From positions 1 through 36,418 of the IMG/VR virus record IMGVR_UViG_3300030329_005367: a DNA stretch of 36,418 nucleotides; one strand, written 5' to 3'. Both the position numbers and the translations under genes were made by a program. Shown piece by piece: positions 1 to 36,418 of the stretch (its first letter is position 1; each line of letters begins with the position of its first letter). The DNA is from a virus. The notes beneath the pieces are model-generated. The model was not told where the DNA came from, did not search any database, and was given only the letters and a program-made list of their open reading frames with translations.

Positions 1-159
1 ACAGTTGGACTTGCATCATCAGGTTCAGGTGGTAGTAATGCAGTTACAGCAGGTCAATGGATAGATTTTGCATTGCAGTCAGATACAGATGTAACTTCAT
101 CAAGTGCAGAGTTTTGGATAACATTATTTTTTATAGCAGATTTAAGTAACACAATATAA
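1..159 (+). CDS. C-terminal end of an unidentified late virion protein (5' end outside window)
   Basis: The window opens inside a reading frame that runs 52 codons to TAA. The visible tail is rich in Gly, Ser, Thr and Ala and then alternates hydrophobic and polar residues (GQWIDFALQSD, SSAEFWITLFFIAD). That looks like a beta-structured C-terminal domain, as found in fibre, spike or other capsid-surface proteins. It lies 7 nt upstream of a small membrane protein and belongs to the late + strand operon. The family cannot be identified from 52 residues; the fibre idea is inference. Confidence 0.6.
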   Translation, partial: TVGLASSGSGGSNAVTAGQWIDFALQSDTDVTSSSAEFWITLFFIADLSNTI

Positions 160-166
160 GGAAGAT

Positions 167-322
167 ATGATAGACGCAATAGATACATTAAAAACAACAG
201 GAACAGGAGTAGGAGGATGGTGGCTTTCAGTAAGTGGCTGGCTACCAGATATAGTAAGCCTATTAGTAGGGATAGCAACATTAGTATATCTTATCCTAAA
301 AATAGCAAAAGAACTAAAATAA
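167..322 (+). CDS. Small single-pass membrane protein, possible holin
   Basis: This 51-aa protein starts at ATG behind AAGGAAGAT. The N-terminal third is Gly/Thr rich (TTGTGVGGWW). Residues about 28-46 form one strongly hydrophobic helix (DIVSLLVGIATLVYLILK), and the C-terminus is basic (KIAKELK). Size, one membrane span and charged tail fit a small holin or antiholin, and the position beside a second membrane protein in the late operon agrees. No family signature is decisive, so the lysis role is inferred from context. Confidence 0.6.
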   Translation: MIDAIDTLKTTGTGVGGWWLSVSGWLPDIVSLLVGIATLVYLILKIAKELK

Positions 323-331
323 GGAGATAAT

Positions 332-1111
332 ATGGCTAAAGCGGATAAAGGAGTAGTTAAAAGAGCAATAGTGACCCCAGATAAACATTTCCCTTTGCAT
401 GACCAAAAGGCTATAAATTGTTTAAAAAAGACAATAGAAATAGTAAAGCCTGATGCATATGTAGACTTGGGAGATGTAGGTGAATTTCATGCGTTTTCTG
501 CGTGGAGATTTAAAAGAAAGCAGAAGCCGCCTTTAGAGTATTTAATAGATGACTTTAATAAAGATGTAAGAGATGTTAATGATGGAATGGATCAAATAGA
601 TGAATCTTTAGATAAAGCCAAATGTAAGGAAAAACATATTACAGAAGGTAATCATGATAACTGGTTAAATATGTGTGTAGAAGCTTATCCATATTTACCA
701 CAATTTAAATTTGCCAATGCTGTTAAGTTAAAAGAAAGAGGATATAAATATCACTCGTTTGGTAAGCACCTCAAGATGGGGAAGCTTTACTTTTACCATG
801 GTCACCAGTATGGTGGTCAATATCACACAGCAAATCATCTTAGAAAGCTAGGATGTAATATAATGTACGGGCATTGGCACGATTTGCAGCATATGACAGC
901 AACTCATATGGATGGGCCTAAAGCAGCGTGGAGTATAGGTTGCTTAAAGGACATGAGTACAGAAGCCAATTCATGGCTTGATAATAGAAATATTAATTGG
1001 GCTCATGCTTTTGCAATAGTTGATTATTATAAGAATGGTTTATTTACTGTTCATATAATACAAATAATAGATGGTAGAACCTCTCTTTGGGGTGAATTGA
1101 TTGAGGGATAA
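332..1111 (+). CDS. Calcineurin-like metallophosphoesterase
   Basis: This 259-aa protein has the complete set of dimetal phosphoesterase motifs in order: DKH at residues 17-19 (Asp and His ligands), GD at 47-48, GNHD at 106-109, GH at 157-158 and GHWH at 180-183. The family hydrolyses phosphomono- or diesters, often nucleotides or nucleic acid ends, with Mn or Fe. The start follows AAGGAGATAAT. The stop overlaps the next ATG by one base (TAATG), so the two are probably translationally coupled. Substrate is unknown. Its place in the late operon between two membrane proteins is unusual for a nucleic acid repair enzyme, so a role late in infection or at lysis is possible but unproven. Confidence 0.85.
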   Translation: MAKADKGVVKRAIVTPDKHFPLHDQKAINCLKKTIEIVKPDAYVDLGDVGEFHAFSAWRFKRKQKPPLEYLIDDFNKDVRDVNDGMDQIDESLDKAKCKEKHITEGNHDNWLNMCVEAYPYLPQFKFANAVKLKERGYKYHSFGKHLKMGKLYFYHGHQYGGQYHTANHLRKLGCNIMYGHWHDLQHMTATHMDGPKAAWSIGCLKDMSTEANSWLDNRNINWAHAFAIVDYYKNGLFTVHIIQIIDGRTSLWGELIEG

Positions 1112-1374
1112 TGGACAACGCTGTAGCTATAATAGAAAGAGTTGGAGTCCCTGTAGCAATGTGTATGGCTTTTGGATATTTCATATGGAAGCAAAATCAG
1201 TTCATACAGAACGAATTACAGAGAGAGATGAGAGAATCATTCGGTAGATTGGAAGGTATCGTTATAGGGCTAATTAACGCTCTTAAAAAGCATACTATCG
1301 ATGTAAAAGAAATTAAGGCAAGTTATACCTCACTTGTTGGTATATTAGAACGGTTGATTAGAAAGGAAAAATGA
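1111..1374 (+). CDS. Holin-like protein of BhlA/UviB type
   Basis: This 87-aa protein has one N-terminal hydrophobic segment (about residues 9-26, GVPVAMCMAFGYFIWK). A charged amphipathic stretch follows that should form a coiled coil (QNELQREMRESFGRLEGI), then a basic C-terminus. This is the layout of BhlA/UviB holin-like proteins: short periplasmic N-terminus, one transmembrane helix and a cytoplasmic coiled coil. It overlaps the metallophosphoesterase gene by 1 nt and the next gene by 4 nt (ATGA). Together with the 51-aa membrane protein upstream it may form a two-component hole-forming system. The lysozyme lies in the other late block. Confidence 0.6.
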   Translation: MDNAVAIIERVGVPVAMCMAFGYFIWKQNQFIQNELQREMRESFGRLEGIVIGLINALKKHTIDVKEIKASYTSLVGILERLIRKEK

Positions 1375-1598
1375 TGATTTCAGGTATGTTAGCAAAAGCT
1401 GTAGTGAATTTAGTAGCAAAACAATTCAAATTAGAAAAGATACTTGCGTACGTAGAAGATCCTAACGATGCAGACAAGAGAATTGATGAATTAGAGCTAG
1501 ATGTATTTGCTTTAAAAAGAACAATTAAAAGTCTAGATTTAGGTTGTAAATGTAAGTGTTGTGAGAAACCAAAACCAAAAAGGAGAGCAAAAAAGTGA
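1371..1598 (+). CDS. Small basic protein with a C-terminal cysteine cluster
   Basis: This 75-aa protein overlaps its upstream neighbour by ATGA. Two adjacent ATG codons (1371, 1374) are possible starts; the first gives the overlap. The N-terminal half is amphipathic helix and the middle is acidic (DPNDADKRIDELELD). The C-terminus carries a tight CKCKCC cluster followed by a Lys/Arg/Pro-rich tail (KPKPKRRAKK). The cluster could bind metal and the tail nucleic acid. No family recognised. Its 3' end overlaps the next GTG start by 4 nt (GTGA). Confidence 0.6.
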   Translation: MMISGMLAKAVVNLVAKQFKLEKILAYVEDPNDADKRIDELELDVFALKRTIKSLDLGCKCKCCEKPKPKRRAKK

Positions 1599-1783
1599 AC
1601 GAAATAATAAAGAAAGCTATTATTGAACATTTGTTTAATGATGAAATGAAAGCAAATGTAATAAAGGCTTTAAATGAAAATATTGATGTACCATTTATAA
1701 GTGAAAAGACTGAAGCAAAGATATTAGATGCTTTATATTCATCTGTAGAGGAAGTATTAAAAGATGCAATCAATAAATCATAA
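1595..1783 (+). CDS. Small helical protein of unknown function
   Basis: This 62-aa protein starts at GTG overlapping the preceding TGA, with AGGAG about 10 nt upstream. It is acidic and mostly helical by composition (NEIIKKAIIEHLFND, KILDALYSSVEEVLKDAI), with no membrane segment or cysteines. It is the last of a string of overlapping small genes before a structured intercistronic element. No family recognised. Confidence 0.55.
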   Translation: MNEIIKKAIIEHLFNDEMKANVIKALNENIDVPFISEKTEAKILDALYSSVEEVLKDAINKS

Positions 1784-1797
1784 AATAGATTATAATT

Positions 1798-1880
1798 GGG
1801 AGAGGGACTACACCGCTCCTCCTTGGTTTTCTCAGCATGTATGCTGCGATAGTTCGCTTACTGTTGTGTATACCTCTCCC
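1798..1880 (+). promoter_or_regulatory. Structured intercistronic RNA element upstream of the tail nozzle gene
   Basis: An 8-bp closing stem (GGGAGAGG at 1798-1805 with CCTCTCCC at 1873-1880) continues after a small internal loop into TACAC/GTGTA (1809-1813 with 1866-1870). Inside are two hairpins: CAGCA-TGTA-TGCTG (1833-1846) and GCGA-TAGT-TCGC (about 1846-1857). It starts 14 nt after the upstream stop and ends 19 nt before the next GTG start, leaving just room for the SD (GAGG). The same plan recurs at least five times in the early region, so it is unlikely to be a simple terminator. It also lacks a T-tract. Confidence 0.65.
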
Positions 1881-1899
1881 GATAAATTAGAGGAAAAAA

Positions 1900-4524
1900 G
1901 TGCCTAAACAGATATATAATATAAGAGCTTTTCATGGTGGATTAAACAGTAACTCTGATGCTAGAGATATAGCTGAAAATGAATTACATGAAGCTGTAGA
2001 TATAATGGTTGATAAAATAGGTCAAACAAGGATGATGGGGGCAGCTTCTACTATGAGTCCTCCAGCTGCTAGGGCAAATTCTATTGAACCAGGATATGGA
2101 TTATTTCAATTTAGCCATGATAGGCTTGGAGCAAATGTTGTTTCTGCTGACTATAGTGGAACTCATACTGGATCTGATCACAGCACAATTATGACTGATA
2201 GTGCGGCTACATTTCCAGTAGATGGGTTAATTGGGGCAACAATAAATAACATTACTGATGGTAGCTCTGGCACTATTACAGATAATACGGCTACCACAGT
2301 AACTGCTACTTTGACTGGTGGTGATGATAATAGCTGGGACGATGCAAGCAATGATGCATACACAATAACTGATTTTCCCATAACTGGAGATGATTATTTA
2401 GCTTTTTCTGATCCAGATACTGATGGAAAAGTATCTATATATAGCAGGGTAAATAATGTTTGGAGTGATCCAATAACTGGAATGACTAATAATACTGGCG
2501 GGCAAAGAAAAGATATTTTTTATTTTGTTGATGGAAATTTAAGAATATGTGATTCTGAGTTTGGGAACACTAATACAAATAAATGGTATGGCTATGTTTC
2601 TAGATCTCATTTTACGATAGAAACAGATGGTTCAACTCTTAGTACAAAAATTGATTATTCAAAATGGATTTTATCAGACCAACAAATGCCTGCTCCTACC
2701 AGAGGTTTATTATTTAATAACACATCGGGAGTTACTGGATATGAAGCTAATGGTCAAACAACTGGAGGAACTTCTTCTACTACCCTTATAGATACAGGTG
2801 CCTTTGGAGGCTTTACAGACGCAGACTTTGTTGATAATGATTATATAGTTGGAAAAACTGCTGATTCTAAATATGCTACAATATCATCATGGGATAGTGC
2901 TAATCAATTAACAACTACAACTGTTCCAGGCGATTGGGAAAATAATGATTATTGGTTTATATATCCAGCACCTGGAACTGGATTTAACGTAACTTTATCT
3001 TGGTTAGGCTCTTCTGGTACGTGGGGAGACGCTATTGAGTATTCATTTGCTTCATCTTTTGTATATGATGACAATCAAGAAACAGATTTATATTATTTTA
3101 ACCAGACACATTCGTCAGTTAATAATGCTAGATTACTTCTTTCTTTTAGGTGTACAGGTAATTTTGATGCAAGATATACTGGTTATAGATTATATTATAG
3201 AGAAACTGGCTATAGAGATAGTCCCTGGCTATCTTTAGCTGAAATCAGCCTTATTAGAGGGGCTAGATCTGCAGAATCAGAAAGTTGGAGTGGCTGGACT
3301 CATTATTCTGGAGGATGGGAAGATAGCTCAGGAGTTAATGTAATACCACGTATGTGTAGTTGTCTAGTTATTAGTCCTACTACAGCTTTAACATATTCAA
3401 TATTAAGTGGTGTGCCTGAAGATAAAAGGATTACATCCCTTAAGTATAAAACTGCTGTTATTGCAAATAGAAGGGCTTATATAGGCAATGTTCAATATAC
3501 AGATAATAATTCAATAGTACATACAAAGGGAGACACTGTTATAAAATCTCCTGTAAATCAATTTGATATATTTAGCTTAATTGGAACACTTGAAGTAAGT
3601 ATAAATGATGGAGACAATATAGTTAAGCTTGAATCCTATGCAGATAGGCTTTTAATTTTTAAAAAGAAAAAATTAGAACTTTTAAATATTTCTCAAGAAA
3701 TAGAATTTGTAGAAGATATATTTATGCATAAAGGAGTTTCTCATCCTGCAGCAACTTGCGAAACTGATTTTGGTATAGCTTGGGTTAATGAGCAAGGTTG
3801 CTATCTATATGATGGACAAAGAGTTAATAATTTACTTGAAAAAGGTGGCAGACAAATAATAAAAGAAAGTGATTGGGCTACTTTTGCTACAGCAAATTCA
3901 ATGATTGGATACATTCCAAGCAAAAGGCAGATACTAGTTGTGAAAGATTGCACGCATTCAAGCGCTGGAGATGTCTTTCTTTATGATATAGTTACTCAAA
4001 GTTGGGTTTACGGAAATAGTAGGTGTTCAGATAGTATAAGGTTTACAAATTTTGTAACAGATTGGAATGGTGATTTAATCTATATAGAAACTGATGATAC
4101 TGGAACGCCTAAAAAATGGTCTGATGCCTCAGGATCAAGCACAGGATTACATATACAAACAAAAGATTTGGATTTTGGACAACCTGGAGTTAGAAAGAAA
4201 ATATATAAAGTCTATATAACTTATAGAGGTGATGCAAGCAATGTGCAAGTTAACTATGGATCAGACGGAGGAGCCTTGTCAGGAACTTTTTTTACTATAA
4301 CAAGTGGGACAGATGGATCTACAACTGGGGGAAGTGCTGCGGAAAAATGCTTAAAGAATGCAGGTACTGATGATTGGCTAAAAGCTGAATTAAAACCATC
4401 TGCATCTATAAATAACGTATCTAGCTTTCAATTGAAGTTACATAGTGATGGATCAAATGCTGTAGCAGCTGATTTTGAGATTGATTCAATTTCTATAGTA
4501 TATAGAACAAAGGGGATTAAGTGA
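1900..4524 (+). CDS. Tail nozzle / DNA-stabilisation-type virion protein
   Basis: This 874-aa protein starts at GTG behind GAGG. Its N-terminus (RAFHGGLNSNSDARDIAENE followed by EAVDIMVDKIGQTR) has the pattern of phage tail-tube or portal-plug proteins of the T7 gp12 / P22 gp10 kind: GGLN, then an NE-x-x-x-A stretch, then a G-x-x-R segment. The body is rich in beta strands. Two Gly/Thr/Ser-rich stretches (about residues 87-160 and 285-350) look like inserted beta modules. It would close or extend the tail below the portal in a short-tailed virion. It overlaps the next gene by one base. The family assignment rests on pattern and position, not on an alignment. Confidence 0.65.
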   Translation: MPKQIYNIRAFHGGLNSNSDARDIAENELHEAVDIMVDKIGQTRMMGAASTMSPPAARANSIEPGYGLFQFSHDRLGANVVSADYSGTHTGSDHSTIMTDSAATFPVDGLIGATINNITDGSSGTITDNTATTVTATLTGGDDNSWDDASNDAYTITDFPITGDDYLAFSDPDTDGKVSIYSRVNNVWSDPITGMTNNTGGQRKDIFYFVDGNLRICDSEFGNTNTNKWYGYVSRSHFTIETDGSTLSTKIDYSKWILSDQQMPAPTRGLLFNNTSGVTGYEANGQTTGGTSSTTLIDTGAFGGFTDADFVDNDYIVGKTADSKYATISSWDSANQLTTTTVPGDWENNDYWFIYPAPGTGFNVTLSWLGSSGTWGDAIEYSFASSFVYDDNQETDLYYFNQTHSSVNNARLLLSFRCTGNFDARYTGYRLYYRETGYRDSPWLSLAEISLIRGARSAESESWSGWTHYSGGWEDSSGVNVIPRMCSCLVISPTTALTYSILSGVPEDKRITSLKYKTAVIANRRAYIGNVQYTDNNSIVHTKGDTVIKSPVNQFDIFSLIGTLEVSINDGDNIVKLESYADRLLIFKKKKLELLNISQEIEFVEDIFMHKGVSHPAATCETDFGIAWVNEQGCYLYDGQRVNNLLEKGGRQIIKESDWATFATANSMIGYIPSKRQILVVKDCTHSSAGDVFLYDIVTQSWVYGNSRCSDSIRFTNFVTDWNGDLIYIETDDTGTPKKWSDASGSSTGLHIQTKDLDFGQPGVRKKIYKVYITYRGDASNVQVNYGSDGGALSGTFFTITSGTDGSTTGGSAAEKCLKNAGTDDWLKAELKPSASINNVSSFQLKLHSDGSNAVAADFEIDSISIVYRTKGIK

Positions 4525-4712
4525 TGGGAATGACAAGACAGGAAAGGATAGCTTTGCATAAAAAGCAAGAAAGATTGCAAATTAAAAATGGCGTTCCTTT
4601 TGTTGTTGATTTAAAAGAAGGTGTCCCAGTGTTAAGAGCGACAGCTGAAGGCATAGTAGAATATGTGCGACATAATGGGAAATTATATAAAAAAGTATTA
4701 GATAAGGGGTAA
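4524..4712 (+). CDS. Small conserved-looking late protein
   Basis: This 62-aa protein starts at ATG 4524, whose A is the last base of the preceding TGA; GTG at 4521 is an alternative. AGGGG sits 8 nt upstream. It begins with a basic helix (RQERIALHKKQERLQ) and ends in a beta-like segment (EGIVEYVRHNGKLYKKVL). A similar ending (VEYVxxNGxLYKKxL) is common in short proteins beside phage tail genes, so a minor structural or assembly role is likely. Specific function unknown. Confidence 0.55.
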   Translation: MGMTRQERIALHKKQERLQIKNGVPFVVDLKEGVPVLRATAEGIVEYVRHNGKLYKKVLDKG

Positions 4713-4715
4713 AAC

Positions 4716-5582
4716 ATGGGATATGCACAGGCTTTATTAAGAAAAGATGTAAGAGATGAAGAAAAGGCTTTAAAAAGAAAAGCTAAGAAAAAAGATTTAT
4801 TTAGTTCTATTGGAAGGACTTTAGGAAGTTTAGGCGTAATGGCTATAACTGGCGGAACTGTAAACCCTCTTACATTAGCGCTATTAACAGGTGGCGCTTC
4901 TGCCTTGGGCGGAGCTATTGGTTCTGCTAGAGCAGGAAGTTTAAAAGGAGGCAAGTTCTTTAGTGAAGATAGAGAAGAGTTACAATCTCAGTTAGGAGCT
5001 TTAGGATCTAAAAATTTACTATCATCATTACAGTCTGGAGTTATGGCTGGGATGGGACAAGCAGCTAAGTTAAAAAAAGCAGGAATAGATCCTGCTAAAG
5101 GTCTAGACTTTGGAGATAGCTTTATAGGCAAGAAATATGCTGGAATGAAGGAAGCTAAGGCAGCTAGAGACTTTGCGGATTCTAGGATAGGTTTTGGAGC
5201 AAAAATGCCTTATGGAGATGAAACAATGCTTTACAACTTAGATACTCAAAAGAGAAATTTATTTGCTGAAAATGTTGGTGTTGGAACTGGAAGACATTCT
5301 TTAGCTCCTATCCCTGAAGACATATATGGAGAGGCTCAAAGAGCAGCTTTTTATAGGCCTGAAACAGGAGGAACTAGACAGTTATTTGCTACAAGAGATC
5401 CAGAAACAGGTGAATTAATTGCTGGAAGGACTCCTGAATTAATGGGAGATACATCTCAAGAGCTTTTCTTTAGGGGGGATGAATTGGAAAGAGCAAGGCC
5501 TTCTTATGGATATGGAGCTAGCAGAGTTAGAGACAATGTAAGGCCATCTTGGCAAGAATCTATATTTGGAGGTACAAGATAA
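4716..5582 (+). CDS. Probable internal/ejection virion protein (gp14-like)
   Basis: This 288-aa protein has a charged helical N-terminus (ALLRKDVRDEEKALKRKAKK). A Gly/Ala-rich hydrophobic stretch follows at about residues 28-70 (SLGVMAITGGTVNPLTLALL and GGASALGGAIGSARAG), typical of short-tail phage core proteins that insert into the host envelope. The rest is polar with no enzyme motif. Its place after the nozzle gene and before larger coiled proteins matches the gp14-gp15-gp16 order of T7-like ejection proteins, so I call it by position and composition. The next gene overlaps its stop by one base. Confidence 0.5.
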   Translation: MGYAQALLRKDVRDEEKALKRKAKKKDLFSSIGRTLGSLGVMAITGGTVNPLTLALLTGGASALGGAIGSARAGSLKGGKFFSEDREELQSQLGALGSKNLLSSLQSGVMAGMGQAAKLKKAGIDPAKGLDFGDSFIGKKYAGMKEAKAARDFADSRIGFGAKMPYGDETMLYNLDTQKRNLFAENVGVGTGRHSLAPIPEDIYGEAQRAAFYRPETGGTRQLFATRDPETGELIAGRTPELMGDTSQELFFRGDELERARPSYGYGASRVRDNVRPSWQESIFGGTR

Positions 5583-6667
5583 TGCATGGTAAAATTGTAG
5601 ATACACGTAAATTAAATAAAGACAAAAGAGCTGGGCTAGGTAGATTTGGAGATACAGAAATACGTGAAATTGATGGAAAGCCTGCTCATGTAAATGCTTT
5701 AGAATCTGTTTTAATAGATATTAATAAAGAGTCTGGTGAAAAATTTACTAAAGATGTTGGAGCTGGTACTATCAATCCATATACTGGCTTGAAAGAATAT
5801 TATGAAAATGCAGGAGATGAATGGAATTGGGGAGATACATTAAGGTCTTATGTTGGAGGTGAAAGCAAAGAAGAATTTGAAGAAAGAAAAGAAAGCGCAA
5901 GAGATATGGGTACAACTTCTTTAATGGAAGGTGAATTTGCTAAAAATATTCCTGAAAATTTTCGTGGTGATGTTATGAAAGCTTTAGATGATTTTGATAT
6001 TTCAAGAGAAGACGCAGAAAAATATCTTACAGGCTTTGAACAAAGACCTTATGATTTTATTCAACAAGAATATGGTTTAAACCAGCAACAAAGCCAAATA
6101 GATTATGATAAGCTTGATGTAAGAAAGGATGCTTTAGACGTTCAAAGAGATCAACTTGGAAGTGATTTAGACTTTACAAGCAGGCAACTTGCAGCAACAA
6201 AGGGTTTTGCTGATGAAAACTTACGAAATGTATTTACAGATACATCTATGGCTTTAGGAAGGCAATATAGAGCTGGAGCAAAAGGTGCTTTAGGACAATC
6301 TCAAGCAATGCAGGCAAGATCTGGACTTGCTAGTTCTGGAGGGATTCAATACGGAATACAATCACAAATGAAAGATTTGTTAAGAGGACAAGCTGAAGGT
6401 ATGGATACAGCACGTAGAAATCTTGCCTTTGGACAAAGACAAGCGCAATCTGCATATGATTTTGGAACAGAAAGAGCGCAATCTGCATATGATTTTGGAA
6501 TTAAAGGATTAGATTTAGATACTCGTACTTTAGGCGCTGATTATGCTGGGGTAAGTCTGGGTAAATATAAAGATACATTATCATATCAAAAGGCAATGTA
6601 TGGAGAAGGTAGAAGGCAAGAAGATAGATTTTATGATGAAATTGCAGCACTTGAAAGTGTAAAATAG
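5582..6667 (+). CDS. Probable internal virion protein with a tandem 11-residue repeat
   Basis: This 361-aa protein starts at ATG 5582 (TAATG overlap), with GGAGG 9 nt upstream; in-frame codons further 5' lie inside the previous gene. It is polar and Gln/Ala/Arg-rich, with long helical or coiled-coil potential in the second half (LDVRKDALDVQRDQLGSDLD). An exact 25-nt direct repeat (6443-6467 and 6476-6500, period 33 nt) gives AQSAYDFG twice. Composition and position suggest an injected core protein. No enzyme domain recognised. Confidence 0.5.
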   Translation: MHGKIVDTRKLNKDKRAGLGRFGDTEIREIDGKPAHVNALESVLIDINKESGEKFTKDVGAGTINPYTGLKEYYENAGDEWNWGDTLRSYVGGESKEEFEERKESARDMGTTSLMEGEFAKNIPENFRGDVMKALDDFDISREDAEKYLTGFEQRPYDFIQQEYGLNQQQSQIDYDKLDVRKDALDVQRDQLGSDLDFTSRQLAATKGFADENLRNVFTDTSMALGRQYRAGAKGALGQSQAMQARSGLASSGGIQYGIQSQMKDLLRGQAEGMDTARRNLAFGQRQAQSAYDFGTERAQSAYDFGIKGLDLDTRTLGADYAGVSLGKYKDTLSYQKAMYGEGRRQEDRFYDEIAALESVK

Positions 6668-6675
6668 GAGTTATT

Positions 6676-7998
6676 ATGGCAGAGATAGTAGTAGAAAGGA
6701 GTCCGTTAGCAGAGTTTTTAGATGAAATGCCATCTTTAATTATGCAGTATAAACAAATGCAAATGGCTCAAGAAGAGAGGATTGCAGATAGAGAATATAG
6801 AGAAAGAATGGCTAATAAATCTATTGAATTAGAAGCCTCTAAATCATTGTATAAAGAAGCTGTAAGCGAATATAATAAATTAGACTCTGCACTCATGGCT
6901 TTAGAGAATAAATATTCAGAAGCTGTAGGATCTGTAGATAATTTGGGAGAAATGTATAAAGGTAGCGGTTTAGATGTTGTTACTGATATATATAAAGGAG
7001 AAGCAACTAACTATCAAGCAAGGGCTGATAATGCATTAGAAAACATTCAAGCTCTTAAAAATAAAATTAACATAGTTCAAGGGTCTTTATATGGAGATGT
7101 AAAAAGAGTTCAAAATATAATGGCTGGTGGAGCCGGTTTTGAAGGCGGTGCATCTGCAGAAGGTTGGGATTTAGGCGACTTAGGACTTCTTGCATATGAA
7201 ACTCAATTTGGAGAATCTAGCCCAACTGTTAAAGCTATGTTTAAAAATAATCCTGGAATGATGACATCCAGCCTAGCTTCTCTTCAAAAAACTGAAGAAG
7301 CTATGAAGCTTTCAAAAGAAAAAAGGCAATATTATTCTGATAAAGATGCTAATGCTAAAGAAATTTCTGCAAGAAGTGAAGCTGAATTAACTTTTGGATC
7401 TTTAATAGGCTCTTCTGCTATTACATCAGGCAAACAGCAATTTGATGGACTATCTATGATAGAAGCTAATTTTGACGACACAACTACAGAAGATGATAAG
7501 TCTAAAGTTGCAAATTCTAAAAATGCATTAAGAACTCAAATTGGAAAAGATTTTGCATTTTTATTAGGAGATTTAGTTTCTGAAGATATGTATTTTGATT
7601 ATAGTGAAGATTATTTTGAAATGCACAATTTAGCAAAAGGACAATCTGCAGTACGTCAAGGCAGAACTGCTTATGGAAATTGGAGTATTTTTAATAATTA
7701 TGTACAAAAGGCTAATGCTAACTACATAAATGCTATTCAGAGTGGAGATACAAACAAAGCTTTAATGTTAAATCAAATGGCTATAAAATATTTTGGAATG
7801 CCAGATAGTAAAGATGTTCAATTGTCAACATTTGCTAATGACATGAATAAACATTTTTCTAAAACTATACTTGCAGGATTTGAAAGTAGTAATCAAATCT
7901 TGCCTGAAGATAACCAATTTAATCTTGATAACTTAAATAATTCTAATTTAAGCGATCTTAATGATAATGAATGGGAAAGCCTATTAGGAGATGATTAA
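6676..7998 (+). CDS. Probable internal virion protein, helical
   Basis: This 440-aa protein starts behind AGGAG. The N-terminal 140 residues are strongly helical and charged (MAQEERIADREYRERMANKS), with coiled-coil character. The middle has a Gly-rich loop (MAGGAGFEGGASAEGWDLG), and the C-terminus is acidic and Asn/Asp-rich. It ends directly against the next ATG. No catalytic motif recognised. Position in the run of core proteins suggests a virion component, but this is inference. Confidence 0.45.
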   Translation: MAEIVVERSPLAEFLDEMPSLIMQYKQMQMAQEERIADREYRERMANKSIELEASKSLYKEAVSEYNKLDSALMALENKYSEAVGSVDNLGEMYKGSGLDVVTDIYKGEATNYQARADNALENIQALKNKINIVQGSLYGDVKRVQNIMAGGAGFEGGASAEGWDLGDLGLLAYETQFGESSPTVKAMFKNNPGMMTSSLASLQKTEEAMKLSKEKRQYYSDKDANAKEISARSEAELTFGSLIGSSAITSGKQQFDGLSMIEANFDDTTTEDDKSKVANSKNALRTQIGKDFAFLLGDLVSEDMYFDYSEDYFEMHNLAKGQSAVRQGRTAYGNWSIFNNYVQKANANYINAIQSGDTNKALMLNQMAIKYFGMPDSKDVQLSTFANDMNKHFSKTILAGFESSNQILPEDNQFNLDNLNNSNLSDLNDNEWESLLGDD

Positions 7999-8913
7999 AT
8001 GAGTAAAGAAGAAAAAATAATGAATAAAATAGCTTCTGATTTAAGTCAATATACTTCTTATGAAGAAAAACATAATTATTTGCAAAATCATAAATATTTA
8101 CCTAGAGTTTATGAAAAATACCCTAATCTTAAACCTGAAGTTAATAAAATGATGCTTGGCAATGTTATTGCAGAGTTTGGAGATGAATTAAGCGATCAAT
8201 TTACTTTTTCAAAAGATGTATCTAATAAAGAAATATTAAGACAATTAGATCTTCAAGACGCAAATATTAAATATTTAGAAAATTTTGAATTTAGAACTGA
8301 AAGTCCAGAACTTGTATCACAATTAGTGTCTTTAAATCTTATAGAGCCTTCTAATATAGAATATGATAAAGATAAAAATATAACTGCTGGAACTGTCCGT
8401 AGCGTTGAAGGTTTTGATAAATTGATAGAGCTAAAGAACAAAGAATTTAAAGAAGTTAGGGACTTGAAAAAAGGTTATAGAGAAAATATACAAACCTTAA
8501 GGGATGAATTTGATTCTAGAAGCACTGCTTTCGGAGGATCTTTAAGAAAAACTCCTTTTCCCTGGATTCCAGAAGTTGCAAAAACTGCAATGCAATTAAC
8601 TGCAGGATGGACAGATTGGTTTCAACCAGAAGGAATGGAAAGAGTTGAAAATAGAATGTTAAATTGGGATCCAATTAATGAAAAATATGGCCCTGGCCCT
8701 GAAATAAGGGATGAACAAGAAAAATTAGGCATAGCTCTTGGAAGAGAAGATAAGTTAAAAGACAAATTTGAAGGAGTAGATACTAAATATGAAGAATTAA
8801 ACGATCTTATAAATGTATCTATAGAAAGAGAAGAAAAATTGCAAGCTACAGGAATTGATGAAGCTTTAAATTATGCAGATATAAAAAGCTTAAGGACTTT
8901 ATTAGGAGAGTAA
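7999..8913 (+). CDS. Virion-associated protein of unknown function
   Basis: This 304-aa protein starts at the base after the previous stop, with AGGAG 9 nt upstream. It is highly charged and helical (ELKNKEFKEVRDLKKGYREN, LGREDKLKDKFEGV), with a short aromatic/Pro segment near residue 190 (RKTPFPWIPEVAKTAMQL). It directly precedes the 2953-aa polymerase-like protein, also with no spacer, so the two are probably made together. It could be a core protein or a partner of the giant protein. No family recognised. Confidence 0.45.
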   Translation: MSKEEKIMNKIASDLSQYTSYEEKHNYLQNHKYLPRVYEKYPNLKPEVNKMMLGNVIAEFGDELSDQFTFSKDVSNKEILRQLDLQDANIKYLENFEFRTESPELVSQLVSLNLIEPSNIEYDKDKNITAGTVRSVEGFDKLIELKNKEFKEVRDLKKGYRENIQTLRDEFDSRSTAFGGSLRKTPFPWIPEVAKTAMQLTAGWTDWFQPEGMERVENRMLNWDPINEKYGPGPEIRDEQEKLGIALGREDKLKDKFEGVDTKYEELNDLINVSIEREEKLQATGIDEALNYADIKSLRTLLGE

Positions 8914-11900
8914 ATGGCAACTGAAAGAGAAAAATATTTACAATATCTCAAAGAACAAAGAGAATTACTAGATCCAAATGTTTCAAGATTTGAAGGAAAT
9001 GCCTGGGATTTTGCAGGGCAAGCTTTATGGGGATTCATGGATCAAGCAACAATGGGAACTTTGGGTGTTTCTGACGCTATTAATGAGGCATATAAAGGTG
9101 ATGCTGCTAATACGTGGGAAGAAATGTTTGCAGGTGATGCTGCTGGATCCTATGAAGAGCTTCCTGATACTGGAAAAGCTGGATATGCTGTAGGAGCAGC
9201 ATTAGGGCAAATCCCTAGCTTTTGGCTAGGTGGCATGTTTACTAACGCTGCAGTAAAAGGAGTCGGTAAAATTGGTGCTGGTGGCGCTAAAATGGCAATT
9301 AAAAAATCTTCTAAGGAACTTGCAGAGCAAGCTGCAAAAATGCAAACTAGCAAAAGCGGTATAAGTGCAGCCAAATCAATTACTGATGATGTGGCTAAAA
9401 CTATTGTAGAAGACGCTTACAAATATTCAGCAGGTGCAAACTCAATAAGACAATTAGAAGGAAATATAGCTTCTGACTTGTATGAAAAAACAATGGTTGA
9501 TGGAATAAAAACAAATATAGCATCAACATTAAAAATTGCTGATGATGAAATATTAGAAGGATTAGCCAAGTCTACTTTTGATATTGTTACTAAAAATAAT
9601 CCAGATGATGCATTTTCTTTGCTGCAAATGCTAGTTGCTAAAGCTCCAGGAATAAGAAATACAGAATGGGGGCCAAGATTATTAGGCGCAATGGGTTATG
9701 ATGCAGCTATAGGGTTTACTTTAGGAACAATGAGAACTGGAGTGCAAGAGATTCAAAGATCTCAATGGGGTGTAGAACCTAATGAATATGGAGAAATGGT
9801 TAGATCTAAAGAGGCATATAAATTTGATGCTGGAAGGCTTGGAAAGAATTGGCTTACTAACGCTGTTTATGATGCAGCTTTATTTGCGCCTATGGGTGTA
9901 GCTCAATTTGTAAAAGGAGGCACTAGCGCAAATCATTTAAAAAGGCTAACTAATATGATACATACAAGCACTAAAGCATATTGGAAACCTTTAGCAAAGT
10001 ATACTAATACTGAATTAAGAGCTCAATTAACTGCTATGGATGAAATAGCTGGAGGATACCTCAACATAGGAAGAGGGACTAAATTTGAAAAAATGGGTGC
10101 AAGATGGTGGGTAGATGCAACAACTGATGCAGATAGCAAATTAATGCGTGAATATCTTGGAAAAATAAGAAGAGAATATGTAACAAAAGCCCCTATTGAA
10201 TGGACTAAAGAATTTGGAAAAGATGCAATAGGTTCTTTACCTAGAATGGCAACTGGTGTAGTTGCTATGCACGCTCCTCATGTAATTATGGCATTTACTA
10301 AACAAGGGCTAAGCGCTGAAACGTTTCAAAATGCTATGGGTGGCAGCATGCCAGAAATTGCTGCTAATATTTTTACAGCTATGTATTTTACTAAAAGGCC
10401 TCATAGTTTTCATGTTGAAGCTACTCCTGGGATGCTTAGTAAAATGTTTGAAACTGGGCAAATAAAAGACTATTATGGAGCTAAGCAAAGCAAGCTTAGG
10501 AAAATGCTTGGAGGGTTAAATACATTTGGAATTGAAAGAGACCAAATGATGAGAATTGTAAGTAGTTATAGTAGAAAAACGTTAGAAGACTATCAAGCTG
10601 AAGGAGGAGAATCAGTAATAAAACGTGCTATAGACAAATCTCCAGAATTAAATGAAATTAAATCTATTCTTTCTAGATATGAAAATAAAGCAGAAGTAGG
10701 TGGTGCTGATCTTAAAATCTCATTTGCTAAAAAGATACAAAATATGATTGAAAATAAAGAATTAACAGTTGATGATTCTTTATTGCTTTATGACAACTTA
10801 CTTGTTGCAGAAAAGATTTTAGAAACATATAACAATAACAATCCCAATACTATTGATTTAAATAATATTTCTCCTGACACTGCTTATGAATTGGTTACAA
10901 AATTAAGTAATATTGACTTTAATGGTGAAAAATTAAATAAATATAATTATAGAGAACAATTGAAATCTTGGACTGAAAATACAGTTCGTGATGCTGTAAG
11001 ACAGCCACAAGAGATTTTAAAGCAATATATTGTAGATATATATAAATCTTTAGGAATGGAAGATATTGATATTAATGAGTTTGGAGTTATTAAGGCTCCT
11101 AGATTGTCAAATATTGTGTTTGGAAATAAAGAACTTGAACACATATTTGCCACTATATATGAGAATGGTATAAAAAATAACTGGATAGACCCTCAAACAC
11201 CTCGTGATAGAACATTAACTACTATTGATGGAGAATTGCAAGGTAAGGCTAAATTTGTACATGATAATGCATCTGAAAGAATGATGAATCTAGTTTATGG
11301 AGAAAATTGGAAGAATAAAAGTATAGAGTATGATCCTTTAATATTAACTAATGAAGCTTGGCATACAAGTTTTGATACTTATTTAAAGATGGAGCAACAA
11401 AGAAATGCCTATGAAATATTAACAGAAGGTAAAAAACATAATGCTACAGTCCAAGAATCTACAGATTTATTAAATGCTATAGATAATTTAATGCTATCAA
11501 GACAAAAGCCCATTATTAATAAAGACGAAAGTGTAACTGATGTAGATTTTGGTGAACTTAGTTCTTTTATAGATAATTTGCATGAAATAACTATATCTTT
11601 AAACCCAGATATAAAAACTAAAGTTCCAAAAACTCTATCTCAACAAGAAGCTACAGGATTAATGGAAAAAGTTAATTCAATGATGGGCGATATTATGACT
11701 AATCCTGCTTCATTTAAAGACTTTAAACAGTATATATTTAACAAGTCTATAGATAGATTAGGCTTAAATGATATGACTACAGGTATAGATGCTAAGGCAA
11801 GCGTATTATCATTAAGAAATAATGTTGATTTTAATTATCAAGAAACTGGTACTAATATGATATTTCCTTCTAGAAATCGTATTGCCAAAAACCTTTTAAC

Positions 11901-14900
11901 AGCTTTACAAAGTAATAAAATATCTAGAGATGCTTATAACGAACTATTGTCTCATTATGATTCATTAATAGGAAATATTGGAGAATCTAGGTTTCCAATA
12001 CAATTTGATGATTTAGTTGTTGAGCCAAAAGATGCAGCTTGGATCAAGGCTTTAACAAAATCATTAGTTGATGGAAAGGATAAGATGGATGTATTTGCTA
12101 ATGATAAAGCTAGACAAACGTCTGAATTATTAGCTAATGAAGCTGACAAGCTAACTATGTTATATAATCAAATAGGAGTTGGTGTAGACTCTATAGATCC
12201 TGTTCAGCGTGATTTTGCTAGAAAGCAAATGGAAGAAATAGCAAGCAATAGAGATGCAACTATAAACTTAACATCTCTTATAAAAACAGCTTTATTAGAA
12301 AGAAATAAGCCTTTATTGGATGCTGTAGCTAGGAAAGAAGGTGATATTGTAAATGCTATAGAAATATTATCAAAAGACCCATTAAATTCAGATAGAGCTA
12401 AATATTTAACAGAAATACTAAAACTAGAACAAGATATTAGAACGGATGCTCAAAAGCAAATAATTAATGATGAAAGCCTTACAGAGTTAATTAGAAATGA
12501 ACTTTCACAATATGCTAAAGATATTCCAGAAAAAGACCTACAAGATTCTTCTTTAAGAATGACATCTTCACAATTTCAAGTAAAATATAATATATCACAT
12601 AAATACATTGACAACTTATTTGAAATTGATAGAAGCACTGTAATGACAGCTAAAGACTTACAATCAAATGCTCAAAAATTATTTGGAGAATATTGGGAAC
12701 TTTCAAGGAATATTGATAATCCTGACTTAAGATCTCAAGTTGAAACAGCTATACGTACATTAAAAGCTGCTTCTGGAGATGTACAATTAAGTGATGCTAA
12801 TTTTAATAACTTTATTGTAAAGCCTTTGAAGCTAGCAATGCAGATTGAAATAGACAAAATGCCTTTTAACAATAGATTTTCTTCAGACGTAATAGATGCT
12901 GATTTATATTCTATAACATCTTCATATTTTTCAAAAGTTCCAATTAAAACTTTAAAAGTAAATTTAAATAATAATTCATTAATACAAAATACTAAAGTAG
13001 TAGGAGATGTTCAAAGTAGAGGTATAATGGGAATTTTAAATTATTTAGATTCTAGCCAAAACAATATTTATTTAGCTGAAAATGCAGGTATAGATATTAA
13101 TGGAAAAACAATAAGAGATATTAATGGATTTGATTTAGATCAAATAAATGGAGCTTTAAATTCAGGAAATATGGATATAAAAAATCTAAAAGGAGAATCT
13201 GATTTTTATAAACATGGAGATCCCACCACATTAAAAGATAGGGATATGCGTGGTGCGGACATTAAAGCAAGATATAGAATTATTCCAATGAATGAAAAGA
13301 CTTCATTAATTGTAAGAATGGATAGAGGTAATAGCTCAGTTCATCAACAAATAAGAGCTCAATTTAGCAATGATGGCGAATTATACAAAAAGCTTTTAGC
13401 AACTATGGATGGAGACTTAACAACAGATTCAAAAAGAACTGTATTAGATTTATTGCACAATGTTAGGGCTGCAAAAACAGATGTAGACGTAGTTCAGGCT
13501 ATCAAGCTTACAAGATTGCTTCTTGATATGCCTCATGCTATAGAAAAAGTAGTTGATAATGGTCAGATAAATTTAGATCATCCATTTATAAAAGATACAT
13601 TTAAACGTGCAGGCTTAGTTGAAACTAAAAATGGCTTTGTTCCTACAAATAAAAATATAGGAAGATTTGCAAGTATGTATAAAAATGCAGATTCAGATCT
13701 TTATAAAGGGATACATAGAACTTTATCAAGAGATGGTTGGCTGACTCCAGACGCAGATGGTAATTATAAAAAGTTAAAAACCCTCTCTATAGATGATGAA
13801 GCTGGTAATTTAGTAGACTCTAATGGAGATCCTGTCTCTAATATATTTGATTCTTTAGCAAGGGCTAGAGTTGATTTAGATCAAAAGCTGAATAACAAAG
13901 AAATTGATCCTGATACTTATAAGCAAAATATAGATTTAATAGGAGATGCTACTAAATCAATAGTAGATGGAGAAATGTTTTTATCTAAAAATGCATATTT
14001 AATGGCTATGAGCATGATAGGCACTCATCCTGAAATGGTTAGAACAGATATAAATGGCAAGGTAATAGGCTTTAAATCAGGGGGAATAAAGCCAACAATT
14101 ACACATTCTGATATTAATTTTGACAAATCTTCTAGAGATTATGGAAGAGTTCAAACATGGTTTGGTAAAACTGCATTTAAATATAATCCTATATTAGATA
14201 AGATGATGAAAAACTTAGGAGTAGATGCTTTAACATTTAAATCTGGTAATAAGATTAATACATTGAAGCCTAGAAAAAATGCTGAATATGATGATATGTA
14301 TGCTAAAATTATTGGAAGTAATGAGCCTATGGATCTTGCTATGAATTGGGATAAATATTTAGCCAAAGGAAATATAGAAGATCCTGGTTCTAAAATTATA
14401 GAGCTTCCTTGGGAATCTATGAGCCTTAGAACTGTATCTAAAGAGCATGATCCTCTAGTAGGAGCCAATACAGGCGTTCATATGAGTCATGATAACGGTA
14501 TAGCTGATTGGATTGGAATAGATTCAAAGATTGCTTCTTATAATAAAGCTTTGTCAAATATGTACACTAATCCTTTTTACAAAACTGCATTAGCGCAAAG
14601 AGTACTAGGTGCTCAAGCAGAAACAGGCGATCCTAGTATGGTCAATAGCGCTGTAGCATCTATTTTAAAACGTGATGGAATTATCTTAGAGCCTTGGGCT
14701 CAGCAACGCCTAGAAAATTCAATGATAGGGTATTTTATGAATAATGGAGGAATTGCAGGAGGAATAGTTCCTAATGGATCTTTAGATGTTATGACTGCAG
14801 ATATGGGAAATTTAGATATAAGTGTAAGATCTAGTATTAATGGACGTAATACAGTTCAGTATTTTGGAGAGTTTCTTCCATCATATTATGCAGCTCAAAA

Positions 14901-17775
14901 GCAATTTATAAAACCTGGAGAAGATTTAAGTGGAGCTAATAATATATTAATTCAAAAAATTAAATATAAAGCTGAAAATAATACGGATAGAGAGGCTGAC
15001 GCTTTTATAACAACTATAGGAGATAAGAAATTTTTACAAGTAGAAGGTAGAGCTATAGATGAAAAAGGAAGAATACTTGAACTAGATGGCTTTACAGTTG
15101 TAGGACAGGAAAATCGTGTAAATGAAGGAGCATTTCAAAGGGCTAGTAAATTAGATGCTGAAGGCTTAGATATGATTGATTATGGAACTACATTAGCAGA
15201 AGCAGCTTTACAACTTCAAAATAAAAAACTTAGTATAGGCATGTTAAATAGTAGGCAGCCTAGAAACATGATTGGGGATATTGTTATTAGCAAAATGGCT
15301 ATAGTTGATGGAAAAGCCCATGTAGATGAAATAGCTGGTAACGTTAGCAGGATGAACCACATGGATGCAATAAAGCCTCAAGATGCTGATTTTGATATGG
15401 ATAAATCTTTTAACTTTGTAGCAGCTCCATCATTATTTTGGAGAGAAGCAAACAAATTAGCAGGTCATATTACTACAGAATCTGTAGATGGAGTTCTTAA
15501 TAAATTGTTTGATCCAAATGTAAACACAGGAAGATTTGCTAAATCTTTACCTGATTTACTTGGTGCTGATGCTACTAATGACCAAATTCTTCATGAAGTA
15601 AATAAAGCCAGAGGTCAATTTATAAAAATGCATCAAACTGCAACTTATCTTTCAAATATATTTAGACAAAATCCTACTGTATTACAATTTAGCGCTAATT
15701 TTGTTGAAGGCTATAATAAAGCTTTAACTGTTAGGTTAAATCAAAATGGAAACTATATTAGTACTGTAGACAATATATCAAGAATGGCTAAAGAATATAT
15801 TGATGTTTATAAAAATCTTCCATCTAAACAATCTGCAGAACAGATTAGAGATATTCAAAATAAAATATTTTTTGGAGAAAATGGAATATTTGATGTAATG
15901 ATTGAAAGTAAAGATGCACCAGGAAATTACAAAAAAGTTGATATTAATCTTACAGATCCTCAATATAGAAGAATACAAGAGTCTATAAGGAAAAGAATAA
16001 TTAATCCTTTAAATAAATATCTCAAATATAATAGAGGTGTTCATGAGGATCCTGGTTCAGGCGTTCAGCAAAAAGCAGTTATAAAAAATTATAATGATTC
16101 TTTTGTAGAGCTTTATAACACAATGGATACAAACAACTTAATTGATATTCCTGATGGAGTAGATATAAATGCTGGATTGGTATCTATGGCAGATTATTTC
16201 AAATTTTCTAGAAATCCTTATGATGTGGCTATGAAAGGCCTTCATGAAACTTATCAAAAAACTACTGCTATGAAAGAAGAAGGTGCTTTTGGTAGAGGTA
16301 TGAATGAAGCTATGGAAATAAAGCAATATATTGATAATGGATATATTGAACGGCCTAACATGAGTCAACTTGAAATAGAAAACAAATTATTTAATACAGC
16401 ACTTAAAGAATATGTAAAAGATGAAAGTAGGATTATTAGATTAAATGATTTAGCAAGGCAAGAAACTAATTTAAAGCTTGAAATAGAAAAGAAAAGAGCA
16501 TTTGTTAAAAACGATTTAGATGATAATTTGGAAATTACAAGGTTAAATGAAAAACTTGGAAGAGTTCAAAATCTTAAAACTGAAATGGAAGAAGCGTTAT
16601 CTTATATGTTTAAAGACAATTTTATAGAACAGCCAGAAACTGTAAAATATAATCCAGGTTATAAATCTGGACGATTAACTCCATTTGACAAACCTTATGT
16701 TATTTTAAATAAAGCTGGTAATATTAAAGAAGTAATAAATGTTGGTAATTACAATAGAAATGACATCTATCCTTCAGATAAAATTGTAGTAAATGGAAGA
16801 AGGTTTCAAGTTACAGATGGAGAAACGCAAAAAGGATTAAGAATATTGTCAGAAGCCTTTTCTGGACTTCCAGTTCTTACAGATGAAGCAGGTAATTTTA
16901 GAAAAATTACTAAAAATGAATTTGAATACATTAATAATGACTACAAATCTATAGTAGCTCAAATTATGCAATTACAAGATATTCCTAGAGTTGGAAGGGA
17001 AGGGATTGCTAATTTTTCATTACAAAGGGAACGTATATTATATGATAGATTGTTTAATGAGCCTAAGGTTGCTGCAGATGAAGTTTATAGAAAAGCTTTA
17101 ATTATGCAAATGATAAATCCATATATATCTGATAAAGTAGTCTCAGTAAGGGCATTGAATGACAATTCTGGCAAAAGAGCTGTATATGATTATATGTATA
17201 CAGAAAATGCTTTAAGCGAACCTGTTATAAGTTTATTGGCAAAAATACAATCAGGAGAGCATAAAGGAGATCAGAAATTTGCTAAAGAAGTTTTAGATGA
17301 TATTAATAAGCTAAAAACAGTAGCATTATTAAAAACAGAAAATCCTAATATTGATTTTAATTTAGTAAAAGCTAGAATGTTTACTGAGCCTGCAAGTATA
17401 GATGGCTTTATGACTAAAGACAAATATTTAAATCAAGATATATATGACAAAACAAAAGCTTCTGATGAAATAGTTAGAACTGCTGCAGAAGTAATGGTAA
17501 ATTATGCAAATGGAGAAGGTTTAGTAGATCCAGTACTACTTTATAAAGCATCTGTAACTATGGCAAAAAATGGTATTGATTATGGAGTACAATGGTCAAA
17601 CAAGCGTGTTATTGCAGATTCTGACGGGATTGCTAGAGATTTTGGAATTAAAGAAAGATTAATTACAGAGATAGATGCTATTAATCGTAAAGATCTTGGA
17701 GAAAAAGGCGGTCAAGGAGAGTCTTCAAGTGAAAGAATTAAGAATTTATTTGACTGTTATAAAATAAGGAATTAA
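8914..17775 (+). CDS. Giant virion protein with a two-barrel (crAss-like) RNA polymerase signature
   Basis: This 2953-aa protein (about a quarter of the window) starts at ATG behind AGGAGAG. Near the N-terminus (about residues 80-120) is a Gly/Ala-rich hydrophobic stretch like those of ejection proteins. The key region is near residue 2110: LNSRQPRNMIGDIV (R2114, P2116), then DGKAHVDEIAG, then KPQDADFDMDKSFNFV, with D2159, D2161, D2163 and K2164. Cellular RNA polymerase beta-prime has LNRAPTLHR, then EGKAIQLHP, then NADFDGDQ in the same order, and crAss-like polymerases have RxP followed by DFDIDK. The three Asp would bind the catalytic Mg. A Lys/Gly-rich block at 1715-1781 (GKVIGFKSGGIK, FGKTAFKYNP, GVDALTFKSGNKI) is a candidate for the first barrel. 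No T7-type polymerase motifs seen. Expected role: packaged in the virion, injected, transcribing early genes. The motifs are seen; the polymerase activity and packaging are inferred. Confidence 0.8.
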   Translation: MATEREKYLQYLKEQRELLDPNVSRFEGNAWDFAGQALWGFMDQATMGTLGVSDAINEAYKGDAANTWEEMFAGDAAGSYEELPDTGKAGYAVGAALGQIPSFWLGGMFTNAAVKGVGKIGAGGAKMAIKKSSKELAEQAAKMQTSKSGISAAKSITDDVAKTIVEDAYKYSAGANSIRQLEGNIASDLYEKTMVDGIKTNIASTLKIADDEILEGLAKSTFDIVTKNNPDDAFSLLQMLVAKAPGIRNTEWGPRLLGAMGYDAAIGFTLGTMRTGVQEIQRSQWGVEPNEYGEMVRSKEAYKFDAGRLGKNWLTNAVYDAALFAPMGVAQFVKGGTSANHLKRLTNMIHTSTKAYWKPLAKYTNTELRAQLTAMDEIAGGYLNIGRGTKFEKMGARWWVDATTDADSKLMREYLGKIRREYVTKAPIEWTKEFGKDAIGSLPRMATGVVAMHAPHVIMAFTKQGLSAETFQNAMGGSMPEIAANIFTAMYFTKRPHSFHVEATPGMLSKMFETGQIKDYYGAKQSKLRKMLGGLNTFGIERDQMMRIVSSYSRKTLEDYQAEGGESVIKRAIDKSPELNEIKSILSRYENKAEVGGADLKISFAKKIQNMIENKELTVDDSLLLYDNLLVAEKILETYNNNNPNTIDLNNISPDTAYELVTKLSNIDFNGEKLNKYNYREQLKSWTENTVRDAVRQPQEILKQYIVDIYKSLGMEDIDINEFGVIKAPRLSNIVFGNKELEHIFATIYENGIKNNWIDPQTPRDRTLTTIDGELQGKAKFVHDNASERMMNLVYGENWKNKSIEYDPLILTNEAWHTSFDTYLKMEQQRNAYEILTEGKKHNATVQESTDLLNAIDNLMLSRQKPIINKDESVTDVDFGELSSFIDNLHEITISLNPDIKTKVPKTLSQQEATGLMEKVNSMMGDIMTNPASFKDFKQYIFNKSIDRLGLNDMTTGIDAKASVLSLRNNVDFNYQETGTNMIFPSRNRIAKNLLTALQSNKISRDAYNELLSHYDSLIGNIGESRFPIQFDDLVVEPKDAAWIKALTKSLVDGKDKMDVFANDKARQTSELLANEADKLTMLYNQIGVGVDSIDPVQRDFARKQMEEIASNRDATINLTSLIKTALLERNKPLLDAVARKEGDIVNAIEILSKDPLNSDRAKYLTEILKLEQDIRTDAQKQIINDESLTELIRNELSQYAKDIPEKDLQDSSLRMTSSQFQVKYNISHKYIDNLFEIDRSTVMTAKDLQSNAQKLFGEYWELSRNIDNPDLRSQVETAIRTLKAASGDVQLSDANFNNFIVKPLKLAMQIEIDKMPFNNRFSSDVIDADLYSITSSYFSKVPIKTLKVNLNNNSLIQNTKVVGDVQSRGIMGILNYLDSSQNNIYLAENAGIDINGKTIRDINGFDLDQINGALNSGNMDIKNLKGESDFYKHGDPTTLKDRDMRGADIKARYRIIPMNEKTSLIVRMDRGNSSVHQQIRAQFSNDGELYKKLLATMDGDLTTDSKRTVLDLLHNVRAAKTDVDVVQAIKLTRLLLDMPHAIEKVVDNGQINLDHPFIKDTFKRAGLVETKNGFVPTNKNIGRFASMYKNADSDLYKGIHRTLSRDGWLTPDADGNYKKLKTLSIDDEAGNLVDSNGDPVSNIFDSLARARVDLDQKLNNKEIDPDTYKQNIDLIGDATKSIVDGEMFLSKNAYLMAMSMIGTHPEMVRTDINGKVIGFKSGGIKPTITHSDINFDKSSRDYGRVQTWFGKTAFKYNPILDKMMKNLGVDALTFKSGNKINTLKPRKNAEYDDMYAKIIGSNEPMDLAMNWDKYLAKGNIEDPGSKIIELPWESMSLRTVSKEHDPLVGANTGVHMSHDNGIADWIGIDSKIASYNKALSNMYTNPFYKTALAQRVLGAQAETGDPSMVNSAVASILKRDGIILEPWAQQRLENSMIGYFMNNGGIAGGIVPNGSLDVMTADMGNLDISVRSSINGRNTVQYFGEFLPSYYAAQKQFIKPGEDLSGANNILIQKIKYKAENNTDREADAFITTIGDKKFLQVEGRAIDEKGRILELDGFTVVGQENRVNEGAFQRASKLDAEGLDMIDYGTTLAEAALQLQNKKLSIGMLNSRQPRNMIGDIVISKMAIVDGKAHVDEIAGNVSRMNHMDAIKPQDADFDMDKSFNFVAAPSLFWREANKLAGHITTESVDGVLNKLFDPNVNTGRFAKSLPDLLGADATNDQILHEVNKARGQFIKMHQTATYLSNIFRQNPTVLQFSANFVEGYNKALTVRLNQNGNYISTVDNISRMAKEYIDVYKNLPSKQSAEQIRDIQNKIFFGENGIFDVMIESKDAPGNYKKVDINLTDPQYRRIQESIRKRIINPLNKYLKYNRGVHEDPGSGVQQKAVIKNYNDSFVELYNTMDTNNLIDIPDGVDINAGLVSMADYFKFSRNPYDVAMKGLHETYQKTTAMKEEGAFGRGMNEAMEIKQYIDNGYIERPNMSQLEIENKLFNTALKEYVKDESRIIRLNDLARQETNLKLEIEKKRAFVKNDLDDNLEITRLNEKLGRVQNLKTEMEEALSYMFKDNFIEQPETVKYNPGYKSGRLTPFDKPYVILNKAGNIKEVINVGNYNRNDIYPSDKIVVNGRRFQVTDGETQKGLRILSEAFSGLPVLTDEAGNFRKITKNEFEYINNDYKSIVAQIMQLQDIPRVGREGIANFSLQRERILYDRLFNEPKVAADEVYRKALIMQMINPYISDKVVSVRALNDNSGKRAVYDYMYTENALSEPVISLLAKIQSGEHKGDQKFAKEVLDDINKLKTVALLKTENPNIDFNLVKARMFTEPASIDGFMTKDKYLNQDIYDKTKASDEIVRTAAEVMVNYANGEGLVDPVLLYKASVTMAKNGIDYGVQWSNKRVIADSDGIARDFGIKERLITEIDAINRKDLGEKGGQGESSSERIKNLFDCYKIRN

Positions 17776-17778
17776 TAA

Positions 17779-20769
17779 ATGAGTATTTGGACATGCGGTA
17801 TCCATGCTTTTGGTAAAAAGCGAGAAGATAAAATGTCTTCTAAGGATAAAAATGAAATTGCAAATAGAATGCAGAAAATTGCAGATGATTGGTCTAATTC
17901 AAAAAACAATAGATATAAAAATGTTAAAGATGCTAATTGGAATAATCATGAAACCTTTGAATGGCTTTGGGAAAAGTATACTCATAAACCTTTAAATCCT
18001 TCAGAATTTCCTGTTAATTTTAAAGACATTAGAAAGTTTGAAGCTGGACTAGACTATTATAATCAAAAAATATCTAGCCCAAGAGGTATATTTGCCTCTA
18101 AGTTTCATTTACCTAGAGCCGCAATGCAAAATGTACCTGAACTCAAAAAATTTGAAACAGAATTACTTAATGAAACATCATTTTATCGTGATTATTCTAA
18201 TGAAACTAATAGACAAGTAAATGACTTTTTAGATAGTTTTAAGAATTTTTCTCTTGAAGAAGGTGCGAAGCCTATGACAATCGACAGGTTAGGCAGCGCA
18301 GGGAGAAATGAGTTAGTAAAAATTCAAAAAGAATATGAATCTTTAAGACAGGCATGGTTAACATCTACCAATAAAGACCAAATTGCACGATTAAGCAAGG
18401 CTTTACGTGAAAATAGGGGGAAAGTAAGGGATTTTTATAATACAGGCTCTGGAGAGGCATTTAAGATAGTTAATAGTGTTTTGCAAGGAGCTGATATAGA
18501 TACTATTACAAGAGCTGATGGCAGCCCTATATCTAATTCTCAAAAAGCATCTTTAAATAAAATGCTTGATAATTATTTTATGATTCGTAAGGCTGGCGTA
18601 ACAGGCCTTGTAAGGGGTTTGCAGAAAATAAAAAGCTTAGCTAGAGATAAAAACCTACAATGGGTTGATGGGACTGTTAATCGCATTAATGGTCTTATAA
18701 AATCTATTGAATTTCAGCATATGGTAGATGAAAGTGGAACGGTTACTGATTATAAGAATTTACAATCAGAAAGAGATTTTTTAGAATTAGGATTTAAAGC
18801 TGATGATAGATATTCAAATAATGGAAATGTAAAATTTTCTAAACATTATATGTCCCAATATACGCTAGGAATTTTAAAAACAGTTAAAGATTTAGAGCAA
18901 TCTGTTCATGACAATAAGCTTTCTTTAGATCAGAAGATACAAACTGAAATTGATAGCTTTGAATCTATTGTAAATGTTGCAAAAAATAGATCTCCTATAT
19001 TAAATCCAGTATATGATAATGATCCTTATTTTTTCTTAAAAAAATATGTTAATGATGTAGGAGTGTTTAATTATAAAGCTCATGTTAAAAGCACATTTAA
19101 AAAAGCTGTAGATGCTATAACTAATGAACATTTAAATCCAGCAAAAGAAAAAGGTCGAGGAGATCTAGTTGAAACTGCTCAAGATATGAAGCAATTATTG
19201 CACGATGTTTATTCTGAAATACAGCATATGGATCCAAATATGGATAGTAATGTTAGTAACATGATGAGAATTATGACATCTGTTACCTATTTTAGATTGA
19301 TGGGTGGCAACGTAAGATCTGCCGCCAGAAATGCTACTCAAAGGTTATGGGAATGGGTTGAATTTGGTGGTAGAGCCGCTGCTCCATTTATAGGGCAAGC
19401 TCAAAGATGGTATGGGCAATCTGGTGGAGCTACGGAAAATGCATCTAAATTAGACAGGCAATTGAAAAGATTTGGACTTCAGTGGTTTGATGGGAAAAGT
19501 AAAGCTTCTAATGCTTGGGATGCTTTTAAAGGAAAAGATTCTGATATAAGCCAACAAAGTCGTGGAGCTTTAGAGCAATCTTATATGAAAGATAAAACTT
19601 TATATGTGGATGAAAATGGAGAACTTGCTATACGTGGTAAAGATAAAATATCAGAATCAGGAGCCAGAATAGCTGCTAACATAGCTGGTACTGCTGGAAA
19701 ACTTCATAAAATAGTTGAAGATTGGAACAGATCTAAAACTTTTAGAATAGGATTTTCTTTAGCTTATCAGAATTTACAATCAACAAGCAATACTTTTAAA
19801 GCTCAAGAAATTTTAAAAGGAGCTGCTGCTGATAAAATAATGGCTATAAAAGGTAAAGATTATCAAATTACATATAATGATTTGCAAGCAAAATATGGAG
19901 CAGATACTAGAAAAGTTATTGATAATTGGATAGAAAAACAAGCTGGACAAATGGCATATAATTCTACTTTAGATGTTCATTTCGAATATGCTAAATGGAA
20001 TAAAGCAAAAGCTATTAAAGCTACTAAAGAAAATACAAAAGCTGCTGGATTTGCTAAAATGGGACTTGGTCAGTTTGCACATTATCGTTTTAATATGATA
20101 AATTTAATGCATAGATGGTTTAGAGAAGCAGGTATATCTATAAAGGCTGGGGATTTTAGAAGTGAAGAGCTTATGAGGCCTTTACGATATGGAATAGTAC
20201 AATCTATGTTATTTGGCGCAACAATTGCTGCAAGGACTAATTTTCAAAAATTAGCTCCAGATGAAACTAAAGAATTTTCAAAAACAGTTTATACTTGGCT
20301 TACTACTGATAGAAATGATCCTGAGCAATTAAAGAAATTAGATAAAGCTACATATGGACAAGGAGGTTTTTATTTTTTAGGGCCTAATGTCAATTATGGT
20401 ATGAGCTTATATGAATTAATAACACATTCATCTATGGGTGAAAGGAAAGATGAACGTACTCAATTTGCTCATATGGAATCTATTAAAAAAGGCATTAAAA
20501 GAGATAAAAATCAAGAATTATATGAAAAACTTGCTGTAATTAATTCTCAATTGGCAAGAAGCACAGCTTATACTTATGAAGTTTTAAAAGGAGGCGGAGG
20601 ATTAAAGGATGCTATATATTTAGAATTAGGACTGTTTCCTGACAAAGAGCAAAAAGAACATTCTAAATGGCTTTGGCGTACCAAAAAGAAAAAAAGAAAA
20701 AAGCTTATTAAAAAAACCACTAGCGCTTATGATAGAGATGCAGCAATTAGCGCATTATCAGGACTATAG
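17779..20769 (+). CDS. Large ejection-type virion protein (996 aa)
   Basis: This is the last gene of the left late block, 3 nt after the giant polymerase-like gene, with AAGGAATTAATAA before the ATG. It is long, helical and basic overall. The C-terminal third carries amphipathic and small-residue stretches (RPLRYGIVQSMLFGATIAAR; TYGQGGFYFLGPNVNYGMSL) like the ends of large polyvalent or internal virion proteins. The last 30 residues are very basic (WLWRTKKKKRKKLIKK). Its role could be DNA or polymerase delivery through the envelope, or structural support in the virion core. No catalytic motif recognised. Confidence 0.55.
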   Translation: MSIWTCGIHAFGKKREDKMSSKDKNEIANRMQKIADDWSNSKNNRYKNVKDANWNNHETFEWLWEKYTHKPLNPSEFPVNFKDIRKFEAGLDYYNQKISSPRGIFASKFHLPRAAMQNVPELKKFETELLNETSFYRDYSNETNRQVNDFLDSFKNFSLEEGAKPMTIDRLGSAGRNELVKIQKEYESLRQAWLTSTNKDQIARLSKALRENRGKVRDFYNTGSGEAFKIVNSVLQGADIDTITRADGSPISNSQKASLNKMLDNYFMIRKAGVTGLVRGLQKIKSLARDKNLQWVDGTVNRINGLIKSIEFQHMVDESGTVTDYKNLQSERDFLELGFKADDRYSNNGNVKFSKHYMSQYTLGILKTVKDLEQSVHDNKLSLDQKIQTEIDSFESIVNVAKNRSPILNPVYDNDPYFFLKKYVNDVGVFNYKAHVKSTFKKAVDAITNEHLNPAKEKGRGDLVETAQDMKQLLHDVYSEIQHMDPNMDSNVSNMMRIMTSVTYFRLMGGNVRSAARNATQRLWEWVEFGGRAAAPFIGQAQRWYGQSGGATENASKLDRQLKRFGLQWFDGKSKASNAWDAFKGKDSDISQQSRGALEQSYMKDKTLYVDENGELAIRGKDKISESGARIAANIAGTAGKLHKIVEDWNRSKTFRIGFSLAYQNLQSTSNTFKAQEILKGAAADKIMAIKGKDYQITYNDLQAKYGADTRKVIDNWIEKQAGQMAYNSTLDVHFEYAKWNKAKAIKATKENTKAAGFAKMGLGQFAHYRFNMINLMHRWFREAGISIKAGDFRSEELMRPLRYGIVQSMLFGATIAARTNFQKLAPDETKEFSKTVYTWLTTDRNDPEQLKKLDKATYGQGGFYFLGPNVNYGMSLYELITHSSMGERKDERTQFAHMESIKKGIKRDKNQELYEKLAVINSQLARSTAYTYEVLKGGGGLKDAIYLELGLFPDKEQKEHSKWLWRTKKKKRKKLIKKTTSAYDRDAAISALSGL

Positions 20770-20801
20770 GGAGGCTAATGCCCCCCTTTGCCTTTTATTT
20801 T
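20769..20801 (+). terminator. Terminator at the end of the late operon
   Basis: GGGAGGC (20769-20775), loop TAAT and GCCCCCC (20780-20786) form a strong hairpin with one A/C mismatch. A T-rich tract (TTTGCCTTTTATTTT) follows on the + strand. It starts at the last base of the 996-aa gene. The - strand side has no T-tract. It lies in the short convergent zone, and the last early gene runs into it from the other side. Confidence 0.7.
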
Positions 20802-20915
20802 AGAGTTAATTAAACTAATAATATAGTCTAATTTGCTATTTATTTCTTTAATTTCATTAGGATTGTTTTTGTTTTTATTATTATATGATTTTCTAGATAT
20901 CAACTGTGTTCCCAC
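20775..20915 (-). CDS. Small Asn/Lys-rich protein, last early gene
   Basis: This 46-aa frame starts at GTG (overlapping the TAG of the resolvase by one base) with a strong GGAGG 7 nt upstream. It has a polar Asn/Lys-rich N-terminal half, then an amphipathic helix (IKEINSKLDYIISLINSKIK), and ends KGKGGH. Its final codons lie inside the late-operon terminator hairpin. SD and coupling make it a credible gene. Function unknown. Confidence 0.55.
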   Translation of the reverse strand: MGTQLISRKSYNNKNKNNPNEIKEINSKLDYIISLINSKIKGKGGH

Positions 20916-21241
20916 TATCTTTCCTCCACCATTCTATTTGTAAATTGATACTCTAACCAATCTTCAAGCCTAAGAATAACCAATGTTTCTCCTCTATCTT
21001 GTTTACATATCACAGCATCTACGTGTTCTGATGGTTGTAGGAAGGAAGCAAGTTTTTTTCTACATTTTGCCTGTATCTTAATTTCAGGATCTTTACCTAT
21101 AACTAGGTCAACTTCTTCATGCATTCCTAAGGCAGCACCATTACTGCCCCATGCTCTTTTTGCTGTTAATCCAGACTGGATTGCTTTATTTACTATTTCT
21201 CTCTCAAACCGATTGCCTTTTGCTTTGCTTGGACTTGGCAT
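20915..21241 (-). CDS. Hjc-like Holliday junction resolvase (PDDEXK fold)
   Basis: This 108-aa protein has the layout of archaeal-type Hjc resolvases seen in many phages: KGNRFEREIV near the N-terminus (acidic E13 or E15), then EEVDLVIG with D45, then IQAKCRKK with K59. The usual E-x-K of the fold is Q57-x-K59 here, an unusual substitution at a metal-binding position. It would cut branched DNA during recombination and before packaging, working downstream of the ERF annealing protein. The start has GGAG 7 nt upstream and lies inside the 3' end of the previous gene. Confidence 0.75.
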   Translation of the reverse strand: MPSPSKAKGNRFEREIVNKAIQSGLTAKRAWGSNGAALGMHEEVDLVIGKDPEIKIQAKCRKKLASFLQPSEHVDAVICKQDRGETLVILRLEDWLEYQFTNRMVEER

Positions 21242-21494
21242 TTGGAAACTCCTTATTTAAAAATTGTTTATATCTTTCTATAGCTCTTTCAGCTCCTTCA
21301 CTAATTTCTTGCAACCTTTTATTATTGTTTAGATTTTGCTCAGGCTCAGGAGTAATTACAGGCTCTTTATATTGAGCTAATTTATATTCTAAATCTGTTA
21401 TTATATCCATAAGCCTTTCATTGTGATCAGTTAATACATCCACTTTTTCTAAAGCAATTTCAAAGTTTTCTTGCAAACTACCACTTTTAATCAT
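21204..21494 (-). CDS. Coiled-coil protein of unknown function
   Basis: This 96-aa protein starts in an ATGA overlap with the upstream gene; GGAGG lies about 11 nt before the ATG. It has helical N- and C-terminal parts (VLTDHNERLMDIITDLEYKL; QEISEGAERAIERYKQFL) joined by a Pro/Glu linker, and a basic tail (KSKQSKRQ). It resembles small coiled-coil scaffolds more than an enzyme. Its 3' end overlaps the resolvase gene by 38 nt, so they are co-expressed. Confidence 0.5.
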   Translation of the reverse strand: MIKSGSLQENFEIALEKVDVLTDHNERLMDIITDLEYKLAQYKEPVITPEPEQNLNNNKRLQEISEGAERAIERYKQFLNKEFPNAKSKQSKRQSV

Positions 21495-21700
21495 AGACCC
21501 ATCCTCCCCATAACTCTTTTAAGCTTTTGATTCATATCTTCTATAGCAAGTTCTAATTCGTTAATTCTCTTGCTAACATTAGCCAATTCATTCCCAATAT
21601 ATTCAACATCCTTGTCTTTTTTAGGAGTTTTTGGTGGTGGAGGAGTTTCTACCACTATACTTTTAGGTTTTTCTTTTACTGTTTTTGCTTTTCCAGCCAT
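21491..21700 (-). CDS. Small protein with Pro-rich linker and C-terminal coiled coil
   Basis: This 69-aa protein has a basic N-terminus (AGKAKTVKEKPK), a Pro-rich linker (VETPPPPKTPKKDK), then a heptad-like helix (ELANVSKRINELELAIEDMN) that should form a coiled coil. The basic N-terminus could contact nucleic acid and the coil could oligomerise. It overlaps the genes on both sides. No family recognised. Confidence 0.5.
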   Translation of the reverse strand: MAGKAKTVKEKPKSIVVETPPPPKTPKKDKDVEYIGNELANVSKRINELELAIEDMNQKLKRVMGRMGL

Positions 21701-21912
21701 TGTTTTGTCCTTTCATCTATTATTGTTTCTAATTTTACACGTTTACTTCCATGCTCTCTTATAGCACATTTTTTACATATTCTGTATTCTTGATATGGAT
21801 GCTTTGGTAGTATCTGAAAATTACCCCATATATATACATCCTGATTCTTAAAAGAATGACACATATGACATTTAAAACTAGCTTTTGGCAATTTTGCATT
21901 TATACCATACAT
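21676..21912 (-). CDS. Small zinc-finger-like protein
   Basis: This 78-aa protein has CHMC near residues 15-18 and CKKC near residues 46-49. The two C-x2-C knuckles are about 30 residues apart and probably bind one zinc ion. The C-terminus is a charged helix (IIDERTKQWLEKQKQ). The start overlaps the preceding stop by one base. Such phage zinc knuckles often bind DNA, RNA or a host protein; the partner is unknown. Confidence 0.55.
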   Translation of the reverse strand: MYGINAKLPKASFKCHMCHSFKNQDVYIWGNFQILPKHPYQEYRICKKCAIREHGSKRVKLETIIDERTKQWLEKQKQ

Positions 21913-22262
21913 TATTTACCCCATAACTTTCTATTAACAATTAAAGCCATTACAGCATAGTTAGCTATATCTATAAAAGTATCTTCTAAACTTTCATTCT
22001 TAGGATCTTTATTATTCATAGTAAGATTAATCAATCTTTGGGTTTTATCGTTAATTCTAACAGAAAGGGCTAATAAAGAGCGTTTTACCTTCTCATCAGT
22101 GTCTACCACGTCAGAGCCCATTCCTATGTTTGTAGGGCCATAATCAGACTGTTTCATACAAAATAGCTGTAACATGTCATGTGTTATATGTTCAAACTCA
22201 CTTATCATTTCAGGATATATTTTTTCCATTTCTATATAAGAATCTGCACATTCGTATTTCAT
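21912..22262 (-). CDS. DUF1599 / Nmad1-like protein
   Basis: This 116-aa helical protein carries the pattern of the nucleotide-modification-associated domain 1 / DUF1599 group: KQSDYGPTNIG, then SLLALSVRINDKTQRLINL, then NESLEDTFIDIANYAVMAL. These proteins are common in phages and are linked to nucleotide or DNA modification pathways by gene neighbourhood; a biochemical role is not settled. No modification enzyme is visible in this window. The start has AAAGGAG 6 nt upstream and follows a structured intercistronic element. Confidence 0.65.
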   Translation of the reverse strand: MKYECADSYIEMEKIYPEMISEFEHITHDMLQLFCMKQSDYGPTNIGMGSDVVDTDEKVKRSLLALSVRINDKTQRLINLTMNNKDPKNESLEDTFIDIANYAVMALIVNRKLWGK

Positions 22263-22280
22263 TTATTTCTCCTTTAATAT

Positions 22281-22358
22281 TAAGGGGGCAGCTAGTTGGA
22301 TCAGTGTGAATACACTATGCTATGATCTGTTCTATCAAGGTTGAAGCGTACCCCCTTA
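22281..22358 (-). promoter_or_regulatory. Structured intercistronic RNA element
   Basis: An 8-bp stem closes the element (TAAGGGGG 22281-22288 with CCCCCTTA 22351-22358 on the + strand). Read as - strand RNA, it encloses a short hairpin TGAT/ATCA and a second hairpin AGTGT-ATTC-ACACT. It begins 6 nt after the stop of the upstream gene and ends 18 nt before the next ATG. No T-tract follows, and the SD of the next gene sits in the gap. Confidence 0.65.
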
Positions 22359-22364
22359 TAGTTA

Positions 22365-23153
22365 TTATGCTACGGCTTTACACAAGCCATCTACAATTAT
22401 CTGATTTTGATTATAAGATGCAACTGTAGGATTTTCTTTATGCCAAAGTATATCTGTTCCAGCATTTAAAAGTTCCCATCCATTGTAATCTACTTTCTTA
22501 GATGTATATTTATCAATCAATTGACCCCATAGTCCAACAGGTAAGTCAGATAGATAAGAATGTCTTAATTCAGAAAGCTTTTTCATATCTATATTAAGAT
22601 TGTTTAATTTTCTAAGACTAGATATAAATTCGTCTATCTTATAACTTCCATTGGATATATTATTAAGGTTAGTGACGATTTGCTTTAAATTTTCATCCCA
22701 ATTCTCAGATGTAGGTTCATGCTTAAATCTATATGTGCTGAAATGATCTTTACTCATCATTCCATTAGTGCATACTAATCTAAATAACATTAGAGAGTAT
22801 CCAAAGGATCTACTTCCGTCATAACTATTCCAGAATTGCATTCCTAAAGCCACATCATCATCAACATCTATGCTTCCAACAACTTCAGGTGATCTCATAG
22901 AATATATATACTGTCTTCCATTAAAGAAAGTTTTATCATGTACAAATTCTATATCACATTCTTCAGCTACTTGTTTTGCAGCTTTTTTCACTTCTTCATT
23001 TGGTAACAACATATAGCTACTACCAACAACTCCACATTCTTTCCAGTCAGCAACCATAGTTGGACTTGGATGATTCATTTGAACCGAAAATGCAGATGAT
23101 TTTACGCCATTATAATCTAATGGTACTTTTCTTATTGGTAAATAAGGGTTCAT
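22365..23153 (-). CDS. DUF932 (TIGR03299-type) phage/plasmid protein
   Basis: This 262-aa protein has hallmarks of the DUF932 family found on phages and plasmids: an early VPLDYNGVKS segment, GSSYMLLPNEEV, and the central block GMQFWNSYDGSRSFGYSLMLFRLVCTNGM, here split by a phage-typical spacer. Its length is typical for smaller family members. The role is unknown, though it usually sits among replication and recombination genes as here. It overlaps the end of the preceding small gene by 4 nt (ATGA), with GGAG upstream. The next gene downstream is separated by a structured element. Confidence 0.65.
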   Translation of the reverse strand: MNPYLPIRKVPLDYNGVKSSAFSVQMNHPSPTMVADWKECGVVGSSYMLLPNEEVKKAAKQVAEECDIEFVHDKTFFNGRQYIYSMRSPEVVGSIDVDDDVALGMQFWNSYDGSRSFGYSLMLFRLVCTNGMMSKDHFSTYRFKHEPTSENWDENLKQIVTNLNNISNGSYKIDEFISSLRKLNNLNIDMKKLSELRHSYLSDLPVGLWGQLIDKYTSKKVDYNGWELLNAGTDILWHKENPTVASYNQNQIIVDGLCKAVA

Positions 23154-23299
23154 GGGGTCTCCTTTATTAATTGTTTAATTTTATGTATTTCTTGCTCTAA
23201 TAGCTCTATTGTCCTTCTAGTATGTTCTCTAAAAGCATTCATACCTTCTTTCCAATCAGCTTCAGCAGCCATTTTATTTGTTCTATCATGTGACATCAT
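23150..23299 (-). CDS. Small charged helical protein
   Basis: This 49-aa frame fills the space between two recognised genes. It starts at ATG 23299 (or the adjacent ATG at 23296) in an ATGA overlap with the upstream stop, with GGAG upstream, and ends in an ATGA overlap with the DUF932-like gene. It is one long amphipathic helix (TRRTIELLEQEIHKIKQLIK). The double coupling supports translation. Function unknown. Confidence 0.55.
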   Translation of the reverse strand: MMSHDRTNKMAAEADWKEGMNAFREHTRRTIELLEQEIHKIKQLIKETP

Positions 23300-23484
23300 C
23301 TTAATTTCTCCCTAAATATAGCTTTATATCCTTGTTCATCAGTTTTTATCACTACCCTTTTATTTATTGCCTTTGAAATCCGATCTTTTTCAATAAGCAT
23401 CCATTCAAGAGTAGTGATATATTTACCTTTAAACCATGTTTCATCTTCAGGATTAAGCCAAACTGTTACCTGTATCATATTCAT
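23296..23484 (-). CDS. Small protein of unknown function
   Basis: This 62-aa protein starts in an ATGA overlap with the primase-helicase stop. It opens with a beta-like hydrophobic strand (MIQVTVWLNPEDETWFKG) and continues with mixed helix and strand ending in KAIFREKLR. No cysteines or membrane segment. Tight coupling to the replication protein suggests an accessory role. No family recognised. Confidence 0.5.
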   Translation of the reverse strand: MNMIQVTVWLNPEDETWFKGKYITTLEWMLIEKDRISKAINKRVVIKTDEQGYKAIFREKLR

Positions 23485-25217
23485 CCTATGCTTGCTCCAT
23501 TTACATTAAGTTCTAAGTTTAAGCTTTCTTTCTCTCTATTTGCAGTACATTGAATCTTTAAGTATTTAATCAAGTTCTTTTCATCCTTATAAGGAGTTAG
23601 AGATAAGACTTTATTAGCGTTATAACCTACACGAAATGAGCCTTTAGCAGATGTAATATCCATTCCTTCATGAAATGCTTGCTTTGTTATTTCAGATACG
23701 GCAAATACTACTACATTATTCTGAATTGCAAGTTCCATTAAAGCTTGTGATACTTCTTCTACTTTCATGTTATTATCTGATTTTTGAGATCTGAATAATC
23801 CCATATGATCAACAACAACTATTTCTGGCTTATATGGTAGCATCATTATACGTTTATTTAATTCATGAGCATAACATGGACTATAATCTATGGTTAACCA
23901 TTGTTGAAAGTCTTCAGTTATACTTTTAGCATGATCTATATAATGAGCCTTAAGATCTTCTTCAGACCAGCCTTTTTCCATCATTACAAATCTCATCCAC
24001 ATTTGCCTAGCAGACATTTCCATCTCTATAAAATATGTCTTTCTTTTGAGTTTATTAACCCAATTTTGTAATAACATAGTTTTCATAGATTTAGGTGGAG
24101 CTTGTAATATCACAACTTCACCTGGATATATAGGAAAAGATTGATTGTAGAATTTACCTATATCTATAGGATCATGGTCTCTTGTGAGAAATTCTATCAA
24201 TTCTTTATCCATGGAATTTGCATCCATTAGATTTTGTGATTTTTTTGATTTGTATAATCTACATGTAGACTGACAATGATTGTCCATATGTGTGTCAGTA
24301 CAACCATAGTTATAACCATTGCCATTATGTCCTTCATAGCAATCAGTAACTATTTTATCCATTTCTGCTTTAGTAAATGGATGAGAAGAAAGATCTACTC
24401 TTTGTCTCCAATCTTCCATAATTAATCTGACAATATGTTCAGGATATCTCCATCTTAAGTAGCCTGATATTCTTAAAGCTATTTGATGTCTAGATCCTTG
24501 AGCTGTTCCAGTCATCATAGTCTGAATACATGGATACCAAATAGGGTCTGGATTTCTGCCAAGTGTAACAGTCTCAAACTCTTTATCACTAGCTATAGCT
24601 TTACGATTCAATACGTCAAATACAGGTTCACATTCTAATGTAGTCCATTTATATTTAGACCTTTGTGTTTTTGCTATTTCTTGTATATTTGTTATTGAAT
24701 TATGTAATTCGTTATGTTCTAATGGTATTTTAAAGAGGTTTGATTTACTATTTTTGGTATTAACTACTCTGATAAGTCTTGTTTTATCAGATACAGATAT
24801 ATCTGCATATTCATATATACCTCTAGCTTGTAATTCATCTTTAACTTTTAAATGTAAGTCAGGTGCAGGATTCCATCTAAATGCAGATCCAGGTATGCCT
24901 ATATGAAAACCAGTACCTGAAAAGTATATTTGATATGGTATACATAGATCATCTAGTAATATTGTTAAGCCAATAGCTTTTTCTTTGGCTTTAGTAGGGT
25001 TTTCTCCATCGACATCAAGAAGAAATTCGTCAGGCATATATAACATTCCATCATATGAAGCAAGAGTTCCTTTTTCTTTTACATAGTCAATTACATGACC
25101 ATCATAATCCCATAGGGACATAAAAGTATCTTGTTCTATACCTATCCACTTCTCAACATCTTGAACATCACCAAAATGGTGTCTATTAGACAAACCAAAT
25201 GCGTATTCTTTTATCAT
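23481..25217 (-). CDS. Primase-helicase: AEP-type primase fused to a RecA/DnaB-like helicase
   Basis: This 578-aa protein has an archaeo-eukaryotic-type primase half: FLLDVDGE (D68, D70 metal-binding pair), SGTGFHIGIPG at 100-110 with the catalytic His, and RLIRV near 147. Four cysteines follow (C230, C306, C315, C319), spaced like a primase zinc or Fe-S site. The C-terminal half is a RecA-fold ATPase: P-loop position 373-380 reads APPKSMKT and Walker B is IVVVDH at 466-471. The P-loop lacks both usual glycines but keeps K379 and T380. It would unwind the fork and lay primers. The start has AAGGAG 6 nt upstream. No DNA polymerase is visible nearby. Confidence 0.8.
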   Translation of the reverse strand: MIKEYAFGLSNRHHFGDVQDVEKWIGIEQDTFMSLWDYDGHVIDYVKEKGTLASYDGMLYMPDEFLLDVDGENPTKAKEKAIGLTILLDDLCIPYQIYFSGTGFHIGIPGSAFRWNPAPDLHLKVKDELQARGIYEYADISVSDKTRLIRVVNTKNSKSNLFKIPLEHNELHNSITNIQEIAKTQRSKYKWTTLECEPVFDVLNRKAIASDKEFETVTLGRNPDPIWYPCIQTMMTGTAQGSRHQIALRISGYLRWRYPEHIVRLIMEDWRQRVDLSSHPFTKAEMDKIVTDCYEGHNGNGYNYGCTDTHMDNHCQSTCRLYKSKKSQNLMDANSMDKELIEFLTRDHDPIDIGKFYNQSFPIYPGEVVILQAPPKSMKTMLLQNWVNKLKRKTYFIEMEMSARQMWMRFVMMEKGWSEEDLKAHYIDHAKSITEDFQQWLTIDYSPCYAHELNKRIMMLPYKPEIVVVDHMGLFRSQKSDNNMKVEEVSQALMELAIQNNVVVFAVSEITKQAFHEGMDITSAKGSFRVGYNANKVLSLTPYKDEKNLIKYLKIQCTANREKESLNLELNVNGASIG

Positions 25218-25226
25218 TTTCTCTCC

Positions 25227-25520
25227 TTAAAGAGCATATTTCCAGCAATAATTAACTTTGCCGTATTTACCCTTTCGCTTAGTTGAAGTTTTTTCTAATG
25301 CTTCTATTTCAGTTAGATTACTTATAGATCTTCTAATAGATGTTATTGGATAATCTTTACCATAATCATGTTTGAGGATATTTTGTATATCAAATGGCGT
25401 AAATGTCATATCTTGATTTCTTGCAAACAATAATAATATCATTTCGTCTTGATTTGCTGTTTCTATCCAAGAGTTTTTGAGTTCTTCACCTTCTTGGTGT
25501 GTAGTATTATAAAATGTCAT
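25227..25520 (-). CDS. Winged-helix DNA-binding protein
   Basis: This 97-aa protein has the order of a winged helix-turn-helix: FTPFDIQNILKHD (helix 2), YPITSIRRSISNLTEIEAL (recognition helix) and KRKGKYGKVNYCWKY (beta wing). It sits 9 nt upstream of the primase-helicase and overlaps the preceding 57-aa gene by ATGA. It may load the helicase or bind an origin, as small wHTH proteins beside phage replication genes often do, or regulate transcription. The role is inferred from fold and place. Confidence 0.65.
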   Translation of the reverse strand: MTFYNTTHQEGEELKNSWIETANQDEMILLLFARNQDMTFTPFDIQNILKHDYGKDYPITSIRRSISNLTEIEALEKTSTKRKGKYGKVNYCWKYAL

Positions 25521-25690
25521 GATTTATCTCCTAAAAATTGTTTAGATTTTTTAACTAATATTGATTCAGCTTCTGTTAAATCACTATCCATATATTCAAC
25601 CCACATTTTTAACAATTCAGTAGAATATTCAAGTCTACTTATAGCTTTATATAGTTCATTTGCGATTTCTTTTGGTATTTTAGTTGCCAT
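25517..25690 (-). CDS. Small helical protein
   Basis: This 57-aa frame starts at ATG with GGAG 4-5 nt upstream and ends in an ATGA overlap with the winged-helix gene. It is entirely helical by composition (IPKEIANELYKAISRLEYST; DSDLTEAESILVKKSK). It is the first cistron after a structured intercistronic element, and the 17-nt distance from that element supports this start. No family recognised. Confidence 0.55.
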   Translation of the reverse strand: MATKIPKEIANELYKAISRLEYSTELLKMWVEYMDSDLTEAESILVKKSKQFLGDKS

Positions 25691-25707
25691 AATGTCTCCA
25701 AATTAAA

Positions 25708-25803
25708 TGAGAGAGACCACGCTTAACTAGCACTCTAGATATGAACGCAATACCTTGTGGTCTAGTATATTAACGAATGGTGGTTTTAGCCGTAACTCTC
25801 TCA
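25708..25803 (-). promoter_or_regulatory. Structured intercistronic RNA element
   Basis: An 8-bp closing stem (TGAGAGAG 25708-25715 with CTCTCTCA 25796-25803 on +) surrounds about 80 nt with several possible internal helices, such as CTAGA/TCTAG. The - strand carries the purine arm first. It begins 6 nt after the stop of the 85-aa gene and ends 17 nt before the next ATG. Its interior contains CTAGACC, also found in hairpin loops at 30203-30210 and 30251-30258. Confidence 0.65.
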
Positions 25804-25809
25804 ATTGAT

Positions 25810-26067
25810 TTACTTAAGAGCTAATACATTTTTAGAAGCAGCTTTAGATGTACTTGTTTGCATCTTTGCAGCTTCAAGTTTTAGCTTACTAACAGATATA
25901 AGATTATTACATATCTTGCTAATAGCACTAGCTTCTTGAGTTGTAAATCTTCCATCCTGATGGATTAAAGATCTTAATACAGTTGAAACATCTGTACCCA
26001 TATCATCAATTCCGTTATAAGTTAGAGGTTTTACTGTTCTTTTTGTTGTTTTGTTCGCTTTTTTCAT
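25810..26067 (-). CDS. Small basic protein of unknown function
   Basis: This 85-aa protein has a Lys/Thr-rich basic N-terminus (KKANKTTKRTVK) and a helical core (STVLRSLIHQDGRFTTQEAS; AISKICNNLISVSKLKLE). AAGGAG lies 6 nt before the ATG and 13 nt separate it from the SSB-like gene upstream. A nucleic acid accessory role is possible from charge and neighbours only. Confidence 0.5.
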   Translation of the reverse strand: MKKANKTTKRTVKPLTYNGIDDMGTDVSTVLRSLIHQDGRFTTQEASAISKICNNLISVSKLKLEAAKMQTSTSKAASKNVLALK

Positions 26068-26080
26068 TTATTCTCCTTGA

Positions 26081-26632
26081 TTAAAACGTGTTTGTTGCAA
26101 ATGGAGCTTCTCCTTCTACAGGAGCTTCACTATTTACAGTTGTTTGTTTAGATATAAATGCATCTAAGCTTTTCTTAACACTAGCCTTGATAGTTTCTAC
26201 TTCTTCAGCATTATATGATAAATGCTCACCTTCTTGCATAACAGGAGCGAGCATATCGTGCATTCTTGTATATCCTTTGCCAGTTTTCTTTTCTTTATAG
26301 AATAAAACATTAACTTTCTTTGAAACTAAGTTTTCTGCTTCATCATCATATTGAATTACTGGATGCTTACCACTAGGATCTTTTAAAACTCCCATTATAC
26401 CTGCATTTGCATGTTTAAACAAATTTGATATTTTAAACTCTTGATTATCCTTTTTAGTATAGGCCTCATATATTCTTAAGTCCATATTATCAGGATATCC
26501 TTCAAAAGTAAGAGTTATTATTTTCTTACCTGCACTTTCACCATATTTAGCAGTAGAAATAGTTAATTCATGCCAACCTTCAGCAAACTTATCATCACCA
26601 CCACTGCTTACAGTCATTGTTTTTACAGCCAT
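26081..26632 (-). CDS. Probable single-stranded DNA-binding protein
   Basis: This 183-aa protein has an opening (DDKFAEGWHELTISTAKYGE) and strand-rich core (KIITLTFEGYPDNMDLRIYE; KKVNVLFYKEKKTGKGYTRM) that suit an OB-fold. The C-terminal tail is acidic and flexible (VNSEAPVEGEAPFATNTF) and ends in Phe, a feature of phage SSBs that dock other replication proteins. It sits 10 nt from the ERF annealing gene, as phage SSBs usually do. No sequence-level family match can be shown here, so the call rests on fold pattern and context. Confidence 0.6.
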   Translation of the reverse strand: MAVKTMTVSSGGDDKFAEGWHELTISTAKYGESAGKKIITLTFEGYPDNMDLRIYEAYTKKDNQEFKISNLFKHANAGIMGVLKDPSGKHPVIQYDDEAENLVSKKVNVLFYKEKKTGKGYTRMHDMLAPVMQEGEHLSYNAEEVETIKASVKKSLDAFISKQTTVNSEAPVEGEAPFATNTF

Positions 26633-26642
26633 CTTTTACTCC

Positions 26643-27125
26643 TTATTTATTAGTTGTTAAGCCTTTTTTATTTGATGCCAAATTACCATCATCATCATAT
26701 TGTGATATGCCCACTATTGCAGACAAACCATATCTACGACCATATGTAATAGTAGAGCCAATACTTTGAGCAGTAGCTTTTTCTATAGGCATTCTAAGTT
26801 TTGATTTTATCCATTGCCCAGATTCATGCAACAACATTGTAGTTACATAAAACTCTCCAGGCTTTTCGCCATCATTTCCCTGTATAACTGCTATACCATG
26901 TCTATTTAAATGAGGTACAGATGCCTCTATTACAGTATGTAAATCAGCATAACCAGAGTTAAAGAAAGGATTGGTAGATTTCTTTTCTGCACCTTTCATT
27001 TCTGATTGAGCTTTAATTAAAGAAACTGCTAACTTGTCTAAATTATCTGACATTAAAACAGTAGGACTTTCTACAACAGGGGATTCTTGGGGGACAGTAT
27101 TCCCATTAGGAACATTCTCTTCCAT
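26643..27125 (-). CDS. erf: ERF-family single-strand annealing recombinase
   Basis: This 160-aa protein matches the ERF family block order: NPFFNSGYADLHTVIEA, LNRHGIAVIQG, VTTMLLHESGQWI, then AQSIGSTITYGRRYGLSAIV and DDDGN. ERF proteins form rings that anneal complementary single strands during phage recombination and genome circularisation or concatemer formation. The N-terminal 25 residues are a flexible acidic/Pro extension. AAAGGAG precedes the ATG, and the SSB-like gene follows immediately, as expected for partners. Confidence 0.85.
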   Translation of the reverse strand: MEENVPNGNTVPQESPVVESPTVLMSDNLDKLAVSLIKAQSEMKGAEKKSTNPFFNSGYADLHTVIEASVPHLNRHGIAVIQGNDGEKPGEFYVTTMLLHESGQWIKSKLRMPIEKATAQSIGSTITYGRRYGLSAIVGISQYDDDGNLASNKKGLTTNK

Positions 27126-27143
27126 TTTTACTCCTTTATGTAT

Positions 27144-27326
27144 TTATTGATTTTTCAATTGCTTACGTTTGATGAGTTCAAGCATTCTTTTTTTAATTCT
27201 TGTTATAAACTTATGAGAACGTGATTCATTTAATGATCGCAAATAAAGTTCTAAATAAGATTTAATAACCATATCTTCAATATTTGACTCATCAACCATT
27301 TGCAAATATAATGTGACGAAGATCAC
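27144..27326 (-). CDS. Small basic helical protein, start uncertain
   Basis: This 60-aa frame begins at GTG 27326, 16 nt after a structured element; that spacing recurs before other starts here. Neither this start nor the internal ATG at 27299 (51 aa) has a good SD, so the start is uncertain. The body is helical and basic toward the C-terminus (HKFITRIKKRMLELIKRKQL). It precedes the ERF gene by 18 nt. No family recognised. Confidence 0.45.
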   Translation of the reverse strand: MIFVTLYLQMVDESNIEDMVIKSYLELYLRSLNESRSHKFITRIKKRMLELIKRKQLKNQ

Positions 27327-27327
27327 A
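27312..27327 (+). promoter_or_regulatory. CRP-like palindrome
   Basis: TGTGACGAAGATCACA has perfect TGTGA-N6-TCACA half sites, the consensus shape for the CRP/FNR family of host regulators. It overlaps the proposed GTG start of the 60-aa gene and lies 15 nt from the neighbouring stem-loop. Ten fixed bases make a chance match uncommon but not rare in 36 kb. No -10/-35 pair is evident beside it. Confidence 0.3.
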
Positions 27328-27342
27328 CAGACAAGGAAATAA

Positions 27343-27375
27343 TAGGGGGAACTCGATATAATCTAACTCCCCCTA
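27343..27375 (-). promoter_or_regulatory. Short intercistronic stem-loop
   Basis: A perfect 8-bp stem (TAGGGGGA 27343-27350 with TCCCCCTA 27368-27375) has a 17-nt loop. On the - strand it starts 10 nt after the stop of the 74-aa gene. The following TTATTTCCTTG is only weakly T-rich, so it may act as a weak terminator or as the small form of the intercistronic element family. Its 5' side and loop (GGGGAGTT, then TCGAG) resemble the hairpin at 30555-30584. Confidence 0.6.
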
Positions 27376-27385
27376 CATCCTCCAA

Positions 27386-27610
27386 CTAACTAAAAGTAAG
27401 ATCTGTTTTAGCAATTAAAACTCTTAATTGGTCAGCAATAGCTATAATCTCATCAAAACTATAATGAAAATCATGTAATTGAACAGTCTTTTCATCTAAA
27501 TCAATTGTTACAGATTCTTTTTGCCTTACAGCTATAGTAGATCTGCCAAGTGAACTAGGTCTTGGTTCGGTTATAGTTAATTTATCCTTACTTATTTCAT
27601 CATTTTTCAT
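27386..27610 (-). CDS. Small protein of unknown function
   Basis: This 74-aa protein starts at ATG 27610 with GGAG about 9 nt upstream; a TTG further 5' is in frame but lacks an SD. It has a polar N-terminus (KNDEISKDKLTITEPRP), a strand-like middle (ESVTIDLDEKTVQLHDFHYS) and a final helix (FDEIIAIADQLRVLIAK). It overlaps the preceding 49-aa gene by 11 nt and ends before a stem-loop. No family recognised. Confidence 0.5.
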   Translation of the reverse strand: MKNDEISKDKLTITEPRPSSLGRSTIAVRQKESVTIDLDEKTVQLHDFHYSFDEIIAIADQLRVLIAKTDLTFS

Positions 27611-27749
27611 CTTTAATCTCCGTGATTTCAAGTTTCAAGTCAGCTGCTCCTTGCAAAGGTTTACTAGCCATGATAATTTCTTTAACATGAGTTTCATCTT
27701 CTGCATTTACTTCTATTGGATATGAGAGTACTACTTTATACTTTCTCAT
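27600..27749 (-). CDS. Small protein of unknown function
   Basis: This 49-aa frame starts at ATG 27749 in an ATGA overlap with the DUF6745-like gene and ends inside the start of the 74-aa gene. It opens with a strand (RKYKVVLSYPIEVNAEDE), then a helix (THVKEIIMASKPLQG), then a strand (ADLKLEITEIK): a compact alpha/beta layout. Coupling on both sides supports it. Function unknown. Confidence 0.55.
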   Translation of the reverse strand: MRKYKVVLSYPIEVNAEDETHVKEIIMASKPLQGAADLKLEITEIKDEK

Positions 27750-28864
27750 TTCAATACCACTGGCACAATATAATTATCACTATTGCCACTACCATCAGCA
27801 TTTATCCAAGTTGAACCATTCTGAACTATTGAATCACCATCACGCCAAGTTAAAGCTGCTTTTACAGTTGCATCATCTAGCCTATTACCCCATTGTGCAC
27901 CAGTTACATTAGGAACACCTTCAAAATGACTTTCTCCTGTAGAAGGATTAATCATTTCTAGATATAAGCCTTTATAAGTATTGTCTGCAAGACTAGTATC
28001 AGAGAAATCAGGAATAGTAACATCTAATAGTCTATAATATCTGCCATCAATAGTATCTTTATCAACAACATCATAATCTAATTTTTCAATTATAGCATTC
28101 ATACCATAATGTTCAATTATATTACTTCTTAATGTTGCATTACGATGCCTAAATACATCTTCTATAGGTATTTTAGACCAATCCATTTGAGCCATATTAA
28201 GAGCCATTTCAGCTTCATCAACACGCCATCCTCTAGCTAATTCAGTATCACCACCTGCTTCTTTATATCTTTTAAGAGCTGCTGTATTTTCTTTATTAGC
28301 TATATAATTACGCTTTCTTTGAACTTTATCTTGTTCTTTAGCTTTATTATATTGTCTAATAGCATGTTTAGGCGTCTTTTGCACAACCTTACCTGTTTCA
28401 AGATCTATTTTCATACCATTCCAAGGAGTTAAGCTAATATTATGATCTTTTACTTCAAGAAAATATGCAGATCTACAAAATCTTATTTTCATAATATGTT
28501 TCCTACTACATACACCTTGTCTCATTAATTGCTTAACATCTTCAGCTGTAGTTCTATAGAACCATGAATTTGAATAATCATTATGTAAAGAATTATATTC
28601 AATAACACGTCCTCTAATAGTTGCAATTCTAGCTCCTTCTTGTGTACCATGATCATATTGATTATATACTTTAAACACTTCAACTTTATTTTTAGCAACC
28701 TTTGTGAATACATATATACTATATCTATCACCAGTTTCACCTTTAAAGAATACAGATTGATTTTTTGCACCAAATTCAATAAGATATTCAACTGACTTAT
28801 TATTTAGATATTGAGGTATATAGTCTTTAAAATGTTCATTTTTATGATTATTAATCAGCAACAT
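27746..28864 (-). CDS. DUF6745-like protein
   Basis: This 372-aa protein has a C-terminal region with the DUF6745 pattern: RSNIIEHYGMNAIIEKL, YRLLDVTIPDF, YKGLYLEMINPSTGESHFEG and ALTWRDGD. The N-terminal 200 residues are basic with several aromatic segments and a few Cys/His, unlike a typical enzyme. DUF6745 proteins occur in actinobacterial and phage genomes; their activity is unknown. The start has AGGAG about 8 nt upstream and lies inside the end of the small His-rich gene upstream. The two commonly occur together in phages, to my recollection, so they may act as a pair. Confidence 0.6.
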   Translation of the reverse strand: MLLINNHKNEHFKDYIPQYLNNKSVEYLIEFGAKNQSVFFKGETGDRYSIYVFTKVAKNKVEVFKVYNQYDHGTQEGARIATIRGRVIEYNSLHNDYSNSWFYRTTAEDVKQLMRQGVCSRKHIMKIRFCRSAYFLEVKDHNISLTPWNGMKIDLETGKVVQKTPKHAIRQYNKAKEQDKVQRKRNYIANKENTAALKRYKEAGGDTELARGWRVDEAEMALNMAQMDWSKIPIEDVFRHRNATLRSNIIEHYGMNAIIEKLDYDVVDKDTIDGRYYRLLDVTIPDFSDTSLADNTYKGLYLEMINPSTGESHFEGVPNVTGAQWGNRLDDATVKAALTWRDGDSIVQNGSTWINADGSGNSDNYIVPVVLK

Positions 28865-29255
28865 ATTGGGCTCTCCTTGTTATGTGGTTAAATTCTCTTA
28901 CAATTCTTACAACATAATTACCTGGAGGTAATACTACATCATCATGTTCTTCATGTATTAAAGTTGCATCTGCCCCTTCAACACTAAATGATTTAGGAAT
29001 ATCTTTGCCTGCAATATTGCCACTATTCATATGTAATGTTACACCAGCATCTTTAAGCATGTCTTTCATTTCAACTCTATGAGTATGTCCAGTTACTTCA
29101 CCAAATGCTAATATAGCTTTAGTATCTGTTTTGCCTGTATATGATGTACAGTTTTCACCTGAGCTTGCAAATTTAGCAAAATGACCATCATCAACTCTAT
29201 ACATAACAACATCACCTTGTTGATATTTAGTATACGTTACTTTTTCTTTTGACAT
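28851..29255 (-). CDS. Small beta-rich protein with clustered histidines
   Basis: This 134-aa protein opens with QGDVVMYRVDDG and has GEVTGHTHRVE (GHTH) near residue 56 and HEEHDDVVLPPGNYVVRIV near residue 100. The His/Glu cluster in two blocks and the strand pattern suggest a small beta barrel, cupin-like or chaperonin-like, that could bind metal. It precedes the DUF6745-like gene with a 14-nt overlap. AAGGAG lies about 7 nt before the ATG. Activity unknown. Confidence 0.55.
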   Translation of the reverse strand: MSKEKVTYTKYQQGDVVMYRVDDGHFAKFASSGENCTSYTGKTDTKAILAFGEVTGHTHRVEMKDMLKDAGVTLHMNSGNIAGKDIPKSFSVEGADATLIHEEHDDVVLPPGNYVVRIVREFNHITRRAQYVAD

Positions 29256-29419
29256 TTCTTTACTCCTTTTTTAATTACTTTTACAGTTAGTTGTCCTTCT
29301 CTTTCGAGTATTTCTTCTAGACGACATTGCATCCAGAACTCTTCTTCAGCATGTCCATTATACAAGTTAGGATCAAGCTGTTCTCTTTCTTCAAGATATC
29401 TTTTCATTTTACTCATCAT
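29237..29419 (-). CDS. Small charged protein
   Basis: This 60-aa protein starts at ATG 29419 or the adjacent ATG 29416, overlapping the 3' end of the zinc-ribbon gene upstream. It is helical and Glu/Arg-rich (MKRYLEEREQLDPNLYNGHA; MQCRLEEILEREGQ) and ends in a basic tail (KKGVKKCQKKK). It overlaps the next gene by 19 nt. No family recognised. Confidence 0.5.
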   Translation of the reverse strand: MMSKMKRYLEEREQLDPNLYNGHAEEEFWMQCRLEEILEREGQLTVKVIKKGVKKCQKKK

Positions 29420-29531
29420 CTTCTCCTTCTATAAACAAAGCTCCTCTTCCGCATTTAGAACAATAGCCTATATTATCAGTCATTTCATAAGAGGGTGGCC
29501 ATCCACAACAATTACTTATTGGATCTTCCAT
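29409..29531 (-). CDS. Very small zinc-ribbon protein
   Basis: This 40-aa frame starts at ATG behind GGAGATATAG. It has NCCGWPPSYE near the N-terminus and YCSKCGRGALF in the middle, giving a CC and a C-x2-C pair that could bind zinc, then an acidic end (EGEDDE). It overlaps the genes on both sides. It is credible from SD, overlaps and the metal knuckle. Function unknown. Confidence 0.5.
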   Translation of the reverse strand: MEDPISNCCGWPPSYEMTDNIGYCSKCGRGALFIEGEDDE

Positions 29532-29694
29532 CTATATCTCCTTTATCTACTTTAAGTAGTTTATACCAAACTGGGCCTGTTACTTTATTACTTAGCTTTA
29601 TAACTTTAGCATTTTCTATCATATTATATAGTTTCTTAGTTAAAGCTTTTTGTTTTTCCATCTTTTTTATAATCTTTTCAATCTTTTCTTTCAA
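29512..29694 (-). CDS. Small Lys-rich protein with TTG start
   Basis: This 60-aa protein begins at TTG 29694, 7 nt after GAGGAG and 17 nt after a stem-loop, the spacing seen before other starts here; the first ATG lies 11 codons in and has no SD. The first 35 residues are a Lys/Glu helix (KEKIEKIIKKMEKQKALTKK). The rest is strand-like (KVTGPVWYKLLKVDKG). No family recognised. Confidence 0.45.
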   Translation of the reverse strand: MKEKIEKIIKKMEKQKALTKKLYNMIENAKVIKLSNKVTGPVWYKLLKVDKGDIDGRSNK

Positions 29695-29711
29695 TTATTT
29701 CTCCTCTATAA

Positions 29712-29732
29712 ATAGGGGGATTAAATCCCTAT
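29712..29732 (-). promoter_or_regulatory. Hairpin before the TTG-start gene
   Basis: ATAGGG (29712-29717) pairs with CCCTAT (29727-29732), and additional GAT/ATC pairing is possible inside. It ends 17 nt before the TTG start on the - strand. It is the last of three consecutive hairpins after the 64-aa gene. Confidence 0.5.
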
Positions 29733-29739
29733 AATCTTT

Positions 29740-29799
29740 GGAGGGAAATTATACTGCTTACGTTTCTCGGTGTCCACAGTTTCCAATTAATCTCCCTCC
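29740..29799 (-). promoter_or_regulatory. Structured intercistronic RNA element
   Basis: A 7-bp stem (GGAGGGA 29740-29746 with TCCCTCC 29793-29799) can extend through ATTA/TAAT and GAAA/TTTC pairs. On the - strand its interior includes CGAGAAACGTAAGCA, resembling CGAGGGAGCGTAAGCA near 30527-30542. No T-tract follows. Confidence 0.55.
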
Positions 29800-29809
29800 G
29801 CCATTTAGG

Positions 29810-29856
29810 CTAATCTAATCCTTAGAGAGGAAATTCCGACTTTTTCCATAGATTAG
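29810..29856 (-). promoter_or_regulatory. Structured intercistronic RNA element
   Basis: An 8-bp stem (CTAATCTA 29810-29817 with TAGATTAG 29849-29856) encloses about 31 nt containing GGAAATTCC. It starts 7 nt after the stop of the 64-aa gene on the - strand and is the first of three hairpins in a 169-nt gap without genes. Confidence 0.5.
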
Positions 29857-29863
29857 ACCCAAA

Positions 29864-30058
29864 TTAGTCACAATTATTACTACTAACCCATCTAGCTACA
29901 CCATTTATATGTGTGAATTGGTAAAAACCATAACCTGCAGGATGATACCCAGCTTTTTCTTGAAGGAGCATGGCACCATCCTCGGTTATCTCACCAACAT
30001 ATTCATAGTGTATATTGTTATTTAAATAATCTTTTTTATATAATAATTTCTTCTCCAT
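29864..30058 (-). CDS. Small protein of unknown function
   Basis: This 64-aa protein starts at ATG with CAGGAG 5 nt upstream, inside the end of the 39-aa gene. It has beta-like segments (NIHYEYVGEITEDGAMLLQE; YGFYQFTHINGVARWV) and ends in SSNNCD. No membrane or metal motif. It precedes a series of structured elements. No family recognised. Confidence 0.5.
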   Translation of the reverse strand: MEKKLLYKKDYLNNNIHYEYVGEITEDGAMLLQEKAGYHPAGYGFYQFTHINGVARWVSSNNCD

Positions 30059-30155
30059 ATATCTCCTGTATTATATCATTAATTGCTACATCTTTTGCAT
30101 ATTTTTCTTGTGCTTCTTCAGAAATATACATTTCATCTAATGTTGGAAGGGTCAT
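30036..30155 (-). CDS. Very small acidic protein
   Basis: This 39-aa frame starts at ATG with AAGGAG 6 nt upstream and overlaps the next gene by 23 nt. It is acidic and helical (PTLDEMYISEEAQEKYAKD) with a hydrophobic end (EEIII). It is the first gene after a 500-nt non-coding tract. SD and overlap support it. Function unknown. Confidence 0.5.
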   Translation of the reverse strand: MTLPTLDEMYISEEAQEKYAKDVAINDIIQEIYGEEIII

Positions 30156-30193
30156 TATTTCTCCTTATGTTGGTTATAGTTAGTGAAATTTAT

Positions 30194-30228
30194 GCCACAG
30201 CAGGTCTAGACAATGCATAAGCTATGGC
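30194..30228 (-). promoter_or_regulatory. Stem-loop with TCTAGACC loop
   Basis: GCCATAGC and GCTGTGGC (read on the - strand; + 30221-30228 and 30194-30201) form an 8-bp stem with one G-U pair. The 19-nt loop contains TCTAGACC, which recurs in the loop of the adjacent stem-loop and, with one change, in the element at 25708-25803. Confidence 0.5.
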
Positions 30229-30231
30229 AAA

Positions 30232-30282
30232 GGTTATCAGGTAAATGGATGGTCTAGAAGTCCACCGAAAGCTTAGATAACC
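30232..30282 (-). promoter_or_regulatory. Stem-loop with internal hairpin and TCTAGACC loop
   Basis: GGTTATC (30232-30238) pairs with GATAACC (30276-30282). Inside, on the - strand, GGTGG and CCATC form a hairpin of five pairs whose loop contains TCTAGA. It is adjacent to the stem-loop at 30194-30228, and the two share the loop sequence. Confidence 0.5.
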
Positions 30283-30460
30283 ATATCAAACAGGGATTTT
30301 ACACTTAATATTATAATAGGACAGCTAGCCTGATTACTGCAATTAACCTATATAATACAGAGGTGTTATGATTGATATATTTAATTTTGTGGAGCTCATC
30401 TGGTGCTATTCATGATTATCCAGTTTTCCCAGTTTCGACACTGCAGCTACGTTGGTTTTA

Positions 30461-30539
30461 TCTCCCTGTTTACTGTTGCTCCTTGGTAACCAATTTGTTG
30501 GGGAGAGTTAGCAGACACTTTTGCCTTGCTTACGCTCCC
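30461..30539 (-). promoter_or_regulatory. Three-arm alternative pairing region
   Basis: On the - strand the order is GGGAG (30539-30535), CTCCC within CTCTCCCC (about 30505-30501), then GGGAGA (30466-30461). The middle arm can pair with either flanking arm, giving two exclusive stems. The downstream version contains TTGG-TAA-CCAA as an inner hairpin. Such an arrangement can switch between two folds; no ligand core is recognised. Confidence 0.4.
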
Positions 30540-30554
30540 TCGTCGTGAAATTAT

Positions 30555-30584
30555 AGGGGAGAAACCTCGAAGTTAAACTCCCCT
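30555..30584 (-). promoter_or_regulatory. Short stem-loop
   Basis: AGGGGAG (30555-30561) pairs with CTCCCCT (30578-30584) as a perfect 7-bp stem with a 16-nt loop. On the - strand it reads GGGGAGTTTAACTTCGAGG, similar in stem and loop to the hairpin at 27343-27375 and to the 5' arm of the element at 31045-31102. Confidence 0.5.
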
Positions 30585-30624
30585 TATCGCAGTATGGTTG
30601 TTATGAATAGGACTATACTACAAT

Positions 30625-30665
30625 AGCGTTACCAAAAGCGTTACTTGTAGTTACCACAGCGTTAC
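30625..30665. repeat. Short direct repeats of AGCGTTAC
   Basis: AGCGTTAC occurs exactly at 30625-30632, 30637-30644 and 30658-30665, with a degenerate copy (TAGTTACC) between the last two, at roughly 10-12 nt spacing. The last copy overlaps the stop codon of the zinc-finger gene. Spacing close to one DNA turn suggests protein binding sites in tandem (operator or origin-type iterons). Confidence 0.5.
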
Positions 30666-31027
30666 CTCTTTTTAAGAGCCCGCTTTAATTTAAGCGCTTC
30701 CCTTGTAAATTTTATAAGATCATCAGTTATATCTTCAGGCTTAAGATTGGTTGATCTTTTAGTTAATAGTGAGCGTATATACATATCACTCATTTCATCA
30801 CGATGCCTTTGAGATCTTTTTCTATTGGCCTCTCTTTGTTTTGGATCTTTTTTAAATCTATTTCTTTGTCTAGCAAGATATCTCTCCATATTATTATATC
30901 TCCAAGCATCAGTTTTTGCGTTGTCACATGCTTTACATAAAGATCTTATCTTAGATTTCTTGCTATTATCTTTATAAAACATACTAGTATCCTTAGTTGT
31001 TTTACATTTATTACAAAATTTATCCAT
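30662..31027 (-). CDS. Zinc-finger protein related to phage HNH/EndoVII N-terminal domains
   Basis: This 121-aa protein starts at ATG 31027 behind GGAGGT; a longer frame upstream runs through a stem-loop and is not used. It has CNKCKTTKDTSMFYKD, then RSLCKACDNAKT: four cysteines in two C-x2-C pairs, as in the zinc-binding start of many phage HNH or recombination endonuclease VII proteins. No catalytic HNH block follows; the rest is a basic helix (RYLARQRNRFKKDPKQREAN). It may bind DNA or RNA without cutting. Confidence 0.55.
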   Translation of the reverse strand: MDKFCNKCKTTKDTSMFYKDNSKKSKIRSLCKACDNAKTDAWRYNNMERYLARQRNRFKKDPKQREANRKRSQRHRDEMSDMYIRSLLTKRSTNLKPEDITDDLIKFTREALKLKRALKKR

Positions 31028-31044
31028 AATACCTCCAATAACAA

Positions 31045-31102
31045 TAATAAGGGAGCCAGCACAGGGTAATTGAGGTGAAAAACCCATTAAACTCCCTTAT
31101 TA
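31045..31102 (-). promoter_or_regulatory. Structured intercistronic RNA element with 11-bp stem
   Basis: A perfect 11-bp stem (TAATAAGGGAG 31045-31055 with CTCCCTTATTA 31092-31102) is the longest of the family. The 36-nt interior can form GGGT/ACCC pairs. It begins 11 nt after the stop of the 53-aa membrane gene and ends 17 nt before the ATG of the zinc-finger gene, with GGAGGT in the gap. Confidence 0.65.
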
Positions 31103-31113
31103 TTAGTTAATAT

Positions 31114-31275
31114 TTACTTATACTTACCTCTTTTCCATCTATAAAAGGATATTTCATCAACAATATATCTATAAATCATCATTCCTACTTCCCATGTAAC
31201 ATTTATTATTATATATATACCATATAATGTGCCTATTGTAAACATAAAGTATAACAAAAACTCTTGACTATTCAT
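31114..31275 (-). CDS. Small membrane protein
   Basis: This 53-aa frame starts behind AAGGAGATCACA. One hydrophobic stretch covers residues about 6-28 (FLLYFMFTIGTLYGIYIIIN), then a charged end (FYRWKRGKYK) that should stay in the cytoplasm. Small single-span proteins in early phage operons often act on host envelope functions. No family recognised. Confidence 0.55.
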   Translation of the reverse strand: MNSQEFLLYFMFTIGTLYGIYIIINVTWEVGMMIYRYIVDEISFYRWKRGKYK

Positions 31276-31295
31276 TGTGATCTCCTTTTATTTGA

Positions 31296-31418
31296 TTAAT
31301 GCCAGATACTTTGCCAAATGTATGATAATAATACTTCAGCTATGATGTACCATGAGGCAATTGTAAACAATGCTATATTAAGATATACTAGATATCTTTT
31401 GAATTGTGGTATTTCCAT
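31296..31418 (-). CDS. Very small membrane protein
   Basis: This 40-aa frame starts at ATG with AAGGAG 7 nt upstream. After a short basic start (EIPQFKRYL) nearly the whole protein is hydrophobic (VYLNIALFTIASWYIIAEVL). It ends at TAA 20 nt before the next membrane gene. The two tiny membrane proteins are adjacent and probably act together. No family recognised. Confidence 0.5.
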   Translation of the reverse strand: MEIPQFKRYLVYLNIALFTIASWYIIAEVLLSYIWQSIWH

Positions 31419-31483
31419 CTATTTCTCCTTATATTTATTAATATCAAACCTTTTTGGGTAGATACTTGTTGGTAGTGTCTTAT

Positions 31484-31729
31484 TTAATCTCCTATTCTAT
31501 CATAACATACAGGGCAATGCTTATCTGTTTCACTATATGGATATTGGTCACATTTATAACATTTTTCCTCATTCATTTTTACTATTTTTTTAAAAAAAGT
31601 ATTAACTTTCGTCTCAATAGAATTGTCAGAGTATCCATATTTTGAAATTCCTGATATATCTTCAAGAAGAGTTATAATCTCACAAGCCTCATTTAATAGC
31701 TTGTTAGTTTTTTCTAGTAATTTTTTCAT
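31484..31729 (-). CDS. Small protein with C-terminal zinc ribbon
   Basis: This 81-aa protein starts at ATG 31729 (GGAG about 10 nt upstream); ATG 31738 is too close to that SD. A longer frame upstream runs through a structured element and is rejected. The N-terminal half is a leucine-rich helix (KKLLEKTNKLLNEACEIITL). The C-terminus has CYKCDQYPYSETDKHCPVC: two C-x2-C pairs of a zinc ribbon. No family recognised. Confidence 0.5.
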   Translation of the reverse strand: MKKLLEKTNKLLNEACEIITLLEDISGISKYGYSDNSIETKVNTFFKKIVKMNEEKCYKCDQYPYSETDKHCPVCYDRIGD

Positions 31730-31768
31730 TTTATTCATTCTCCATTGTGCTATGTTGGTTGAGTTAAT

Positions 31769-31901
31769 AAGAGAGTAGCCTTCAACACCGTGACTACTAC
31801 GACAGAGCAACCATATTTCAGGTAATCCAGTCTCGCCTTGCGCTTTAGTGCACGTCGACTGGCTCATACTCGTATTAGCCTCCAATTCAAACTACTCTCT
31901 T
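31769..31901 (-). promoter_or_regulatory. Large structured RNA element (133 nt)
   Basis: A perfect 10-bp stem (AAGAGAGTAG 31769-31778 with CTACTCTCTT 31892-31901) closes the element. Inside, on the - strand, CCAGTC pairs with GACTGG, and within that GTGC can pair with GCGC. It ends 39 nt before the next start, farther than in the other elements. No T-tract follows. Confidence 0.65.
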
Positions 31902-31913
31902 AAATTATACATA

Positions 31914-32006
31914 GTAGAGGTGAAGTTGGGTTTCGCCATCATACAAGGCTCCGTTCCCTTTCGCCTGCCAGCTAATCGTTCACTACCAAGTATTTTTACC
32001 TCTTAC
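31914..32006 (-). promoter_or_regulatory. Structured RNA element adjacent to the 133-nt element
   Basis: GTAGAGGT (31914-31921) pairs with ACCTCTTAC (31998-32006) apart from one bulged T. The - strand again carries the purine arm first. The region just inside the 3' arm holds one copy of a 22-bp repeat shared with the divergent control region. Confidence 0.5.
31922..31943. repeat. 22-bp repeat, copy 1
   Basis: On + the sequence is GAAGTTGGGTT, then TCG, then CCATCATA. It matches the copy at 33274-33295 at 20 of 22 positions (differences at repeat positions 12 and 14). Both copies lie 200-275 nt upstream of the start of a - strand gene. Confidence 0.6.
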
Positions 32007-32349
32007 AGAGTTGTTGCTCTGATTCCTTACCCACAAAAGGACTATGTAATGGTAACGAGCTATGGATTTGCACCATACTTTAAGAATGGACAGGCCATCT
32101 CAACTTTACTCGAGTTAGTGAGAATTAAATCCCCCAAACAGCTCGTGTTAGTATTATTGCCCCAGACACTTAGCACTTGAGTATATAAATATACCTTCTG
32201 GGTCGTGGAATGACTGTGTTCCCAGTAATATACAATAATCACAATACTTTGATACGAGTTTACCTCACAACTAATGAGCATATCATTTCTTGATTTTACG
32301 ATATATTACCCAGTATCGACATCATTCTATTATGAGGGGCAATTGTTGT
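32007..32349 (-). other. Non-coding tract with small hairpins
   Basis: I see no credible gene here; the open frames crossing it have no SD and run through structured DNA. Visible features are a hairpin CAGAG-TTGTTG-CTCTG near 32005-32020 and a CTGGG/CCCAG stem near 32198-32225. It joins the 93-nt element to the tRNA and is probably part of the same leader transcript. Confidence 0.45.
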
Positions 32350-32420
32350 TGCGGTGACAGGAGTCGAACCTGCTATCTCTTGGTTATGAGCCAAGCATGT
32401 AAACCGTTTCACCCCACCGC
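32350..32420 (-). tRNA. tRNA with CAT anticodon (Met, fMet or Ile2)
   Basis: On the - strand the 71-nt sequence folds as a tRNA. The acceptor GCGGTGG pairs with TCACCGC (one G-U). A 5-bp anticodon stem, CTTGG/CCAAG, holds loop CTCATAA with anticodon CAT. The T arm GCAGG-TTCGACT-CCTGT has the usual TTCGA loop, with discriminator A. The D arm is weak and short (GTGA/TTAC with loop AACGGT). CCA is not encoded. It lies alone in a non-coding stretch of the early region. CAT could decode Met, initiate, or (after lysidine modification) decode ATA, a codon heavily used here. Confidence 0.85.
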
Positions 32421-32617
32421 TATAGTTTGATAGGCAGCCTAGTACATAAGTACAACGTGGTTCATTACTCCACTATAGACCACCATATCAGGTCGAAGAG
32501 GTGTTACCCTCTCAAGTTGTTGTTTGGTATAAGTTGGTATATATATATTGTGTGCATGTAGACATAATTGATGGTTGCTTTAAGCTATTACAACATACTA
32601 ACCATTTATAATAATTT
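32421..32617 (-). other. Non-coding tract between first early gene and tRNA
   Basis: I see no gene here. On the - strand there is a hairpin AGAGG-GTAACA-CCTCT (about 32493-32508), a GTGG/CCAC stem and GTAC-TTAT-GTAC just upstream of the tRNA. An alternating AT stretch lies near 32538-32549. The tract probably belongs to the precursor from which the tRNA is cut. Confidence 0.45.
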
Positions 32618-32641
32618 AGGGGACAGAATTAACTATCCCCT
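32618..32641 (-). promoter_or_regulatory. Stem-loop after the first early gene
   Basis: AGGGGA (32618-32623) and TCCCCT (32636-32641) form a 6-bp stem with a 12-nt loop, 5 nt after the stop of the 117-aa gene on the - strand. The next bases (AAATTATTAT) are A/T-rich, so it may end or attenuate transcription, or be a small member of the intercistronic element family. Confidence 0.5.
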
Positions 32642-32646
32642 AGCTA

Positions 32647-33000
32647 TTATCCCATAATATCTCTAGTCTCAGTCCTAACAATAGTCATATTGTTTTCTAA
32701 GTATACCTTGACTAGACTAGCATCTGTAACTTCATGAATTGTTTTGTTGCTGTCTTCCATAAATGTTACAGTCTCTCTTCCAATAACTACTGCTTTCTGT
32801 TCACCTTGTACATTAAATGCACTAGCTGTTACTTGAAGATTACCAATAGTCTCGAAGTTTCCATTATTAACATCTCTAATTACTCTACCCATTACTGCTG
32901 CTTGTATAGGATTGTTAGGATCTAATGATGGTGCTTCACTGCCACTATCTACTTTAATACGCTTATTCCATTCCCTACCAGAATTTAACATTACTGACAT
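32647..33000 (-). CDS. First early gene, unknown function
   Basis: This 117-aa protein has AAAGGAATATATA before the ATG. It begins VMLNSGREWNKRIKVDSG, then has a helical part (NPIQAAVMGRVIRDVNNG) and a strand-rich second half (LQVTASAFNVQGEQKAVVIG; SLVKVYLENNMTIVRTETRD). As the gene nearest the divergent control region it should be the first made after infection, which suits a host-takeover or early regulatory role. No family recognised. Confidence 0.6.
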   Translation of the reverse strand: MSVMLNSGREWNKRIKVDSGSEAPSLDPNNPIQAAVMGRVIRDVNNGNFETIGNLQVTASAFNVQGEQKAVVIGRETVTFMEDSNKTIHEVTDASLVKVYLENNMTIVRTETRDIMG

Positions 33001-33092
33001 TATATATTCCTTTCATTATTAATTAATTAATTAACTCTAAAAATAATCAAAAAAAATCAAATCAAAAATAACGTAAAAGTGATAACGAAAAT

Positions 33093-33106
33093 CCCCTGTT
33101 AAGGGG
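33093..33106. promoter_or_regulatory. Short GC hairpin in the control region
   Basis: CCCCT (33093-33097) and AGGGG (33102-33106) with loop GTTA. It is isolated in very AT-rich DNA, about 93 nt upstream of the first early start. It could be a polymerase recognition hairpin or a transcript 5' stem. Confidence 0.4.
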
Positions 33107-33197
33107 GTACCAATATAAATAACACCACACACCAAAATCCTATAATTTTTAAAACCTTTTCATTTCATTCTAAATATCTTTGCAATTATCATTAACA

Positions 33198-33231
33198 ATA
33201 GTATATTACTATATCGGTAGTATAATACTAT
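33198..33231. promoter_or_regulatory. AT-rich palindrome
   Basis: ATAGTATATTACTA (33198-33211) and TAGTATAATACTAT (33218-33231) are inverted copies with two mismatches around a 6-bp centre. A dimeric regulator could bind it, or it could extrude as a hairpin. It lies midway in the divergent region. Confidence 0.5.
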
Positions 33232-33273
33232 CACCCAGATAGTACCCCTGTGTAGGTTCTGCTAAATGGGTCA

Positions 33274-33295
33274 GAAGTTGGGTTGCCCCATCATA
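33274..33295. repeat. 22-bp repeat, copy 2
   Basis: GAAGTTGGGTT, then GCC, then CCATCATA; 20 of 22 positions match the copy at 31922-31943. Here it lies within ATGGG/CCCAT ends that could form a small stem. Confidence 0.6.
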
Positions 33296-33409
33296 TAGAT
33301 GTAAGGATTCCCCCGATAACCGATAGAAATTGCTTAATTATAAGCTTAGGATATGGGAGTTAATTACTGGTCTTAAGTGAAGTTTTGAGTTAAAGATCCA
33401 AAAAAAGTG

Positions 33410-33426
33410 CCCCTGGTGCTCAGGGG
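33410..33426 (+). promoter_or_regulatory. Hairpin in the leader of the late operon
   Basis: CCCCTG (33410-33415), loop GTGCT and CAGGGG (33421-33426) form a strong 6-bp stem. It ends 25 nt before the first late start; a second small stem (GATAG/CTATC) lies between. Confidence 0.5.
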
Positions 33427-33451
33427 ATAGCTCTATCTAAATGGAGATATT

Positions 33452-33613
33452 ATGGCGAAAAAAGAATACAAGCTAGTTATAGATTATGATTGTGAAGATC
33501 ATGATAAAACTGGTATGGATCGTGTTTGGCTTGACACTGGTGAAAGAGTAATACAATTACCTGTAGAATTATTACCTTATTTAGAAGATTCTGAGATACT
33601 TGGAATTGCCTAA
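33452..33613 (+). CDS. First gene of the right late block, small acidic protein
   Basis: This 53-aa frame starts at ATG with TGGAGATATT upstream. It is acidic (DYDCEDHDKTGMDRVWLDTG), with a beta-like centre and hydrophobic end (VIQLPVELLPYLEDSEILGI). A GC-rich hairpin follows within 8 nt of its stop. The SD and location at the start of the operon support it. Function unknown. Confidence 0.55.
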   Translation: MAKKEYKLVIDYDCEDHDKTGMDRVWLDTGERVIQLPVELLPYLEDSEILGIA

Positions 33614-33620
33614 TAGACCA

Positions 33621-33637
33621 AACCCCTTTGCGGGGTT
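33621..33637 (+). terminator. GC-rich hairpin between first late gene and small terminase
   Basis: AACCCC (33621-33626), loop TTTGC and GGGGTT (33632-33637) form a strong stem. No T-tract follows (CGGATAGATTT), so it may attenuate or process the transcript rather than end it. It ends 13 nt before the small terminase start. Confidence 0.5.
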
Positions 33638-33650
33638 CGGATAGATTTAA

Positions 33651-34403
33651 ATGAGACATTATAAAGTTAATAAAATACAACATACAGTTTTTGATTCTGA
33701 AGATGAAGTGCCTTCAAATATACATTATTTGCGGGAGTGGCGAGATTGCGTCTTGTCAGATTGGGTACTTGCAGATGATGGCTGTGTGATACAAATTTTA
33801 CGTAAAGGCAGTATGACTAAGCCTAAAGGAAAGGTGCGTAAAGTAGACTATGTAGGTACCTGTACTGGTACTTTTGTAGTATCGGAAAAGACAAAGATGG
33901 ATACATCTAAAAGGACTAACATATATTCAATTGGAGGTGATGTTGAAAGAAATCAAAGACTGGATGAAAGAGAAAGCTTATCCACACGTGAAGAAATATT
34001 TGTTAAATACTTGGCAGGCGGCATGGATCATAGGGAGGCGTATCTTAAGGCGTTTCCTACAAATGATCCTCACTATGCTGGAATACGCTCGGGCCAACTT
34101 GTCAAAACTGCTAGAATAAGGAGTGCTATGAAAGAGGAATTGAAACCATACATGGAAGCTTTGGGATTAGATGAGAACTATGTTCTTGCTAATATAAAGG
34201 AGGTAATCGACTCTAGCGAAAAGGATGATACGAAGTTAAAAGCTTTGTTCAAGTTAGCGGACATTTTAGATATGGAAGATAAAAACAAAACACAGGTAAC
34301 TACCGTCACTGGAGCAATGTTCCAAGGATTTACTCCAGATAAGATAGAGGCGGCAGAAAGACCTAAAGAAATACAACAAACTCATGGCGATGAGACAATA
34401 TAG
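33651..34403 (+). CDS. terS: Terminase small subunit with N-terminal extension
   Basis: This 250-aa protein has a central region with the DNA-binding and oligomerisation layout of small terminases: LSTREEIFVKYLAGGMDHRE near 110-129, YAGIRSGQLVKTARIRSAM near 142-160, then a helical stretch (VLANIKEVIDSS; KLKALFKLADIL). It would recognise packaging DNA and load the large subunit encoded about 1 kb downstream. The first 90 residues are a separate beta-like region (DDGCVIQILRKGS; YVGTCTGTFVVSEK) not usual for the family. The start lacks a good SD and follows a hairpin, so the true start could be internal. Confidence 0.7.
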   Translation: MRHYKVNKIQHTVFDSEDEVPSNIHYLREWRDCVLSDWVLADDGCVIQILRKGSMTKPKGKVRKVDYVGTCTGTFVVSEKTKMDTSKRTNIYSIGGDVERNQRLDERESLSTREEIFVKYLAGGMDHREAYLKAFPTNDPHYAGIRSGQLVKTARIRSAMKEELKPYMEALGLDENYVLANIKEVIDSSEKDDTKLKALFKLADILDMEDKNKTQVTTVTGAMFQGFTPDKIEAAERPKEIQQTHGDETI

Positions 34404-34411
34404 GAGGCAAT

Positions 34412-34477
34412 ATGGCAAGTAAAAAGAAAAAGAAAATGCCAGCAAAGACTAAGCCAAAAAGAAGGCCTGGCTATTAG
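34412..34477 (+). CDS. Tiny basic peptide
   Basis: This 21-aa frame starts at ATG behind TAGGAGGC, a strong SD 8 nt after the small terminase stop. It is almost all Lys, Pro and Arg (SKKKKKMPAKTKPKRRPG), so it probably binds nucleic acid or is a charged packaging accessory. Similar Lys-rich mini-proteins are common in tailed phages. The tail overlaps the next GTG by one base. Confidence 0.5.
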   Translation: MASKKKKKMPAKTKPKRRPGY

Positions 34478-34584
34478 TGAGATCAATCTTAATTGAAGTT
34501 ATACTTTCAAAGGTTAACCATTCTCAGGTGTGGAGGTGGATTGCCTTTGTTAGTATAGCTTTACATATATATAGGAGTATATAA
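34477..34584 (+). CDS. Tiny hydrophobic protein, translationally coupled
   Basis: This 35-aa frame starts at GTG overlapping the TAG of the Lys-rich peptide, and its TAA overlaps the next ATG by one base. Residues about 18-30 are hydrophobic and aromatic (VWRWIAFVSIALHIY). The overlaps at both ends argue for translation. The SD is weak (AAGG). It could be a small membrane protein in the lysis group. Low certainty. Confidence 0.4.
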   Translation: MRSILIEVILSKVNHSQVWRWIAFVSIALHIYRSI

Positions 34585-34859
34585 TGGCAGGGAAGAATGT
34601 AGAAGATATAAGGTTTAGCATAGAAAATTTGCTAAGCGCTGAAAATCTGATGAATAACGATAGCGTTAAGACATTGCAAACATTACTTAATAAGCACGTA
34701 TATGGTGAGAAGTTTTTAAGACCAGATGGTATTTTAGGATTTCAAACAAAAAAAGCTATTGACCAATATAAATCAGATTCAAGGTATTGGGGGGGACATA
34801 GTGTAATTGAAATAGACCCTGTTGAAATTGCTAAAGAATATGCTAAAAAGGATAAATAA
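34584..34859 (+). CDS. Peptidoglycan-binding domain protein
   Basis: This 91-aa protein matches the PG_binding_1 pattern: SVKTLQTLLNKHVYGE, then RPDGILGFQTKKAIDQYK, the usual LQ..L then DGI.G..T..A...(F/Y)Q order. These domains hold cell wall lysins on peptidoglycan. Here the domain is a separate protein just upstream of the lysozyme (1 nt between stop and start), so they may work together or be a split two-domain endolysin. The start has TAGGAG in front. Confidence 0.7.
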   Translation: MAGKNVEDIRFSIENLLSAENLMNNDSVKTLQTLLNKHVYGEKFLRPDGILGFQTKKAIDQYKSDSRYWGGHSVIEIDPVEIAKEYAKKDK

Positions 34860-34860
34860 A

Positions 34861-35262
34861 ATGCCAGATTTTAAAGAATTAATAGAAAGAATAAAAGTAA
34901 ATGAAGGATTTAGAAGTAAAGTATATAAATGTAGTGAAGGTGTAGATACCTTTGGTATTGGCTTTACATGGATAACTGAAGAAGAGTCTATGCATATATT
35001 GGCAGGGCGTGTATCTAAACTTCATTTAGACTTATTAGATAGTATTGACTGGTATGAAGCTTTACCTGGGGACGTGCAAGGCGTTATAATTGAAATGTGT
35101 TTTCAAATAGGTAAAAGCGGAATGCTTAAATTTAAGAAAATGATAGCTAACATGAAAGAAGCTAAATGGGAAGCGGCCGCAGAAGAGATGAAGGATTCTC
35201 TTTGGTATAGGCAGACTCCTGGAAGATGTGAACGATTGGCTGCTATTGTAGCTAAACAATAA
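34861..35262 (+). CDS. T4-type lysozyme (GH24 muramidase), Cys variant
   Basis: This 133-aa protein aligns with T4 lysozyme: VNEGFRSKVYK then CSEGVDTFGIGF, with E15, C24 and T30 at the places of the T4 catalytic Glu11, Asp20 and Thr26. The E-x8-(D/C)-x5-T form with Cys is known in other phage lysozymes. The C-terminal lobe is also present (LWYRQTPGRCERL). It hydrolyses the MurNAc-GlcNAc bond for lysis. No signal or SAR sequence is seen at the start, so release should depend on a holin. It is shorter than T4 lysozyme (133 against 164 aa). Confidence 0.8.
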   Translation: MPDFKELIERIKVNEGFRSKVYKCSEGVDTFGIGFTWITEEESMHILAGRVSKLHLDLLDSIDWYEALPGDVQGVIIEMCFQIGKSGMLKFKKMIANMKEAKWEAAAEEMKDSLWYRQTPGRCERLAAIVAKQ

Positions 35263-35373
35263 ATGGATAAAAAAAAGAAGACTCCTGCTCAAAGGATTAG
35301 AGATTACTTCAATAAAGAAGGATGGAAACGTATTTTTAAAAAGAATAGCAATGGCAAATATAAACACTCATAA
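35263..35373 (+). CDS. Tiny basic protein overlapping the terminase start
   Basis: This 36-aa frame starts at ATG one base after the TAA of the lysozyme gene. It is very basic (DKKKKTPAQRIRDYFNKEGW; KRIFKKNSNGKYKHS) and runs 23 nt into the large terminase gene, in another frame. No strong SD, but coupling to the upstream stop is possible. Function unknown. Confidence 0.4.
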   Translation: MDKKKKTPAQRIRDYFNKEGWKRIFKKNSNGKYKHS

Positions 35374-36418
35374 CGTATCTAAGGTAGAAGAAGAGCTTAG
35401 GCTAGCCAATAATGACTTAATTGCATTTGGTAAGTTATTTTTACCTGATGACTTTATGCGTTCTGAAACGCCATTTTTCCATTATGAAGTAGCAGATGCT
35501 TTAGCTGATCAAAATTTTAGACAGCTTGCAGTTATCTTGCCTAGGGGTCACGGGAAGACAGTTCTTACTAAGTGCAATATACTGCATGACTTCGTATTTG
35601 CAAGAGAGCCTTTATTTTATGGATGGGTTGCTGCAAGCTCTAAAATATCAGTTCCCAACTTAGATTATATAAAGTATCATATAGAATATAATGATAAAAT
35701 CAGATATTATTTTGGAGACTTAAAAGGAAAGAAATGGACAGAAGATGATATTGAACTTAAAAGCGGTTGTAAACTTATTTCTAAGAGTAATCTTTCTGGT
35801 ATTCGTGGTGGTGCCAAGCTTCATAAAAGATATGATCTTATTGTATTGGATGATTTTGAAGACGAGAACAATACTATTACTCCTGAGAGCCGCTCGAAAA
35901 TATCGAATCTTGTTACCGCTGTTGTCTTTCCTGCCTTGGAGCCAAAGACAGGAAGATTAAGAATAAATGGAACTCCTGTTCATTATGATGCTTTTATTCA
36001 AAAGATATTAATAGGACATGAGCAAGCTTTAAAAGAAAAAGAAGATTATTCATGGAAAGTTATTACATATAAAGCTTTAATGGATGATGGCGAAGTATTA
36101 TGGCCTTCATGGTTTGGACACAAGGAAATGGCTCGTAAGAAGAAGTTTTATGCTGATAGTGGAACTCCTCAAAAGTTTTATCAAGAATATATGATGGAAG
36201 TGCAAAGTGAAGAGGATTCTATATTTAATAGAGATCATATTAAATATTGGGATGGTAGCTTTACTAAAGATGAAGAAACAGGACTTACGTATATTATCCC
36301 TGATGGAGATGATCCAAAGCCTTGTAATATATTTGTAGGAGTTGATCCTGCTACAGATTCTGCTAGAAGAAATTCTGACTATAGCGTAATATTAGCTGTA
36401 GCAGTTACCCCAGATAAT
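35351..36418 (+). CDS. terL: Terminase large subunit (3' end outside window)
   Basis: 356 codons are visible. The ATPase half has Walker A LPRGHGKT at 63-70, an IRGG motif at 151-154, Walker B LIVLDD at 163-168 and the coupling motif INGTP near 205-209. The nuclease half begins with GVDPATD, whose D332 is the first RNase H-fold metal ligand. The protein translocates DNA into the prohead and cuts it at the ends of packaging. It continues past the window end, and portal and capsid genes would be expected downstream. The start follows a weak SD within the tiny basic gene. Confidence 0.9.
   Translation, partial: MANINTHNVSKVEEELRLANNDLIAFGKLFLPDDFMRSETPFFHYEVADALADQNFRQLAVILPRGHGKTVLTKCNILHDFVFAREPLFYGWVAASSKISVPNLDYIKYHIEYNDKIRYYFGDLKGKKWTEDDIELKSGCKLISKSNLSGIRGGAKLHKRYDLIVLDDFEDENNTITPESRSKISNLVTAVVFPALEPKTGRLRINGTPVHYDAFIQKILIGHEQALKEKEDYSWKVITYKALMDDGEVLWPSWFGHKEMARKKKFYADSGTPQKFYQEYMMEVQSEEDSIFNRDHIKYWDGSFTKDEETGLTYIIPDGDDPKPCNIFVGVDPATDSARRNSDYSVILAVAVTPDN

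Follow-up and report, generated by a model that had tools for sequence, protein, structure and literature searches.

The 2953-aa protein of an uncultivated, short-tailed-type phage is, by computation, homologous to and fold-matched with two-barrel RNA polymerases; its catalytic residues are intact, and its gene lies in a late position. There is strong reason to place it in the two-double-psi-barrel superfamily, as a DNA-dependent RNA polymerase in a single chain carried within a large late virion protein, which is probably packaged, injected, and used to transcribe the early genes; the polymerase activity, the DNA template, packaging, injection, and early-gene transcription are what we infer here. 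The initial observation is correct, and its reading stands for the most part; the polymerase is a highly diverged relation of the two-barrel enzymes found in cells and in crAss-like phages. The window, meaning the whole stretch of DNA analyzed, is a linear virus record of 36,418 bases, and the positions of its relevant features are collected in Table 1.

Table 1. Positions of the polymerase, its parts, and selected neighboring genes in the window
Feature	Residues	Nucleotides	Strand	Basis or remark
Entire 2953-aa protein, with the two-barrel polymerase between N- and C-terminal regions	1-2953	8914..17775	+	single open frame; ~3000-aa homologues
N-terminal region	1-1340	8914..12933	+	composition, hydropathy
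Polymerase region (outer limits approximate)	1380-2460	13051..16293	+	AlphaFold model, Foldseek
First-barrel (beta-type, DPBB-B) segment	1664-1800	13903..14313	+	conservation, profile blocks; aligns with phi14:2 gp66 residues 943-1073
Invariant first-barrel Lys	K1726, K1752, K1780	14089-14091, 14167-14169, 14251-14253	+	family alignment
Second-barrel (beta-prime-type, DPBB-A) segment (limits approximate)	1955-2190	14776..15483	+	conservation, models, profile blocks
LNSRQPRN	2111-2118	15244..15267	+	R2114 and P2116 invariant; counterpart of RIPNQ in crAss polymerases
Presumed catalytic DADFDMDK	2157-2164	15382..15405	+	counterpart of SDFDIDK in phi14:2 gp66
Long helix containing ARGQFIKMHQ of the near clade	2222-2249	15577..15660	+	AlphaFold model
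C-terminal region	2461-2953	16294..17772	+	family comparison, AlphaFold model
996-aa protein		17779..20769	+	in relatives with enough sequence, a homologue follows the polymerase directly
874-aa protein		1900-4524		relatives encode homologues of about 840-1360 aa; no family match
DUF932 protein		22365-23153	-	early block
tRNA-Met(CAT) gene		32350-32420	-	inside the early region

Fold, profile, and conservation of the polymerase core

The initial annotation had proposed a two-barrel polymerase from five motifs, LNSRQPRN, DGKAHVDEI (residues 2132-2140), DADFDMDKSF (residues 2157-2166, nt 15382-15411), FGKTAFKYNP (residues 1750-1759), and LTFKSGNKI (residues 1773-1781), and all of them stand at the residues it gave, within the one 2953-aa open frame. 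Its remark that the lysine after the third aspartate follows the crAss-like form is likewise correct, as phi14:2 gp66 has SDFDIDK. D2159, D2161, and D2163 are presumed to bind metal, with K2164 adjoining them, and the helix at residues 2222-2249 is a bridge-helix candidate. The polymerase reading is supported by three lines of evidence, namely, the structural match, the collinear profile match, and the retention of the aspartate triad in relatives.

A model of residues 1380-2560 (1181 residues) built by AlphaFold2 with the family alignment has a pLDDT of 79 and a pTM of 0.75, and its top Foldseek match in the PDB is 6VR4, the phi14:2 virion RNA polymerase (E=1.9e-7, prob 1.00), followed by QDE-1. 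Nearly all of the 50 matches listed are two-barrel polymerases or their complexes (RNA polymerases II and I, RDR2, and related enzymes); low in the ranking stands a single entry whose title names an influenza polymerase complex. With a separate core model of residues 1680-2260 (581 residues; pLDDT 82, pTM 0.77), 6VR4 leads again (E=2.7e-4); entries for RDR2, QDE-1, archaeal polymerases, and Pol I come next, and unrelated proteins appear only at E > 0.3. Against predicted viral structures, the 17 matches at E<=1e-3 are proteins of the A0A516 series and of crAss-like phages, one of the latter annotated as "Putative RNA polymerase". Superposed as wholes, the models fit poorly (rmsd > 20 A; TM-scores, by query length, of 0.28 and 0.36), so that Foldseek recognizes the fold without recovering how the domains are arranged overall. 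As to the double-psi topology of the barrels, what the 1181-residue model shows is strands at model residues 576-677 and 728-789, in a structure that superposes poorly on known enzymes. The predicted structure agrees with the proposed assignment in its matches to two-barrel polymerases, 6VR4 leading with both models, and the catalytic loop (residues 2155-2162) is modeled at a pLDDT below 50.

Sequence profiles point in the same direction. As the whole-core comparison with the crAss polymerases, for which an alignment was built from 80 loci, is not significant by itself (hhalign, E=0.03-0.19), a block-wise test was used, in which 48 blocks of the window protein were paired with 20 of the crAss core (960 pairs). 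The top independent pairs, window residues 1763-1788 with gp66 1048-1073, 2155-2165 with 1357-1367, and 1664-1703 with 943-980, have P-values of 6e-4 to 1e-3 and are collinear between the two proteins. With a deeper profile and a loosened alignment threshold, the path covers most of the core (E=0.03 for one comparison) and pairs SILKRDGIILEPWAQQRLENSMIGY...GSLDVMTADMG of the window protein with SIQKNLPIEAMPGIKDKLYNIVFSK...GGSFIQLSNFG of gp66. A match to a known two-barrel profile had been proposed as a check, and what emerges is this collinear block match, first barrel included. The comparison favors homology with the crAss polymerases, not decisively by itself, and the two cores are likely homologous.

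The 2953-aa protein has no real match in Pfam, PHROGs, or PDB sequences, and no relative was found in the prokaryote genome contigs scanned. Single-sequence and profile searches of IMG/VR instead retrieve about 40 nonredundant ~3000-aa homologues from uncultivated viruses, the full-length ones spanning about 2940-3210 residues. Among the IMG/VR sequences are 37 distinct catalytic cores with a canonical loop and several more with altered flanks. The family falls into two clades with about 20-25% identity in the core. When 18 near and 14 far members are compared, the best-conserved stretches across both clades are 1681-1860 and 2101-2190, and K1726, K1752, K1780, R2114, P2116, D2157, D2159, D2161, D2163, and K2164 are invariant in all 32 aligned relatives. 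The Lys/Gly-rich block at 1715-1781, which had been suggested to be the first barrel, therefore holds its place: it lies within the first of these stretches, contains the three invariant lysines, and is profile-collinear with gp66.

Many relatives were retrieved through the pattern PQDADFD, and as that pattern itself contains aspartates, the aspartates of these relatives are partly selected. As a control for this bias, five long relatives that do not contain P-Q-D-A-D-F-D were retrieved by means of KTA[YF], a pattern of the first barrel. All five keep D-x-D-x-D-K (TQDADFDLDK, HDADNDFDK at two loci, SDYDYDK, and QDADHDFDK), as well as R-x-P and the remaining two lysines of the first barrel; the phenylalanine of the loop changes, and the aspartates and lysine are constant. 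Loss of the three aspartates in relatives had been named as grounds for abandoning the assignment, and they are kept in the 32 aligned relatives and in these five. As DADFDLDK also occurs by chance in the unrelated polysaccharide-export protein Wza in the PDB (E=0.28), the string alone is weak evidence, and the case for the motif, as judged from alignments, is its conservation in relatives beyond the bare string.

Late position and the case for packaging

The polymerase gene has the same orientation as the structural genes and stands near the close of the late block, where only the gene for the 996-aa protein follows it. In relatives it is found downstream of the terminase, portal, and capsid genes of the late block. 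A RusA-type resolvase, the DUF932 protein, a primase-helicase, an ERF annealing protein, and an endonuclease VII-like protein are encoded on the opposite strand at 20.9-33.7 kb, in keeping with the initial view that the polymerase gene stands apart from the early genes. The window's right end carries genes for a terminase small subunit, an endolysin, and a partial terminase large subunit. Searches of Pfam and PHROGs assign no recognized function to the window's genes immediately upstream of the polymerase; relatives L032 and L027 have a gene for a lytic-transglycosylase protein one or two genes ahead of the polymerase. Residues 1-1340, of which the first 130 are Gly/Ala-rich by composition and in which hydropathy predicts no transmembrane segment, are presumed to be the virion or ejection part of the protein.

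Virion packaging and injection are plausible from the late-operon position and the adjacent lytic-transglycosylase genes in some relatives. In the proposed mechanism, the beta-type barrel (about residues 1664-1800) would contribute conserved lysines, and the beta-prime-type barrel (about residues 1955-2190) would contribute D2159, D2161, and D2163 for the catalytic Mg2+ ions. The protein would be packed in the capsid and enter the cell ahead of or with the DNA, and it would then transcribe the early genes of the opposite strand (about 20.9-33.7 kb) without the host polymerase. Precedent for such host-independent early transcription is given by phi14:2 gp66, a virion enzyme in a phage whose early transcription is rifampicin resistant (PMC10136315), and by gp96 of Thermus phage P23-45, a virion polymerase fused to the tail tape measure (PMC10770324). 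The parallel with both is one of functional analogy, joined in the crAss case by likely homology of the polymerase core.

It is conceivable, and in our view unlikely, that the two-barrel polymerase stays out of the virion and is instead synthesized during infection to serve middle or late transcription, its fusion to a large protein having some other purpose. Nonvirion two-barrel polymerases are known in phages, for example, P23-45 gp64 (PMC10770324). Such a role is, however, hard to reconcile with a gene at the end of the late block and away from the replication genes, with neighboring lytic-transglycosylase proteins in relatives, which are typical of ejection machinery, and with a large fused N-terminal part that resembles the N4, crAss-like, and P23-45 virion polymerases.

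The 996-aa protein has no PHROG or Pfam match; counting the window's own, 37 ORFs of the family set match it, and throughout the family a homologue of about 1000 aa comes after the polymerase. It is possible that it is a partner of the polymerase or a second injected protein.

Relationship to known polymerases and phages

The closest parallels are the crAss-like virion polymerases, including phi14:2 gp66 (PDB 6VR4; PMC10136315, PMC7886860). The window polymerase shares with them a single chain with the beta-type barrel before the beta-prime-type barrel, an R-x-P ahead of the catalytic loop, the (A/S)DFD-x-DK signature, a location in a large late-block protein, the best fold match, and the collinear profile blocks. 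It differs in sitting about 800 residues deeper in its chain (the second loop aspartate is residue 2159, versus 1361 in gp66), and tblastn with the window core matches no crAss-like phage record. Judged on the window's relatives, capsid type and genome size differ as well.

That the virus is itself a divergent crAss-like phage (order Crassvirales) with the usual virion polymerase is a reading we hold to be quite improbable, even though the phi14:2 enzyme is the closest solved structure, the lysine after the third aspartate takes the crAss form, and a distant P22-type portal is found in crAss-like phages too. As the window lacks capsid genes of its own, the capsid test was made on relatives, which carry a terminase in 15 of 20 records and a P22-type portal and an SU10-type capsid protein in 15 of 21 each. 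The SU10 capsid model that matches these family records matches none of 12 crAss-like records and no control genome. Portal matches reach E-values of 1e-29 to 1e-51 in the family, against 3e-13 at best in crAss-like records, and family records are no longer than 61 kb, except for one of 83 kb, compared with about 89-104 kb for the sampled crAss-like records. The SU10-type capsid and P22-type portal of the relatives thus speak for placing the virus outside Crassvirales.

P23-45 gp96 likewise joins a two-barrel polymerase to a giant virion protein, but its polymerase is N-terminal in the tape measure of a long-tailed phage, its loop reads DFDGD without the lysine, and it is absent among the PDB fold matches listed for the 1181-residue model. 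Size and gene position link the window protein with N4 gp50 (Schitoviridae), a virion polymerase of about 3500 aa whose gene stands where the late block ends, next to the replication genes. N4 gp50 is a T7-type single-subunit enzyme without double-psi barrels. Pfam finds no T7-type (PF00940) polymerase in the 2953-aa protein, and a search run without a positive control finds none in 21 family records. The next-best fold matches, the RNA-interference polymerases QDE-1 and RDR2, are single-chain two-barrel enzymes too, and differ in having no fused virion part. They are eukaryotic, and their templates are largely RNA. The window polymerase is thus not of Crassvirales by the capsid test, not of the P23-45 layout, and not N4-type.

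It would be very improbable that the core is a degenerate or repurposed two-barrel fold that comes from a polymerase but now serves ejection purely as a structural or DNA-binding element. Extreme divergence and the low predicted confidence of the catalytic loop could be read that way, but the three aspartates, the next lysine, R-x-P, and three first-barrel lysines are invariant or nearly so at about 20-30% identity, also in relatives not chosen by the aspartate motif. That the motif arose by chance in an ejection protein of other descent is barely credible, since the occurrence in Wza and the nonsignificant whole-core profile match, which might suggest it, are set against the fold matches, the collinear profile blocks, and conservation in relatives not selected by motif.

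As tblastn of 50,697 GenBank phage records with three cores, the window protein's and two from the far clade, returns no relative, and no Pfam or PHROG model covers the family, we regard it as an unsampled branch with a different fusion layout. The suggestion of a separate branch of virion polymerases, made at the outset, holds up. The chances seem evenly balanced that this is a further virion-packaged two-barrel lineage, distinct from the crAss-like, P23-45-like, and jumbo-phage ones, with the polymerase set centrally in a ~3000-aa ejection protein of phages that have a P22-type portal and an SU10-type capsid, and accompanied across the family by a ~1000-aa protein, possibly a component of an injected transcription complex. 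No earlier description of the group was found in the open literature covered, which did not extend to the 2021 Nature paper on gp66 or to the 23-family supplementary alignment of PMC10770324, where an earlier mention is possible. Single-chain two-barrel polymerases inform the origin of cellular RNA polymerase. To our knowledge, few such families have been characterized. With this one, it would become testable by what route so large an enzyme gets out of a short-tailed particle and whether polymerase and ejection protein were fused more than once.

Other features of the window

The 874-aa protein is likely a tail protein; its gene was considered as the portal gene and rejected, as in relatives another gene encodes the portal. 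Repeated early-region elements were searched for a promoter for the polymerase, and no convincing family emerged. A 22-nt repeat, GAAGTTGGGTTTCGCCATCATA, occurs with 91% identity at 31922-31943 and 33274-33295, in two noncoding early-region stretches, and is a possible regulatory element. Rfam finds one tRNA and no other family in the early region. Three early intergenic stretches on the minus strand (22263-22364, 27327-27385, and 29715-29863) form long stems more stable than shuffled sequences (z of about -2.5 to -2.9). Two apparently noncoding stretches, 30059-30661 (603 bases) and 33001-33476 (476 bases), are long for a compact phage genome.
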